Part shown: in pieces, positions 1 to 64,000 of the stretch | How the letters are laid out: every line of letters starts with the position of its first letter | Position numbering within the stretch: the first letter of the stretch is position 1 | From: Rhodobacterales bacterium HTCC2255 | GTDB taxonomy: Bacteria; Pseudomonadota; Alphaproteobacteria; Rhodobacterales; Rhodobacteraceae | Direction of reading: 5' to 3' | Assembly: GCA_000153745.1 (NCBI GenBank) | Contig: DS022282.1 | Location: 664,027-728,026 of the forward strand | Length of the DNA: 64,000 bases | The notes under the pieces: model-generated | The model's database searches: none | What the model was told of the DNA's origin: nothing | The model's input: only the letters and a program-made list of their open reading frames with translations | Position numbers and translations under genes: made by a program

Positions 1-813
1 ATGTCAGTTGATCAAATAGAAAATGATTATCCGTTTTATATGCTAGATGACATAATCGCAGCAAATCACAATTTGATTGATGAAGGTTACTTCGATGGTA
101 ATACAATTTTCGATTGGTGGAAAAGATCTGCAAAAGAAAACGGTGTTGAATATGTAAACAACGAAGTTGTCTCAATAGAAAAAAACTCTACGGGTAACTA
201 TGTCGAAACTATAACATTAAAATCTGGTGAAAAAATCAATGCGGGGCAAGTTGTCAATGCTACCGGACCTCGGGCTAGCTTAACTGCACGAATGTTAGGC
301 ATTCAATTACCAGTTGAACCGCGTAAAAGATATACATTCATTTTTGATGCTGAAAAGCCCCTTGACCGAGACTTACCACTTACCATTGACCCGTCTGGAG
401 TTCACATGAGGTCAGAAGGTCAGTACTATTTAGCTGGGTGTCCTCCTGATGTAGATCCAGCAGTTGAATATGATGATTTTACACAAGACCATAACATTTG
501 GCAGGAAAAAGTTTGGCCAATACTGGCAAACAGAATTCCACAATTTGAATCCATCAAATTACTAAATTCTTGGGCAGGTCATTACGCTTTCAATACTCTT
601 GATCAGAACGCAATTGTTGGACCCCATTCGTATGTAAAGAATTTTTTGTTTGTAAACGGATTTTCTGGGCATGGATTTCAACAATCTCCTGCAATGGGTA
701 GAGGTATAGCAGAAATGATTACTTATGGTGAATATAGAACTCTCGATCTTTCTCCATTTGGCTTTGCACGAATAGAAAATAATGAACCATTTATAGAAAA
801 AGCTGTGATTTAA
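1..813 (+). CDS. FAD-dependent oxidoreductase, C-terminal part (cut by window edge)
   Basis: The protein matches the C-terminal half of the DAO/FOXRED1-like family of flavin amine oxidoreductases. The conserved FAD-binding tail SGHGFQQSPAMGRG is at about residues 222-235. The N-terminal GxGxxG dinucleotide-binding motif is missing and an open frame runs right from base 1, so the true start is almost certainly upstream of the window and the ATG at base 1 is probably internal. The substrate is unknown; relatives oxidise N-methylated or other amino compounds. It lies 12 bp before the epimerase gene, so the two are probably co-transcribed at the head of the hps-like cluster. Confidence 0.75.
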   Translation: MSVDQIENDYPFYMLDDIIAANHNLIDEGYFDGNTIFDWWKRSAKENGVEYVNNEVVSIEKNSTGNYVETITLKSGEKINAGQVVNATGPRASLTARMLGIQLPVEPRKRYTFIFDAEKPLDRDLPLTIDPSGVHMRSEGQYYLAGCPPDVDPAVEYDDFTQDHNIWQEKVWPILANRIPQFESIKLLNSWAGHYAFNTLDQNAIVGPHSYVKNFLFVNGFSGHGFQQSPAMGRGIAEMITYGEYRTLDLSPFGFARIENNEPFIEKAVI

Positions 814-825
814 AGGATTTAAAAA

Positions 826-1662
826 ATGAAAAAAATTGTACTCACTGGAGCCGCTGGAAGACTTGGTTCGTATCTTCGAGAACCATTATTAAGACTAGCA
901 CAGGAGCTTGTATCATCAGACATTATTGAAAGTATTGGAACACTTCACCCAAATGAAACATATGTAAGAGCCGATCTATCAGATTTATCAGCAATGATTG
1001 ATCTACTCAAAGGTGCCGACATGGTAGTTCATTTTGGTGCAATAGGCGACGAAGCACCCTTTGACGCAATATTACAGGCAAATATTGTTGGAGCATATAA
1101 TATTTGGGAAGCGGCTCATCAAAACGGAGTGAAGCGTGTCGTTTATGCAAGCTCAATTCATGCCGTAGGAATGCATAAAAAAACAGATTTTATTGGTACT
1201 GACGTTCCACATAGGCCTGACACTTATTATGGACTAGCAAAGTGTTTTGCCGAAGACCTCGCTTCTCTTTATTGGGATAAACGCGGATTAGAATCTGTTT
1301 GTATGCGTATTCTATCGTGTGCTCAGGTATCTAATCCTAGAGCTGTTGGTTCTTGGTTATCGTATGATGATTTAATTCAGCTTGTTGAAAAATCTATCAC
1401 TACACAAATAACTGGTTTCTCAATTGTTTATGGTGTTTCGAATAATGACCGTGCAACTGTTGATAATAGTATGGCTAGCCATCTTGGGTTTAAACCAAAA
1501 GATAACGCTGAACAATTTGCAGAAAAAATTTATTCTGAAGAAGAAAAGCTAGATCCATACGATCAAGGTGCAGTTTGCCAGGGAGGGCCTTTTGCATCAG
1601 TCGAGTTAGGTCATAGTGGTGTTGCCACAATGAAAATAGCAAATGATAAAAAAGTAATTTAA
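826..1662 (+). CDS. NAD-dependent epimerase/dehydratase, uronate dehydrogenase-like
   Basis: This is an extended short-chain dehydrogenase with a Rossmann motif TGAAGRLG at residues 7-14 and the catalytic pair Tyr135-x3-Lys139 (YGLAK). Size (278 aa) and the overall pattern resemble uronate dehydrogenase (Udh), which oxidises hexuronates to aldarolactones, but the family is broad and sequence alone does not fix the substrate. It starts 12 bp after the upstream FAD oxidoreductase and is followed by a 121-bp gap with a hairpin before the hpsN-like gene. It may belong to the same carbon-source pathway or be a separate two-gene unit. Confidence 0.7.
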   Translation: MKKIVLTGAAGRLGSYLREPLLRLAQELVSSDIIESIGTLHPNETYVRADLSDLSAMIDLLKGADMVVHFGAIGDEAPFDAILQANIVGAYNIWEAAHQNGVKRVVYASSIHAVGMHKKTDFIGTDVPHRPDTYYGLAKCFAEDLASLYWDKRGLESVCMRILSCAQVSNPRAVGSWLSYDDLIQLVEKSITTQITGFSIVYGVSNNDRATVDNSMASHLGFKPKDNAEQFAEKIYSEEEKLDPYDQGAVCQGGPFASVELGHSGVATMKIANDKKVI

Positions 1663-1692
1663 TAAATTTAAAACATAAAGATCTGGAACATT

Positions 1693-1724
1693 AGGTTTTG
1701 AAAAACCGAAAGTTTTAAAAACCT
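1693..1724 (+). terminator. Nested hairpin upstream of hpsN-like gene
   Basis: Outer arms AGGTTTT and AAAACCT enclose inner arms AAAAC and GTTTT around the loop CGAAA. No clear T-tract follows, so it is either a weak terminator for the two upstream genes or a leader structure or operator for the hpsN-like gene that begins 60 bp later. Confidence 0.35.
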
Positions 1725-1783
1725 CTATGCCTTATTAAAATTATAAGCCAATATTACGCAAAATTTACCATAAAGGATAACCC

Positions 1784-3091
1784 ATGGCTCGTGTATATTT
1801 AAAGAAAGCAGAAAAGACTGCAAAAACTGATGCAGGCTCAACTCAGGATATTGTACGTGGCATTCTTTCGGATATCGAAGAAGGTCGTGAAAAAGTTGCA
1901 TTAGAGATTTCTGCTAAATTTGATAAATACTCAGGCAATGCAATATTATCACGTGATGAAATTGATGAAGCTAAAGAAAAAATTCCCCAAAAATTACGTG
2001 ATGATATGCATTATGCACATGACAATATCATGCGTTTTGCACTTGCTCAAAAGGGCACAATGTCAAACATGGAAATGGAACTTCATCCAGGCTTAATAAC
2101 AGGTCAAAAGTTAATCCCTGTTAATGCAGCAGGTTGTTATGTGCCAGGTGGTCGATATGCACACATAGCTTCAGCCATGATGACAGTTACAACTGCTAAA
2201 GCCGCTGGAGTTGGACATATTACAGCATGTTCTCCACCAAATGGAGATGAAGGTATAAATCCTGCAATTATATATGCTGCTGATTTAGCTGGAGCAGATA
2301 AAATATTATCTCTTGGCGGTGTTCAGGGTGTTGCATCAATGACATATGGTTTATTTGATCTGCCTGAAGCTGATATTATTGTGGGTCCAGGAAATCAATT
2401 TGTAGCTGAAGCAAAGCGCCAACTATTTGGACGTGTTGGCATAGACATGATTGCAGGACCGACAGACAGCCTTATATTAGCTGATGCTGATGCAGATCCA
2501 GAAATAGTAGCATGTGATTTGGTTGGACAAGCAGAACATGGCTATAATTCTCCTGTTTGGTTAGTTACTGACAGCAAAGAACTTGCTGAGAAAGTAATTG
2601 AACTAGTTCCAGGATATATTGAGAGCTTACCTGGCACAAACCGTGAGAATGCTACTGCAGCTTGGCGTGATTATGCAGAAGTAATTGTATGCTCTGACAG
2701 AGAAGAAATGGCAGCTACATCTGATGATTATGCACCAGAACACCTCACGGTTCAGGCTTCAGATCTTGATTGGTGGTTAGATCGCTTAACATGTTATGGG
2801 TCACTATTCCTAGGCGAAGAAACTACGGTTGCTTATGGTGACAAATCATCAGGGCCAAACCATGTTTTACCTACATCGAGGTCTGCACGCTACACTGGTG
2901 GCCTATCGGTGCACAAATATATGAAAGTCGTTACTTATCAAAGGTCAACTCGTGAAGGAGCTAAGCGCGTTGCTGAATCCTGTGCACGCATATCACGTCT
3001 TGAAGGCATGGAAGGTCACGCTCGCACTGCAGATATTCGTTTAGCGAAATATTTTCCTGGTGAGAATTTCGACCTGACACCTGAAGGTTAA
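1784..3091 (+). CDS. hpsN: HpsN-like sulfopropanediol 3-dehydrogenase (histidinol dehydrogenase family)
   Basis: The fold and key residues are those of the zinc, NAD-dependent histidinol dehydrogenase family: the catalytic Glu319-His320 pair in YAPEHL, and the metal-site segments GQAEHGYNSP and GHARTADIR. The N-terminal part (HPGLITGQKLIPVNAAG, then CYVPGGRYAHIASA) is typical of the HpsN branch rather than of biosynthetic HisD as I know it. HpsN oxidises (R)-2,3-dihydroxypropane-1-sulfonate to sulfolactate with two NAD. The context supports this: no other histidine-biosynthesis gene is nearby, and an SDR, a zinc alcohol dehydrogenase, a regulator and a TRAP transporter follow, as in hps clusters. 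Start ATG 1784 has the ribosome site AAAGGA. The function is inferred; a paralogue acting on another alcohol is possible. Confidence 0.75.
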   Translation: MARVYLKKAEKTAKTDAGSTQDIVRGILSDIEEGREKVALEISAKFDKYSGNAILSRDEIDEAKEKIPQKLRDDMHYAHDNIMRFALAQKGTMSNMEMELHPGLITGQKLIPVNAAGCYVPGGRYAHIASAMMTVTTAKAAGVGHITACSPPNGDEGINPAIIYAADLAGADKILSLGGVQGVASMTYGLFDLPEADIIVGPGNQFVAEAKRQLFGRVGIDMIAGPTDSLILADADADPEIVACDLVGQAEHGYNSPVWLVTDSKELAEKVIELVPGYIESLPGTNRENATAAWRDYAEVIVCSDREEMAATSDDYAPEHLTVQASDLDWWLDRLTCYGSLFLGEETTVAYGDKSSGPNHVLPTSRSARYTGGLSVHKYMKVVTYQRSTREGAKRVAESCARISRLEGMEGHARTADIRLAKYFPGENFDLTPEG

Positions 3092-3094
3092 TTA

Positions 3095-3838
3095 ATGTTT
3101 GAAGTTAGTGGAAAAATCATTGCAGTAACAGGTGCATCCTCTGGGATTGGCCAGGCAATGGCTAGCCATTTAGCCAAAAGTGGCGCAAAGGTAATTGCTA
3201 TAGCACGTAGAACTGAGGCTTTATCAAAATGGGCTGAAAATACTGACGGCAGTGTAGGCTTCGTTGCAGCTGATCTTGGTGATATAGATTCATTGGCAAA
3301 TGTATCTCAAAAAATAAAATCCCATTTTGGCAATGTTGACATACTTATAAACGCCGCTGGATTAAACCCTCGCATTCATGCAGATGAAGTTACAAAAAAA
3401 ATCTGGAACGAAACCTTAGATATTAATTTAAACGCACCGTTTTTTCTTGCCCAACAGATGGTTCCCGCAATGAAAGAATCCAAATGGGGTCGTATTATAA
3501 ACTTTGCATCACTTCAGTCAGAACGTGCTTTCGAAAATGGCATTTCATATGGCACAGCAAAAGGTGGCGTAATGCAAATGACGCGGGCAATGGCGCAGGC
3601 TTGGTCCAAAGATGGTATAACGGTTAATGCAATAGCTCCTGGCTTTTTTCCAACAGAATTAACAGCTTCTGTTTTTGCCAACGAAGCATTAGCAAATCAA
3701 AATGCAAACCAGACATGTATAGGCAGAAATGGAACCATGGATGACCTAACCGGTCCAGTCCAGTTTTTATGCTCCAACGCAAGTGCATATATAACTGGCC
3801 AAACACTTTATGTTGATGGGGGTTTCACTGCAAAATGA
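3095..3838 (+). CDS. hpsO: Short-chain dehydrogenase, HpsO-like
   Basis: A classical SDR of 247 aa with cofactor motif TGASSGIG at residues 12-19, NAAG near 86-89, catalytic Ser139 and Tyr152-x3-Lys156 (YGTAK). It lies 3 bp after the hpsN-like gene and overlaps the next gene by 4 bp (ATGA), so the three are translationally coupled. In hps clusters two dehydrogenases (HpsO, HpsP) are proposed to interconvert the DHPS enantiomers through the 2-keto compound. Position and family fit that role, but SDR specificity cannot be read from sequence. The symbol is assigned by context. Confidence 0.6.
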   Translation: MFEVSGKIIAVTGASSGIGQAMASHLAKSGAKVIAIARRTEALSKWAENTDGSVGFVAADLGDIDSLANVSQKIKSHFGNVDILINAAGLNPRIHADEVTKKIWNETLDINLNAPFFLAQQMVPAMKESKWGRIINFASLQSERAFENGISYGTAKGGVMQMTRAMAQAWSKDGITVNAIAPGFFPTELTASVFANEALANQNANQTCIGRNGTMDDLTGPVQFLCSNASAYITGQTLYVDGGFTAK

Positions 3839-4827
3839 AAGCATTAGTATATACGGGACTTAAAACACTAGAATATCGTGATGTTCCAAACCCAGATTTA
3901 AAAGATGATGAAAACCTAATATCCATACGATCAGTTGGTATCTGTGGATCGGATATGCACGCATTCCTGGGACATGATGATCGTCGCCCTGCCCCATTAA
4001 TCCTTGGCCACGAAGCTGCTGGTGACGTTATAGAAGGTCCACTCAAGGGCACTCGAGTAACCATAAATCCATTAGTTACCTGTCAAAAATGTAAAGAATG
4101 TAAATCTAATCGGTCTAACCTTTGTGGTAAAAGACAGATTATTTCAATGCAGCCAAGAGAGGGAGCATTTGCAGAAATGGTTGCAATGCCCAGCCGAAAC
4201 TTAGTAGTGGTACCTGATAATATATCATTTAATGACGCTGCCCTTACAGAACCTTTGGCAGTTTGTTGGCACGCAGTAAGACTTGGAATTAACGCGCTTG
4301 ATACGGAAATTCAGACTGCAAATACTCTTGTTATAGGTGGCGGTGCAATTGGACTTGGTTCGGCACTTTCATTAATGGCAAAAGGTGTCAAAAAAATTAA
4401 AATTGCAGAACCAAATGCAAAAAGAAGAGCATTTCTTCAAGCAAATACATGGTTTGATATTTATGACCCTACCGAAGGGCATGGCGAATTATCTAATTAC
4501 GATATTGTCATTGATGCAGTAGGGTTTGCCTCGAGTAGAACAGACGCTTGCGCATTAGCAAAACCAGGTAGTGTAATTTTACATATTGGTTTAGGCGATA
4601 GTGATGGTGGCTTAGACATTCGCAGGCTTACTCTACAAGAAATTCGCTTCATAGGCACTTATACTTATACTGAACAAGACTTTATAGATACTGCACATGC
4701 AATATTTGATGGAAGTTTTGGATCCTTAGATTGGTACCAAACACGCCCACTTTCAGAAGGTAACGATGCTTTTGAGCAAATATTAAATGGTGAGATCGCT
4801 GCACCTAAGATCGTTCTAAATCCTTAA
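3835..4827 (+). CDS. hpsP: Zinc-dependent alcohol dehydrogenase, HpsP-like
   Basis: A medium-chain dehydrogenase of 330 aa. Catalytic zinc ligands are visible as Cys37 (CGSD) and His59-Glu60 (GHE). Four structural-zinc cysteines are at about 83, 86, 89 and 97. The Rossmann motif GGGAIGLG follows near residue 167. It resembles the L-idonate/galactitol dehydrogenase group and occupies the third place of the hpsNOP-like block, overlapping the SDR by 4 bp. The expected role is oxidation or racemisation of a short sulfonated or sugar polyol. It meets the IclR gene tail to tail, the two stops sharing one TTAA. Confidence 0.6.
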   Translation: MKALVYTGLKTLEYRDVPNPDLKDDENLISIRSVGICGSDMHAFLGHDDRRPAPLILGHEAAGDVIEGPLKGTRVTINPLVTCQKCKECKSNRSNLCGKRQIISMQPREGAFAEMVAMPSRNLVVVPDNISFNDAALTEPLAVCWHAVRLGINALDTEIQTANTLVIGGGAIGLGSALSLMAKGVKKIKIAEPNAKRRAFLQANTWFDIYDPTEGHGELSNYDIVIDAVGFASSRTDACALAKPGSVILHIGLGDSDGGLDIRRLTLQEIRFIGTYTYTEQDFIDTAHAIFDGSFGSLDWYQTRPLSEGNDAFEQILNGEIAAPKIVLNP

Positions 4828-5594
4828 GACAACAGCCCCTGTTCGAGGGTTTTTGAACCATTAAATAAAACTTCCCGGTGTTCTACTAAATATTCTATAG
4901 ACAACCTCTGTGAGGGGCCATGGAATGCCAAGGCTGCTACAAATCTCCCACTATTATCAGTCACTGGTACTGCAATAGCCCGCATTCCATCCATAAATTC
5001 TTCATCATCTATTGAATAACCTTGCTTAGAGATTTTATCTAGCTCCTCCATCAACTTATCAACATCTACAAACGTTTTATCAGTAAGTTTTTCTAAATTT
5101 AGAGCAGAAACAAACTTTCTACGCGCAAATTTTGATAAGCTTGCCAAAAAACATTTTCCACTCGCTGTACAATGAAATGGAACATTTGTACCAACCGGAA
5201 GCTGTACACGAAAAGCCCAGTTTGTATCTATTCTATCTAAATAATGCATCCCCGACTCCTCTGGAACCACATAATTTACAGCCTCGTGTACTGCTGATGC
5301 TACAGTCTGAAGAACTTGATGGCGGGTTATATAAAAGCGGGACGCATGTAAGAGCCCTGCACCCATCAATCTTAATCTACGGCTTGGACGGTACCTTTTG
5401 CCTCCTGGTTCACGATTTAAAAAGCCTTCCTTTTCAAGTGTTGATACTAATCTATGAACGGTTTGCTTTGGTAGACCAATCTCATCGTTTATTTCCGTAG
5501 CAGTCATGGCACGATCTGATCTTCCAATAACTTCCAGTATTAAAAGTGTCCTAAGATTACTTGGAATTCTGTTTTCTTCTAGTTCTTTTGACAT
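4824..5594 (-). CDS. IclR-family transcriptional regulator
   Basis: 256 aa with an N-terminal winged helix-turn-helix (about residues 15-75, including the recognition segment EIGLPKQTVHRLVSTLEKEG) and a C-terminal IclR effector domain (about 80-250, containing VGTNVPFHCTASGKCFLA). It is transcribed divergently from the GMC oxidoreductase, and its 3' end meets the hpsP-like gene. This placement between the two halves of the catabolic island makes it the likely local regulator, with a degradation intermediate as ligand. A candidate operator lies in the 103-bp divergent gap at 5657-5671. Confidence 0.85.
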   Translation of the reverse strand: MSKELEENRIPSNLRTLLILEVIGRSDRAMTATEINDEIGLPKQTVHRLVSTLEKEGFLNREPGGKRYRPSRRLRLMGAGLLHASRFYITRHQVLQTVASAVHEAVNYVVPEESGMHYLDRIDTNWAFRVQLPVGTNVPFHCTASGKCFLASLSKFARRKFVSALNLEKLTDKTFVDVDKLMEELDKISKQGYSIDDEEFMDGMRAIAVPVTDNSGRFVAALAFHGPSQRLSIEYLVEHREVLFNGSKTLEQGLLS

Positions 5595-5656
5595 TTATTA
5601 AAATCTCTTGTTGCACGAATCACTTTAAACCATTTAAATGCTTATATAGCAAAAAC

Positions 5657-5671
5657 GGGACTAAAAGTCTC
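5657..5671. promoter_or_regulatory. Candidate IclR operator in divergent promoter gap
   Basis: A 15-bp near-palindrome, GGGACT and AGTCTC around AAA, sits in the gap between the divergent IclR and GMC genes, 26 bp before the GMC start. IclR proteins usually bind short inverted repeats of this size. No second copy was noticed in front of the hpsN-like or TRAP genes, so the link to the regulator is inferred. Confidence 0.35.
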
Positions 5672-5697
5672 ATTTTTTAATATTTCGAGGTTTTTTA

Positions 5698-7296
5698 TTG
5701 GAATTTGACTATATTATTGTTGGAGCAGGCTCTGCTGGGTGCGCTATTGCCAACCGTTTGTCAGAAAACGGGAGATATTCTGTTGCCTTATTAGAAGCTG
5801 GTGGCAAAGACACTAATCCATGGATACATATACCAGTTGGCTATTTTAAAACTATGGGTAATCCCAAAACTGATTGGTGCTATAGTACTGAAGCTGACAA
5901 AGGAATTAATGATAGATCAATTCCGTGGCCACGTGGAAGAGTTTTAGGTGGATGTAGCTCTATAAATGGATTGTTATACGTAAGAGGTCAATCACAAGAC
6001 TTTGATAATTGGCGTGATTTGGGTAATGTAGGATGGGGATGGGATGATGTCCTTCCACTATTCAAAAAAGCTGAATCCTGGAAAGGTGACACAAAGAGTA
6101 ATTTGAGAGGCCATGATGGTCCCCTCTCAGTATCACCAACTCGCTTAAGTCGGGACGTAGTAGATAGATGGGTCGATGCAGCTGTCGAAAGTGGTTATAA
6201 GCGAAATTACGATTATAACGCAGAAGACCAAGAAGGCGTTGGATATTTCCAATTAACAGCAGACAAAGGCCGTAGATGCTCAACTGCAGTTGCCTATCTT
6301 AACCCAGCAAAAAAAAGAAAAAACCTACATATACTTACAAATACTCAAGTAGAAAAAATTATAATAGAAAATGGCCGAGCATCGGCTGTGAGTGTGATTC
6401 AAAACTTTACGCCAAAAATTATTAATGCGCGAAAAGAAATAATATTATCTGCCGGAGCAATTGGATCACCTCAAATACTAATGTTATCTGGAATTGGTGA
6501 TCCTAAAGAATTAAAGAAACATAATATTAATGTAGTCAAAAACCTTCCCGGTGTAGGTAAGAATCTCCAAGATCATCTTCAGGCTCGGCCAATATTTAAA
6601 ACAGACTTATCTACAATAAATATAGAAACAAATAACATTTTTAAACAAGGTATGATTGCATTGCAATACGCCATGAGCAGAACCGGTCCTATGACAATGG
6701 CTGCAAGTTTAGGGACTGCTTTTTTAAAGACTGATGATAAATTAAAAACGCCAGACATTCAGTTTCATATCCAACCATTTAGTGCAAACAACGCTGTAGA
6801 AGGTACTCATAAATTTTCCGCATTCACAGCATCAGTTCTTCAAATGAGACCTGAAAGTACTGGCCACCTGGAGCTTGTCTCAGCAAATCACAAAGATCAT
6901 CCTAAAATTCATCCAAATTATTTAGACAAAGATATTGATAAAAAGACCATAGTAAAAGGTATTCAAATTGCCCGCAAAATTGCACAATTTGAACCCCTTA
7001 AGTCTCACATTATTGAAGAGTTCCAGCCTGGCACTGAAGTGAAATTCGATGATTATGAAGCTACTTTAAATTGGGCAAGACAAACTTCTGTTACGATTTA
7101 CCATCCTACTGGTACTTGCAAGATGGGAAATGACAAAATGGCAGTTGTGGATGAGCGATTGCGTGTGTATGGAGTCGACGGCCTAAGAGTGGCCGATTGT
7201 TCAATAATGCCTGTAATAACATCAGGCAATACAAACGCACCAGCAATTATGATTGGTGAGAAAGTTTCACAAATGACATTAGAGGATGCAGTGTAA
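5698..7296 (+). CDS. GMC-family oxidoreductase, choline dehydrogenase-like
   Basis: A complete glucose-methanol-choline oxidoreductase (532 aa). The FAD motif GAGSAG is at residues 9-14, and the GMC signature region PRGRVLGGCSSINGLLYVRG follows near 80. The C-terminal domain has the catalytic His469 (YHPTGTC) and the SGNTNAP segment near 509-515. Members are FAD-dependent alcohol dehydrogenases; BetA is best known, but many marine paralogues have other substrates. No betB or betI is adjacent, so choline is not favoured and a substrate linked to the hps-like island is possible. The start is TTG, supported by GAGG 7 nt upstream; no ATG fits. Confidence 0.8.
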   Translation: MEFDYIIVGAGSAGCAIANRLSENGRYSVALLEAGGKDTNPWIHIPVGYFKTMGNPKTDWCYSTEADKGINDRSIPWPRGRVLGGCSSINGLLYVRGQSQDFDNWRDLGNVGWGWDDVLPLFKKAESWKGDTKSNLRGHDGPLSVSPTRLSRDVVDRWVDAAVESGYKRNYDYNAEDQEGVGYFQLTADKGRRCSTAVAYLNPAKKRKNLHILTNTQVEKIIIENGRASAVSVIQNFTPKIINARKEIILSAGAIGSPQILMLSGIGDPKELKKHNINVVKNLPGVGKNLQDHLQARPIFKTDLSTINIETNNIFKQGMIALQYAMSRTGPMTMAASLGTAFLKTDDKLKTPDIQFHIQPFSANNAVEGTHKFSAFTASVLQMRPESTGHLELVSANHKDHPKIHPNYLDKDIDKKTIVKGIQIARKIAQFEPLKSHIIEEFQPGTEVKFDDYEATLNWARQTSVTIYHPTGTCKMGNDKMAVVDERLRVYGVDGLRVADCSIMPVITSGNTNAPAIMIGEKVSQMTLEDAV

Positions 7297-7961
7297 TGTT
7301 AGACACAGTTGTTGGTTTTGGCCAAATAATAATAGCCGACTTAATTCTTTCAGGTGACAATGCACTTGTTATTGGAATGGCAGCTGCTGGCTTGCCTACT
7401 GAGCAACGTAAAAAAGCAATATTTTATGGTATGGTCATAGCTGCAGTCTTACGAATTGTTTTTGCATTAATTGCTACATATTTATTAGGTGTAAAAGGAC
7501 TGTTATTTTTTGGGTCAGTGCTTCTATTTTGGGTTTGCTGGTCTTTATTCAAAGAAATAAGGAGTGGGAGTCATTCCGATGGTGCTATTTCAAGTGATGG
7601 CACAATCGATTCACTATCAGATAGTAATGTACCTCAAAAAACTATGTTTGCGGCACTATTATCAATTACCATTGCTGATATTACCATGTCTTTAGACAAT
7701 GTATTGGCTGTTGCTGGCATAGCGAATGGTGACACTCAAATGTTAGTATTTGGTCTTGGGTTAGCTATCGTGCTTATGGCATTTGCTGCCACTTTAATAA
7801 TGAAATTACTAGCTAAGTATCCTTGGATATCTTGGCTAGGATTAGTTGTATTGGTTTATGTTGCGGGTGAAATGATGTATCGTGGTTTTTACGATATCTC
7901 AACCGGAATAGGTCCAATGTTAGGATTGGTCGAGGGCATGGATATGTCCAAACACCACTAA
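7296..7961 (+). CDS. TerC/YjbE-family integral membrane protein
   Basis: 221 aa with about six or seven membrane segments and the two family motifs: LSGDNALVIGMA near residue 19 and DITMSLDNVLAVAG near 128, whose acidic residues are thought to bind metal. TerC-family proteins in other bacteria export manganese or related cations. The ATG overlaps the GMC stop by one base, so it is translated with that gene. The reason for coupling a metal exporter to this catabolic operon is not evident. Confidence 0.8.
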   Translation: MLDTVVGFGQIIIADLILSGDNALVIGMAAAGLPTEQRKKAIFYGMVIAAVLRIVFALIATYLLGVKGLLFFGSVLLFWVCWSLFKEIRSGSHSDGAISSDGTIDSLSDSNVPQKTMFAALLSITIADITMSLDNVLAVAGIANGDTQMLVFGLGLAIVLMAFAATLIMKLLAKYPWISWLGLVVLVYVAGEMMYRGFYDISTGIGPMLGLVEGMDMSKHH

Positions 7962-7967
7962 AGACGG

Positions 7968-7992
7968 TTTGCCATGCATAATGCATGGCAAA
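7968..7992 (+). promoter_or_regulatory. Perfect hairpin between terC and TRAP binding-protein gene
   Basis: Arms TTTGCCATGC and GCATGGCAAA (10 bp) enclose ATAAT, just after the terC stop. The downstream sequence lacks a T-tract, so it is not a standard terminator. A second, weaker inverted repeat (CCCC-TTT with AAA-TGGGG) follows at about 8003-8028, before the strong ribosome site AAGGGAGG. Likely roles are mRNA processing or stability, or an operator for the transporter genes. Confidence 0.45.
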
Positions 7993-8071
7993 TTGAAACA
8001 CCGCCCCTTTTAAGTCTTCGAAATGGGGGGGAATAAGTAAAGAGGACAAAACTTAAGGGAGGATAAAACAT

Positions 8072-9166
8072 ATGTTTAATCTCAAAACTGCAACAGCCGT
8101 AGCTGTTGCACTTTCCATAACGGCTACTTCAGCCTTTGCGGAAAAAGTTCTACGCATCCAGTCAGTTCTATCAAACACATCTGATGAAGCTGTAATGCTA
8201 GGAAAATTTGGTGAGGACGTAGCAGCTTTAACAGGCGGGTCTTTGAAAATAGAAATACTACCAGCTGGTGCTATTGTTGGCCCACGTGATATCATGGACG
8301 CAGTTGATGCGGGTCTTGTTGAAGGTGGTTTCGCTTGGACTCACTACTGGGGTGGTAAGCACGTAGCTGCCAACCTATTTGGTGCACCAGTAGCGGGTGC
8401 TGGTGTTGGCATGGACAACATCGCATTTCTTTCATGGTTCCAATACGGTGGTGGTAAAGAGCTTTACGATCGTCTTTGGACAGAAATGGGCGTGAATGTT
8501 AAAGGTTTCATGCTACAGCCAGTTGGTCCAGAAGCTTTAGGTTGGTTCCCAGAGCCAATTACTTCTATGGATGACTTCCGTAAAATGCGTTTCCGTGCCC
8601 CTCCAGGAATGGTTGGAGCTGCTTACGCTGAAATCGGCGTTCCTGCTGTTGCTATGGGCGGTGGTGACATTCTTCCAGCGCTTGAAAAAGGTACAATTGA
8701 CGCAGCTGAATGGTGCTGTCCTAAGCCTGACTCAGTATTTGGTTTCCAAAAAGTACTTAAGCACTACTACCTACAAGGTTTACACCAAGTTGTTGTGAAT
8801 GCTGACATGTATGTAAATGGTGATTTCTACAATGGCTTGTCTGATACAGAGAAAAAAGCATTAGAAGTTGCTGCAAACGCATCTTTGTCTAAGTCAATGT
8901 CATACCGTATCTATGAAAATGGTAAGGCGCTGAAAGATCTTACAGATAACCACGGTGTTATCTTAGAAGATACTCCAGCTGACTATTTCACAGAGTACAT
9001 GGCTGCTGCGAAGAAATCTTTGCAAGCTGCGGCTGATGAAAATGCATTCTTTGCTGAAGTATGGCAGTCACAAAAAGATTTTGCTGACATAGCTGTACCT
9101 TTCTGGGCTGGTGCTCAAGCATCAAATGCAAGCTTAGGTAAAGCACACGCAGACACATTGAAGTAA
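8072..9166 (+). CDS. TRAP transporter solute-binding protein, DctP family
   Basis: A periplasmic binding protein of 364 aa with a signal peptide (positive start, hydrophobic 8-20, cleavage after SAFA near residue 23). It has the DctP-family ligand region MRFRAPPGM near residue 170, where the arginine normally binds the substrate's acidic group, and AAEWCCPKPD near 210. It captures an anionic organic substrate for the TRAP permease encoded next. Given the hpsNOP-like genes upstream, a sulfonate such as DHPS is a reasonable guess (HpsK role), but TakP-like 2-oxo-acid binding proteins look similar. Ribosome site AAGGGAGG, 8 nt from the ATG. Confidence 0.85.
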   Translation: MFNLKTATAVAVALSITATSAFAEKVLRIQSVLSNTSDEAVMLGKFGEDVAALTGGSLKIEILPAGAIVGPRDIMDAVDAGLVEGGFAWTHYWGGKHVAANLFGAPVAGAGVGMDNIAFLSWFQYGGGKELYDRLWTEMGVNVKGFMLQPVGPEALGWFPEPITSMDDFRKMRFRAPPGMVGAAYAEIGVPAVAMGGGDILPALEKGTIDAAEWCCPKPDSVFGFQKVLKHYYLQGLHQVVVNADMYVNGDFYNGLSDTEKKALEVAANASLSKSMSYRIYENGKALKDLTDNHGVILEDTPADYFTEYMAAAKKSLQAAADENAFFAEVWQSQKDFADIAVPFWAGAQASNASLGKAHADTLK

Positions 9167-9179
9167 GAACTTCCTACAG

Positions 9180-9210
9180 TGCGGGGCCTACGGGCCCCGC
9201 ATTTCTTTTT
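9180..9210 (+). terminator. Strong intrinsic terminator between dctP and dctQM
   Basis: Arms TGCGGGGCC and GGCCCCGCA around the loop TACG, followed by TTTCTTTTT. In TRAP and ABC operons such hairpins after the binding-protein gene let most transcripts stop there, so binding protein is made in excess over permease. Only read-through, or a second promoter, would express the dctQM gene. Confidence 0.85.
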
Positions 9211-9288
9211 CGATAAGGGTCTTTGCGATAACAAGATCTTTTTCAAAAAAGAAGCCGTAATAAACGGTATTTTAAAGGGAGAGAAGAC

Positions 9289-11760
9289 ATGGCTGCAGAA
9301 GAACCAATTCCAGAGGACTTGGAAATTGCCGATGAGCTGATTGCTGAACGACGCGCGGAAGCCCCTGGAGAAACACCAGAGGATATGACACCTTGGCAGC
9401 GCCCAATCACAGCAGTCATTGACGTTGTCAACTATCGTGCAGGTCAAATGATTGCTCTTTTGATGATACCACTTATTGCCGTTGTTGTTTACGAAGTTAT
9501 ATCACGTAATCTTGATACAGTTCTCATTGATGCAGGCTTTGGAAATTTAGCAAAAGCTCTTGGACTAGGCCCAACATTATGGGTATATGATATGAGCCGT
9601 ATGATTGCAGGTGTCCTTTGGATGGCGGCTGCAGGATATGGACTTATGCGCGGTGTACACATACGCGCAGATTTTTTATACCGCAACTGGACAGCGAAAA
9701 CTCAGGCAACAGTAGACGCTTCTCTATACTTGCTTTTCTTTATTCCAGCTATGATCTTTTTCACATGGGTATCTGCTGAATTTTGGTGGAAAGCCTTTTC
9801 AACTGGAGAGACCAACCAAGTAGACAGTGCATGGGGCCCATTATTATGGCCTGCAAGAACAGCCATGCCAGTTGGTGGGTTTTTATTGTTAATCCAAGGC
9901 ATTCCAGAGGTTTTCCGCGCTTTCCATAAAATGGGTAAAGAGCGTGAACGTAAGTTTGTTATGGCACTTCCAATTTATTTAATTGCACTCACATGGCTTG
10001 TATTGGCAATTTTCTTACCAGATTTAGTTCCAGGTGGGGCTGCATTTACTGAAATGATGAAAGCAAGCCCATCACTGGATAAAGCAACAATTGGCCTAAT
10101 TATGATGGGAGCAATGTTGTTTGTGATCTTTATTGGTTTCCCAATTTCATTCACCTTGATCTTCTTGGCATTTATTTTTGGTATTTGGGGTTATAACTTT
10201 TTCTTCTCAACCTTTTTAATGACGCTTGGTACCAACTCCACTATGCTAAATGATCAGTTAATGGCGGTACCGTTATTTGTTTTGATGGGCATAGTTATGG
10301 AGTCTGCCGGTTTAATGGAACGCTTATTTTCGTCAATCCAAATGATCATGTCACGTGTTCGTGGAGCTTTGTTTATAGCTGTTTTGATCGTATCTACTAT
10401 TTTTGCAGCGGCAACAGGTATAGTTGGAGCGTCGGTGACCATGCTGGGCATTATGGCCGGTGCAACAATGACCCGTGCTGGTTATGATACAAAATTAGCC
10501 GCAGGTACAATTACAGCGGGTGGTACACTTGGAATCTTGATACCACCATCTATTATGTTGATTGTTATGGGCCCAGTATTGGAAGTATCAACACTTGATC
10601 TATTCCGAGGTGCATTTATTCCAGGTGCCCTTCTCGCATCTCTATACTTACTATATACGCTTGGACGTTGCTGGATAAACCCAGATTTAGGTCCAATCCT
10701 ATCAGATGAGGATCAACCTGATACATCACGTTTCTATGGAGCAGAAGTCGCATTAATCTGTCTTGGTGTTCTTACTGTTTGCCGTGTATTCGGCCTTGGA
10801 TTAGGTGGAACATTTGGTGGGGTTATTCCATTTGGTGGACTTTTTGCGTTAATAGTAGTTGGAACGATTGCATATAAAGCATACCGAAACTTATCAATTC
10901 TTCGAATAGCTTTACCAATCGCAATTCTGTTTCATCTGTATATGGTTTTCGCAAATATTGGTGAAGATGGTAGTTTGCCAATTATGTCAATTGTAATGGG
11001 CGCATTTATTTTACTCTTAGCTTACTTAGGTCGTATTATTTATAGTTCAGAAGCAGATAAAGATTTTTACTTCTCCAATCTATGGGATGAATTCTTTGCA
11101 GGTTTAATGCCTCCGACAATCCTCATCTCTTTTGCTTTAGGTTCAATTCTGCTTGGTTTTGCAACACCTGCGGAAGCAGCTGCAATGGGTGCATTTGGAT
11201 CGATTTTGTTGGCTATCGGATATCGTAAATTCACCTTCTCAAGTTTCTTTGATAACTTAATGAAAGCACTTGAAATTACAGTTCTGATTATGTTCTTAGT
11301 TGCAGCTTCAAACTTCTTTGGAGCCGAGTTTAGTGCCCTAGGAACCCCTAAGTTAATGACAGAAATGTTGCTTGGCCTTGAAATGTCACCATACTTAATA
11401 TTGCTAATGGTAATGGCGCTAATATTCTTACTAGGTTGGCCACTTGAATGGGTGCCAATCGTATTGATCGTTGTCCCTATTCTATTGCCAACAGTTCAAT
11501 CGTTGGAACTTCATGGTTTGAGCAGTTATGATACGATGGTTTGGTTTGGTATTCTTGTTGCTGTTAATTTACAGACTGCGTGGCTTAGTCCACCTGTGGC
11601 CTTGTCCGCTTACTTCTTAAAAGGTGTCGTTCCTAATTGGGATCTAAAGGATATTTACATTGGTATGATGCAATTTATGTTGGTTCAGTTATTAGGTCTG
11701 GCATTAATATTCATCTTCCCACAACTCGTTCTTTGGTTGCCAAGAGTTATGGCGGGATAA
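9289..11760 (+). CDS. TRAP transporter fused permease, DctQM
   Basis: 823 aa. Residues about 1-215 form the small DctQ-type subunit (four membrane segments, with GVHIRADFLYRNW in its middle). After a linker, residues about 225-820 form the large DctM channel with more than ten membrane segments and the family segments TAGGTLGILIPPS and LLGWPLEWVPIVLIVV. The two permease subunits, usually separate, are fused here. It imports the solute captured by the preceding DctP protein using a sodium or proton gradient. Ribosome site GGGAGAG precedes ATG 9289. A bidirectional terminator closes the unit. Confidence 0.85.
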   Translation: MAAEEPIPEDLEIADELIAERRAEAPGETPEDMTPWQRPITAVIDVVNYRAGQMIALLMIPLIAVVVYEVISRNLDTVLIDAGFGNLAKALGLGPTLWVYDMSRMIAGVLWMAAAGYGLMRGVHIRADFLYRNWTAKTQATVDASLYLLFFIPAMIFFTWVSAEFWWKAFSTGETNQVDSAWGPLLWPARTAMPVGGFLLLIQGIPEVFRAFHKMGKERERKFVMALPIYLIALTWLVLAIFLPDLVPGGAAFTEMMKASPSLDKATIGLIMMGAMLFVIFIGFPISFTLIFLAFIFGIWGYNFFFSTFLMTLGTNSTMLNDQLMAVPLFVLMGIVMESAGLMERLFSSIQMIMSRVRGALFIAVLIVSTIFAAATGIVGASVTMLGIMAGATMTRAGYDTKLAAGTITAGGTLGILIPPSIMLIVMGPVLEVSTLDLFRGAFIPGALLASLYLLYTLGRCWINPDLGPILSDEDQPDTSRFYGAEVALICLGVLTVCRVFGLGLGGTFGGVIPFGGLFALIVVGTIAYKAYRNLSILRIALPIAILFHLYMVFANIGEDGSLPIMSIVMGAFILLLAYLGRIIYSSEADKDFYFSNLWDEFFAGLMPPTILISFALGSILLGFATPAEAAAMGAFGSILLAIGYRKFTFSSFFDNLMKALEITVLIMFLVAASNFFGAEFSALGTPKLMTEMLLGLEMSPYLILLMVMALIFLLGWPLEWVPIVLIVVPILLPTVQSLELHGLSSYDTMVWFGILVAVNLQTAWLSPPVALSAYFLKGVVPNWDLKDIYIGMMQFMLVQLLGLALIFIFPQLVLWLPRVMAG

Positions 11761-11775
11761 ATAAACATATAGTCA

Positions 11776-11810
11776 AAAAGCCCACCTTTATTTAAAGGTG
11801 GGCTTTTTTT
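11776..11810. terminator. Bidirectional intrinsic terminator
   Basis: Perfect 15-bp arms (AAAAGCCCACCTTTA and its complement) around TT, with an A-run on the left and T-run on the right, so it can stop both dctQM (plus) and the polyamine operon (minus), whose last gene ends at 11832. Confidence 0.9.
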
Positions 11811-11831
11811 TATTCTTTAACCATTCATGAA

Positions 11832-13130
11832 TTATAATCTATCACGCATTGAGAACCACAACATTGCCAATACCAATAATGGTGATCTCAACATAGCACC
11901 ACCAGGGAAACGGGGTGATGGAACAGAAGCCATGAAATCAAATTGTTCAGCTTGCCCACGAATTGCATCAGCGGCCATTTTTCCACCCATAGTAGCCATT
12001 GCCACACCGTGACCTGAATATCCTGAAGCAGACAGAATATTACCACCTATGCGTTCAAAGTGTGGCATACGATTCATCGTAATACCTAATGTTCCACCCC
12101 ATGCATAATCAATGCGAGTATTCTTTAATTGGGGATAAATTTCTAACATTGGCTTTCGTACCGCCGCTGCAATATCATTAGGAAATTTATATCCATAACT
12201 TTCAGATCCACCAAACAATAAACGGCGATCAGGACTAAAACGAAAATAATTCACAACAAATTTACTGTCTGCCACAGCATGATTATTTTTAATTAGTGCC
12301 TCTTGCGCCTCCTCACTCATAGGTTCGGTTGCGATTATAAAATTATTAATTGGCATAACTCGTGCGGCAACCCGACTGTTTAAACGCCCCAAGTACCCAT
12401 TACATGCAAGTACAACAAATTTTGCACTTACAGATCCATGTTCTGTTTTAATCTTTGCTGGATCACCCGGTTTCAAATCTATGACTTTAGATTGTTCATA
12501 AAGCATAACACCTAAGTCAACGCATTTTCGAGCTAGCCCCAAAGCGTATCGCAAAGGATCAATATGGCCAGCTCCCATATCAAGTGTGCCGCCAAAATAT
12601 GCTGGGCTATTAATTAGATCACGAGTTTCTTCACAGCTAAGATTGCGAATTTTATCATAGCCGTATTTGTTACGTAGATGATCAGTATATGCATGTTCCT
12701 CATTTACATAACGTTTGCGGTGTGCTGTATGAATAATACCATCAACAACACCACAATCATCCATATCTGCAGATAAATTACGTACCAAATCAACTGACTG
12801 CTGCGAAATACCCCACAATGCTTTGGCGTGTTCATTACCCAACATTGCTTCTAATCCCTCTTGATCCATACGTTGGCCTCCAGAGACTTGGCCACCATTT
12901 CTCCCCGAAGCTCCAAAGCCAAGACGTTGCGCCTCAAGAAGAGCAACTTTATAACCTGATTGAGCCAAATGTAATGCAGTAGAAAGGCCCGTAAAACCGC
13001 CGCCTACTATGCAAACATCAGCTTGTATTTCATTTTTAAGGCATGGAAATTTTTCAAGTTGAGTTGCATGCTCTGCATAATATGATGGCGGGTATTTCCC
13101 TTGCTTATCGTTTGCCGTCAACAAATCCAT
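11832..13130 (-). CDS. puuB: Gamma-glutamylputrescine oxidase-like FAD oxidoreductase
   Basis: 432 aa of the DAO family. The FAD motif GGGFTGLS is near residue 43, and ASGRNGGQVSGGQ near 75 is characteristic of the PuuB/OrdL group. It is expected to oxidise gamma-glutamyl-putrescine (or a related glutamylated amine) to the aldehyde with H2O2 release. It is the last gene of a minus-strand polyamine cassette, 3 bp after a PuuA-like ligase, which strongly supports the role. The next enzymes, PuuC aldehyde dehydrogenase and PuuD hydrolase, are not in the window. Confidence 0.8.
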   Translation of the reverse strand: MDLLTANDKQGKYPPSYYAEHATQLEKFPCLKNEIQADVCIVGGGFTGLSTALHLAQSGYKVALLEAQRLGFGASGRNGGQVSGGQRMDQEGLEAMLGNEHAKALWGISQQSVDLVRNLSADMDDCGVVDGIIHTAHRKRYVNEEHAYTDHLRNKYGYDKIRNLSCEETRDLINSPAYFGGTLDMGAGHIDPLRYALGLARKCVDLGVMLYEQSKVIDLKPGDPAKIKTEHGSVSAKFVVLACNGYLGRLNSRVAARVMPINNFIIATEPMSEEAQEALIKNNHAVADSKFVVNYFRFSPDRRLLFGGSESYGYKFPNDIAAAVRKPMLEIYPQLKNTRIDYAWGGTLGITMNRMPHFERIGGNILSASGYSGHGVAMATMGGKMAADAIRGQAEQFDFMASVPSPRFPGGAMLRSPLLVLAMLWFSMRDRL

Positions 13131-13133
13131 CTT

Positions 13134-14510
13134 TTAAGCATTCAACAATAAATGTTCGCGTTCCCAAGGTGAAATTTCGCGTTGGTATTCCATAAGTTCC
13201 GCATGTTTGATTTGACGGTATAAATTACAAAATTCAGTTCCTAATACCTCTTGAAGACCTTTATCTGCCTCAAATAATGTAAGTGCAGCAAACAGAGAAT
13301 GCGGCAATCCAGTATCGGTTTCAAAGATTTCTTCATTAACAGCACCACGTGGTTCTATACTGTTAACCATACCCAAATATCCCGCAGCTAAACTAGCAGC
13401 AATTGCGAGATAAGGGTTCGCATCACTACCTGTTACGCGGTTTTCCACCCTACGTGCATTCGGGCCAGAATTTGGAATGCGTAGTCCTGTAGTGCGATTA
13501 TCAGCAGCCCACTCTAAATTTGAAGGCGCAGAATAGGCACCTGCCAAGCGACGGTATGAATTCACATATGGCGCGAGCAAAGGTACTGCATTTTGTAAAT
13601 GCTTTTGTGAGCCACCTATAAAATTATAAAATAAATCTGTTGGTGTACCATCAGCCTTTGAAAAAATATTTTGGCCTGTTTTTATATCCACAATTGATTG
13701 GTGAATATGCATTGCTGAACCCGGCTGATCCCGCATTGGTTTTGCCATAAAGGTAGCAAATACACCATGTTTTAATGCTGCCTCTCGTATTGTACGCTTA
13801 AAATAAAACACTTGATCTGCTAATGCCAGTGGGTCTCCATGCATCAAATTAATCTCGATCTGCCCTGCACCACCTTCTTGTATAATTGTATCAATCTCTA
13901 AGCCCTGTGCCTCGGTATAATCGTAAATTGTATCAATCACATCTCCAAACTCATCCACTGCAACCATGGAAAATGCTTGCTGGCGTGCTCCAATGCGCCC
14001 TGTCCGTCCAACAGGTGGCTGTATTTCTTCTGATGGATTAGTATTAGGTTTAGTTAAGTAAAATTCTAATTCAGGAGCGACTACAGCGCGCCAACCTTTT
14101 ATCTCATAAAGGCTTATTATTCTTCTTAAAACATTACGTGGTGCTATTTGTAGATCTTCACCTTCTCGAGTTTCGATATTATTGATTATCTGAACAGATG
14201 CATCTTCAGACCACGGGACAGCAGCCGCCGTAGACATATCAGGACGCAATACAATATCTTTCTCTGTCCATTGATTTTCAATATCATCCATATCTACATA
14301 CTCTCCTGATATGGTTTGATAAAATAATGATACAGGTAAGAAAGTAGTCCCTGTAGATGAAAACTTATGTGCCGGCATAGTTTTACCCCGAGACATCCCA
14401 GCTATATCTGGAATAATACTTTCAACTTCTTCTAATTTACGTGTGCCCTTGTGAGCAATAAATGCTTTTGGAAGTTCTTTTACCCAACTTTTTTCATCAT
14501 TATTAGCCAT
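13134..14510 (-). CDS. puuA: Gamma-glutamylputrescine synthetase-like (glutamine synthetase family), copy 1
   Basis: 458 aa of the glutamine synthetase family. The catalytic barrel is clear, with PELEFYL near residue 147, EGGAGQIEINLMHGDPL near 217, HIHQS near 258 and NRTTGLRIPNSGP near 330. This branch ligates glutamate to polyamines or other amines rather than ammonia. Overlap with puuB is close (3-bp gap), and it follows the agmatinase gene after a 94-bp gap containing a strong hairpin, so it may be expressed differently from the genes before it. Confidence 0.8.
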   Translation of the reverse strand: MANNDEKSWVKELPKAFIAHKGTRKLEEVESIIPDIAGMSRGKTMPAHKFSSTGTTFLPVSLFYQTISGEYVDMDDIENQWTEKDIVLRPDMSTAAAVPWSEDASVQIINNIETREGEDLQIAPRNVLRRIISLYEIKGWRAVVAPELEFYLTKPNTNPSEEIQPPVGRTGRIGARQQAFSMVAVDEFGDVIDTIYDYTEAQGLEIDTIIQEGGAGQIEINLMHGDPLALADQVFYFKRTIREAALKHGVFATFMAKPMRDQPGSAMHIHQSIVDIKTGQNIFSKADGTPTDLFYNFIGGSQKHLQNAVPLLAPYVNSYRRLAGAYSAPSNLEWAADNRTTGLRIPNSGPNARRVENRVTGSDANPYLAIAASLAAGYLGMVNSIEPRGAVNEEIFETDTGLPHSLFAALTLFEADKGLQEVLGTEFCNLYRQIKHAELMEYQREISPWEREHLLLNA

Positions 14511-14594
14511 AAAGCCCCATCATCAATAAGTTATAAAAATGCTATCATACTTTTCATTTTTCGTCAGAAAATTTTATAGATAAAAAAACCACTC

Positions 14595-14631
14595 AAAGGA
14601 AATATTATATTCGGCCGATAATATTTCCTTT
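14595..14631 (-). terminator. Hairpin spanning the stop codon of the ureohydrolase gene
   Basis: Perfect 14-bp arms (AAAGGAAATATTAT and its complement) with a 9-nt loop. On the minus strand it covers the last codons and the stop of the agmatinase-like gene, and seven T residues follow 6 nt after the stem. It could act as a partial terminator or an RNA-processing site inside the polyamine operon, lowering expression of puuA-puuB. Confidence 0.55.
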
Positions 14632-15573
14632 TGCGCCTTTCTTTTTTGCTAATAAACACAAAAAGTCATGGCCAATGGTTGCAGCAGCAATAGCTGTAAT
14701 TTCACTGACATCATAAGCTGGAGAAACTTCTACGATGTCCATACCAATCAAGTCCAAACCTTCTAGGCCACGTAATAATTCTAACCCTTGCCACGTTGCA
14801 AGCCCACCAACAACTGGAGTGCCTGTTCCTGGAGCATATGATGGGTCAAATCCATCAATATCCCAAGAAATATATACTGGACTATCACCTGCACGATTCT
14901 TAATGATCTCAAGTGCAGCATCAATACCATTCCTATGAACCCAAGGAGATGTTAATATTTCAAACCCATGATCAGAATTATTATATGTTCTCAATCCAAT
15001 CTGAGTTGATTTAGAAGCATCTATTACACCTTCTGAAACTGCTCTAGCAAACATTGAACCATGATCCATTCCACCAGTATCTTCCCAAGTATCACAGTGA
15101 GCATCAAATTGTATTAATGTAACAGGTCCATATTTTTCTGCATGTGATTTTATTAATGGGTATGAAACAAAATGGTCACCCCCAAAAGTTAACATTTTGG
15201 TATCCTGAGAAATTATTTTTGATGCATGATCTTGGATGGCCTTCACAATAGTTTCTGGGTGGTGTGGATCTAGATGACAATCGCCATAATCTACGATTGA
15301 TAGATTTTCAAATAAATTAAACCCAAATGGGAATGCATCTAATTCTGCTAATTGAACTGATGCCTGTCTTATAGCTCTTGGACCTAACCTGCAGCCTGGG
15401 CGGTAAGTAACAGCGTTGTCAAAAGGTACTCCACTGACAGCTACATCAACACCATTTAAATCTTGACTATATTTTCGCCTTAAAAAAGATAGGGCTCCTC
15501 CATAAGTCATTTCATGATACATTCCCATAGTATCCTTCGATTTAAATGCAAAATCCCCTTTTTTATCTGACAT
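14605..15573 (-). CDS. speB: Agmatinase-family ureohydrolase
   Basis: 322 aa of the arginase/agmatinase family. All dimanganese motifs are present: GGDHFVSYP, DAHCDTWED and SWDIDGFDPSYAPGTGTP, together with DHGSMF. The family hydrolyses guanidino compounds to urea and an amine; agmatine to putrescine would feed directly into the adjacent puuA/puuB/spuC genes. Guanidinobutyrate or arginine cannot be excluded. It is 8 bp downstream of the second PuuA-like gene in the same transcript direction. Confidence 0.8.
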   Translation of the reverse strand: MSDKKGDFAFKSKDTMGMYHEMTYGGALSFLRRKYSQDLNGVDVAVSGVPFDNAVTYRPGCRLGPRAIRQASVQLAELDAFPFGFNLFENLSIVDYGDCHLDPHHPETIVKAIQDHASKIISQDTKMLTFGGDHFVSYPLIKSHAEKYGPVTLIQFDAHCDTWEDTGGMDHGSMFARAVSEGVIDASKSTQIGLRTYNNSDHGFEILTSPWVHRNGIDAALEIIKNRAGDSPVYISWDIDGFDPSYAPGTGTPVVGGLATWQGLELLRGLEGLDLIGMDIVEVSPAYDVSEITAIAAATIGHDFLCLLAKKKGAKGNIIGRI

Positions 15574-15581
15574 ATCTGTTC

Positions 15582-16925
15582 CTACAATCTACTTAAATAA
15601 GTTTTATATTCTATGGGTGGAATTTCAGTTGTAATCTGTGAAATTTCGTTTCGTCTTAATACGGAGTAAATATTACAATAATTTTCACCCAAAAGCGCTT
15701 TTGCAAATTCTGAATTTTCAAAATTATCTAGGCTTTGGTTCCAGTTAGTAGTTAGTGGCATTGCTGGAGACGAATTTGCATCTTCAAGTGGCAAAGGTGG
15801 TTCTTCTTCTGTTTCAATGCCATGCAAAATTCCAGCTAATATGGCCGCAAATGCTAAATATGGATTTATATCTGCACCGGATATTCGATGCTCTAGTCGT
15901 GAAGCTGGCCCTTTAGTTACAGGCAACCTAATACCAGCGTTGCGATTATCAAGACCCCAATCTGGGGCACAGGGTGCGAATCCGCCTGGGAAAAACCTAC
16001 GGTATGAATTCATATGAGGTGCGAAAATAGCTTGAAAATCTTCCATTGTATTCAAAACACCAGCAACCGCATATCTAAGTGCAGGCGCAATCTCTTCATT
16101 TGAACATTCAAATATATTTACACCTTCATTATCAAGAACTGAAGTATGTAAATGCATTCCATTTCCTGGATGGTCTGCGTATGGTTTAGCCATGAATGTG
16201 GCTTCCATATCGTATTCATCTGCAACCCCTCGAACAAGACGTCGGAAAATTACAGCTGTATCAGCCGCTGACAAAACGTCGCCAGTGTGATGGAAGTTAA
16301 TTTCGAATTGACCAGGACCAAATTCTGCAATTATTGAATCAATTGGAAGACCTAAAACTTTAGATGCTTTTTGAATTGCACGTAGCATTTCTTCAGATCG
16401 AGATAACACTTCAAGATCGTAGTTCTGTGCATCAGGAGTTCTTTCAGGTGGTGTTGGTGGGTCAGAAACGTTTTTTCGTTTATTAATTATATAAAATTCT
16501 AATTCACAAGCTACGACAGGATTTAATCCTTTGTTCTTAAACTTATCAACAATCCTTTGAAGAATTAATCTTGGTGATAATTCAGATATTTCACCATTCA
16601 TCTCATGCATCTCAACCATCAACTGAGCAACATTACCTTTCGCCCAAGGAACAGGCTTTAAAGTTCCTAGAATTGGCTTTAAAATACCATCAGGATCACC
16701 TTGGATCATACCTAGACCTGTTTCAGGAATTTCAAATCCAAATATATTTGGTGCATAAGTCGAAAGTGGAATCCGAACTTGATTATCTAAAAGCTTTGAT
16801 ACTTCTGATGACGGTAACCATTTACCTCTAAGGACTGCATTTATATCACATAACATTAAATCTATTCGTTCTGGCACCCCATGTTGAGTACAATACAAAT
16901 CATATTCAGTCATAAAATCAGTCAT
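15582..16925 (-). CDS. Glutamine synthetase-like gamma-glutamylpolyamine synthetase, copy 2
   Basis: 447 aa of the glutamine synthetase family, clearly diverged from the copy at 13134. Motifs include ACELEFYIINKRK, EFGPGQFEINFHHTGD, HLHTS and NRNAGIRLPVTKGP. The substrate could be putrescine, spermidine or another amine; in Pseudomonas several such SpuI/PauA-type enzymes share polyamine work. I chose ATG 16925 because GGTGA lies 6 nt upstream; a GTG three codons earlier is the alternative. It sits 62 bp after the aminotransferase and 8 bp before the ureohydrolase gene. Confidence 0.75.
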   Translation of the reverse strand: MTDFMTEYDLYCTQHGVPERIDLMLCDINAVLRGKWLPSSEVSKLLDNQVRIPLSTYAPNIFGFEIPETGLGMIQGDPDGILKPILGTLKPVPWAKGNVAQLMVEMHEMNGEISELSPRLILQRIVDKFKNKGLNPVVACELEFYIINKRKNVSDPPTPPERTPDAQNYDLEVLSRSEEMLRAIQKASKVLGLPIDSIIAEFGPGQFEINFHHTGDVLSAADTAVIFRRLVRGVADEYDMEATFMAKPYADHPGNGMHLHTSVLDNEGVNIFECSNEEIAPALRYAVAGVLNTMEDFQAIFAPHMNSYRRFFPGGFAPCAPDWGLDNRNAGIRLPVTKGPASRLEHRISGADINPYLAFAAILAGILHGIETEEEPPLPLEDANSSPAMPLTTNWNQSLDNFENSEFAKALLGENYCNIYSVLRRNEISQITTEIPPIEYKTYLSRL

Positions 16926-16987
16926 TATTTTCACCGTTTAGCTGCATAAATAAGTGCACCTTAAAAATGCACCCATGAATATAACAA

Positions 16988-18379
16988 CTATTTATATAGC
17001 CCTTGGTCTTTTATATCCGCTAGAGTTTCATCTAAAGACTTTGATGCCAAATTAATTAAAGTATCTATTTCAGAACGACTTATTGTAATTGGTGGTGAAA
17101 TAATCATGCGATCTCCTACATGCCTCATGATAAGCCCATTTCCAAAACTATGCCCACGCGCAATTAAACCAACTGTTCCAACATCTGCAGCAAACTTAGC
17201 CCTAGAGGACTTGTCAGGTGTCATCACAAGCGAACCCATAAATCCAACCATATTTGCCTCACCAATCAAAGGATGGTTGCTTAAATCATGCCATTTTTCT
17301 GCAAGATATGGCATTGTATCAGAAGCTGCCTTTTCTATCAAATTTTCTTCTTGAATTATACGCAGATTTTCCAATGCAACTGCCGCTCCAACGGGATGTC
17401 CTCCATATGTATAACCATGAGCAAAATCACCCGCACTATTAATTACTGATGCAACTTCATCGCAAACCATAGAACCACCAATTGGTGCATAGCCAGAGGA
17501 TAATCCTTTCGCAATTGTCATTATATGTGGGCGGATACCGTAATAGTCAGTACCAAACCAATGCCCTGTTCGACCAAATCCACAAATAACTTCATCCGCG
17601 ATTAATAGTATATCATATTCATCACAAATCCTTTGAATTTCTGGCCAATAAGATTCTGGGGGGACTATTACACCACCAGCGCCTTGAACTGGCTCAGCAA
17701 TAAATGCCGCGACGTTTTCTTCACCCAATTCATGAATTTTCTCTTCTAACTCTTTGGCTCTTAAAAGACCGAATTCTAGTGGAGATAGGTCTCCAGCCTC
17801 ATTATACCAATCCGGTTGACCAATATAAGTAATGTTTGCAATTGGTAACCCACCTTGAGCATGCATGCCTTTCATGCCGCCAAGTGATGCTCCACCCATA
17901 GTTGAACCATGATATCCATTTATTCGGCTGATAATTGTCTTTTTGTTAGGCTTATCTTTTGCAGCCCAATAATGTCTGACCATTCTAATATTTGTATCAT
18001 TCGCTTCAGAGCCCCCAGTGGCAAAAAAGGTATGATTAAATCCTTCAGGAGATATTTCTGCTAATTTTGCTGAAAGCGATATTGCAGGTACATGGCTAGT
18101 CTGAAAAAAAGTATTATAATATGGTAGTTGTTGCATTTGAGCATAAGCAACATCGGCTAGTTCTTTTCTACCATAACCGATATTTACACACCAAAGTCCT
18201 GCCATCCCATCTAAGATTTGATTGCCATCTGAATCAGTAAGCATAACACCATCAGCGGCAGTAATAATTTTCACACCTTTTTTTGCTAATTCAGCATTTT
18301 CTGTAAACGGATGCATATGATGTGCTGCATCTAAAGCTTGCAAATCTTTTGTTGGTAAATGATTAACTATTTTATTCAT
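16988..18379 (-). CDS. spuC: Putrescine-pyruvate aminotransferase-like, class III
   Basis: 463 aa of the PLP-dependent class III omega-aminotransferases. Visible are FFATGGSEANDTNIR (phosphate binding), NGYHGSTMGG, ADEVICGFGRTG and TIAKGLSSGYAP, whose lysine is the PLP Schiff-base residue. The sequence resembles SpuC, which moves the putrescine amino group to pyruvate; beta-alanine or taurine transaminases are relatives. As the first gene of the minus-strand cassette it gives a route parallel to glutamylation. A long inverted repeat 76-108 bp upstream may be its operator. Confidence 0.75.
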   Translation of the reverse strand: MNKIVNHLPTKDLQALDAAHHMHPFTENAELAKKGVKIITAADGVMLTDSDGNQILDGMAGLWCVNIGYGRKELADVAYAQMQQLPYYNTFFQTSHVPAISLSAKLAEISPEGFNHTFFATGGSEANDTNIRMVRHYWAAKDKPNKKTIISRINGYHGSTMGGASLGGMKGMHAQGGLPIANITYIGQPDWYNEAGDLSPLEFGLLRAKELEEKIHELGEENVAAFIAEPVQGAGGVIVPPESYWPEIQRICDEYDILLIADEVICGFGRTGHWFGTDYYGIRPHIMTIAKGLSSGYAPIGGSMVCDEVASVINSAGDFAHGYTYGGHPVGAAVALENLRIIQEENLIEKAASDTMPYLAEKWHDLSNHPLIGEANMVGFMGSLVMTPDKSSRAKFAADVGTVGLIARGHSFGNGLIMRHVGDRMIISPPITISRSEIDTLINLASKSLDETLADIKDQGLYK

Positions 18380-18454
18380 GTAAGCACTCCTCTTTGGTCG
18401 GCTCCCAAAAAAACTCTAGCCACCATTCATGAAATTATATCCTAAATATATTAA

Positions 18455-18487
18455 GTGATAATAATGCAAAACGTGCGTTATTATCAC
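18455..18487. promoter_or_regulatory. Long inverted repeat upstream of polyamine operon
   Basis: Arms GTGATAATAATGC and GCGTTATTATCAC match over 13 positions with one G-U type exception, separated by 7 nt. There is no T-tract on either side, so it is more like a dimeric regulator's operator for the spuC operon than a terminator for ychF. The same GTGATAATAAT string occurs in front of the DUF1989 gene at 49485. The remaining bases of the 158-bp gap hold nothing else I recognise. Confidence 0.45.
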
Positions 18488-18538
18488 CTAATTTGTCAAT
18501 TAGTTTTTAAACAAGTAAAATTTTTAACTGCTGAAAAA

Positions 18539-19636
18539 TTAAGTATTAAACAAGAAGTGAAGAACATCACCTTCAGAAACTATGTAAGTTTTTCCTTCTG
18601 CTCTCATTTTTCCTTTTTCTTTTGCGCCCTGCTCACCATTACATTCTACGTAATCATTAAAAGCAATTGTTTCAGCTCTGATAAATCCACGCTCAAAATC
18701 ACCATGTATAACGCCTGCTGCTTGCGGTGCAGAAGTATTTTTACGAATAGTCCAAGCACGCGCTTCTTTTGGCCCAACAGTGAAATAAGTTTGAAGTCCA
18801 AGCAATTCATATCCAGCGGCAATCAATCTATCCAAACCCGCCTCTTTCAGGCCAAGTTCATTCAAAAACATTTCCGCTTCATCACTATCTAGCTGACTAA
18901 TTTCTTCTTCAATTGCAGCCGATATTACGACTGATGCCGCACCTTGATCAGCAGCCATTTTTGCAACCGCATCCGAATGTGTATTACCTTTACCCGCATT
19001 ATCTTCTTCTACATTACATACATATAAAACTGGTTTTGCTGTTAGCAGTGTTAATTGCTTCCATTGTTTTTCTTCATCACTATCAATAACGCAAGTTCTT
19101 GCAGGCATTCCCGCTTCTAATGCTTCTTTAGCACGGCTTAATAAATCATTCTGCATAACTGCATCTTTATCACCACCTTTGATTTTACGAACCAAACCCT
19201 GCATACGCTTCTCAATATTTTCCAAATCAGCCAACATTAATTCAGTTTCAATAGTTTCAGCATCTTCTATTGGATTAACCCGGCCATCAACATGGGTAAC
19301 ATCATCATCATCAAAACATCTTAATACATGCGCAATTGCATCACATTCACGAATATTTGCAAGAAATTGATTTCCTAATCCTTCACCTTTCGAAGCACCC
19401 TTAACAAGACCTGCTATATCAACAAATGTCATACGAGCAGGAATAATTGTTTTAGAGCTAGCAATTTGTGATAACAGATCTAACCGCTCATCTGGAACAG
19501 ATACTTCACCTGTATTTGGCTCTATAGTACAGAATGGAAAATTAGCTGCTTGAGCAGCAGCAGTTCGGGTTAGCGCGTTAAAGAGTGTTGATTTACCAAC
19601 ATTCGGCATTCCGACTATACCAGTTTTAAAACCCAT
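18539..19636 (-). CDS. ychF: Redox-regulated ATPase/GTPase YchF (Obg family)
   Basis: 365 aa, the normal YchF length. It has the P-loop GMPNVGKST at residues 9-17, the coiled-coil insert in the middle (LENIEKRMQGLVRKIKGGD region) and the C-terminal TGS-like domain (FTVGPKEARAWTI). YchF is a ribosome-associated ATP-preferring P-loop protein involved in translation and stress. ATG 19636 is preferred over a TTG three codons upstream, because AAGG lies 9 nt before it and the family starts with MGFK. A promoter is visible upstream. Confidence 0.93.
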   Translation of the reverse strand: MGFKTGIVGMPNVGKSTLFNALTRTAAAQAANFPFCTIEPNTGEVSVPDERLDLLSQIASSKTIIPARMTFVDIAGLVKGASKGEGLGNQFLANIRECDAIAHVLRCFDDDDVTHVDGRVNPIEDAETIETELMLADLENIEKRMQGLVRKIKGGDKDAVMQNDLLSRAKEALEAGMPARTCVIDSDEEKQWKQLTLLTAKPVLYVCNVEEDNAGKGNTHSDAVAKMAADQGAASVVISAAIEEEISQLDSDEAEMFLNELGLKEAGLDRLIAAGYELLGLQTYFTVGPKEARAWTIRKNTSAPQAAGVIHGDFERGFIRAETIAFNDYVECNGEQGAKEKGKMRAEGKTYIVSEGDVLHFLFNT

Positions 19637-19666
19637 GATTTTCAACCTTTAAATTAATGTTTGTGG

Positions 19667-19696
19667 CATCTATCGTTTGATTGGGGCAAAGGTCAA
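19667..19696 (-). promoter_or_regulatory. Probable sigma-70 promoter for ychF
   Basis: On the minus strand TTGACC (19691-19696) and TAGATG (19667-19672) are separated by 18 bp, placing transcription start about 25 nt before the ychF ATG. Confidence 0.5.
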
Positions 19697-19765
19697 GTAA
19701 TCCAGGACTTGAAATTACTCCATTTTTACAGCAAAGGTTTTTTTAAACTAAGAAAGAGTATTATA

Positions 19766-20563
19766 ATGTCACGAATTGCCAAAAAATTTGCAGATTTAAA
19801 ATCAAAAGGACAGTCAGCTTTTGTATCATATATCATGGCAGGTGACCCAAATTATGATACCACATTAGAAATCATGAAAGGCCTTCCTGATGCAGGGGTA
19901 GATATAATAGAAATTGGGGCGCCATTTACTGATCCAATGGCAGACGGCACAACGATACAATTAGCTGGACAACGTGCATTGGCAGGTGGAATGACCCTAA
20001 AGAAAACTTTGAAAATGGTTTCAAGCTTTCGAGGAACCGACAATGTTACGCCTGTTGTTTTAATGGGATACTATAATCCAATCTATAGCCATGGCGTTGA
20101 GGTTTTTATCTCAGATGCTAAAAATGCAGGTGTTGATGGTCTTATAGTAGTTGACTTACCCCCAGAAGAAGATGACGAATTATGCATTCCAGCAAAAAAT
20201 TTAGGTTTGGATTTTATAAGGCTTGCAACTCCTACTACTGATACTCAGCGTTTGCCTAAGCTTCTTCCCAACACGAGTGGCTTTATTTATTATGTAGCTG
20301 TAACAGGCGTTACAGGGGCTGGCTCCGCAAATGCTGCAAAGGTGGGTGCAGAAATTAAACGCATTAAAGAAAGCACTGATTTACCTATTGTTGTTGGATT
20401 TGGGATAAATACCCCTCAAGCAGCACATGATATGGCTTTGCATGCTGACGGAGCGGTGGTTGGGTCTGCAATAGTATCAAAAATAGCTGCAGGTGAAACA
20501 GTTACAAATGTATTAAAATTTGTAAAAAGCTTATCTGATGGTGCCCATAGTGCAAAAAAATAA
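19766..20563 (+). CDS. trpA: Tryptophan synthase alpha chain
   Basis: 265 aa, the full usual length. The catalytic residues fall at the canonical positions Glu49 and Asp60 ([13 protein letters not shown]), and the C-terminal phosphate-binding GFGINTP and GAVVGSAIV segments are present. It cleaves indole-3-glycerol phosphate to indole, which passes to TrpB. The open frame continues 35 codons upstream but ATG 19766 begins the conserved protein. No trpB or trpF is adjacent, unlike the usual alphaproteobacterial trpFBA order; the neighbours are ychF (divergent) and lldD. Confidence 0.93.
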
Positions 20564-20594
20564 CTTAATTGACGAAAACACGCCACCCTGCTAA

Positions 20595-20617
20595 ATTGGT
20601 AAAGTAATATTACCAAT
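20595..20617. promoter_or_regulatory. Inverted repeat just upstream of lldD
   Basis: Arms ATTGGTAA and TTACCAAT are separated by 7 nt, ending 11 nt before the lldD ATG. The TTGGT/ACCAA half-sites recall operators of GntR/FCD regulators such as LldR, although the spacing is wider here. It could also be an RNA hairpin near the ribosome site. Confidence 0.4.
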
Positions 20618-20628
20618 AGAGATTTTTT

Positions 20629-21795
20629 ATGAAAATCATAACTTCAATTGATGACTTTAAGCCAATCTACAAACGTCGAGTTCCAAAGATGTTTTATGAT
20701 TATGCTGAAAGTGGATCTTGGTCAGAGCAAACATTTAGAGAAAATGTAAGTGATTTTAATAAACTTTACTTCAAACAAAAAGTTGCAGTAGATATTTCAA
20801 ATCGCACAACCAGCACAAAAATGCTTGGAAAGAATGTTAAAATGCCAGTTGCACTGGCCCCAGTTGGATTGACTGGACTTCAACACCCTGACGGAGAAAT
20901 TAAAGCTGCAAGAGCCGCCGAAAAATTTGGCATTCCATTTACTTTGTCAACAATGTCTATTTGCTCAATTGAAGATGTCGCAAAACATACTTCAACACCA
21001 TTTTGGTTTCAGCTTTACTGCATGAATGATAGGCCATTTATAGAAAACCTTATTGATCGTGCAAAAAGTGCAAATTGTTCTGCACTCGTTATAACACTTG
21101 ATTTACAAATTTTAGGTCAACGCCACAAAGATATAAAAAATCAGATGACAGCACCACCAAGACTTACGATTAAAAACATGTTAAATATGGCAACAAAACC
21201 TCGTTGGTGCTTAGGAATGCTTCAGACAAAACGGCATGGATTTTCTAACATCATTGGTCACGCGACGGGCGTTGAAAACTTAACTAGTTTATCAGATTGG
21301 TCAGCAAAAACACTTATGCGTACCCTAAACTGGGATGATTTGGATTGGATCATAAAAAGATGGGGGGGCAAAGTTATTTTAAAGGGCATTCAAGATGTCG
21401 AAGATGCAAAAATGGCTGTAAAAACAGGTGCAGATGCTATCATTGTTTCAAATCATGGAGGACGCCAACTTGATGGTGCACTTTCATCGATAAGGTCACT
21501 CCCCTCTATAATAGATGCAGTTGGTGATCAAATTGAAGTTTGGATGGATGGTGGGATTAGATCAGGTCAAGACGTAGCAAAAGCTGTTTCACTAGGAGCC
21601 AAAGGGGTTATGATTGGCAGGCCATTTATTTATGGTTTGGGGGCAATGGGCCAAAAGGGTGTTTCAAAAGCATTAGACATTATACACAAAGAATTAGATA
21701 CAACCATGGCTCTATGTGGCGAACGAAATATAACAAATATGTCCCGTGACAATTTATTAATCCCAAAGGACTTTAGAGGTGACTGGGAAAAGTAA
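20629..21795 (+). CDS. lldD: FMN-dependent L-lactate dehydrogenase / alpha-hydroxy-acid oxidase
   Basis: 388 aa of the FMN-dependent alpha-hydroxy-acid dehydrogenases. The catalytic base is His276 in SNHGGRQLDGA, followed by the FMN phosphate segments DGGIRSGQD and GRPFIYG; the N-terminal YYDYAESGS-like segment (FYDYAESGSWSEQT) is at about residue 22. It oxidises L-lactate to pyruvate and passes electrons to quinone at the membrane. Glycolate or mandelate activity is possible in the family, but length and motifs fit LldD. An inverted repeat lies directly upstream. Confidence 0.85.
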   Translation: MKIITSIDDFKPIYKRRVPKMFYDYAESGSWSEQTFRENVSDFNKLYFKQKVAVDISNRTTSTKMLGKNVKMPVALAPVGLTGLQHPDGEIKAARAAEKFGIPFTLSTMSICSIEDVAKHTSTPFWFQLYCMNDRPFIENLIDRAKSANCSALVITLDLQILGQRHKDIKNQMTAPPRLTIKNMLNMATKPRWCLGMLQTKRHGFSNIIGHATGVENLTSLSDWSAKTLMRTLNWDDLDWIIKRWGGKVILKGIQDVEDAKMAVKTGADAIIVSNHGGRQLDGALSSIRSLPSIIDAVGDQIEVWMDGGIRSGQDVAKAVSLGAKGVMIGRPFIYGLGAMGQKGVSKALDIIHKELDTTMALCGERNITNMSRDNLLIPKDFRGDWEK

Positions 21796-21912
21796 AAGAT
21801 TTTACCCATTAATAAAGTATAAAACACAGGCAAAAAATTAAACATTTTATTGTATTTAGAACAATAAATCTCTTCACATCAGCATAAAACTGTCCTATAC
21901 GGCGTTTTCAAT

Positions 21913-21936
21913 GGCCATACACCCTGGAGGATGGCC
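21913..21936 (+). promoter_or_regulatory. Hairpin in the rplY leader
   Basis: Arms GGCCAT and ATGGCC with a 12-nt loop containing CTGGAGG lie 20 nt before the ATG of the L25 gene. It could be an autoregulatory ribosomal-protein leader or chance. I know no matching described leader in Alphaproteobacteria. Confidence 0.25.
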
Positions 21937-21956
21937 CTAATTTATGGAGAATTATC

Positions 21957-22622
21957 ATGGCAGGAAAAATTCCTGATCTAGAATTAACGCCGCGCGCGGG
22001 GACAGGCAAGGGAGCCGCCCGTCAAGCTCGACGTGATGGCTTAGTACCTGGAGTTGTATATGGTGGTGGTGAAGAACCACAAGCTATTACAATACCTTTC
22101 AATATATTATTTAAGAAGCTAAAAGATGGCGGATTCATGTCAACACTATTCAATTTAAAAGTTGAAGGTTCAGATGATGTGCGTGCAGTTTGCCGTGGCG
22201 TTCAACGACATGTGGTTAAAGACCTACCAACACATATCGATTTCCTAAGATTGAAACGTGACAGTAGGATTAACATGAATATCCCAGTTCATTTCTTGAA
22301 CGAAGAAACAAGTGCTGGTCTGAAAAAAGGTGGCACATTAACTATCGTTCGTGCAGAAGTAGAATTAATGGTAACTGCTGGAAACATTCCTGACTATATT
22401 GAAGCTGATTTAGAAAATCTTGAAATAGGTGAAACTATAAATATTTCAGACATAACTTTACCAGAAGATACACGTCCAGTAATTGCAGATCGTGATTTCG
22501 TAATTGCTAATATTGCCGCACCGGGTGGCGCAGCTGATGACGAAGATGAAGATATAGCAGAAGATGCAGCAGAAGGCGAAACACCAGAAGGTGAAGCACC
22601 AGAAGCTGACTCAGAAGCATAA
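21957..22622 (+). CDS. rplY: 50S ribosomal protein L25/general stress protein Ctc
   Basis: 221 aa. The N-terminal domain (about 1-95, with [21 protein letters not shown]) binds 5S rRNA; the C-terminal Ctc beta domain follows (about 100-190). The end is a long acidic Ala/Glu/Asp tail (about 190-221), common in alphaproteobacterial Ctc proteins. It is followed by a strong terminator and then pth, the usual partner in this class. Confidence 0.95.
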
Positions 22623-22647
22623 GTATTCTCACTAAAAGAATATTTGA

Positions 22648-22675
22648 GCCCGCGCAATTTGCGCGGGCTTTTTTA
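22648..22675 (+). terminator. Intrinsic terminator after rplY
   Basis: Arms AGCCCGCGCA and TGCGCGGGCT around ATT, followed by six T. The GC-rich stem stands out in AT-rich surroundings and lies 26 bp after the rplY stop. Confidence 0.9.
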
Positions 22676-22774
22676 TTGATGTATGTTACATTTAAATTCA
22701 TTTAAACATCTTGATTAATTGCAACTTATTATTGGGTGTATTAAATTCAATTCAATTTTAAAAAGTGGTAAACT

Positions 22775-23452
22775 ATGAAATTGTTCGTTGGCCTAGGCAA
22801 CCCAGGCAAAAAATATACTAATAACAGACATAATATTGGGTTTATGGCATTAAACCAAATCGCAAATGATCATTCATTTTCACCATGGAAAAATAAATTT
22901 CAAGGCCAGATAACTGATGGGAAATTAGGTGATGAAAAAGTTATACTACTAAAACCTGAGACATTTATGAACTTATCCGGCCAGTCGGTTAGCGAAACTA
23001 TAAAATTTTACAAAATTAAAATAGAAGACATAATAGTTTTTCACGATGAACTAGACCTTGCAACAGCTAAACTACGTGTAAAAATATCAGGGGGTCACGC
23101 TGGGCATAACGGACTAAGATCTATTCACCAACATATAGGCGCAGACTACCACAGAGTTCGAATGGGCATAGGTCACCCTGGCCATAAAGACAGAGTTGCT
23201 AATTATGTTTTAAGTGATTTTGCTAAAAATGATCAAAATTGGCTTCAAGATTTATTATTTGGAATAAGTGATGGCGCTATATATCTTGCAAACAATGATG
23301 CAGGTAAGTTTATGAACGCTGTGGCAATGAGGACTGTACCACAACGTGAAAAACCTACAAAACCCAATAAAGAACGAATTATAAAAGAAGATATACCCGA
23401 ACTTGATAGCCGCTCGGCAATTCAAAAATTGATGGATAAATTTACAAATTAA
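22775..23452 (+). CDS. pth: Peptidyl-tRNA hydrolase
   Basis: 225 aa. Catalytic His19 with Asn9 (GLGNPGKKYTNNRHNIG), HDELDL and GGHAGHNGLRS are all present. It frees stalled tRNA from peptidyl-tRNA. The last 35 or so residues form a charged extension beyond the usual 190-residue core, as in other Alphaproteobacteria. It follows rplY across a terminator, so it probably has its own promoter. Confidence 0.95.
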   Translation: MKLFVGLGNPGKKYTNNRHNIGFMALNQIANDHSFSPWKNKFQGQITDGKLGDEKVILLKPETFMNLSGQSVSETIKFYKIKIEDIIVFHDELDLATAKLRVKISGGHAGHNGLRSIHQHIGADYHRVRMGIGHPGHKDRVANYVLSDFAKNDQNWLQDLLFGISDGAIYLANNDAGKFMNAVAMRTVPQREKPTKPNKERIIKEDIPELDSRSAIQKLMDKFTN

Positions 23453-23554
23453 TCTTTAATTAAATGAATATGGTGTAATTTAGAATTATTCTAAACGTTG
23501 ACTTTATTATATAAAAAAGTAAATAATGTATAACTTAAACGAGGATGTGTCTTT

Positions 23555-24115
23555 ATGTTTATTCAAACCGAATCTACTCCAAATCCAGCAACATTAAAAT
23601 TCCTCCCCGGTCAAACTGTGATGAATATGGGCACAGCTGACTTCCCATCACCTCAAGCTGGGTCATCTTCTCCGTTGGCCAAAAGAATTTTCGCAGTGGA
23701 TGGTGCAACTGCAGTTTTTCTAGGTCCTGATTTTGTAACAATTACAAAAACTGAAGATGCTGATTGGGATCATATAAAACCCGCATTGCTTGGCGCAATC
23801 ATGGAGCACTTTCAATCTGGGCAGCCAGTTATTGAAGGTGAAGATAATTCTGGTGGTCATGCAGAACATACTGGTGAAGACTCTGACATTGTAAACCAAA
23901 TTAAAGATCTATTAGATACAAGAGTTCGCCCAGCTGTCGCTCAAGACGGTGGAGACATTACATTTCATGGCTTCGAAAGGGGCATAGTATACTTGCATAT
24001 GCAAGGTGCTTGCGCTGGATGCCCATCTTCAACAATTACTTTAAAAATGGGTATAGAAAATTTACTACGCCATTACATACCTGAAGTAACAGAGGTTCGT
24101 CCTGTTGCCGCCTAA
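23555..24115 (+). CDS. NifU-like iron-sulfur scaffold protein (Nfu)
   Basis: 186 aa in two domains: an N-terminal Nfu_N domain (FIQTESTPNPATLKFLPG, residues 2-19) and a C-terminal NifU domain with the cluster-binding CAGC near residue 150. Nfu proteins carry Fe-S clusters to target enzymes. The linker is rich in His, Gly and acidic residues. Its end overlaps the start of tsaB by 11 bp, so the two are co-expressed, as is common in Alphaproteobacteria. Confidence 0.93.
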   Translation: MFIQTESTPNPATLKFLPGQTVMNMGTADFPSPQAGSSSPLAKRIFAVDGATAVFLGPDFVTITKTEDADWDHIKPALLGAIMEHFQSGQPVIEGEDNSGGHAEHTGEDSDIVNQIKDLLDTRVRPAVAQDGGDITFHGFERGIVYLHMQGACAGCPSSTITLKMGIENLLRHYIPEVTEVRPVAA

Positions 24116-24746
24116 TCAGTTTGTATTAGCATTTGATACATCGGCCGCGCACTGCGCGGTCTCTTTATTTATAGATGGCAAATGTTTTGATCAACGCATT
24201 GAACCCATGAATAAAGGTCAAGCAGAGAGATTGTTTCCATTGTGTGAAGAAATTTTGAATTTAGCAGGCATAAATTGGCAAAATTTAGATGCAATCGGAG
24301 TTTGTGTAGGACCTGGGAACTTTACAGGTGTTCGCGTTGGGGTTTCTGCAGCTAGAGGTCTTTCATTATCACTCAAAAAACCTGCTATTGGTATTTCAAG
24401 ATTAGAGGCAATGGCGTTAGACTCAAAGGGTAAAGTATCAGTTATAATGGATGCAAGGCGGGGAAATGTATATCTCCAAGATTTCTTAGATGGAACTGCT
24501 TTAACTAAACCCAGTATCATAAATATTAAAAGTATAGATCATTCTATAAATACGATTATGAGTGAAGATGATAAAAATATTGATTTATTCAAAAATTCTA
24601 AGTCTCCAATATGTATCCTTCCAAGCGCAGTAGCGCGTTTAGCTATAGATAAAATTGGTTTGAATAATTCACGCCCAGCACCATTGTATTTACAAGAACC
24701 AAATGCCGATTTACCTAAAGAACAGCCACCAAAAATAATACCATGA
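24105..24746 (+). CDS. tsaB: tRNA threonylcarbamoyladenosine biosynthesis protein TsaB
   Basis: 213 aa with the ASKHA-type N-terminus VLAFDTSAAHCAVSL, then GVCVGPGNFTGVRVGVSAARGLS near residue 65. TsaB is the partner of TsaD in t6A tRNA modification. Start is the TTG at 24105 inside the end of nfu; no ATG or GTG would preserve the conserved FDTS strand. It overlaps rimI by 4 bp (ATGA). Confidence 0.92.
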   Translation: MPPNQFVLAFDTSAAHCAVSLFIDGKCFDQRIEPMNKGQAERLFPLCEEILNLAGINWQNLDAIGVCVGPGNFTGVRVGVSAARGLSLSLKKPAIGISRLEAMALDSKGKVSVIMDARRGNVYLQDFLDGTALTKPSIINIKSIDHSINTIMSEDDKNIDLFKNSKSPICILPSAVARLAIDKIGLNNSRPAPLYLQEPNADLPKEQPPKIIP

Positions 24747-25153
24747 AATCAAATGCTCTAGCAGACATACATGGCAGATCATTCATTACCCCTCGACCAT
24801 GGTCAGAAGCAGAATTTGATGAATTGTTACTTAAAGATTCTACATTTTTAATATCAAGTGAGAATTCGTTTTTACTTGGAATGCTAACAGATTATGAAGC
24901 TGAAATTCTAACATTAGCAGTGGATCCAATGAAACGAAGACTAGGTATTGCAAAAAAAATGTTGGATGAATTTGAAGATAGATGTTTGGAAAAAAAAATA
25001 AATAAAATTATTCTCGAAGTTGCAAAAAATAATAATCCAGCGTTAAAATTATATGAAAGCTGTAATTTTGAAATTACGGGTAAACGTAGAGATTATTATT
25101 CATCACCCGAAGGCAAAAAAATCGATGCCATTATAATGACCAAATCTATTTAA
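24743..25153 (+). CDS. rimI: Ribosomal protein alanine N-acetyltransferase RimI-like (GNAT)
   Basis: 136 aa of the GNAT family. The acetyl-CoA loop is RRLGIAKKML near residue 71, then EVAKNNNPALKLYESCNF, typical of RimI. It acetylates the N-terminus of ribosomal protein S18, or related targets. The pairing with tsaB is conserved. The gene ends on a TTAA that also supplies the stop of the convergent SDR gene. Confidence 0.88.
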   Translation: MKSNALADIHGRSFITPRPWSEAEFDELLLKDSTFLISSENSFLLGMLTDYEAEILTLAVDPMKRRLGIAKKMLDEFEDRCLEKKINKIILEVAKNNNPALKLYESCNFEITGKRRDYYSSPEGKKIDAIIMTKSI

Positions 25154-25857
25154 CCCCTACCAACAAATGGCATCTTATTTGCCATTATAGTCATTGTCAG
25201 AATGTTAGTGCTTAGTGGGAGTTGAGCCATATTCCAAACAGCCTCTGCTGCATCTGAAACTGCCATAGTTTCAACAACTCCATTTGCATGACTAAGATTT
25301 GCAACCATCTCTGTATGTGCGTTTCCTATATCTATCTGTCCACAACATATGTTAAGATCCCGACCATCTAAAGCTATGGTTTTTGTTAGACCTGTAATTG
25401 CGTGTTTTGTTGAAGTGTAAGGCGCAGATCCTTCACGAGGTGTATGTGCTGAGATGGAACCATTGTTAATTATGCGGCCACCGGTTTTAGTCATATGCCT
25501 AAAAGCTTCGCGTGCAGCGAGAAACATACCCGTCAGATTCACATCAATAGACTTCTGCCAATCATTAATATCAATTTGATCAATACGTGCTTGTGGGGTG
25601 AAAATTCCAGCATTATTGAACAAAACATCCACTGCACCAAAATGATCAACCATCAGCTGAAAAGCATTTTTAACCTGATTTTCTTGGCAAACATCGCACT
25701 TTACACACAAAGAGTTTCCATGATCATTAGCAATTATTGCAAGTTTGTCTTCTCTTCGGGCAATTAACCCAACATTCCAGCCACGGCTTAAAAATAGTTT
25801 TGCTGTAGAAGCGCCTATACCACTACTTGCACCGGTAATTAGAATTGTTTTGGCCAT
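25150..25857 (-). CDS. Short-chain dehydrogenase/reductase
   Basis: 235 aa. TGASSGIG is at residues 7-14, NNAG near 87, and the catalytic YTSTK near 146. A classical SDR of unknown substrate. It is divergent from the second ureohydrolase gene (start 25940), with an 82-bp shared promoter gap, and convergent with rimI. Confidence 0.8.
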   Translation of the reverse strand: MAKTILITGASSGIGASTAKLFLSRGWNVGLIARREDKLAIIANDHGNSLCVKCDVCQENQVKNAFQLMVDHFGAVDVLFNNAGIFTPQARIDQIDINDWQKSIDVNLTGMFLAAREAFRHMTKTGGRIINNGSISAHTPREGSAPYTSTKHAITGLTKTIALDGRDLNICCGQIDIGNAHTEMVANLSHANGVVETMAVSDAAEAVWNMAQLPLSTNILTMTIMANKMPFVGRG

Positions 25858-25939
25858 AGTTTTTCCTAATAGATATGATTAAAATACTGGCGTAGTTTTT
25901 GAAAAAATGCAAACATTCTTGCAATCAAGGAGAATACAA

Positions 25940-26908
25940 ATGAGTGCACCAAAAAATAAATTTTTCCAACCAGTAGATGGAATGGAGTTACCTCGCTTTG
26001 CTGGAATTCCAAGCTTTATGCGCCTACCCCATCTAGAATTAAACGATGAGAATATAAAAGATGTTGATTTTGGATTAATTGGAGTGCCGTGGGATGCTGG
26101 AACAACAAACAGGCCCGGCCCACGCCATGGCCCTCGCCAAATGCGAGATCTATCAACAATGATAAGAGCTATGAATGGAGCAACACGCATAAAACCTTTT
26201 GAATTAGCAAACTTTGCAGATTTAGGAGATGCTCCTGTCAATCCAGCAGATATCCAAGATTGTATGAATCGTATTACAGAGTTTTACAACAAAGTTAAAT
26301 CAAAAGGGATTATCCCAATGACGGTCGGTGGTGATCATTTAACAAGCTTACCAGTTTTGAGATCACTTGCTTCTGAAGAGCCCGTTGGAATGATACATTT
26401 TGATGCCCACACTGATCTTTTTGAAAGTTACTTTGATGGTTACAAATATACACATGGCACCCCATTTAGACGCGCCATTGAAGAAGGGTTACTTGACCCT
26501 GAACGCGTCATACAAATTGGCATAAGAGGAAGTATGTATGATGGAGAAGATATTGAGTGGGGCAGAAAGCAAGGTGTTACAATAATTCAAATTGAAGAAT
26601 TATTTGATCGTGGGATAAAAGATATCATGCAGCAAGCACGTAGTATTGTTGGCAATGAAAAGACTTACTGCTCATACGATATTGATTTTATTGACCCAAC
26701 CTTTGCACCTGGCACAGGAACCCCTGAAGTTGGTGGACCAAACAGCTTCCAAGCACTTCAGGTAGTTCGAGAGTTAAATGGTGTAAATTTAATTGGAATG
26801 GATTTAGTTGAAGTTTCACCTCCATTTGATCAGTCAGGAGCAACCTCCTGGCTTGGAATTTCAGTTGTATTCGAGATGATGTGCATATTGGCACAATTAA
26901 ATAGATGA
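25940..26908 (+). CDS. Ureohydrolase, guanidinopropionase/guanidinobutyrase-like (agmatinase family)
   Basis: 322 aa. Metal-binding motifs are VGGDHLTS, FDAHTDLFESYF, and SYDIDFIDPTFAPGTGTP. The segment YTHGTPFRRAIEEGLLDP differs from that of agmatinases and resembles GpuA/GbuA enzymes acting on 3-guanidinopropionate or 4-guanidinobutyrate. The product would be urea plus beta-alanine or GABA. Start ATG 25940 has AAGGAG at good spacing; an earlier in-frame start at 25907 lacks one. It is a second, different family member from the one at 14605. Confidence 0.75.
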   Translation: MSAPKNKFFQPVDGMELPRFAGIPSFMRLPHLELNDENIKDVDFGLIGVPWDAGTTNRPGPRHGPRQMRDLSTMIRAMNGATRIKPFELANFADLGDAPVNPADIQDCMNRITEFYNKVKSKGIIPMTVGGDHLTSLPVLRSLASEEPVGMIHFDAHTDLFESYFDGYKYTHGTPFRRAIEEGLLDPERVIQIGIRGSMYDGEDIEWGRKQGVTIIQIEELFDRGIKDIMQQARSIVGNEKTYCSYDIDFIDPTFAPGTGTPEVGGPNSFQALQVVRELNGVNLIGMDLVEVSPPFDQSGATSWLGISVVFEMMCILAQLNR

Positions 26909-26913
26909 ATAAG

Positions 26914-26948
26914 AAAAGCGTAAAATATTTTTAAAATTTTACGCTTTT
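26914..26948. terminator. Intrinsic terminator after the second ureohydrolase gene
   Basis: Perfect 13-bp arms (AAAAGCGTAAAAT and its complement) with a 9-nt loop, starting 5 bp after the stop. The terminal T run is four bases. Confidence 0.7.
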
Positions 26949-27014
26949 GTGATGCTAAGCCTAACAACTTTCGATAAGGCATAATAATACGATAAAAGCC
27001 TCTTGGAGAAATCA

Positions 27015-28898
27015 ATGGATTTAATAGTACTTAACATTGAAATGATTGCTGTATTATGCCTTTTGGCTTTCACTATATTTTTATTTGTTTCAGAAATTGT
27101 ACGAGTTGATTTAGCAGCGCTTCTAGTGATGGTTCTATTGGGTGCACTAAGCTATATTCCTGCATTAAATGGCCTTGCAGATGTAAACCATTTATTTGAT
27201 GGTTTTGCTTCTAATGCTGTTATTTCGATAATCGCAGTTATGATAATTGGAGCTGGGCTAGATAAAACAGGACTAATGAATACAGTTGCAGCACGTATTT
27301 TAAAATTTGGCGGCACAACTGAAAAACGCATCATTCCTGTTGTATCAGGTACAGTCGGCTTTATTTCAAGTTTTTTACAAAATGTTGGCGCAGCTGCATT
27401 ATTTCTGCCTGTCGTTAGTCGTATATCTGCAAGAACTGAAATACCAATGTCTAGATTATTAATGCCTATGGGCTTTTGTGCTATTTTAGGTGGAACAATG
27501 ACTATGGTTGGATCATCGCCTTTAATCTTACTAAATGATTTAATTATTACTTCTAATGCAAAATTACCTACAGACCTAAAAATGGAAACATTTAGCTTAT
27601 TTTCTGTTACACCAATTGGACTGGCATTAGTTATTACAGGTATATTATATTTTGTGCTTTTGGGGCGGTGGGTATTACCTGGATCAGGAGGCAGATCAGC
27701 CGGTTCTGCAGGTCAATCAGTGAAAGATTACCTAAAGAGAATATATGGATTAAAAGCCGATATTGTCGAAGTAGTTGTCCCAGAGGGTTCTATATTAATG
27801 GGTGAAACATTAGGTGACCTAATGGATGCTCACCACATTTATGTAATCGGCACATATCATAATGCCAAGAGATGGGTTGGTCCAACATTAGATACTAAAA
27901 TCACACCACCATGCAGGTTGGCAATTCTAGGTCGGAAAAAAGTTATCCAAGAAATGTGTGAAGATTATGGTTTGGAAGTTAAACCTCAATTAGATATTTT
28001 TGCTGAAGAGTTTGTTCCAACTAAAGCTGGTGTTGCTGAAGTTGTAATTCCTCCAAATTCATCTGTTATAGGAAAAACGGCTAGAGAAATGCAATTTCGT
28101 AAAGTATATGGCATGGCACTTTTGGCTATCTATAGAAGCGAAGAAACATACAGTCATGTAGAAACTGAAGAGCACCAACCAAGTAGAATAGGTGTAATGG
28201 AGTTACATGCTGGAGATACGCTTGTTGTTCAAACTCAATGGGAGTCCTTAACACGTTTAAAATCAGATAAAGATTTTGTAATTGTAACATCTGATTATCC
28301 TCAAGAAGAACTTCGGCCTCAAAAAGTTGGATGGGCTGTTTTGTTTTTCAGCATAGCACTTGCATTAATATTATTCTCACCGTTACGCTTATCTTTGTGC
28401 CTTTTAGTGGGTGCTGTTGGAATGATTCTATCTAGAGTAATAAGTATTGATGAAGCGTATAAAGCAGTTGGATGGAATACAGTATTCTTGTTGGCTGGAT
28501 TAATTCCATTAGGCCATGCAGTCCAAAGTACTGGTACCGCAGAATGGATTGCCCAAGGTGTACTTACAATTTTAGACGGCTGGCCAATTTGGGCACTTCA
28601 AGTAGGAATTGCTATTTTAGCTACTGTATTTACTTTGATAATGTCTAATGTAGGCGCTACTGTATTATTAGTACCATTGGCCGTATCAATCGCGGTAGCA
28701 TCTGGTGGTGACCCCGCAATATTTGCAATGACAGTTGCGATATCAACATCAAATTCTTTCTTGATACCTACTCATCAAGTAAATGCTTTAATAATGGGAC
28801 CAGCCGGCTATAGAGTTGCTGATTTTGTGAAGACTGGCGGAATTATGACAATCTTATTTTTAATAGTTTCTATGGTCATGATGAACCTTATTTTTTAA
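27015..28898 (+). CDS. SLC13/DASS-family anion permease with two RCK_C (TrkA-C) domains
   Basis: 627 aa. About six membrane segments are followed by a cytoplasmic central section with two TrkA-C-like domains (about residues 240-320 and 335-420, e.g. VVPEGSILMGETLGDL and VVIPPNSSVIGKTAREM). A second membrane half contains SNVGATVLLVPLAV and TSNSFLIPTHQVNALIMGP, the family signature region. Homologues carry sulfate or other divalent anions with sodium. ATG 27015 follows TTGGAGAAATCA; the in-frame TTG four codons earlier is part of that ribosome site. It appears monocistronic. Confidence 0.82.
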   Translation: MDLIVLNIEMIAVLCLLAFTIFLFVSEIVRVDLAALLVMVLLGALSYIPALNGLADVNHLFDGFASNAVISIIAVMIIGAGLDKTGLMNTVAARILKFGGTTEKRIIPVVSGTVGFISSFLQNVGAAALFLPVVSRISARTEIPMSRLLMPMGFCAILGGTMTMVGSSPLILLNDLIITSNAKLPTDLKMETFSLFSVTPIGLALVITGILYFVLLGRWVLPGSGGRSAGSAGQSVKDYLKRIYGLKADIVEVVVPEGSILMGETLGDLMDAHHIYVIGTYHNAKRWVGPTLDTKITPPCRLAILGRKKVIQEMCEDYGLEVKPQLDIFAEEFVPTKAGVAEVVIPPNSSVIGKTAREMQFRKVYGMALLAIYRSEETYSHVETEEHQPSRIGVMELHAGDTLVVQTQWESLTRLKSDKDFVIVTSDYPQEELRPQKVGWAVLFFSIALALILFSPLRLSLCLLVGAVGMILSRVISIDEAYKAVGWNTVFLLAGLIPLGHAVQSTGTAEWIAQGVLTILDGWPIWALQVGIAILATVFTLIMSNVGATVLLVPLAVSIAVASGGDPAIFAMTVAISTSNSFLIPTHQVNALIMGPAGYRVADFVKTGGIMTILFLIVSMVMMNLIF

Positions 28899-28937
28899 TT
28901 AATGCATTCTCTAAATATATAGATTTTTAGAAGCAAA

Positions 28938-30449
28938 TTATTCTAAGGGCTCTAAAGTTAATTCATTAGATACTTGGCTTCTCAAATCATCTGTATGTAG
29001 AGGTGTTGTTGGGCGTGCTAGTTTATATGCTTTAACCCAATACAATCTATCAATAGCTCTTGTGATTGCTACATAAGCTAATCTTTTCCACAATGGAATT
29101 CCAGCTTCCTCTCGCCCCATTTTAGCAGCCACAAACAGATCAGGCGCAAATACTTGAACATCTTTCCATTGAGAGCCTTGAGCTTTATGAATTGTACAAG
29201 CTGATCCATGTACAAATGCAGCACCCATATGAGCCGCAAAAGGTATGAAAGGTTCTTCCTGATCTGGCGCCTCTATCTTTATAATGCTTGCAGCAGATAC
29301 TTGTGGATCTTCAGCACCAATCACATGTAATCTAGAAAAACCTGGTTTTCTCCCATCTCCAAGGTATACACATTGCGCTCCTTTAATTAATCCGCGGGCC
29401 TCCAAATCTATGCGCTTTTTTCTGTGTTTCATCGGTAATTCTATGCCATCACAAATCAAAGGTTCACCGGATAACAACCGATCAACTGGTGCATCATATG
29501 CATTACGAAATGCTTGAATTAAACGGATTCTTGTAGCATTTCGCCAAACTAAAACTGGAGATCTCGCCATTAAATCACATTGCACTGATTGAGATAAAAC
29601 AACTCTATCATCTTTTAAAGAAATAGCCTCAATTTGACGTTCAAATTCTTGGAAAGATAATTTAGGATCTGATAATGAATGAGCCAAATCTAATATAGGA
29701 CTATCACCTGCTTGACGATGTACTCTCGTTAAGTGGCATTGACGTGATTTTGGTACGTTCTCAAATGCCATTGCACCTGATTGGCCAACAGGAGCCAACT
29801 GTGCTGGATCCCCAAATAAGACGAGGGTTGAAAATATTTCTTTTAAATCTTCAAATTGCCTATCATCTAACATTGAACTTTCATCAATAAATCCAATATC
29901 CAATGGTTCTTCACGTCTTTTCCATCCAATTATGAAATCTGAACCACGCAAGCCAGCTGCTGCTAAAGCTCCGGGAATAGATTTATTATTCTTAAAAAAT
30001 AATGCTGCTCTATCTAGAGCAATTTCGTTTAGACCCTCAATTACTGGACGGTCATCATTTCCATTGAGCCATTCCGAAAACTTTTCATATTCAGGATCAT
30101 ACATAGGCGTATATAAAATTCGATGAATAGTGGTCGCCTGGACACCTCGATTGCGCAAAACACTAGCTGCTTTATTAGTAGGTGCAAGAATTGCAAGAGT
30201 TCTTCTGTCTTTCCTTGGCTTACCTTCATAATCGCCAGAAATTAACTCTACCCCCGCATTAATAAGAGATTCAGCTAAGTTTGCTAACAATAAGGTTTTT
30301 CCAGATCCAGCTTTTCCTAAGATTGCTAAAATTTTATTTTTATTATCACTTTGTGGTAACAAACTGTCGTTTTTTAAGTCAATGCCAGCTGACAATAAAG
30401 CTTCAGCTACAGCGTCAAAGGCTACAGCTTGATCATCTGAATATTCCAC
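28938..30449 (-). CDS. RecD-like/UvrD_C_2 superfamily 1 DNA helicase
   Basis: 503 aa. Walker A GKAGSGKT is at residues 45-52, then APTNKAASVLRNRG (motif Ia), IDESSMLDD (Walker B), LFGDPAQLAPVGQSGAMAF (motif III) and a C-terminal UvrD_C_2 part with TIHKAQGSQW and YVAITRA. It is a stand-alone 5'-3' helicase of the RecD/Dda/Pif1 type, not part of RecBCD since no recB or recC is near. It is convergent with the permease gene. Confidence 0.8.
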   Translation of the reverse strand: MEYSDDQAVAFDAVAEALLSAGIDLKNDSLLPQSDNKNKILAILGKAGSGKTLLLANLAESLINAGVELISGDYEGKPRKDRRTLAILAPTNKAASVLRNRGVQATTIHRILYTPMYDPEYEKFSEWLNGNDDRPVIEGLNEIALDRAALFFKNNKSIPGALAAAGLRGSDFIIGWKRREEPLDIGFIDESSMLDDRQFEDLKEIFSTLVLFGDPAQLAPVGQSGAMAFENVPKSRQCHLTRVHRQAGDSPILDLAHSLSDPKLSFQEFERQIEAISLKDDRVVLSQSVQCDLMARSPVLVWRNATRIRLIQAFRNAYDAPVDRLLSGEPLICDGIELPMKHRKKRIDLEARGLIKGAQCVYLGDGRKPGFSRLHVIGAEDPQVSAASIIKIEAPDQEEPFIPFAAHMGAAFVHGSACTIHKAQGSQWKDVQVFAPDLFVAAKMGREEAGIPLWKRLAYVAITRAIDRLYWVKAYKLARPTTPLHTDDLRSQVSNELTLEPLE

Positions 30450-30557
30450 TAGAAAGCCTTAAATATTTTTATAAAAATAATCATCTTAAAATAACTATCA
30501 GTAAAACGTTCATAGAATACCAGCTAAATAAAAGTATCTATTTTAATAATATATATT

Positions 30558-31472
30558 TTAAATCACTAAATTAGGAATAATTTGCTTCTTACGAGAGACT
30601 ATCCCCGGCAGAACAATAACGTCGCTCTCCACAGTCACCTTGAATGATTTTTCTGCGATTTGTTTTACTTGGCCATTTGGCACTAAAAGGGTTGCTTGCT
30701 CATTAAGAATATCAACAACAAAAAGTAACACTTGGTCAACATTGTCTTCTTTTGCAACATGTTCCATTTTATTCATTAAACTATCTTTTCGTGATAAAAT
30801 AAGTGCAGGACTTGTAGTTTCGAGTACTGAAATACGCATCTTTACGTTATTTACTTCATATTCCTTTGAATCCATTCGCAATAGTTCTTGATCAGAGAAC
30901 TGAGATACATTTGATTTAGCTTCAAACATTTTTTGTGCATATTCAGAAATACTTAAGTTCAATTCATTGGATAAGTTTTTAGCTAAATTAATATCAATTT
31001 CAGTTGTTGTTGGACTCCTGAATTCTAAAGTATCAGATAGTATGCAAGAAAGAATTAGTCCTTTAATTTCTTTAGGTGCATTAATTAAATCATCTCCCAT
31101 CATTCCAGCCATAATTGATGCGGTAGATGCTAAAGGCTTAATGGTAACTGATATTGGATTTTTCGTTTTCAAATTTCCAACTAAGAGATGATGATCAATT
31201 ATTTCAATGATATTTGCATTATTTATATTCTCAGGTAATTCCGCAGTATTGTTTGTATCAACAATTATTACATCTTGTTCATGCTCAATATCCTTGAGAA
31301 TTTCGGGTGAGTCAAAACCCCAATAGTTTACAACAAATGCTGCTTCAGTATTTGGTTCACCCAATACATAAGGAATAGCAGTTTCTCCCTTTTGCTCCAA
31401 GTACCATGCCCAAATAATTGCTGAGGCTGTTGCATCTGTATCAGGTGCTTTGTGTCCAAAAACTTTTATCAT
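30558..31472 (-). CDS. ppaC: Manganese-dependent inorganic pyrophosphatase (DHH family)
   Basis: 304 aa. DHH motifs are present in order: GHKAPDTDATASA (residues 6-18), VDTNN near 72, DHHLL near 92, then SDTLEF and a C-terminal DHHA2 domain (SRKKQ near the end binds phosphate). It hydrolyses PPi in the cytosol. Mn-type family II enzymes are less common in Alphaproteobacteria than PpA. The 108-bp gap between it and the helicase is very AT-rich with nothing recognisable. Confidence 0.9.
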   Translation of the reverse strand: MIKVFGHKAPDTDATASAIIWAWYLEQKGETAIPYVLGEPNTEAAFVVNYWGFDSPEILKDIEHEQDVIIVDTNNTAELPENINNANIIEIIDHHLLVGNLKTKNPISVTIKPLASTASIMAGMMGDDLINAPKEIKGLILSCILSDTLEFRSPTTTEIDINLAKNLSNELNLSISEYAQKMFEAKSNVSQFSDQELLRMDSKEYEVNNVKMRISVLETTSPALILSRKDSLMNKMEHVAKEDNVDQVLLFVVDILNEQATLLVPNGQVKQIAEKSFKVTVESDVIVLPGIVSRKKQIIPNLVI

Positions 31473-31615
31473 TATTCTCTCTTCATATTGAAATTATGGC
31501 CTTATATCATGCAATTCGTTTGTGTAAACAATTAGGATATGTATGAATCAGAATGTTATAAACATTATATTGTAATAACTTGCACTTACAGTAATCTACA
31601 CAAAAGGAGATCTCC

Positions 31616-32599
31616 ATGAAAATTCGAAAACTTGGCAATGAGGGTTTAAATGTGAGTGCTATTGGCTTTGGCGCAATGAGTATTACTGGCTTTTTCGGAC
31701 CTACAGACGACAAAACATCTCAAAAGTGCCTAGCCAGCGCATACGATAATGGGATTGATTTTTTTGATACGGCAGATGTTTATGGATCTGGGTCATCTGA
31801 AAAATTAATTGGTCAGTTTTTAAAAGAAACAAAAGCAAAAATAAAAATTGCAACTAAATCAGGAATTCAAACTGAACCTATTAGGCAATTTAACAATTCA
31901 AATGAATATTTATCTGACTCACTTGATAAATCATTGCATAGATTGGGTGTTGATTACGTAGATTTATTTTACATTCATCGCCGTGAAGCTAGCCGCCCAA
32001 TTGAAGAAGTAGTAGAAACTTTAACTGGGTTTATCAAATCTGGAAAAATTGGAGGCTATGGCCTATCTGAAGTTTCTCCAACGACCCTTCGAAGAGCCCA
32101 TAAGATTCATCCATGCATGGCAGTACAAAACGAATATTCGCTTTGGTCAAGACTGCCAGATCTAGGCTTGATTAGAACTTGTGCAGAATTGAATGTTTCA
32201 TTTGTTCCTTTTTCTCCATTAGGTAGGGGAATGCTAACAGATCAACCTGCAAAACGAGAAAATATGGCATCACCAGATCTGCGAATTAACAATCCTCGTT
32301 TTATGGAACCAAACCTATCAGATAATTTAGCCATACTAAAAGATTTTAGATCTTGGGCATCAGATAATAAAATGACAACTGCAACTGCAGCACTAGCCTG
32401 GGTCTTAAACAGAGGACAACACCTTATCCCAATCCCTGCAACACGAACAAGTGAACATTTAATGGAATGGGTGAATGCATCAGAAATTACATTATCCCAA
32501 GATCAATTAAATGAGATTGAGACTATACTTCCAATTGGATGGGCTTATGGCGATCGATATTCAGTTAGCCAATATGTTGGGCCAGAAACATATTGTTAA
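31616..32599 (+). CDS. Aldo/keto reductase
   Basis: 327 aa TIM-barrel reductase. The catalytic set is visible: Asp and Tyr in FFDTADVYGSGSSEKLIG, Lys in IATKSG and His in FYIHRREA. The C-terminal NADPH region ends with IPIPATRTSEHL. It resembles the YajO/AKR13-like group; the natural aldehyde is unknown. Ribosome site AAAGGAG is 9 nt upstream. Its stop shares a TTAA with the convergent downstream gene. Confidence 0.85.
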   Translation: MKIRKLGNEGLNVSAIGFGAMSITGFFGPTDDKTSQKCLASAYDNGIDFFDTADVYGSGSSEKLIGQFLKETKAKIKIATKSGIQTEPIRQFNNSNEYLSDSLDKSLHRLGVDYVDLFYIHRREASRPIEEVVETLTGFIKSGKIGGYGLSEVSPTTLRRAHKIHPCMAVQNEYSLWSRLPDLGLIRTCAELNVSFVPFSPLGRGMLTDQPAKRENMASPDLRINNPRFMEPNLSDNLAILKDFRSWASDNKMTTATAALAWVLNRGQHLIPIPATRTSEHLMEWVNASEITLSQDQLNEIETILPIGWAYGDRYSVSQYVGPETYC

Positions 32600-33342
32600 T
32601 TTTTTTCTATCAATTGTATCGTTATTAAATTCGTTAAGTTCTCAGATTTTGTAAGTAATTCTCCACATGCTTTTGGTCCTAATTCAGTAGAAACTTGGCA
32701 ATAATTATACGCCCCCATATCTAAATTTATTACCATATCAGGATCAAGCATAGACTTAATTTCAGTTGCAGCCTCATATAAAGTTGAGGCTGTTTTAGTT
32801 TGATAGACTCCCCAAACTGATTTTTTAATAAAAAACATCCTCCTTATAAATCGTCGTGCATTATCAACATCGTATAAGTCTAGATTACCATCTAGTATTA
32901 ATAAGTGAGATTGTATCATGCTCCAACCTTTTGATTGCGCAAGTTTAACAAACTTTACCCGTTCATTTTTTATAGTTAAATCAAAATTTTTATCCCATAA
33001 TTTAATATTATTAGCACTAAATATATAAGGAATACCTTTTGGTGATACTAAGAAAACACCATCCCACCTTTGGAAGCGGTTACTTACAAGTCGAGCTCCA
33101 TCAAAGGCGAGGCCTTCAACACCAAATCTATCTCCACTTGAATAAGCACCAGTTACCGAAAGTAAATTATTTGTATCGTAAGATAATTCTAAAGGATGAA
33201 ATTCCAAAGCAATAACAGCTTGTTTATCACAACTATTAAATAAAATATTCTCAAGAGTTATTTCACAATCCTGTGCACGGATTAATGTTGGAACACTGAA
33301 TATAAATAAGCATGTAATAAATGTAGATATCAAGCGAGACAT
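32596..33342 (-). CDS. Secreted protein, divergent phosphodiester glycosidase (NAGPA)-like
   Basis: About 248 aa. A signal peptide is visible (MSRLISTFITCLFIFSVPTL, cleavage after IRA-Q). The later pattern, with NRFQRWDGVFLVSPKG, then SHLLILDG, RRMFFIKKSVWGVYQ, ATEIKSMLDPDMVINLD and MGAYNYC, resembles the NAGPA-type phosphodiester glycosidase domain (PF09992), whose end normally reads NLDGGGSS. Here the glycine run is replaced by DMGAYNY. The match is by eye and weak, and activity is uncertain. A TTG nine codons upstream is an alternative start. Confidence 0.5.
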   Translation of the reverse strand: MSRLISTFITCLFIFSVPTLIRAQDCEITLENILFNSCDKQAVIALEFHPLELSYDTNNLLSVTGAYSSGDRFGVEGLAFDGARLVSNRFQRWDGVFLVSPKGIPYIFSANNIKLWDKNFDLTIKNERVKFVKLAQSKGWSMIQSHLLILDGNLDLYDVDNARRFIRRMFFIKKSVWGVYQTKTASTLYEAATEIKSMLDPDMVINLDMGAYNYCQVSTELGPKACGELLTKSENLTNLITIQLIEKN

Positions 33343-33456
33343 AGTTTTAAAAATAAGCACTATGAACAAACAGTCAATCTTATTAAATAATGACTAATAG
33401 AGTTAATCAAAAAATTTAAAGTAATTAAACTATAACTATATAAATAATCTTATTAT

Positions 33457-34236
33457 TTATATAGTTCTTTCAACCATCTTCTTTTTAATTTCAGCGATTG
33501 CTTTAGCAGGGTTTAATCCTTTGGGACACGTTTTTGCACAATTCATGATTGTATGACATCTATAGAGTTTGAAAGGATCCTGAAGTTCATCAAGTCTTTC
33601 GCCTGTAGCTTCGTCACGTGAATCTATAATCCATCTATATGCATGAAGTAGTGCCGCTGGCCCTAAATATCTGTCTCCGTTCCACCAATAAGATGGACAA
33701 GACGTTGAACAACATGCACACATCACACACTCATATAAACCATCTAATTTTTTACGATCTTCAATAGATTGTCGCCATTCAGTAGCAGGTTTATTCGTCT
33801 TAGTTTCTAGCCAAGGCATAATTGAAGCATGCTGTGCATAAAAATGCGTTAAATCAGGAATTAGATCTTTTATAACTTCCATATGTGGCAATGGATAAAT
33901 CTTCACATCGCCTTTTATCTCATCTAAGCCATAAATACATGCAAGAGTATTGATACCATCAACGTTCATAGCACATGAGCCACAAATACCTTCACGGCAC
34001 GAGCGTCTAAACGTAAGAGTTGGATCTACTTCACTTTTTATTTTAACAAGTGCATCCAATACCATTGGACCACATTTATCCATGTCTAAAAAATATGTGT
34101 CTAGAGATGGATTTTCACCTGTGTCGGGGTTCCATCTGTATATCTTAAAAGCGCGTATATTTGTTGCACCTTCCGGCTTTGGCCATGTTTTACCAACTGT
34201 CATTCTAGAATTTTTAGGGAGTGTAAGTTCAACCAT
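33457..34236 (-). CDS. sdhB: Succinate dehydrogenase iron-sulfur subunit
   Basis: 259 aa. The three clusters are clear: [2Fe-2S] cysteines in [12 protein letters not shown], then [16 protein letters not shown] and [17 protein letters not shown] for the [4Fe-4S] and [3Fe-4S] centres. It passes electrons from the SdhA flavin to the membrane quinone site in complex II. Unusually it is separated from sdhA by about 400 bp that hold a separate small lipoprotein gene and a promoter-like sequence, so part of its transcription may be independent. Confidence 0.96.
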
Positions 34237-34279
34237 TATTTTACCGTCTTATAATTAATCTAGATATTACAGTTTTTCT

Positions 34280-34307
34280 AGAGGCCGATTATTGGGTTTC
34301 GGCCTCT
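34280..34307 (-). promoter_or_regulatory. Hairpin between lipoprotein gene and sdhB
   Basis: Arms AGAGGCCGA and TCGGCCTCT (9 bp) with a 10-nt loop, 22 bp after the lipoprotein stop and 43 bp before the sdhB start. No T-tract follows on the minus strand, so it may protect or process the mRNA or act as a weak terminator. Confidence 0.5.
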
Positions 34308-34328
34308 AAGAGACTTTAAATTTGTATC

Positions 34329-34445
34329 TTAAAGTTTGCTAGACGCTGAGTCTGTTGTTACAGCAGTATTTGCAGCTTGATCTGCCGCACATGCTGTTAA
34401 TGTGAGTGCTACTGCTATGATTGCACTGATTTTCAAAACGTTCAT
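34329..34445 (-). CDS. Small lipoprotein (38 aa) between sdhA and sdhB
   Basis: A short reading frame: MNVLKISAIIAVALTLTAC then AADQAANTAVTTDSASSKL. It has a basic start, a hydrophobic core and the lipobox LTAC, so the mature lipoprotein would begin at Cys19 with only about 20 Ala/Thr/Ser-rich residues. The ribosome site GGAAGGAT lies 5 nt before the ATG, one of the best in the window. A promoter-like TTGGCA-16-TATTAA lies 44-71 bp upstream. The function is unknown; entericidin-like peptides have a similar layout. Confidence 0.75.
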   Translation of the reverse strand: MNVLKISAIIAVALTLTACAADQAANTAVTTDSASSKL

Positions 34446-34488
34446 TTTGTATCCTTCCTTGGTTACCTTCGCAAATTTATTTTGCTTG

Positions 34489-34516
34489 TTAATATATTAT
34501 TCTTTTTTTCTGCCAA
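34489..34516 (-). promoter_or_regulatory. Probable promoter for small lipoprotein (and sdhB)
   Basis: Minus-strand TTGGCA (34511-34516) and TATTAA (34489-34494) with 16 bp between. It lies in the gap after sdhA, so the lipoprotein and perhaps sdhB can be transcribed apart from sdhCDA. A small hairpin, GCAAA/TTTGC, follows in the leader. Confidence 0.45.
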
Positions 34517-34642
34517 TGACAGTTTTATTTATATTTTTTTATCTACCACTAGCGTTTTAATTCTTCAACTCATTTAGTTTAGTCATATATCCAGTGATTA
34601 TAATCTTATATCAGGCCATGCAAAACCAAAATACTTTGAATA

Positions 34643-36463
34643 CTAATAAACTCGCGCTTTTGGTGCAATTTTCTTCATATCAATCCCACCCTCTTCAATG
34701 CTTGTTAGTGGCTCAAGATGTACATTTCTATATGATATATCTACTTTTTCGTTGTCAACTCTACACAGCGTGTGCTTTCGCCAGTTAATATCGTCACGTT
34801 CAGCATAGTCTTCATGAGCATGTGCACCTCGACTTTCTTTGCGAGCTTCAGCACCAACAATTGTTGCTAATGCATTAGGCATCAAATTAGTTAACTCCAA
34901 CGTTTCCATTAAGTCAGAATTCCATATTAACGAACGGTCTGTAACATTCAAATCTGCAACTTTTTTAGCGACTTCAACCATTTTATCAACACCTTCAGAA
35001 AGTGTTTCATTTGTGCGGAAAACTGCAGCATCAGCTTGCATATTTTTTTGCATTTCAAGTCTTAACTCTGCAGTTGGCACAGAGCCATTAGCATGCCTGA
35101 TCCCATCAAAACGTGCCATTGATTTCTCAACAGATTTTTCATTCAGGGGTTCATTGGAGGTGTTAGGGTCTACTACTTTTGCTGCTCTGATAGCCGCAGC
35201 GCGACCAAATACAACTAAATCAATTAGGCTATTAGAACCAAGTCGATTTGCACCATGAACAGAAGCACAACCAGCTTCCCCAACAGCCATTAAGCCAGGT
35301 AAAATTTTATCATGATCACCATCTGTTGGATCTAAGACTTCACCCCAATAATTTGTTGGAATTCCACCCATATTATAATGGACTGTAGGCAATACAGGAA
35401 TAGGTTCTTTATTAACGTCCACCCCAGCGAATATTTTTGCACTTTCTGAAATCCCAGGCAATCTTTCTGCAAGTGTTTCAGGGGGTAAATGATTTAAATG
35501 TAAATGTATATGATCTCCATCTGGTCCTATGCCCCTACCTTCTCGAATTTCCATGGTCATACAGCGTGAAACAACATCTCGAGATGCTAAATCTTTATAT
35601 GTAGGAGCATAGCGCTCCATAAATCGTTCACCTTCTGAATTTGTTAAGTAACCACCTTCTCCACGTGCTCCTTCAGTTATCAAACATCCTGAGCCATAAA
35701 TTCCAGTCGGATGGAATTGTACAAATTCCATATCCTGTAGTGCTAAACCTTGACGCGCAACCATACCACCACCATCTCCTGTGCAAGTATGAGCTGATGT
35801 AGCACTGAAATATGCTCTACCATATCCTCCAGTAGCCAATACAACCATTTTGGCGTTAAATCTATGGATTGTTCCATCATCTAACTTCCAAGCAATAATA
35901 CCTTGGCACCTGCCATCTTCGGTCATGATTAGATCTGTAGCAAAGTATTCGATGTAAAATTCAGCGTTATGTTTTAATGATTGGCCATACAAAGTATGTA
36001 AAATTGCATGCCCAGTTCTATCTGCGGCTGCACACGTTCTTTGAACAGACGGGCCTTCACCAAATTGTGTTGTATGTCCACCGAACGGCCTTTGGTAAAT
36101 CTTTCCTTCTTCTGTTCTGGAGAATGGAACTCCATAATGCTCTAATTCATAAACAGCCTTTGGTGCTTCTCTGACCAAATATTCCATTGCATCAGTATCA
36201 CCCAACCAATCAGATCCTTTAACAGTGTCATACATATGCCACTGCCAATGATCATTAGGAGATGTACCTACGTCCATATTTGCTAATGAAGCAGCAATTC
36301 CACCTTGAGCAGCAACTGTGTGCGAGCGAGTTGGAAACACTTTAGACACACAGGCTGTTTTTAAACCTTGTTCTGCCATACCCAAGGTAGCCCTCAATCC
36401 AGCACCCCCAGCACCAACAACGACTACGTCATATTCATGGTCTATGTATTCATATGATGACAT
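34643..36463 (-). CDS. sdhA: Succinate dehydrogenase flavoprotein subunit
   Basis: 606 aa. FAD motif GAGGAGLRA near residue 17, the covalent-FAD histidine in [10 protein letters not shown] near 48, active-site [21 protein letters not shown] and the C-terminal [14 protein letters not shown] segment are all canonical. It oxidises succinate to fumarate in complex II. It begins 14 bp after sdhD in a sdhC-sdhD-sdhA transcript. Confidence 0.97.
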
Positions 36464-36477
36464 TCAAACTTCTCCAG

Positions 36478-36858
36478 TTAACCTGCAAAGGTAATTTTTA
36501 ATATTGCAAAAACAGCAGCTAGACCAAACGTCCAACAAAATAATTTATTAAATATAATCAATAATAATAAGCTTCCTTTTGAGTGAACGTAATCTTCAAT
36601 TACAACTTGAAGCCCCTCTTCAAGATGCTTGAATGAAACCAAAAAGAAGAGGATTAAAGAAATACTCACGAAAGGATTTTGAAATGATGAAATAACTGTT
36701 GTGTGATCTTTGCCAATAAGTGGTGCAACTATTGAAACAAAAATAATAGTAAGCGGTATTAACGCCACAGATTTCAATCGCTCACCAAACCAGTGATCCG
36801 CACCTGATTTTGCAGATCCTAAACCTAATACTTTTGCTCTATCAGTTCTAAAAGTCAT
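36478..36858 (-). CDS. sdhD: Succinate dehydrogenase membrane anchor subunit
   Basis: 126 aa with three membrane segments and the alphaproteobacterial SdhD start (LGLGSAKSGADHWFGERL), then SFKHLEEGLQVVIEDYVHSK, whose histidine and nearby aspartate/tyrosine fit heme and quinone binding. It overlaps sdhC by 4 bp (ATGA). Confidence 0.92.
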   Translation of the reverse strand: MTFRTDRAKVLGLGSAKSGADHWFGERLKSVALIPLTIIFVSIVAPLIGKDHTTVISSFQNPFVSISLILFFLVSFKHLEEGLQVVIEDYVHSKGSLLLLIIFNKLFCWTFGLAAVFAILKITFAG

Positions 36859-37250
36859 AACAATAGCCCACTATAATATACTACAAAAATAGTTAGGACA
36901 AAACTTCCTATAATTACCATCCACCCCAATCGGTCTGCAATTTTTAAATCAAAGCCAAAACCCATGTCCCAAATAAGGTGCCTTATACCCCCTAAAGAAT
37001 GATAACAAAGTGCCCATACTGAACCGATCAAAACTATTATACCAAACCAGCTTGTGAGAATACTGTTTATGCAGTCAAAATAGTAAACATTTGTTGAAGC
37101 TGCTAAAAGCCATGTAATTATAAGTATAAATCCTAATGCAAGCGATACACCTGTTATACGAACTAAAATTGATGAGATTGAACTCATTTGAGGTCTATAA
37201 ATAGTCAAATGAGGCGATAGAGGCCGGTTGCCTTTAACTCGTTTTGACAT
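36855..37250 (-). CDS. sdhC: Succinate dehydrogenase cytochrome b556 subunit
   Basis: 131 aa, three membrane segments. The signature RPLSPHLTIYRPQ at the N-terminus and YHSLGGIRHLIWDMG (heme-ligand histidine region) mark it as SdhC. It is the first gene of the sdh operon. A TGTGATCACA palindrome lies 118 bp upstream of its start. Confidence 0.95.
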   Translation of the reverse strand: MSKRVKGNRPLSPHLTIYRPQMSSISSILVRITGVSLALGFILIITWLLAASTNVYYFDCINSILTSWFGIIVLIGSVWALCYHSLGGIRHLIWDMGFGFDLKIADRLGWMVIIGSFVLTIFVVYYSGLLL

Positions 37251-37367
37251 GTTTTGCTCCCATAAAAATCAAGAATTAGTCACTCGTTATATTAATTATT
37301 TTAAATATCACAGCACAAATAGGACATTTTTTAGTTTTATTCGGAATGTGAACATATTTTTTCTTTT

Positions 37368-37377
37368 TGTGATCACA
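37368..37377. promoter_or_regulatory. TGTGATCACA palindrome upstream of sdhC
   Basis: A perfect 10-bp palindrome within TTTGTGATCACAATT. It also contains the stop codon of the DUF1737 gene and lies 118 bp before the sdhC start. It is one of four identical copies placed around TCA-cycle genes and the GntR/FCD regulator gene at 46761, so it is a candidate operator for that regulator. Confidence 0.65.
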
Positions 37378-37576
37378 ATTCACTTAGCTTTAATTCTCTT
37401 TTGTATTCAATATCATTCTTCTTTATTACTGCTTGTGCACATCTCATAACACACCACTTTTCATCATAAGTATATTGTGGATCACCATACAATTCCCACC
37501 CGTTAGAGATCGCTTTGGTCACCTTATGACAAAACGCTGATGTGTCTTCATGTGTTAATAATCGATATGCGATCAT
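37373..37576 (-). CDS. DUF1737 domain protein
   Basis: 67 aa. The sequence MIAYRLLTHEDTSAFCHKVT followed by NGWELYGDP and RCAQAVIK matches the small DUF1737 family, which is common in Alphaproteobacteria. Function unknown. It is upstream of sdhC in the same direction (122-bp gap) and divergent from mdh; the shared 185-bp gap must hold both promoters. Confidence 0.85.
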   Translation of the reverse strand: MIAYRLLTHEDTSAFCHKVTKAISNGWELYGDPQYTYDEKWCVMRCAQAVIKKNDIEYKRELKLSEL

Positions 37577-37725
37577 GATATGGACTTTCCAATTGAGATT
37601 TATATGATTCGATTAAGGTTTAATTAGAACAAATTCTGTCATATTCAACAACAAATATACTAAAATAAGACTGTATATCTAAAAAACTTAATATGTTACT
37701 TGCTCTTGATGGACTTTCCTACTAG

Positions 37726-38724
<999 letters not shown>

Positions 38725-38746
38725 ATATCAAAATATATTCTGAAAG

Positions 38747-38774
38747 ACACGCCCTGCGAGGCGTGTTTTTTTTT
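38747..38774 (+). terminator. Intrinsic terminator after mdh
   Basis: Arms ACACGCC and GGCGTGT with a 6-nt loop, followed by nine or more T. It separates mdh from the suc genes, so sucCDAB needs its own promoter in the remaining gap. Confidence 0.9.
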
Positions 38775-38818
38775 GAGTAGTCTAAATATAATATAATTTC
38801 AAAGTACGATCTTGATTT

Positions 38819-38849
38819 TGTGATCACAGTAATTTATTATGTGATCACA
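38819..38849. promoter_or_regulatory. Tandem TGTGATCACA operators in the mdh-sucC gap
   Basis: Two perfect TGTGATCACA palindromes, at 38819-38828 and 38840-38849, with centres 21 bp apart, i.e. two helical turns on the same DNA face. The right one ends 112 bp before the sucC ATG, close to the 118-bp distance seen at sdhC. The paired layout suggests cooperative binding of two dimers. The rest of the 237-bp gap is very AT-rich. Confidence 0.7.
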
Positions 38850-38961
38850 AAATAGTAAAAAAACAATATATTTACCCATTATTATACATTTTAACTTTTA
38901 GAATGCACTTTTTACTGTATTAAAAAAATAAACACTTCACCGCCCTAGGGAGCTACTTGCG

Positions 38962-40155
38962 ATGAACATTCATGAATATCAAGCTAAACAATTATTGAAG
39001 TCATACGGATGCCCAGTATCTGTGGGACGGCCAGTCTATAAGGCTTCAGAAGCAAGATCTGCAGCAAACGAACTTGGTGGCCCACTGTGGGTAGTTAAAG
39101 CGCAAATTCACGCTGGGGGTCGAGGCAAAGGATCATTTAAAGAACCAGCCGCAGGAGAAAAAGGAGGTGTTAGGTTAACATTTTCAATCGATGAAGCAGC
39201 TTCAGAAGCTGAAAAAATGCTTGGTAATACATTGGTAACACATCAAACCGGCCCAGCTGGTAAACAAGTTAATAGAATTTATATTGAAGATGGTTCAGAT
39301 ATTGAAACAGAACTCTATCTCGCTGTACTATTAGATCGCACCACTTCTCGGATTTCATTTGTAGCATCCACAGAAGGCGGTATGGATATTGAAGCGGTAG
39401 CAGAGAAAACTCCTGAAAAAATCATTACAGTAACAATAGACCCTTCATTTGGCTTTACAAAAGAAAACGGTATAGAAGTATCAAATGCTTTAAAATTGAC
39501 AGGTAATAATATTGATGAATGCATTGAATTAACATCTAATTTGTATCGTATGTTTGTTGAAAGAGATATGGATATGCTGGAAATCAATCCCTTAATAGTC
39601 ATGGAAAATGGCGGTTTAAAATGCCTTGATGCCAAAATGGCTTTTGATGGTAATGCATTATTTCGCCAACCAGATATTTTAGCATTGCGTGACGAAACAG
39701 AAGAAGATGCCAAAGAGTTAGAGGCATCAAAATATGATCTTAGCTATATTGCACTAGATGGTGAAATTGGATGTATGGTTAATGGCGCCGGATTAGCTAT
39801 GGCGACAATGGATATCATAAAGTTAAAAGGTGCTGAACCTGCAAATTTCTTAGACGTTGGAGGTGGCGCTACAGCAGAAAAAGTAACAGCAGCATTTAAA
39901 ATTATTACCTCAGACCCCAAGGTAAAAGGCATTCTAGTAAATATCTTTGGAGGCATAATGCGTTGTGATGTTATTGCTGAAGGAGTAGTTGAAGCCGTTA
40001 AAGAAGTGGGTTTAACCGTTCCTTTAGTTGTTCGACTAGAAGGTACAAAAGTTCAAGAAGGCAAGGATATAATCAACAACAGCCCTTTTGACGTAATTGC
40101 TGCAGATGACCTTGATGACGCAGCCGCTAAAATTGTCAAAGCCGTGAAAGGGTAA
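38962..40155 (+). CDS. sucC: Succinyl-CoA synthetase beta subunit (ADP-forming)
   Basis: 397 aa. The start [12 protein letters not shown], the ATP-grasp region ([16 protein letters not shown]) and the C-terminal CoA-ligase part ([17 protein letters not shown]) are canonical. It forms the nucleotide-binding half of the enzyme making succinate and ATP from succinyl-CoA. It is the first gene of sucCDAB, with sucD 4 bp later. Confidence 0.97.
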
Positions 40156-40159
40156 CCGG

Positions 40160-41059
40160 ATGTCTATACTCATAAACAAAGAAACAAAAATTCTTGTTCA
40201 AGGCTTAACTGGCAAAACAGGCACTTTCCATACTGAACAAGCATTATCATATTTTGACACAAAAATGGTCGGTGGAACTCATCCAAAAAAAGGTGGTACT
40301 AATTGGAAATCAACAAATGGAAAAGAATTACCAATATTTGCAAGTGTTGAAGAAGGTAGAGACGCAACAGGCGCAACCGCGTCAGTGATTTATGTTCCAC
40401 CAGCAGGTGCAGCGGCCGCAATAGAAGAAGCCATTGACGCAGGAATAAATTTGATAACATGCATAACCGAAGGTATTCCTGTGATGGATATGGTGCGCGT
40501 AAAAAACAAATTAGAAAATTCAAATTCACGATTAATAGGTGGTAATTGTCCAGGACTAATGACACCTAATGAATGCAAAATTGGAATTATGCCTGGGTCG
40601 ATTTTCAAAAAAGGGTCTGTAGGGGTCTTATCTCGCTCTGGGACTTTGACATATGAAGCAGTTTTTCAAACAACCAATGCTGGATTAGGCCAATCAAGCG
40701 CTGTTGGAATTGGCGGCGACCCAATAAAAGGCACAGAATTTATTGACATACTTGAATTGTTTTTGGCTGACAAAGAAACACAATCAATCATCATGATCGG
40801 AGAGATTGGTGGTAGTGCGGAAGAAGAGGCTGCCCAATTTCTAATTGATGAAGCAAAAAAAGGTCGCAAAAAACCTATTGCAGGATTTATTGCAGGTGTC
40901 ACTGCACCTCCAGGTCGAAGAATGGGCCATGCGGGAGCAATCGTTGCCGGAGGCAAAGGTGATGCAGGCTCAAAAATTGAAGCAATGCGTCAAGCTGGAA
41001 TTGTCGTAGCCGACAGTCCTGCTGGATTAGGTGAAGCTGTTTTAAAAGCAATTGGATGA
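40160..41059 (+). CDS. sucD: Succinyl-CoA synthetase alpha subunit
   Basis: 299 aa. [17 protein letters not shown] near residue 13 binds CoA; the phosphorylated active-site histidine is in [16 protein letters not shown] near 250. It partners with SucC. A 77-bp gap separates it from sucA. Confidence 0.97.
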
Positions 41060-41136
41060 AAATAATTTATTTGGTCCTTATGGGCCAAGTATTCAAATAG
41101 ATTTTGCAGAAAATTAATTTTGGTTAGGTGAAACAA

Positions 41137-44088
41137 ATGACTGATAGGCTGACAAACGAACAACTACATGCTTCTTCATTTCTACAAGGGCATAATGCTG
41201 AATATGTAGAAAAGCTTTATGCACAATATGTAGAAAACCCCAGTTCAGTTGATTCATCTTGGCAGGATTTCTTTTCAGAATTAGCCGATGATATTTCTGA
41301 TGTAGTAGCAGAAGCATCTGGGCCCTCATGGTCACGCCCTGATTGGCCTCCAGTTCCAAATGATGACTTGACCTCAGCACTTGATGGTCAATGGGCTGAA
41401 GATCCAAACATTGCAGGAAAGAAAATTCAACAAAATGCATTAGAAAATGGAAAATCGTTTTCAAATTCTGATATCCAGCAAGCGGTTCTCGATAGTATGA
41501 GAGCCTTAATGATTATTCGTGCTTATCGTATCAGGGGGCATTTAATTGCTAATCTAGATCCATTGAGTTTACGTACAAAAGATCCTCACCCAGAGCTAGA
41601 TCCCAGATTTTATGGATTCAATGAAATTGACATGGATCGGCCTATTTATTTAGATAATGTTTTAGGTCTTGAATCTGCTACAATGCGTCAAATAGTTGAC
41701 AAATTGCTTGCGACTTACTGCGGTACATTTGCATTACAATATATGCACCTATCGAATCCAGATGAAGCTACATGGCTAAAAGAGAGAATAGAGTCTTGGG
41801 ATAAAGAGCATTTTTTCTCAAAAGAAGGCAGAAAAGCAATATTAAATAAAATGGTTGAAGCTGAAGGTTTTGAAAAGTTTTGTCATGTTAAATACTCAGG
41901 AACAAAACGCTTTGGTCTAGATGGAGCTGAATCTTTAATTCCAGCAATGGAACAAATTATCAAAAAAGGTGGTGCATTAGGCGTAAAGGATATCATCGTT
42001 GGAATGCCACATCGTGGCCGTTTAAATGTTTTGGTTAATGTTATGTCAAAACCATATCGCGCTATATTTAACGAGTTCTTAGGTGGGTCATACAAACCTG
42101 ACGATGTAGAAGGTTCCGGAGATGTAAAATATCATCTTGGCGCTTCATCAGATAGAGAATTTGATGGAAATTCAGTTCACCTCTCGCTTACTGCGAACCC
42201 ATCACATTTAGAAGCTGTTAATCCTGTAGTTCTGGGCAAAGCTAGAGCTAAAGGTGATCAACATGGCCGAGATCGTGGAGCAGTAATGCCTGTACTACTT
42301 CACGGTGACGCAGCTTTTTCTGGTCAAGGTGTAATAGCAGAATGTTTTGGCTTATCAGGTCTGAAAGGTCATATAACTGGGGGAACCATGCATATTGTTG
42401 TAAATAACCAGATAGGTTTTACAACTTCTCCACATGATAGTCGATCATCACCATACCCAACAGATATTTCATTGATGGTTGAAGCTCCAATTTTCCATGT
42501 TAATGGTGACGATCCAGAGGCTGTGGTTCACGCTGCAAAAGTTGCAACAGAATTTAGGCAAAAATTTCGCAAAGATGTTGTACTAGATATATTTTGCTAC
42601 AGAAGATTTGGGCATAACGAAGGTGATGAGCCTATGTTTACTCAACCTCAAATGTATAAAAAAATCAAAACTCACAAAACATCATTATCAATATACACAG
42701 AACGTCTCGTAAAAGATGGTTTAATTCCTGAAGGTGAAATTGAGGATATGAAAGCAGCATTCCAAATGCGCTTGAATGAAGAATTTGAAGCGGGGAAAGT
42801 ATATAAACCTAATAAAGCTGACTGGTTGGATGGACGATGGAAACATTTACAATCTAAAGACCCTGAGTATCAACGTGGTAAAACAGCAATTACGAAAAAA
42901 CGTTTTAATGAAATTGGATCAGCCTTAACTCGCTTACCAAATAGTTGGAACACACACAGGACAATTTCAAGAATTCTAGATGCAAAATCTAAAATGATTT
43001 CATCTGGAGAAAATATTGATTGGTCAACTGGTGAAGCTTTGGCCTTCGGTTCACTACAGATTGAAGGATTCCCAATTCGTTTGTCTGGACAAGACTGCAC
43101 ACGTGGAACATTCAGCCATCGACACTCAGGCATTTTAGATCAAAATACAGGTGAAAAATTCTATCCATTAAATAATATACGCAGTGATCAAGAAGGAAGT
43201 TATGAAGTCATTGACAGCATGCTCTCAGAATATGCTGTACTAGGTTATGAATACGGATATTCCCTAGCAGAACCTAATGCACTGACACTTTGGGAAGCAC
43301 AATTTGGTGACTTTGCAAATGGCGCTCAAATTATGTTTGATCAATTTATTGGCACTGGTGAGTCAAAATGGTTACGAATGTCAGGCTTAGTTATGTTGCT
43401 TCCTCATGGTATGGAGGGTCAGGGTCCAGAGCACTCATCTGCACGCCCTGAACGTTTCTTGCAAAATTGCGCAGAAGACAATTGGGTAATTGCAAACGTG
43501 ACAACACCTGCAAACTACTTTCATATTTTACGGCGCCAAATGCATCGTACATACAGAAAACCACTTGTTTTAATGACTCCTAAATCTCTTTTACGACACA
43601 AGCATGCAGTTTCAAAAATTAACGATTTTGTAGGAAAATCTAGTTTTCACCGCGTATTATGGGATGATGCAGAAGAAGGAAATTCAAAAACTAAACTACA
43701 AGCAGACAAAAATATAAAACGTGTAGTGATTTGTTCAGGCAAAGTTTATTATGACCTTTTATCTGAACGGGACGATCGCAATATTAATGACATATATTTA
43801 ATGAGGTTGGAACAGCTATATCCAGTGGCAAATATTGCATTACAAAAAGAATTAAAACGTTTTAAAAATGCTGAAATAATATGGTGCCAAGAAGAACCTG
43901 AGAACCAAGGTGCGTGGTCATTTATTAACCCACATATCGAGCGCAACCTTATAGAAGTAGGTTCAAAACAAACTAGGCCAAAATATGTTGGCCGTAAAGC
44001 TGCTGCAGCACCTGCGACTGGATTAGCCAGCACTCACAAAAAAGAACAAATGACGCTGATTAATCAAGCGTTAACATTGAAAGGATAA
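41137..44088 (+). CDS. sucA: 2-oxoglutarate dehydrogenase E1 component
   Basis: 983 aa, a full-length thiamine-diphosphate E1. It has the N-terminal E2-docking segment ([20 protein letters not shown]), [15 protein letters not shown], ThDP-binding [13 protein letters not shown] and [23 protein letters not shown], and the C-terminal [14 protein letters not shown] 41137 is preferred, since AGGTG is 7 nt upstream; the GTG three codons earlier is part of that site. The sucB gene follows after 4 bp. Confidence 0.96.
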
Positions 44089-44092
44089 TTCG

Positions 44093-45271
44093 ATGACTGA
44101 AGTACGCGTACCGACATTAGGTGAAAGTGTGACAGAAGCGACACTAGCCACTTGGTTTAAAAAAGCTGGGGATCTGGTAGTTCAAGACGAAATGATATGT
44201 GAATTAGAGACAGATAAAGTCACTGTTGAAGTTGCAGCTCCTGTAAGTGGCACGCTTTCAGAGATCGTAGCTGGTGAAGGCGTAACCGTAGGTGTTGACG
44301 CTCTCCTTGCACAAATTTCAGAAGGGGCAACGTCTAATGCAGAAACTAAAAAAACACCTGTTGAACAAAATGTAAAAGCTCCTTCTTTGGAAGAAAAAAG
44401 TGGCGTCAAAAATGCACCATCCGCTGAAAAATTGATGGAAGAGAATAATATTACAAACGTTTCTGGCACTGGAAGAGATGGCAGAATAATGAAGGGTGAT
44501 GTTTTAAATGCAATCGCCAACCCTATTCCTTTACAAAACATTGGCGCTCCAGCTAAGCCTCGCAAAGATGATCCACGTGAAGAGCGCGTAACCATGACAC
44601 GCTTGCGCCAAACCATTGCTCGCAGGTTAAAAGAAAGTCAAAATACTGCCGCCATGTTAACCACATATAATGAAGTTGATATGTCCGCGGTGATGGATCT
44701 CAGATCAGAATATAAAGATATGTTTTTAAAAAAACATGGTGTGAAGCTTGGCTTTATGTCATTTTTTACAAAAGCATGTTGTCATGCCCTCAACGAAATT
44801 CCTGAAGTAAACTCAGAAATTGATGGGAATGATGTCGTATACAAGAATTATGTAAATATGGGGATTGCTGCTGGCACTCCAACTGGGCTTGTTGTTCCGG
44901 TAATTAATGATGTTGATCAAATGTCTTTTGCAGATATTGAAAAATCAATCGCAGAAAAAGGGGCAAGGGCGAGAAGTGGAAAGTTATCTATGGCAGAAAT
45001 GCAGGGTGGTACATTCACAATATCAAATGGAGGTGTTTATGGTTCCCTCATGTCCTCTCCAATTCTTAATCCACCTCAGTCAGGCATATTAGGCATGCAC
45101 ACTATTCAAAAACGACCAATAGTAATCAACGATGAGATCGTTATAAGACCAATGATGTATTTAGCATTATCATACGATCATCGTGTTGTAGACGGTAAAG
45201 GTGCAGTTACTTTCCTAGTTCGCGTGAAAGAAGCGTTAGAAGATCCACGCAGATTATTGATGGACCTTTAA
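44093..45271 (+). CDS. sucB: 2-oxoglutarate dehydrogenase E2 (dihydrolipoyl succinyltransferase)
   Basis: 392 aa. A lipoyl domain with the lipoylated lysine in [11 protein letters not shown] near residue 43, an Ala/Pro/Lys linker, the E3-binding domain ([20 protein letters not shown]), and the catalytic domain ending with [13 protein letters not shown], whose histidine and aspartate are catalytic. It forms the core of the 2-oxoglutarate dehydrogenase complex. Confidence 0.96.
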
Positions 45272-45345
45272 ATAAGTAACTATATTCAAATAAATAATTT
45301 TAAATAACTCAAAGTTGTATTCAAAATGCGAAAGGTTAACCCTCA

Positions 45346-46728
45346 ATGACAAACTATGATGTAATAGTGATTGGTAGTGGACCAGGAGGCTATGTTAGCG
45401 CCATTCGATGTGCGCAATTAGGCCTTAAAACTGCAATTGTAGAGGGTAGAGATACTTTAGGAGGAACATGTTTGAACGTGGGTTGCATTCCTTCAAAGGC
45501 TCTATTGCACGCTTCTCATTCATATCATGAAGCTACTCATAATTTTGATAAAATGGGATTAATTATAAATAATCCAAAAATTGATTTTGATAAAATGCAA
45601 AATTACAAAAATGATGTAATATCTCAAAATACAAAAGGTATTGAATTCTTATTAAAGAAAAATAAAATTGATTGGCTCAAAGGATGGGCCAAGATAGTTA
45701 ACAAAAATCAAGTAACTGTTGGTGAAAACACCCACGACACAAAAAATATTATAATTGCAAGTGGATCAGAGCCTTCTACTATTCCTAATGTGAAAATTGA
45801 TGAAAATCGCATTGTTAGTTCAACTGGTGCTTTATCATTGTCAAAAATACCAAAATCTATGATTGTAATAGGTGCAGGTGTAATCGGACTTGAAATGGGA
45901 AGCATTTATTCCCGTTTAGGCACAGACGTTACCGTAATTGAATATATGGACCATATTACTCCCGGAATGGATTTGGAAATTTCAAAGAATTTTCAAAGAA
46001 CATTGAAAAAACAAGGCCTGAAATTCATAATGGGTGCAGCAGTTAAATCCGCTAAAAGCACTAAAACCAAAGCAAATGTTATTTATAAAAAAGCTGATGC
46101 AGAAATAAAAATAGACGCTGAAATAGTATTAGTTTCAACTGGGCGTAAGCCATTTACTAATGGGTTAAACTTTCTAGAAATTGGTGGTGAATTGACAGAA
46201 AGAGGTCAGATTAAGACAAACAATAAATGGCAGACATCTGTTGAAGGTATTTATGCAATCGGTGATGCAATTGCTGGCCCTATGTTAGCACACAAAGCCG
46301 AAGACGAAGGCATGGCAGTAGCTGAAGTAATTGCTGGCAAACATGGTCATGTAAATTATGACGTAATTCCTGGAGTAATTTACACAACACCAGAAGTTGC
46401 CAATGTTGGTAAAACTGAAGAAGAGTTAAAAGACGCTGGTATAGATTACAAAGTTGGCAAATTTAGCTTTATGGGCAACGGTAGAGCAAAAGCAGTTTTT
46501 CAGGGTGAAGGTTTTGTTAAATTATTAGCAGATGCTACTACAGATCGTATATTGGGCTGTCATTTAATTGGTCCTGCAGCAGGTGATTTAATCCATGAAA
46601 TCTGTGTTGCAATGGAATTTGGTGCCTCTGCTCAAGATATAGCAATGACATGCCATGCACATCCAACATTTTCAGAAGCTATGCGAGAAGCTGCTCTTGC
46701 CTGTGGAGATGGTGCAATTCATGCTTAA
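45346..46728 (+). CDS. lpd: Dihydrolipoyl dehydrogenase (E3)
   Basis: 460 aa. FAD motif [10 protein letters not shown] at residues 11-20, the redox disulfide in [16 protein letters not shown] (Cys near 43 and 48), NAD motif [11 protein letters not shown] near 176, and C-terminal catalytic HAHPTFSE. It reoxidises lipoamide in the 2-oxoglutarate complex. Codon use is more A/T-rich than in sucAB. It follows sucB after 74 bp, with no visible terminator between. Confidence 0.95.
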
Positions 46729-46760
46729 ATATAAGCTAGTGTTATCTAATGTATATTGGT

Positions 46761-47402
46761 CTATTCATTTGTGAGCATTCTTAATCCTTGAGTTACATCT
46801 GCCCTGATTGCTAATTTTAAACTTGGTTCATCACCTACCTTTAATGCAGCAATAGCCAAGCGATGGTTATGAGACGCTTCTCGCCTTTGTAACTGTGAAT
46901 ATAAAGAGCGCATCGTAGGACCTAATTGCAACCATACGGTTTCAACTAAAGCTAACATTGCAGGGGCTTGAGCGCGCAAATACAATGTTCGATGAAATTC
47001 TAGATTGCGCCTTATGTAATCAACAGCATCATCTTTAACAATTGCTTGATCAATTAAGCTATTAATATTGCTAAGTCTTTCCAACAAGTTTAAGTGAGCT
47101 CGAGGCAATGCTCGTGAAGCAAGCTCAGGCTCTAAGAGTGCGCGGATTGAAGCTAACTCTTCAATACGTTCGTTTGATAGCTCAGGAGTTGCAACTCTTC
47201 CAGTAGACGAAATACTTAATGCTCCTTCAGCACTTAAACGACGAACTGCTTCTCTTGCGGGCGTCATAGACACACCAAAATTTGATGCTAATCCACGAAT
47301 AGTGACTGATTGGCCTGGCTCTAGCTCTCCATGCATAATAGACACTCTGAGAGCTCTATAAACAGCTTCGTGACTAGCTAATGATAGATCAAGTTCATTC
47401 AT
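46761..47402 (-). CDS. GntR/FCD-family transcriptional regulator (candidate TCA-cycle regulator)
   Basis: 213 aa. N-terminal winged helix (about 12-75, with IRGLASNFGVSMTPAREAVRRL as the recognition part) and an all-helical FCD ligand domain (about 80-205), whose His and Asp/Asn residues normally hold a metal and a carboxylate ligand. FCD regulators often sense organic acids. It is convergent with lpd, and TGTGATCACA lies 7 bp before its ATG, the same palindrome found at sdhC and sucC, so it probably autoregulates and controls TCA genes. That link is inferred. Confidence 0.85.
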   Translation of the reverse strand: MNELDLSLASHEAVYRALRVSIMHGELEPGQSVTIRGLASNFGVSMTPAREAVRRLSAEGALSISSTGRVATPELSNERIEELASIRALLEPELASRALPRAHLNLLERLSNINSLIDQAIVKDDAVDYIRRNLEFHRTLYLRAQAPAMLALVETVWLQLGPTMRSLYSQLQRREASHNHRLAIAALKVGDEPSLKLAIRADVTQGLRMLTNE

Positions 47403-47408
47403 ACTTCA

Positions 47409-47418
47409 TGTGATCACA
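47409..47418. promoter_or_regulatory. TGTGATCACA palindrome at the GntR gene start
   Basis: A perfect copy 7 bp upstream of the regulator's ATG on the minus strand. Bound protein here would block initiation, suggesting autorepression. Confidence 0.65.
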
Positions 47419-47431
47419 AATCTGACAAAGT

Positions 47432-48118
47432 TTAAAGCTTATATTGGTGTAATAAATTACCATTTAGTTTCAACCATGATCTATCTGCTTTATAAGTTGG
47501 AACAACGCTTTCAACTAATTTCCAATAATTAGGCGAATGATTCATCTCTATTAAATGACAGACTTCATGAGCTGCAACATAATTTTGCACTTTACGAGGA
47601 GCCATCATTAATCTCCAAGAATACATTAAACTACCATTAGTAGTGCAAGATCCCCAGCGCGTAGTTGTATCTCGTAATGTAATGGATTTAATTTTACACC
47701 CTAATAACTTTGCAAAATAATCTGAAGAGGTCATCAATCTTTCACGAGCTAAAGTTTTATAAAAAGCTCTTAATTTTCCAGATAACTCATCTTCACTTCC
47801 CGAAACAAATAACTCACCATTTATAACACTTACAGCTTTTTCACTTCCATGTTGAATAAGAATTTTTTTTCCATCCAATAATATATGCTGTCCATAATGC
47901 ACGATAATTGGCTTTAATTGTTGAGCCAAATGTTTTCGCATCCATCCCTCTTGGCTTTGGGCAAATTCTCTTGCTTCTCTAAGGTTTGACCATCTTGGCA
48001 AAGTTAAACTAACTTTATTATCTTTATTCGAAATTCGAAGTGAATATCTCTTAGCTTGCGAATTTTTTCGCAAATATATTTCAATGGGTGGGTTCCCAAT
48101 TATAAAAAAATCACTCAT
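47432..48118 (-). CDS. YgjP-like zinc metallopeptidase (DUF45)
   Basis: About 228 aa. The C-terminal half holds HEVCH (zinc-binding HExxH) in AAHEVCHLIEMNHSPNYW, with TTRWGSCTTNGSLMYSWRLM before it, the DUF45/YgjP pattern. These are predicted cytosolic metallopeptidases of unclear role, sometimes linked with restriction systems; no such genes are near. ATG 48118 was chosen; a TTG seven codons upstream is possible, and neither has a good ribosome site. Confidence 0.75.
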   Translation of the reverse strand: MSDFFIIGNPPIEIYLRKNSQAKRYSLRISNKDNKVSLTLPRWSNLREAREFAQSQEGWMRKHLAQQLKPIIVHYGQHILLDGKKILIQHGSEKAVSVINGELFVSGSEDELSGKLRAFYKTLARERLMTSSDYFAKLLGCKIKSITLRDTTTRWGSCTTNGSLMYSWRLMMAPRKVQNYVAAHEVCHLIEMNHSPNYWKLVESVVPTYKADRSWLKLNGNLLHQYKL

Positions 48119-48185
48119 TTTTTTATAATATTCACTCAATTAAGCAATGCAATGCCAATTAGTTCTCTTTTTTTAATATAGACCT

Positions 48186-48199
48186 TTGACAAGCTTGTC
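48186..48199 (+). promoter_or_regulatory. -35-like TTGACA overlapping a 12-bp palindrome
   Basis: TTGACA at 48186-48191 overlaps the perfect palindrome GACAAGCTTGTC at 48188-48199, 56 bp before the FYDLN gene. No convincing -10 box lies at the expected distance, so this is a tentative promoter/operator. Confidence 0.3.
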
Positions 48200-48254
48200 C
48201 TGATGTGGCAATTCGCCGATAGAATTTCGAAAATTTTTTGAGAGGGGACATCCT

Positions 48255-48596
48255 ATGCCCAAAGAAGAATGGGGCGTAAAACGTCTTTGCCCTGAAAGTG
48301 GTAAAAGGTTTTATGACTTAAATAAAGATCCAATAGTAAGCCCATACACTGGGACAGAGTACCCATTATCTTTTTTCACTGAAGATAAATCAAAGGCAAC
48401 TCTTTCTGATAAAGCAGATAAAGCATCAATCAAAGAAGCAACTGATGACGATTTAGTTGATGACGTTGATGTATTAGATGATGACGACGTATCAGACGTA
48501 GATCTTGGTGATGATGTGTTGGATGATGATGATGATGGCGACACAGTTCCACTTGAAGAAGTCGCTGGTGTTGCATCACCTGATGACGATAGCTAA
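48255..48596 (+). CDS. FYDLN-acid family protein (TIGR02300)
   Basis: 113 aa. The N-terminal KRLCPESGKRFYDLNKDPIV is the defining motif of this alphaproteobacterial family; the second half is a run of Asp/Val/Leu-rich acidic repeats. Function unknown. It stands directly before a tRNA-Ala gene. Ribosome site GAGAGGGGA is upstream. Confidence 0.9.
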   Translation: MPKEEWGVKRLCPESGKRFYDLNKDPIVSPYTGTEYPLSFFTEDKSKATLSDKADKASIKEATDDDLVDDVDVLDDDDVSDVDLGDDVLDDDDDGDTVPLEEVAGVASPDDDS

Positions 48597-48603
48597 TTCT
48601 TTT

Positions 48604-48657
48604 CCACACTTGGTAAACTAAGTGTGGGGAACTAGATGCAAACAGCTATATTTGCAT
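48604..48657 (+). repeat. Two tandem hairpins between FYDLN gene and tRNA-Ala
   Basis: The first hairpin has arms CCACACTT and AAGTGTGG (48604-48627), the second ATGCAAA and TTTGCAT (48636-48657). Neither has a T-tract. They may be a weak terminator and a tRNA 5' processing structure. Confidence 0.4.
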
Positions 48658-48662
48658 GAAAT

Positions 48663-48738
48663 GGGGCCTTAGCTCAGCTGGGAGAGCGCTTCGCTGGCAG
48701 CGAAGAGGTCAGGAGTTCGATCCTCCTAGGCTCCACCA
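48663..48738 (+). tRNA. tRNA-Ala (anticodon GGC)
   Basis: 76 nt with all four arms. The acceptor stem GGGGCCT pairs with AGGCTCC and contains the G3-U70 pair that identifies alanine tRNA. The anticodon loop CTGGCAG gives GGC, the T-loop is TTCGATC, and the CCA end is encoded. It is only 67 bp after the FYDLN gene. Confidence 0.97.
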
Positions 48739-48764
48739 ATATCATAATAAACAATTAAAATTAA

Positions 48765-49460
48765 TTATAGATCTTCCAATTCAAATTCTAGCTTCGAAGG
48801 CAAAACACCTATGCCATTCACAGGCGTCATATCCTGAGGACAAGCTGACATAACAACTATGCAATCCTCATGTGCTGCAAGCTTTATAAAATCACCTTTA
48901 CGTGAAACTGGGGCTTCCCATGTATATTCCCCTTGTTTCCCTGAAACAGGAATATTCATCCAAATATTAAATGGGCTTGGTACATGTTTTATTGGAACAT
49001 TAATTGCCATCAAGCTCATCCGGAAATTATCAGCGCAATTGTCGTGATAACTAGATGCGCCAAGTTGCTGGTATCGTGCATGGTCACAGCAGGCTATTAA
49101 AATATCATGTACCCCTGGGGACGTATCTTCTACTATTTCGATAAGTGGTCGGCGGCGATTGGTTACTAGTATATCTCCTTTTTTAACATAGATACGGCCC
49201 AAAGCAGTTCGAGTATGTTCCATTGAGAGAAACTCTGACTCTGCCCCATCTATAATTGCAAAAAAATCACATACTTGATTGCCTTCTGGGTTATATATCA
49301 GAATACTTTGGTCCTTCTTAAGGCGTACTGCCCGCCCTTGTCTTGCTGGAATTAAATAACGATTCCCAATTTTTCCAATACCATCATACGATATTGGTTC
49401 TTTAATTGTATTATTTTGGCCATCAGGATGGGATGGATTATAAACTTCTTCTTTTTTCAT
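48765..49460 (-). CDS. DUF1989 urea-carboxylase-associated family protein
   Basis: About 231 aa. The sequence matches the DUF1989 family (RLKKDQSILIYNPEGNQVCDFFAI, SMEHTRTALGRIYVKKGD, CCDHARYQQLG), often encoded beside urea carboxylase or aminomethyltransferase genes. Conserved Cys and His residues suggest metal binding; biochemical function is not settled. No urea-carboxylase gene is near. ATG 49460 is used; a TTG four codons earlier is possible. An inverted repeat sharing GTGATAATAAT with the polyamine operon lies upstream. Confidence 0.75.
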   Translation of the reverse strand: MKKEEVYNPSHPDGQNNTIKEPISYDGIGKIGNRYLIPARQGRAVRLKKDQSILIYNPEGNQVCDFFAIIDGAESEFLSMEHTRTALGRIYVKKGDILVTNRRRPLIEIVEDTSPGVHDILIACCDHARYQQLGASSYHDNCADNFRMSLMAINVPIKHVPSPFNIWMNIPVSGKQGEYTWEAPVSRKGDFIKLAAHEDCIVVMSACPQDMTPVNGIGVLPSKLEFELEDL

Positions 49461-49474
49461 TACAGATACCAATC

Positions 49475-49495
49475 ATTATTATTTGTGATAATAAT
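49475..49495. promoter_or_regulatory. Inverted repeat upstream of DUF1989 gene
   Basis: Arms ATTATTAT and ATAATAAT separated by TTGTG, 15 bp before the start codon. It contains GTGATAATAAT, identical to the left arm of the repeat before the spuC operon (18455). Confidence 0.4.
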
Positions 49496-49639
49496 TAAGT
49501 TAGCCTATCTTTGTAAGCAATATACTGAAAAAATAAATTAAACCTTAACACCATCACTTCTAGTGCCGCATACAATTCATCGATTTTAAATCAATTTAAA
49601 TTATGGTAGTTAAAAGTAAACGACCAACGGAACAGTTCT

Positions 49640-50629
49640 ATGACAATAAAATCAACATTTAAAGACTGTTTGTTAACAGGTACGAATGCGATGGTTACGT
49701 TAACTGATAGCTTGAAAGATGAAAAATTTGTCAAGCAAGTTGAGGCTGCAGTAAATGTAATATGCACGACAAGTGGAAGATTAGTTATTTCCGGAATGGG
49801 AAAGAGCGGTATCATAGGCAAGAAATTAGTTGCTACATTTGCATCCACAGGCACACCATCTCTATTTCTTCATCCTGCTGAAGCAAGCCATGGAGATTTA
49901 GGTATGTTATGCAAAGATGACGTATTGTTACTTATGTCATTTTCAGGAGAAAGTCGGGAATTAATTGATATAATAAGGTATAGTAAGAGATTTGATGTTC
50001 CAATTATTGCATTCACTGCAAATGCTAATAGCACTCTAGGAAAAGCTGCTGATATTTTATTACAACTGCCAAAAGTAAAAGAAAGCTGTCCACATAATTT
50101 AGCCCCTACATCATCAACACTTATACAATTGGCACTTGGAGATGCTTTGGCAATAACGTTGCTGAAAGAAAAAGGATTTTCAGAGGAGGATTTTTTCAAT
50201 TTTCACCCTGGGGGTAAATTAGGCGCCGCATTGATGCCTATTAAAGATCTAATGCATACTGATGATAAATTACCACTCATATCTCAAGATGCTCCTTTTT
50301 CAGATATTTTGAATATAATCAGTTCAAAAGGTTATGGTATTGTAGGCCTCAAGAATGACATAGGTGAAATGTCTGGCGTAATTACTGATGGAGATGTACG
50401 TAGATATATTACCAAAAATACTGATGGCTCCATGAAAGAAGTAATGTTTGGAACCTCTGGAAAAGAAATAATGACTAAATGTTTTGTTTCATTTGAAGAA
50501 AATCAATCATGTGCAAAAATTTTGAGTGTTTTAGAACAGAAAAATATTTCTTCAGCCTTTGTATTAAAAAATGGAAAACCACTTGGCTTGATAAGCATGC
50601 TAATGCTAATTCAAGCAGGAGTTGCTTGA
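49640..50629 (+). CDS. kdsD: Arabinose-5-phosphate isomerase (KdsD/KpsF)
   Basis: 329 aa. A SIS sugar-isomerase domain (about 35-170, with VISGMGKSGIIGKKLVATFAS and HPAEASHGDLG) followed by two CBS domains (about 205-325). It converts ribulose-5-phosphate to arabinose-5-phosphate, the first step to Kdo of lipopolysaccharide. The usual neighbours (lptA, lptC, kdsC) are absent. Its end overlaps the convergent kinase gene by 19 bp. Confidence 0.92.
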   Translation: MTIKSTFKDCLLTGTNAMVTLTDSLKDEKFVKQVEAAVNVICTTSGRLVISGMGKSGIIGKKLVATFASTGTPSLFLHPAEASHGDLGMLCKDDVLLLMSFSGESRELIDIIRYSKRFDVPIIAFTANANSTLGKAADILLQLPKVKESCPHNLAPTSSTLIQLALGDALAITLLKEKGFSEEDFFNFHPGGKLGAALMPIKDLMHTDDKLPLISQDAPFSDILNIISSKGYGIVGLKNDIGEMSGVITDGDVRRYITKNTDGSMKEVMFGTSGKEIMTKCFVSFEENQSCAKILSVLEQKNISSAFVLKNGKPLGLISMLMLIQAGVA

Positions 50630-51672
50630 GACAGTTTTTTTTCTGCAAATATAGGCAAATAAACTGCAAATATACTGCCCTTTCCTAACTGAGAAGAGAT
50701 TTTTAACCATCCACGATGTCTGATTAAAATATGCTTTACAATAGCAAGTCCTAATCCAGTTCCACCTTGTGCCCGAGACCTACCTTTATCTACCCTATAA
50801 AATCTTTCAGTAAGTCTTGGAATTTGAGTTGGGTCTATGCCTTCACCTGTATCTTCAATAGAAATACAAAGATGGCTTTTCCCTTCTTTTGGTGGTTTGA
50901 AAGAAACTGAAACAACAGAACCATTGCCACTATATTTAATAGCATTTTCTATCAAATTTTGAAAAACTTGTGTTAGTTCATCAGCATTACCTGTAACTAA
51001 TGGCATAAAATTTGAAAAATTTAATTTTAATTTTATCGAATTTCGCTCAGCTAAACCGCTCAATGATGATGATACACTTGATAATATTTTAAACAAATCT
51101 ACTTGCTCTGTAGGCGCAACTCGTTCGCTTGCTTGTAGTTTGGATAATGATAATAAATCACCAATTAACCGGGCCATACGGTCAGCTTCATTTGACATCA
51201 TTTCCAAAAAACGTTCTCTTGCTTCTTTATCGTTCGCGGCATTACCTTGAAGCGTTTCAACAAAGCCAGACAAAGCAGTCAGGGGAGAACGTAATTCATG
51301 GCTTACGTTCGCAACAAAATCATGGCGCATTTGCTCAGCTTCTTGAATATGTGAAACATCTTCAAAACTTAGCACACAACTTGGCAAGGGCTCACTATCT
51401 GCATCTAATCTAGATAAAGATACCCTAAATGATGTAGGAACCACCTCTTGCAGAATGACATTTGCAGTAGCATTTGGTTCACCATTTAAGACTGTTTCTA
51501 ACGCATCAATGCATTTTTTTGAGGATATCAATTCACTAAATAATTGACCGCTATATGCTTCAGTGTATCTCATTTTGGCAGATTTATTTATGAAACTAAT
51601 TTTACGATTAGGGTCAACGACAAACACAGGTAAAGTGAGTCCATTTAGGATATATCTTACTGATTTTTTCAT
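50611..51672 (-). CDS. PhoR-like sensor histidine kinase, no membrane segments
   Basis: 353 aa. A PAS domain (about 8-110), HisKA with phospho-acceptor His125 (FVANVSHELRSPLTAL), and a HATPase domain with NLIENAIKYSG, DTGEGID and GGTGLGLAI. The arrangement is that of PhoR, but no transmembrane helix is visible, so it would be cytosolic or recruited by a partner. No phoB or other response regulator is near, so its partner is unknown. The 3' end runs 19 bp into kdsD. Confidence 0.85.
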   Translation of the reverse strand: MKKSVRYILNGLTLPVFVVDPNRKISFINKSAKMRYTEAYSGQLFSELISSKKCIDALETVLNGEPNATANVILQEVVPTSFRVSLSRLDADSEPLPSCVLSFEDVSHIQEAEQMRHDFVANVSHELRSPLTALSGFVETLQGNAANDKEARERFLEMMSNEADRMARLIGDLLSLSKLQASERVAPTEQVDLFKILSSVSSSLSGLAERNSIKLKLNFSNFMPLVTGNADELTQVFQNLIENAIKYSGNGSVVSVSFKPPKEGKSHLCISIEDTGEGIDPTQIPRLTERFYRVDKGRSRAQGGTGLGLAIVKHILIRHRGWLKISSQLGKGSIFAVYLPIFAEKKLSQATPA

Positions 51673-51691
51673 AGGAACTGCTCTTGGAAAC

Positions 51692-52135
51692 TTACCAACT
51701 TCCAGTATTTTGCATACTCACCCATGGCTCCTGAGGTAGTAGAGATTCATTTTTTTGAATTAGTTCAATGGAAATATTGTCAGGTGATTTAATAAATGCC
51801 ATGTGGCCATCATGTGGGGGACGGTTAATAATAACACCTTTGTCCATCAGATTTTGGCAAGTTTCGTAAATATTATCTACCTTATAGGCCAAATGTCCCC
51901 AACTACGCCCAGTTTCCAAAGCTTCATCACCATCCCAATTGTAAGTTAATTCTAATTCAGGAGACTTTGTTTCGTTAGAACTCTCTTGATCATCTGAAGC
52001 CGCCAAAAATATTAGCGTAAACCTACCCTTCTCAAAATCTTTTCGCCTTGTCTCTATGAGACCCAGTTTATTGCACCAAAAATCTAAGCTTTCTTCAATA
52101 TTTCTGACACGGACCATTGTATGTAAAAATTTCAT
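51692..52135 (-). CDS. Glyoxalase/lactoylglutathione lyase family protein
   Basis: 147 aa vicinal-oxygen-chelate fold. HTMVRVRNIEESLDFWCNKLGL opens it; WGHLAYKVDNIYETC and SPDNISIELIQ contribute the second metal site. Likely GloA-type lactoylglutathione lyase detoxifying methylglyoxal. It lies 19 bp after the kinase start, in the same direction. Confidence 0.8.
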   Translation of the reverse strand: MKFLHTMVRVRNIEESLDFWCNKLGLIETRRKDFEKGRFTLIFLAASDDQESSNETKSPELELTYNWDGDEALETGRSWGHLAYKVDNIYETCQNLMDKGVIINRPPHDGHMAFIKSPDNISIELIQKNESLLPQEPWVSMQNTGSW

Positions 52136-52340
52136 AATAATTCCTTAGTATTATATTAATTTAGCTATTTGTAACATCAATTTAAACTTTTCACATCCGA
52201 AATTTTGATTTTAAAAATAATATTCACCAAATTATCATAATAAATTTATTCCATATTCTAAGGTGGAAACAATAAATTTCTTATAATCATATTGGATAAA
52301 TAGTAAAATAATTTAAGATTAAAAAAAACGGAGTTCAATC

Positions 52341-53252
52341 ATGTCAATTCGCGCTGTAAAATCAATAAGAGAAGCAGTTCAAACCATGGAAGGCGCTGGT
52401 GTGGAGTTGTATCGAGCTTTTGGATTTACAGATCCATCAGAGCTAGATCCTTTTTTACTATTTGATGATTTTCGCAATGATAATCCAAAGTCTTTCGAAA
52501 AAGGTTTTCCTTGGCACCCACACAGAGGCATAGAAACTATTACATATGTTCTCGAGGGCAATGTAGATCATGCAGACTCTTTGGGCAATTCTGGCTCATT
52601 GGGAGCAGGAGACATTCAATGGATGACATCTGGTTCAGGTATTCTTCATCAAGAGATGCCAAAAGGGAATTCGAAAGGTCAAATGCACGGCTTCCAATTA
52701 TGGGCTAATTTACCCAGTGAGTTAAAAATGACTGATCCACGTTATCAAGATGTTAACGGTACTGAAATTCCAAATATAGTTGAAGACGATGGTACTATAG
52801 TTAAAGTAATTGTTGGTTCTTTTTGGGGAAAGACTGGGCCTGTCGATGGTATAGCAGCAGACCCCCAATATTTAGATATCTATGTTCCACCTGGTGTTAA
52901 AAAAACTTTTCCGGTCGATACTTACCGAAAAACGTTTGCGTACATTTTTGATGGATCTGGAGCATTTGACTCTGCATCAATACCAAAAGGAATATTATTG
53001 GAAAAAGAAGTTAGAGGTGAAGAGCTCAACATTCGCGATATGTCGGGAAATAGAACTTTAGTAAGTTTTGATACTGGTGATTTTGTTACTGTCCAAGCTG
53101 GTGAAAAAGGTATTCGTTTTTTGTTAATATCTGGCAAACCGATTCAAGAACCAGTTGCTTGGCATGGCCCGGTTGTAATGAATACTCGTGAAGAATTAAT
53201 TCAGGCTTTTGATGAATTGAAAAATGGAACCTTTATTAAACCAACACATTAA
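52341..53252 (+). CDS. Pirin-family cupin protein
   Basis: 303 aa, a bicupin. The metal-binding histidines are in FPWHPHRGIETITYVLEG (His near 57, 59) and SGILHQEMP (His near 102). Pirins are iron-binding proteins; some have quercetinase activity or act in stress response. A 205-bp AT-rich gap upstream holds no other gene. It ends 5 bp before the convergent lepA stop. Confidence 0.88.
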   Translation: MSIRAVKSIREAVQTMEGAGVELYRAFGFTDPSELDPFLLFDDFRNDNPKSFEKGFPWHPHRGIETITYVLEGNVDHADSLGNSGSLGAGDIQWMTSGSGILHQEMPKGNSKGQMHGFQLWANLPSELKMTDPRYQDVNGTEIPNIVEDDGTIVKVIVGSFWGKTGPVDGIAADPQYLDIYVPPGVKKTFPVDTYRKTFAYIFDGSGAFDSASIPKGILLEKEVRGEELNIRDMSGNRTLVSFDTGDFVTVQAGEKGIRFLLISGKPIQEPVAWHGPVVMNTREELIQAFDELKNGTFIKPTH

Positions 53253-53257
53253 TAAAT

Positions 53258-55057
53258 TTAACTATCCATTTTCAATGCAGATATAAAAGCTTCTTGTGGG
53301 ATATCTACACTACCAAATTGGCGCATTCTCTTTTTACCAGCCTTTTGTTTATCCAATAGTTTACGCTTACGTGAAACATCCCCACCATAACATTTTGCTG
53401 TCACATCTTTTCGCAATGCTGATAAAGTTTCACGAGCAATAATTCTTCCACCAATCGCTGCTTGAATAGGTATTTTAAATTGATGCTGTGGTATTAATTC
53501 TTTCAATTTTTCCACCATTGCTCTGCCTCGTGTATCAGCGCGATCGGTATGAACCATTGTTGATAGTGCATCTACAGGCTCTTCATTTACTAGAATTTGC
53601 ATCTTTTGGAGTCTATCTTCACGATATCCTTCCATCGAGTAATCAAATGATGCGTACCCTTTGGTTACTGATTTCAATCTATCATAAAAATCAAAAACAA
53701 CTTCGTTAAGTGGCAAGTCATATACAACCATTGCTCGCGTACCAGCATAAGTAAGATCAATTTGTATACCCCTTCTGTCTTGGCATAATTTTAGTACATC
53801 ACCCAAATACTCATCAGGAACAAGAATTGTAGCTTTTATACGTGGCTCTTCAATATGTTCCACATGAGTAAGGTCAGGCATATCTGCAGGGTTATGCAGC
53901 TCTATCATTGAACCATCTCGCATATGGATATGATAGATAACGGATGGTGCAGTAGTTATTAAATTAATATCATATTCACGTTCCAGTCTGTCACGAATGA
54001 CTTCAAGATGTAACAAACCTAAAAATCCACATCTAAAGCCAAAACCTAGAGCTGCAGATGTTTCCATCTCAGTACTAAATGAAGCATCATTTAATGATAA
54101 TTTTGATATAGCCTCACGCAAATCTTCGAATTGTGCATTATCAACTGGAAACAAACCACAAAATACCACAGGTTGCGCTGGTGCAAAACCTGGCAGTGCC
54201 TTCTCGCAACCTTTTTTCTCATGAGTAATAGTATCACCTACTCTTGTATCTGAAACCTGTTTAATTGATGCTGTTAAAAACCCCATTTCACCTGCGGACA
54301 AAACATCTATGGGCGTCATTTTTGGTGTGAATACTCCAATTCTATCAACAGGGTATGTTGCATTAGTATTCATCATACGAATTTTATCACCCTTTTTCAG
54401 CTGCCCATCAATAATTCTCACTAATACAACAACACCAAGATATGCATCATACCAGCTATCAACCAACATGGCTTTAAGTGGGGCGTCTGCGGTAGTTTCA
54501 GGTGCAGGCAATCTTGTAACAATTGCCTCAAGTACGTCTGGAATACCAACTCCAGTTTTTGCAGATATGTGTATCGCATCAGTTGCATCAATTCCAATCA
54601 CATCTTCAATTTGCTCTGATACTCTGTCAGGATCAGCAGCCGGCAAATCAACTTTATTTAGTACTGGAACAATTTCATGATCAGCTTCAAGAGCATGATA
54701 GACATTTGCTAAAGTTTGAGCTTCGACACCTTGAGATGCATCAACAACCAATAGAGAACCTTCAACCGCCCGCATAGAGCGAGAGACTTCATAAGCAAAA
54801 TCTACATGGCCAGGCGTATCAATAAGATTCAGGATATATATTTCACCATCATTTGCTTTATATTCAATTCGAACAGAATTGGCTTTAATAGTAATGCCAC
54901 GTTCACGTTCTATATCCATGGTATCAAGCAATTGAGCCGCCATGTCACGGTCAGCTACTGTACCTGTAGATTGTATCAACCGATCAGCAAGCGTTGACTT
55001 GCCATGATCGATATGTGCCACAATTGAAAAATTACGAATTTTGTTAATGTCTGTCAT
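53258..55057 (-). CDS. lepA: Elongation factor 4 (LepA)
   Basis: 599 aa, the usual length. GTPase motifs are AHIDHGKST (residues 13-21), DTPGHVDF and NKVDLP; the C-terminal LepA domain ends with [16 protein letters not shown]. It acts on the ribosome to assist back-translocation and assembly. ATG 55057 ([10 protein letters not shown]) matches the family start; an in-frame TTG 12 codons upstream coincides with the promoter and cannot be the start. Confidence 0.96.
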
Positions 55058-55065
55058 AATGGAGG

Positions 55066-55093
55066 ATATGATACGGATTGAACTTGCGGTCAA
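55066..55093 (-). promoter_or_regulatory. Probable promoter giving nearly leaderless lepA mRNA
   Basis: Minus-strand TTGACC (55088-55093), 16-bp spacer, TCATAT (55066-55071). The expected start point is only about 2-3 nt before the lepA ATG, and no ribosome site is visible. Confidence 0.45.
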
Positions 55094-55258
55094 GGGATTT
55101 GCTATTATCTATCACCGTCGAAACTAACAAATTCTTTATTTTGATGAGATATACAAATTTAGCCAATGATAACCATTATAATTTAAAGATTTTTTCTATA
55201 ATTAACGATATTAAATTTTCATAAATAATCACTGTGCTATTGACGATATGGCTTTGCT

Positions 55259-56314
55259 ATGGCCAAAAGAGGCATGAGCCAGTCAATTCTGAAAATAGAT
55301 ACAAATGCAATATACAATAATTGGCAGAGTTTAGATAAAAAATCAGCCAAAAATGTTGAAACTGCTGCAGTTATAAAAGCTGATGCATATGGATTATCAA
55401 CAAAAAATATTGCTTCATATTTAGCTTTTAAAAATGTGAAGACTTTTTTTGTCGCGATCGCTGAAGAAGGAATCGGGGCTCGCAAAGCTGTAGGAAATGA
55501 TGCAGACATTTTTGTATTCTCAGGACAAATGGAAAATGATGCTGCAATAATAAAAGAATATAATCTCATACCATTGCTAAATTCCGCAGACCAATATCAT
55601 CAATTTCAAATAAATTCACCAAATCAAAAATTTGGCATTCAATTAGACACTGGGATGAATAGGCTAGGCATGGAAGGAATTGAATTTTCATCATTAGATG
55701 AAAATATGTCAAATGCTTGTCTTATAATGAGTCATTTAGCATGTGCTGATGAACCGAACCACTCTCAAAACCTGAAACAATTAAGAACATTCCATCATCT
55801 CACTGATGACTTAAAGATACGTAAATCATTATCAGCAACTGGTGGTATTTTATTAGGACCAGAATATCATTTTGATTTATGCCGCCCTGGAATAGGACTT
55901 TATGGTGGGTTACCTTATGATACTGCCCTCCCTGTAATAAAATTATCCATACCAGTCATTCAATCGCGCACGGTATTTGCTGGCGAAACGGTTGGTTATG
56001 GTGGTCAATGGCGTGCAAAAACTGACACTCGTGTCGCTACAATTTCTGCTGGATACGCAGACGGTTTAATTCGAGCAATAGGTAATGGACAACTTTTACT
56101 CTACCATGGTGATGTTGGATGTCCTTTAATAGGAAGAGTTTCAATGGATTTGATTACAGTCGACATAACTCAACTGGAAGATACTCCAAGATCGCTTGAT
56201 TTAATTAACAAAATACAAACAGTTGATATAATAGCTAATGCAGCAAATACTATTGGATATGAAATTTTAACAAGTTTGGGTGCTCGATATGCGCGAGAAT
56301 ATATAAAAGGGTAA
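55259..56314 (+). CDS. alr: Alanine racemase
   Basis: 351 aa. The PLP lysine is Lys40 in AVIKADAYG, the second base Tyr is in GETVGYGGQWRA, and the C-terminal beta domain has GRVSMDLITVD. It makes D-alanine for peptidoglycan. The order alr-mlaE-mlaF-radA-cvpA-purF follows with tiny gaps, a conserved alphaproteobacterial arrangement. An ATG five codons later (MSQS) is an alternative start. Confidence 0.92.
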   Translation: MAKRGMSQSILKIDTNAIYNNWQSLDKKSAKNVETAAVIKADAYGLSTKNIASYLAFKNVKTFFVAIAEEGIGARKAVGNDADIFVFSGQMENDAAIIKEYNLIPLLNSADQYHQFQINSPNQKFGIQLDTGMNRLGMEGIEFSSLDENMSNACLIMSHLACADEPNHSQNLKQLRTFHHLTDDLKIRKSLSATGGILLGPEYHFDLCRPGIGLYGGLPYDTALPVIKLSIPVIQSRTVFAGETVGYGGQWRAKTDTRVATISAGYADGLIRAIGNGQLLLYHGDVGCPLIGRVSMDLITVDITQLEDTPRSLDLINKIQTVDIIANAANTIGYEILTSLGARYAREYIKG

Positions 56315-56315
56315 A

Positions 56316-57095
56316 ATGAAGGTATTTAATAAACTATTAAGATCAATTGGGTCCTCTGTTTTAGCTTTTTGCTCATCAGTTGGAAGAATTGTTATTTTTG
56401 CTTTAAATGCAATATTACATCTAGTTAGGCCCCCCTTTTATGGAAGAGAAGTTTTATCACAGCTTATGCAAATTGGCTTTTATAGTTTGCCTGTTGTAGG
56501 ATTAACCGCACTATTTACAGGTGCCGCTTTGGCATTACAGATTTATTCAGGTGGCGTACGGTTTAGCGCAGAAAGTGTTGTTCCTTCTATAGTTGCCATA
56601 GGAATGGTGAGAGAATTAGGGCCTGTTTTAGGTGGTTTAATGGTTGCAGGGAGAGTTTCATCTTCAATCGCAGCTGAACTAGGCACAATGCGAGTTACGG
56701 AACAGTTAGATGCATTGGTGACACTATCGACTGACCCTATGAAGTATCTTGTTGCTCCTCGAGTGTTAGCTGCAACTATCGCAATGCCAATATTAGTTGC
56801 AGTCGGAGATACTATTGGAATTTTGGGGGGTTATCTAGTAGGAACCGGAAGGTTGGGTTTCAATTCAAATAATTATCTTCAGAATACGGTTGATTTTATG
56901 GAGCTTGAAGACATCACCAGCGGGTTGGCAAAGGCTGCTGTATTTGGTTTTATTATAGCATTAATGGGTTGTTACCATGGATATAATTCTGGTCGAGGAG
57001 CACAAGGCGTAGGCAAAGCGACAATAAATGCAGTAGTATCAGCAAGTGTTATGATTTTGGCTGCTAACTATGTCTTAACAGAGGCTTTTTTCTGA
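56316..57095 (+). CDS. mlaE: MlaE-family ABC transporter permease
   Basis: 259 aa, about five or six membrane segments. The MlaE/YrbE core is visible: GAALALQIYSGG, ELGPVLGGLMVAGRVSSSIA and AELGTMRVTEQLDAL. It is the inner-membrane part of the phospholipid/lipid transport system keeping outer-membrane asymmetry. It overlaps mlaF by 1 bp. MlaD-type binding protein is not in the window. Confidence 0.9.
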   Translation: MKVFNKLLRSIGSSVLAFCSSVGRIVIFALNAILHLVRPPFYGREVLSQLMQIGFYSLPVVGLTALFTGAALALQIYSGGVRFSAESVVPSIVAIGMVRELGPVLGGLMVAGRVSSSIAAELGTMRVTEQLDALVTLSTDPMKYLVAPRVLAATIAMPILVAVGDTIGILGGYLVGTGRLGFNSNNYLQNTVDFMELEDITSGLAKAAVFGFIIALMGCYHGYNSGRGAQGVGKATINAVVSASVMILAANYVLTEAFF

Positions 57096-57841
57096 TGATT
57101 ACAGTACAGAATTTACATAAAAAATTTGCTGCTAATACAGTATTGAATGGTATTGATATGCAAATAGAAAAAGGCCAAAGCATGGCTATAATTGGTGGTT
57201 CAGGTACAGGAAAATCAGTATTACTAAAATGTATTCTAGGACTAGAAACACATGATAGTGGCAAAATATTTATTAATGGAGAAGAGTCTAGCAAACTCGA
57301 CAAAAATAAATTTTTATCAAATTTTGGAATGTTGTTTCAAAATGCTGCGTTATTTGACAGCCTCAGCGTTTGGAAGAATGTTGCATTCAGATTAACACAA
57401 GGGCCCAATAAAATTCCAGAAAAACAAGCAAAAGATATAGCAATTGAAAAATTACGGAGAGTTGGCCTAACTCCTGATGTAGGTGATAAATTCCCAGCAG
57501 AGTTATCAGGAGGCATGCAAAAACGAGTAGGATTAGCCAGAGCAATTGCAGCCAATCCAGAGATTATTTTTTTTGACGAACCCACAACAGGCCTTGATCC
57601 AATAATGTCAGGAGTAATAAATGAATTAATCCGTGAAATTGTCGTAGAGATGGGCGCAACTGCAATGACGATAACTCATGATATGAGTTCAGTAAGGGCA
57701 ATAGCTGATAAAGTAATAATGTTGCACAATGGTCGAGTGCAATGGTCTGGTGACATAAAAGAATTGGAAAAATCTCAAAACCCTTATTTAAATCAATTCT
57801 TGAAGGGCAACGCAGAAGGGCCAATTGAAGCTGTTAGATAA
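57095..57841 (+). CDS. mlaF: MlaF-family ABC transporter ATP-binding protein
   Basis: 248 aa. Walker A GGSGTGKSV near residue 34, signature LSGGMQKRVGLARAI near 135, Walker B IIFFDEPTTGLDP near 158, switch THDM. The MQKRV form is typical of MlaF. It powers the MlaE permease encoded just upstream. Confidence 0.92.
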   Translation: MITVQNLHKKFAANTVLNGIDMQIEKGQSMAIIGGSGTGKSVLLKCILGLETHDSGKIFINGEESSKLDKNKFLSNFGMLFQNAALFDSLSVWKNVAFRLTQGPNKIPEKQAKDIAIEKLRRVGLTPDVGDKFPAELSGGMQKRVGLARAIAANPEIIFFDEPTTGLDPIMSGVINELIREIVVEMGATAMTITHDMSSVRAIADKVIMLHNGRVQWSGDIKELEKSQNPYLNQFLKGNAEGPIEAVR

Positions 57842-57911
57842 AACAAGAATTATCTCACAAAATAAAGTAAGCAAAACTTGCTTTTAAAATATGCTTAAGG
57901 CACAAAGTTAT

Positions 57912-59288
57912 ATGGTTAAATCAACATTAAATTATACATGCACAAATTGCCATACTACTCATAAAAAATGGGCAGGAAAATGTGAGTCATGTGGAGAATG
58001 GAATTCTATAAAGGAAGAAGCTCCACTAGCATCAGGACCAAAGGGAAAAACTCTTGGCGCAAATAAAGGTCGCAAAATAATTTTAGGGGATTTAACGACT
58101 GTAGATGCCCCATTAAAAAGAAGTACTTTGGGGATAAATGAATTTGATAGAGTACTAGGCGGTGGATTAGTTCCCGCAAGTGCAATATTAGTGTCTGGGG
58201 ATCCAGGCATCGGAAAATCTACTTTGTTACTTCAAGCAGCAGCTGATTTTGCTCGAACTGGCAAAAAAGTTATCTACATATCAGGGGAAGAAGCAAGCAG
58301 TCAAATTCGAATGAGGGCCCAACGCTTAAATTTAACGGACGCATCAGTAAACTTGGCTACAGAAACAAATTTACGTGATATTCTAACGACACTTGAAGAA
58401 GAAAAACCCGACCTTGCAATTATTGATTCAATACAAACAATGTGGGCAGATCATGTAGATAGTTCACCTGGTTCAGTAAGCCAAGTACGCGCAACAGCAC
58501 ATGAGTTAACAAATTTCGCAAAACGCAAAGGCGTTGCAATAATGTTAGTAGGCCATGTTACTAAAGAAGGTCAGATTGCAGGACCACGAGTGGTTGAACA
58601 TATGGTTGATACTGTATTGCACTTTGAAGGTGAAAGGGGTCATCAGTTTAGAATACTTAGGGCAGTAAAAAATCGATTTGGACCTTCAGATGAAATCGGT
58701 GTATTTGAAATGACAGGTCGGGGCCTAGAACAAGTTAGTAATCCATCTGAGTTATTTTTATCAGAACGCGATGCAAGAACAACAGGTTCTGTAGTTTTTG
58801 CTGGCATTGAAGGAACTCGCCCTCTTCTAGTTGAGATACAAGCTTTAGTTGCTCCTTCACCTCTGGCAACTCCTAGGCGTACGGTCGTTGGATGGGATAG
58901 CTCTAGATTATCGATGGTATTAGCCGTTTTAGAAGCAAGGTGTGGAATTAGCTTTGCTGGAAAAGATGTATATTTGAATATAGCTGGTGGCCTTAGAATA
59001 TCAGAACCTGCAGCCGATTTAGCTGTTGCAGCAGCATTAATATCTGCAAGACAAGATATACCTATTGCATCTGATACAGTAATTTTTGGGGAAATAAGTT
59101 TATCAGGCGCATTACGACCAATCTCTCAGGCCGAAAATAGGATGAAAGAAGCAAAAAAACTTGGGTTTTTAGCTGCTTTTGCACCATCAAGGATGAAGTT
59201 ATCTTCAGAATCAAGAATGAATGTTGTAAAGTATGATACAATCGATGTATTTGTCGAAGACCATTTTGGTAGTATTGATGAAGAATAA
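57912..59288 (+). CDS. radA: DNA repair protein RadA
   Basis: 458 aa. A zinc finger (CTNCHTTHKKWAGKCESCGEW), RecA-like core with Walker A GDPGIGKST, the RadA-specific KNRFGPSDE motif, and a C-terminal Lon-like domain. RadA helps branch migration in recombination. ATG 57912 starts the family protein; an ATG seven codons upstream is in frame but has no ribosome site. Confidence 0.94.
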   Translation: MVKSTLNYTCTNCHTTHKKWAGKCESCGEWNSIKEEAPLASGPKGKTLGANKGRKIILGDLTTVDAPLKRSTLGINEFDRVLGGGLVPASAILVSGDPGIGKSTLLLQAAADFARTGKKVIYISGEEASSQIRMRAQRLNLTDASVNLATETNLRDILTTLEEEKPDLAIIDSIQTMWADHVDSSPGSVSQVRATAHELTNFAKRKGVAIMLVGHVTKEGQIAGPRVVEHMVDTVLHFEGERGHQFRILRAVKNRFGPSDEIGVFEMTGRGLEQVSNPSELFLSERDARTTGSVVFAGIEGTRPLLVEIQALVAPSPLATPRRTVVGWDSSRLSMVLAVLEARCGISFAGKDVYLNIAGGLRISEPAADLAVAAALISARQDIPIASDTVIFGEISLSGALRPISQAENRMKEAKKLGFLAAFAPSRMKLSSESRMNVVKYDTIDVFVEDHFGSIDEE

Positions 59289-59300
59289 AGGGGCGATAAA

Positions 59301-59867
59301 TTGGATAGCTTTACATTAGTAGATGGTGGATCTGCAGCAATTCTATTGATCTCAGCCATTCTTGCTTATTCACGTGGTTTAGTGAGAGAGGTTTTATCAA
59401 TTGCTGGCTGGGTTGCCGCAGCAGTATCAGCATTTATTTTTGCTCCTAGTGTTGAACCTCTTGTTAGAGAAATTCCCATTATAAGCGATATTGTTGGGGC
59501 GAGATGCGAACTATCAATTATCGCAGCATTTGCAGCAGTGTTTGCATTAACATTAGCTATTGTAGCAATTTTTACACCGTTATTTTCAGGTATAATACAA
59601 AGATCTGTTTTAAGTTCTTTCGATCAAAGTCTAGGGTTCTTATTCGGAGCAATGAGAGGATTAATTTTAATATTAGTAGCACTTGTTGTATATAACTTCA
59701 TTGGTGCAGATTTGAGTATGATAGAAAACTCAAAAACCAAAACAATTTTGGCAGGCTCAGAAACTTACATACAAACTATAATTGAGCAAGATGGTGATGC
59801 AGGGCAAGCAAGTTTAACTTCTTGGATGCAAAATAGATACGAAGAATTAACAACAACTTGTAATTAA
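59301..59867 (+). CDS. cvpA: CvpA family membrane protein
   Basis: 188 aa with four membrane segments and the family signature AYSRGLVREVLSIAGWVAAA near residue 22; GFLFGAMRGLILILVALVVY in the third to fourth segment. In other bacteria CvpA is needed for colicin V production and envelope integrity and often precedes purF, as here. The start is TTG with AAAGGGG upstream at proper spacing. Confidence 0.9.
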   Translation: MDSFTLVDGGSAAILLISAILAYSRGLVREVLSIAGWVAAAVSAFIFAPSVEPLVREIPIISDIVGARCELSIIAAFAAVFALTLAIVAIFTPLFSGIIQRSVLSSFDQSLGFLFGAMRGLILILVALVVYNFIGADLSMIENSKTKTILAGSETYIQTIIEQDGDAGQASLTSWMQNRYEELTTTCN

Positions 59868-59967
59868 ATTTTAGTTTAAAGGTTAATTAACAAATATACT
59901 TTAGAATTCTAAATTATTATTAACTTTTCAGCTACGATAGCGTGACAGATAGCATGAGCTAGGTTAT

Positions 59968-61476
59968 ATGATATACAGCTGCACAAAATCACGGAATCAA
60001 CCCATGCGTCTGTCTGATACAAAGCCATTTTTAGCTCACCCATTTGACCATAATAAATTAAAAGAAGAATGCGGAATTTTTGGAGTAAATGGTGTATCAG
60101 ATGCAGCTAATTTTGTTGCTTTAGGCTTACATGCGCTCCAACATCGGGGTCAAGAAGCTGGCGGTATAGTTGCTTTCGAAGAAAATCATGGTTTTAATTC
60201 TGCGCGCCGTTTTGGCTATGTACGTGATAATTTCACAAAAGAAAGTTTGATGAGTACGCTTCCTGGGCATAATGCTATAGGTCACGTAAGATATTCAACA
60301 GCTGGAAATAAAGGCCATACAGCTATTCGCGATGTTCAGCCATTTTTTGGTGAATTTGCAATGGGTGGATGCGCAATTGCTCACAATGGAAATTTAACAA
60401 ACGCAGAAAGTTTAAGAAAAGAACTAATCGAAAGGGGCTCAATTTTTCAGAGTTCTTCAGATAGTGAATGTATCATTCACTTAATGGCTCGATCTATTCA
60501 TAAAGATCATATAAATCGCCTAAAAGACGCATTATCACGCGTTGAAGGGGCGTTTTCCGTTGTTGCTATGACACGTACAAAACTAATTGGAATTAGGGAC
60601 CCAAGGGGTGTTCGGCCATTAGTATTAGGAAAGTTAGGCGAAGGCTGGGTATTATCATCTGAAACCTGTGCCTTAGATATTGTTGGGGCTGAACATGTTA
60701 GGGAAATTGAACCAGGTGAAATGATTGTAATTGGCCCAGAAGGTTTGAAAAGCACTTTCCCATTTGAAAGAACTGCACCACGGCCATGCATTTTTGAAAA
60801 AGTATATTTTTCAAGACCAGATAGTATTTTAGGTGGACAATCAATTTACGAAACTAGACGGCAAATCGGTATTGAATTAGCTAAAGAAAGCCCTGTTGAT
60901 GCAGATTTAGTTTGCCCAGTCCCTGATAGTGGGACCCCCGCAGCAATAGGATTTAGTCATGAAAGTGGAATTCCATATGGCATGGGGATTATAAGAAATT
61001 CATATATGGGGCGTACATTTATTGAGCCAACTGAACAGATACGTAATATGGGTGTTCGGTTGAAATTGAATGTAAATCGTGCATTAATTGAAGGGAAACG
61101 CGTTATTCTGGTTGATGATAGTGTCGTAAGAGGTACCACAAGTCGTAAAATCAAAGAAATGATATTAGATGCTGGTGCAGCAGAAGTGCATTTTCGTATA
61201 GCTTCACCACCAACTGCGTGGCCATGCTTCTATGGAGTAGACACGCCACAACGTGAAAAATTATTAGCAGCAACCATGAGTGCCGAAGAAATGCGTCAAC
61301 ACTTAAATGTAGCAAGTTTAAAGTTTATTTCCATGGACGGCTTATATAGAGCTTGTGGTATAGAATCCGGTAGAGACGACTCAAACCCTGCATATTGTGA
61401 CGCCTGTTTTTCCGGAGAATATCCAGTAGCTCCGTCAGATCAATTGGCAAAAGGCTTTAAAATGGCTGCCGAGTGA
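59968..61476 (+). CDS. purF: Amidophosphoribosyltransferase
   Basis: About 490-502 aa. The N-terminal glutaminase begins at the cysteine of EECGIFGV (processed propeptide expected), followed by HVRYSTAG and HNGNLTNA; the PRPP site VILVDDSVVRGTTS is near residue 375, and CxxC-type cysteines at the end fit the Fe-S form. It makes phosphoribosylamine in purine synthesis. ATG 60004 is an alternative start; 59968 has AGG 5 nt upstream. Confidence 0.95.
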   Translation: MIYSCTKSRNQPMRLSDTKPFLAHPFDHNKLKEECGIFGVNGVSDAANFVALGLHALQHRGQEAGGIVAFEENHGFNSARRFGYVRDNFTKESLMSTLPGHNAIGHVRYSTAGNKGHTAIRDVQPFFGEFAMGGCAIAHNGNLTNAESLRKELIERGSIFQSSSDSECIIHLMARSIHKDHINRLKDALSRVEGAFSVVAMTRTKLIGIRDPRGVRPLVLGKLGEGWVLSSETCALDIVGAEHVREIEPGEMIVIGPEGLKSTFPFERTAPRPCIFEKVYFSRPDSILGGQSIYETRRQIGIELAKESPVDADLVCPVPDSGTPAAIGFSHESGIPYGMGIIRNSYMGRTFIEPTEQIRNMGVRLKLNVNRALIEGKRVILVDDSVVRGTTSRKIKEMILDAGAAEVHFRIASPPTAWPCFYGVDTPQREKLLAATMSAEEMRQHLNVASLKFISMDGLYRACGIESGRDDSNPAYCDACFSGEYPVAPSDQLAKGFKMAAE

Positions 61477-61478
61477 TC

Positions 61479-62132
61479 ATGGAAGTTAAAAACAAAAAAA
61501 TTGCTTTGGTAACTGGTGCCTCAAGAGGTCTTGGAGCTGCTGTATCTGAAGCTTTAGCAGAAAATAACTATCATGTAATTGCTATTGCTCGAACTAGTGG
61601 AGCATTAGAAGAATTAGATGATCGCATACAGTCAAAAGGCGGATCTGCTACCTTAGTTCCATTAGATATTACTGATGAAGAAGCTGTAAAACGTATGTGT
61701 ATTTTAATTCATGAACGTTGGGGTGGTTTAGATTTATGGGTTCATTGTGCAATTCATGCCTCACCATTATCACCAGTTAGCCATATTTCAGAAAAAGATT
61801 GGGAAAAAACAATTGCTATAAATATAACTGCAACTGGTAGACTTATTACAAATTTAGAGAGTTTGCTCTTAGCCAATTCTGGCACAGCTATACATATTGA
61901 CGACAAGGTTTCAGGTCACAAATTTTTTGGCAATTATGGGTCAAGTAAAGCTGCACAACGCGCACTTTTTGAAAGTTGGGCAAGCGAAACAGTTAAAACA
62001 GGGCCGAATATTCTAGTTTTTTCTCCAAACCCAATGCCCACAGCTTGTAGGGCTCGTTTTTTTCCTGGTGAAGACCGCTCAGCATTATTTCATCCTAGCG
62101 AAGAAGCAGCTCGCCTAATAAAGCAATTGTAA
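61479..62132 (+). CDS. Short-chain dehydrogenase/reductase
   Basis: 217 aa. TGASRGLG is near residue 13; the catalytic YGSSK near 148. SDR of unknown substrate; an SDR in this place after purF is common in Alphaproteobacteria. It starts 2 bp after the purF stop, so the two are co-translated. Confidence 0.85.
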   Translation: MEVKNKKIALVTGASRGLGAAVSEALAENNYHVIAIARTSGALEELDDRIQSKGGSATLVPLDITDEEAVKRMCILIHERWGGLDLWVHCAIHASPLSPVSHISEKDWEKTIAINITATGRLITNLESLLLANSGTAIHIDDKVSGHKFFGNYGSSKAAQRALFESWASETVKTGPNILVFSPNPMPTACRARFFPGEDRSALFHPSEEAARLIKQL

Positions 62133-62141
62133 TAATAAATA

Positions 62142-62657
62142 TTAATGGCTCATTTTATGGTCATGTTTTTTTTCAGATCTTTTATTATCTACTAATACTT
62201 CTAGTTTCAAAACTTTTTTTTCAAACATCAGCTCAAGATGAATCTTATCACCATTCATAAGGCTTCTATTTAGTCCCATAATCATAACATGGTTTCCACC
62301 ACGCTTGAATATTGATCGACTTTTGGGTTCTATGTTTACACCATCATTAATCTTTGCCATGGACATCACTCCATCTCCATCGACTGAGTGGGTGTGCAAT
62401 TCAGCTTTTTTTGCGACATCGGCAGTAGCGCCAATTAATTTATGCTCAAGATTTGTACCATTTTCAATAATGAAAAATATTGCACCGGATTTGGCAGAAG
62501 CACTTGAAACACGTGCGTAAGGTTGTACAATTTTCAAATTCTCATGCCCAATCTGTTGACCATGAAAATGCATCTTGTGTTGTGGTTTTTCCTTTCCCAA
62601 AAAGAAGACACTTATACCAACAAAAAATGCTAAAATAATTATTAATGAATTTTTCAT
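62142..62657 (-). CDS. PCuAC-type periplasmic copper chaperone
   Basis: 171 aa. An N-terminal signal or anchor helix (4-20), then the PCuAC domain with the copper motif HTHSVDGDGVMSM followed by NHVMIMGL, i.e. the His/Met pattern of the family. It delivers copper to cytochrome oxidase. It also has short His/Met-rich ends, HKMHFHG near the anchor and KKHDHKMSH at the C-terminus, which may bind extra copper. Confidence 0.85.
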   Translation of the reverse strand: MKNSLIIILAFFVGISVFFLGKEKPQHKMHFHGQQIGHENLKIVQPYARVSSASAKSGAIFFIIENGTNLEHKLIGATADVAKKAELHTHSVDGDGVMSMAKINDGVNIEPKSRSIFKRGGNHVMIMGLNRSLMNGDKIHLELMFEKKVLKLEVLVDNKRSEKKHDHKMSH

Positions 62658-62689
62658 TTATATTTTTCCATAAGTTAATAATCTTATTA

Positions 62690-62716
62690 AAAAAAAGCCC
62701 CACTAAAAGTGAGGCT
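62690..62716 (-). terminator. Intrinsic terminator after rpmB
   Basis: On the minus strand, arms AGCCTCACT and AGTGGGGCT (one G-U pair) around TTT, followed by eight T. It lies 25 bp after the rpmB stop. Confidence 0.85.
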
Positions 62717-62740
62717 ATTCATTCAAAAAAAAATTGATAT

Positions 62741-63031
62741 CTAAGCAGCTGGGGCAGTAGCTTTTGCAATGTCTCTTTTAACTTTTAATGCTTTTTCAGA
62801 TAACTCAGCATCTTTTGCTTTTGCCATGAATGCGTCTAATCCACCACGATGGTCAACTGTTCTAAGAGCAGCCGCAGATATTTTAAATTTAAATGCTTGG
62901 CCTAAAACATCACTTGCTAGAGTTACGTCATTTAAGTTCGGCAAGAACCGGCGGCGGGTTCTATTTTTAGCATGGCTAACGTTGTTGCCAGTCATAGGGC
63001 CTTTACCAGTAAGTTCACAGCGTCGTGACAT
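62741..63031 (-). CDS. rpmB: 50S ribosomal protein L28
   Basis: 96 aa. [20 protein letters not shown] and [11 protein letters not shown] are the L28 signature. It is monocistronic, with a promoter at about -90 and a terminator after it. It is divergent from hrpB. Confidence 0.97.
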
Positions 63032-63096
63032 GTTTTATTCCTTTGATTTGGGCTATCTAGTATTACTTCTAGAAAACATATGTATATCAAAGCCGG

Positions 63097-63125
63097 TGTT
63101 TAGGCTGGTCCCGGACAAACGTCAA
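63097..63125 (-). promoter_or_regulatory. Sigma-70 promoter for rpmB
   Basis: Minus-strand TTGACG (63120-63125), an ideal 17-bp spacer, and TAAACA (63097-63102), about 60 nt upstream of the L28 ATG. Confidence 0.55.
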
Positions 63126-63222
63126 GGGATTCGGTGCATCTAACAAAATTTTTCTTATTTTTTTACATAGTTTTTCTATTTTTATGTAAACACTCTTTAT
63201 TTTTTACACTATCACATATTAC

Positions 63223-64000
63223 ATGAATGATTTTGCAGAAAAACTACCCATAGATGAAGTTCTAAATGAACTAATAAAAGCTATGCGTGAAAAAAATCAT
63301 GCCGTCTTACAGGCTCCTCCTGGGGCTGGCAAAACTACACGAATACCGATTGCATTATTAGCGTCTGACTTATTTGAAAAAAAAATCATTATGCTTCAAC
63401 CCCGACGTCTTGCTGTACGATCAGCAGCAAAAAGATTGGCACAGCATTATGGTGATCAATTGGGGCAAACAGTTGGATACAGAATGCGTGGAGAAAGCAA
63501 AGTATCAAATAAAACACGCATTGAAGTCGTTACTGAGGGTGTTTTGATAAAAATGATTCAAAATGATCCAGAATTAAACAATGTTAGCTGTATAATTTTT
63601 GACGAATTTCATGAAAGGTCATTAAGCGCAGATCTTGGTCTTACATTTTGTTTAGAAATAAGATCTGAACTACGAGAAGATCTAGGAATTCTTGTTATGT
63701 CTGCAACTTTAGATGCAGCACCGGTTGCAAAATTGATGGGGGATGCACCTGTTATAACATCTTCAGGTAAATCATATGATGTTTGTCCATACTATTTATC
63801 AAAACCATGGAAGTTTAATAAAACCTTTAAGAATGATTTTATTCAGGCAATATCAGGTTTAATCATAAAAGCGTTTGAAGAAAATGAAGGAAGTATCCTT
63901 GCATTTCTTCCAGGTGCACGTGAAATCAAACAAGTTCAAACTTTTTTAAAAGCAAAATTAGCAAATGATTTAGATATTTACCCTCTTTATGGCGCCATGT
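63223..64000 (+). CDS. hrpB: ATP-dependent helicase HrpB, N-terminal part (cut by window end)
   Basis: 259 codons of an open frame running off the window. Walker A APPGAGKTT is at residues 31-39, then LQPRRLAVRSAA, the DEFH box IIFDEFHERS and MSATLDAAP, the layout of the HrpB family of DEAH helicases. ATG 63223 has no good ribosome site, but the conserved domain begins soon after. Normal length is about 800 aa, so two thirds are missing. Confidence 0.88.
   Translation, partial: MNDFAEKLPIDEVLNELIKAMREKNHAVLQAPPGAGKTTRIPIALLASDLFEKKIIMLQPRRLAVRSAAKRLAQHYGDQLGQTVGYRMRGESKVSNKTRIEVVTEGVLIKMIQNDPELNNVSCIIFDEFHERSLSADLGLTFCLEIRSELREDLGILVMSATLDAAPVAKLMGDAPVITSSGKSYDVCPYYLSKPWKFNKTFKNDFIQAISGLIIKAFEENEGSILAFLPGAREIKQVQTFLKAKLANDLDIYPLYGAM

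Follow-up and report, generated by a model that had tools for sequence, protein, structure and literature searches.

A 38-residue lipoprotein gene between sdhA and sdhB and its probable place in a mini-lipoprotein family of the Rhodobacteraceae

Introduction

Why does a gene for a lipoprotein of 38 residues stand between sdhA and sdhB, and is its product tied to complex II? The question is raised by a 64-kb stretch of DNA (hereafter the window) from Rhodobacterales bacterium HTCC2255, whose genome of 2.30 Mb (G000 in our set) belongs to the Amylibacter group of the Rhodobacteraceae and whose SdhB is 97% identical to that of an uncultured Amylibacter, 93% to that of A. marinus and 92% to that of A. 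ulvae. A preliminary description of the window had proposed the gene, with a good ribosome site, a promoter-like sequence of its own and a downstream hairpin, had taken it to split a usually contiguous operon, and had pointed to an envelope peptide co-expressed with complex II. In the literature searched, no title or abstract opening deals with a lipoprotein encoded at the sdhA–sdhB or the pccB–pccA junction. The Rhodobacteraceae are a large family of mostly marine bacteria, and an unnamed tiny lipoprotein is found across it. If borne out, the reading developed here would add a candidate to the core envelope components of an abundant bacterial family, one easily missed by automatic annotation, and would warn against inferring function from operon position.

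Results

A small gene under purifying selection

The gene is separated from the upstream sdhA by 197 nt and from the downstream sdhB by 92 nt (Table 1), its lipobox marks off a mature chain of 20 residues, and no other window frame of 200 aa or less passes our lipoprotein filter (basic start, hydrophobic core and lipobox). The frame is kept at the same place in four close genomes, with identities of 89% (G171), 92% (G169), 73% (G170) and 78% (G172), and remoter forms in the sdhA–sdhB gap of G176 and G150 are 39% and 26% identical to the window protein. Across the five close genomes (these four and G000), 11, 8 and 27 columns vary at the first, second and third codon positions, and within codons 1–19 the corresponding counts are 2, 1 and 12. 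Pairwise dN/dS for the ten pairs of these five genomes is 0.08–0.45, a rough range, dS being above 1 for some pairs. The parts that stay stable are the signal peptide and the terminal SSKL, and the middle of the mature peptide drifts. Chance does not account for the frame: four close genomes keep it, third positions vary most and dN/dS falls in this range. The preliminary description had named two outcomes that would speak against the gene, the lack of a conserved frame and equal synonymous and non-synonymous rates; the gene survives both, and the frame is that of a genuine gene under purifying selection.

No Pfam or NCBIfam model matches the window protein above its cut-off. Comparison of the protein with phages, and of the gap DNA with plasmids, gave no match. 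Downstream of sdhB, at 32596-33369(-), lies a 257-aa frame with a hydrophobic start and no Pfam match at E 0.01.

Table 1 Features in and around the sdhA–sdhB junction of the window
Feature	Position	Strand	Remarks
sdhA, upstream neighbour of the mini-lipoprotein gene	34643..36463	(-)	Pfam
Sigma-70-like site TTTGCA-16-TATAAT	34597..34624	(-)	10/12 consensus; not conserved
Conserved leader/promoter block, 95 nt	34446..34540	(-)	G000 and G170 identical at 75/94
Invariant 16-nt run TATAAATAAAACTGTC	34518..34533	(-)	five close genomes
Inverted repeat GCAAAATAAATTTGC in the leader	34471..34485	(-)	z -2.81 for the 55-nt leader
Shine-Dalgarno sequence AAGGAAGGA	34452..34460	(-)	6 nt before ATG; AAGGAA kept in five close genomes
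Mini-lipoprotein gene	34329..34445	(-)	38 codons MNVLKISAIIAVALTLTACAADQAANTAVTTDSASSKL; lipobox LTAC; mature peptide CAADQAANTAVTTDSASSKL; conserved frame, dN/dS
Hairpin 3' of the mini-lipoprotein stop codon	34279..34308	(-)	10 bp, no T run; z -4.19
sdhB, downstream neighbour of the mini-lipoprotein gene	33457..34236	(-)	Pfam

The sdhA–sdhB junction as a home of small lipoprotein genes

Of 110 loci surveyed (L029-L138), 101 could be measured, which gave 97 distinct gaps from a sample of best SdhB matches and genus members that is not random; the nine loci without a measurable gap are L044, L045, L046, L050, L051, L054, L056, L057 and L094. The distinct gaps comprise 19 of at most 100 bp, none of which holds an extra gene, 20 of 101–500 bp, 46 of 501–1500 bp and 12 that are longer. 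The search of these gaps for frames with a lipobox, which the preliminary description had proposed, found lipoprotein-like frames in 56 of the 78 distinct gaps above 100 bp, and the idea of a usually contiguous operon does not hold in this family. The sdhA–sdhB junction of the Rhodobacteraceae is thus a regular home of small lipoprotein genes.

Some of the other occupants are larger. One cluster of gap proteins of 91–146 aa comprises 64 frames in 45 loci, and two representatives have no Pfam match at E 0.1. Some long gap frames resemble sulfotransferases by eye, despite the fact that a regular expression for the sulfotransferase motif found 0 matches in the gaps. In G120 and G179, a 121-aa protein is encoded right after sdhA (L002:1249-1614(-); the same gene in L035 and L038), and its first 38 residues resemble the mini-lipoprotein before a second domain follows.

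Related mini-lipoproteins beside pccB/pccA and ribH

Built from the seven sdh-gap peptides, profile A1 matches short frames outside the gap in several genomes of the genus (E 1.3e-4 to 0.03). These frames sit in the cluster of pccB and pccA, which Pfam identifies in G000 as a carboxyl transferase and a biotin carboxylase with the propionyl-CoA carboxylase BT domain. Some of the matches extend down to the C-terminus, and many weak ones in Rhodobacteraceae cover mainly the signal peptide. A profile of five pcc-cluster proteins (A2) matches 104 of 295 Rhodobacteraceae genomes at E 0.001, and one of 32 pcc-type proteins (A5) matches 212 of the 295 at the same threshold, the latter being a count of genomes with a match, wherever it lies. 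Among the A2-matched loci that were read, pccA or pccB lies within ~3 kb in 24 of 30, and most located copies of the ~40-aa lipoprotein adjoin pccB/pccA. Two sdh-gap copies are recovered by A2 as well, that of G150 (E 1.4e-4) and that of G176 (E 0.0018). In G120 and G179, a 44-aa copy lies beside ribH (lumazine synthase).

The search of the genus with a combined profile (A6), built with the window protein among its members and so in-sample for it, gave a single short copy in each of 28 out of 33 genomes: 19 at pcc, seven in the sdhA–sdhB gap and two beside ribH. Eighteen of the 19 pcc-placed copies have pccA or pccB in the stretch read, and in G164 the copy shares a contig with pccA, which follows it at a distance of ~2.3 kb. 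The sole form in G165 is longer, ~105 aa, and stands close to mdh and a 2-oxoglutarate dehydrogenase gene. Among the four remaining genomes, which are 71–81% complete, G154, G155 and G163 gave no A6 match and G174 only a weak match, within a frame of 201 residues. With completeness of 90% or more and contamination of 5% or less as limits, 22 genus genomes remain, and every one has an A6 match, the long form of G165 counted. Further A6 matches in the genus (E 7.8e-5 and weaker) fall in open frames of at least 93 residues.

The mature chains of the pcc-type copies have 21–28 residues. Four of our 43 pcc-type sequences come from loci in which no pcc gene was seen: L198 (two), L200 and L216. Of 32 pcc-type members scanned one by one, two had a hit, to LPAM_1 in one case and to a flagellar L-ring model in the other; one pcc-type protein compared with plasmids had no match. 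Neither Pfam nor NCBIfam has a family for these ~40-aa lipoproteins with a lysine near the C-terminus.

Conserved leader and hairpin

The good ribosome site of the preliminary description is confirmed by a Shine-Dalgarno sequence whose core is retained in the five close genomes (Table 1). It lies within a block of 95 nt in which G000 agrees with G172 at 73 of 94 positions, and identity is lower in the frame itself (78/114 with G170 and 81/111 with G172). Further upstream, 29 of 58 (G170) and 32 of 61 (G172) aligned positions agree. Sites like the inverted repeat in the leader are above chance in the window only weakly. As for the promoter-like sequence, a sigma-70-like site exists, and the proximal 95-nt block is conserved, but the site itself lies near sdhA outside this block and is not retained in relatives. 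Such sites are rarer in the region than in shuffled sequence (5 against a mean of 14.9). Since it is not conserved, the site offers no functional evidence, and we rejected it as a promoter.

The downstream hairpin is borne out. None of 200 shuffles folds as well, and all ten pairs are kept in all five close sequences, against 26–58% of cells in slid controls. Five of the pairs are invariant, five vary on one side and none on both; the same pair counts come out of 500 shuffles, and covariation therefore lends no support over and above the pairing that is kept. We rejected the hairpin as a repeat element, as its exact pattern occurs at a single place in the genome, and as an intrinsic terminator at sdh, as it has no T run toward sdhB and is not among the four terminator-like sites of the region.

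Similar structures follow the related genes. Counting as strong any hairpin whose stem has 7 bp or more, four or more of them G-C, within 60 nt after the stop codon, we found one in 51 of 55 distinct regions downstream of copies (pcc, sdh gap and ribH), near relatives among which are not independent, compared with 20 of 84 controls (pccB 5/28, the next gene after the pcc-placed lipoprotein 3/19, sdhA 12/37). All seven sdh-gap copies have one. Folding z falls below -2 for 39 of the 55 copies (sdh 7/7, pcc-type 30/46, ribH 2/2) compared with four of the 84 controls. The stems differ in sequence between lineages. The hairpins of most copies lack a T run, which is present at the ribH copies and in G150, and we therefore read them as protectors of mRNA 3' ends or as processing borders rather than as terminators. 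The hairpin of the window is probably of this kind, judging from its sequence. The gene thus appears to change its neighbourhood yet keep a hairpin after its stop codon.

Does the window gene belong to the pcc-type family?

We consider it likely that the window gene is a member of the pcc-type mini-lipoprotein family. The seven sdh-gap genomes group on the sdhB tree (support 86/70; 100/99 for six of them), and no genome of the genus was seen to carry both a short sdh-gap copy and a short pcc copy. In six sdh-gap genomes (the G169 junction not included), pccB and pccA are adjacent, with ~12 nt between the matches and no lipoprotein. The pccA N-terminus of the window clade is only 68–74% identical to that of lipoprotein-bearing pcc clusters, which suggests a replaced pcc operon. 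The compact pccB-pccA pair was seen in L272, L274, L275, L276, L277 and L279. Intermediate forms link the two places: the mature part of the G150 sdh-gap copy scores 21.2 bits with the pcc-type profile (0 of 200 shuffles as high), and the ribH copy 14.6 bits (0 of 1000). The ribH copy scores 7.9 bits against the window peptide (0 of 1000 shuffles, 2 of 145 other lipoproteins as high); its match to G170, G172, G150 and G176 is weak or absent, with 26 to 601 of 1000 shuffles as high. The order of genes inside the gap differs between G150 and G176. A lysine followed by a hydrophobic residue at the C-terminus, a motif chosen after inspection, occurs in 43 of 43 pcc-type and seven of seven sdh-gap proteins and in none of 152 other lipoproteins. 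That comparison set held longer relatives of the family, and the removal of seven of them by pattern left the 145 used here.

The principal rival is that an unrelated short lipoprotein arose or was acquired in the sdhA–sdhB gap of this clade, and that the likeness is one of similar lipoprotein signal peptides. In its favour, the pcc-type profile gives no more than background scores to the mature peptides of the five close genomes (-1.7 to 1.2 bits, 23–73 of 145 other lipoproteins as high), and many weak family matches of A1 lie mainly in the signal peptide, as noted above. The window mature peptide by itself goes unrecognised by this profile (-1.7 bits, 73 of 145 as high), and adding the intermediates to the profile brought no better recognition of the close genomes' mature peptides. 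Scored over its whole length of 38 aa, the window protein attains 16.1 bits (10 of 145 as high) and that of G172 only 8.4 bits (69 of 145), and A5 finds no match in G000 at E 0.001. Against it stand the clearly pcc-type sdh-gap copy of G150, the grouping of the seven genomes on the sdhB tree, the lack of any genome seen with short copies at both places, and the agreement of the hairpin and the C-terminal KL with the pcc type. On balance we regard an unrelated origin as unlikely, though it is the alternative that survives best.

The window gene shares with the family a short mature chain, a C-terminal lysine with a hydrophobic residue and a strong hairpin, and signal cleavage and lipidation are predicted; a mature-peptide profile match and the pccB/pccA place are missing, and place varies within the family between pcc, the sdh gap and ribH. 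Its membership rests on place, intermediates and C-terminus, and we file it as a probable, not a certain, member because the pcc-type profile misses its mature peptide.

Discussion

The explanation that we favour, with some reserve, is that the window gene is the Amylibacter-clade form of a Rhodobacteraceae-wide mini-lipoprotein which has been relocated, is separately expressed and is independent of complex II. It would encode an exported, lipid-anchored peptide of 20 residues. The commonest place of this mini-lipoprotein, single-copy in most genomes of the genus, would be beside or between pccB and pccA; in an ancestor of the clade, the gene may have come into the permissive sdhA–sdhB gap, with loss of the pcc place. 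There it would form an expression unit of its own, with the conserved leader, the Shine-Dalgarno sequence and a hairpin that probably protects or delimits the mRNA, and we propose from these three elements that it is expressed at a level independent of the enzyme subunit encoded downstream. The product would probably act, apart from complex II, at the cell envelope, with its lipid anchor and the lysine motif near its C-terminus as the working parts. The most economical reading of the sequences is that of an envelope peptide needed in its own right and in an amount that may differ from its neighbours' products. The position beside a respiratory enzyme is probably incidental, because the family usually sits elsewhere in the genome.

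The alternative of a factor tied to complex II, acting in the assembly, stability or regulation of succinate dehydrogenase, can point to a location inside the sdh operon in seven genomes and to a gap that houses other small lipoproteins in many Rhodobacteraceae. The special link to complex II in the preliminary description nevertheless loses its ground, since 21 of the 28 short copies found in the genus stand elsewhere, at pcc or ribH; the 19 gaps of at most 100 bp do without an extra gene, and leader and hairpin suggest separate expression. We hold such a factor to be very unlikely. It is just as hard to credit, and if anything harder, that the gene is what shortening has left of a longer gap lipoprotein, of the kind that G120 and G179 have in their 121-aa protein: the G120 protein does match the window protein (44%, E 0.004) and the combined profile A6 (E 2.3e-4), but both genomes carry the separate copy beside ribH, and selection on the 38-aa frame reaches through the last residues SSKL, which argues against decay. 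That the locus is a leader peptide or structured RNA controlling sdhB, with the peptide secondary, is scarcely credible, for all that it lies just before sdhB with a hairpin between, as the amino-acid sequence including the lipobox is selected and gene and hairpin also occur before pccA-side genes and facing ribH.

On the relocated mini-lipoprotein reading, several known systems offer comparisons. In the Rhodobacter puf operon, an intercistronic hairpin has a stabilising role; like the window hairpin, it lacks a T run and lies inside an operon after a short gene, but the genes differ, and for the window hairpin such a role is a proposed one. Lpp has a lysine near its C-terminus and a hairpin after its gene, and in Lpp/OprI the C-terminal lysine is covalently linked to peptidoglycan. 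The Lpp/OprI alanine-zipper family (NF040598) is the best NCBIfam hit of the window protein, below threshold at 18 bits against a cut-off of 43; both are small lipoproteins with a lysine near the C-terminus, but the window mature chain has 20 residues and no alanine zipper, and its lysine is not the last residue. The LPS translocon maturation lipoprotein LptM (NF047847) likewise has a very short functional lipoprotein N-terminus, but it scores 11.7 bits against a cut-off of 27.7, the match being the signal peptide only (residues 5-19). The conserved lysine suggests a contact or covalent site. One could go further and picture a miniature Lpp, an abundant lipid-anchored extended chain of 20–28 residues coupled to the cell wall through the lysine of its C-terminal region; we rate this elaboration as improbable. 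If it were true, it would mean that the Rhodobacteraceae have a very short outer-membrane tether whose hairpin-delimited gene moves between operons of central metabolism.

Other small or formerly uncharacterised lipoproteins are on record. They include entericidin-type small lipoproteins of ~50 aa in Alphaproteobacteria, one of them linked to outer membrane vesicles and Atu8019 of Agrobacterium among them (PMC10117765), and DalA, a divisome-associated, peptidoglycan-binding outer membrane lipoprotein of ~18 kDa in Rhodobacterales (PMC10470522). No entericidin model is among the window protein's Pfam hits (E up to 1) or NCBIfam hits (E up to 10). DalA, from the same order, was likewise a formerly uncharacterised lipoprotein important for the envelope, a likeness of description (PMC10470522).

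Further variants were seen around the family. L198 (G207) holds two tandem copies, of 43 and 38 aa, and the 3 kb read there contain neither pccA nor pccB. Longer lipoproteins of ~100–125 aa (L191, L196, L202, L214, L233, L243 and L153) share the same short acidic start stretch and an EPVYNKLG-like motif and then continue, and some of them stand beside a short copy. In the pcc cluster, a gene for a protein of ~115–127 aa with the start MIKHRGFP accompanies the lipoprotein (L268:810-1157(+)); it has no Pfam match at E 0.001.
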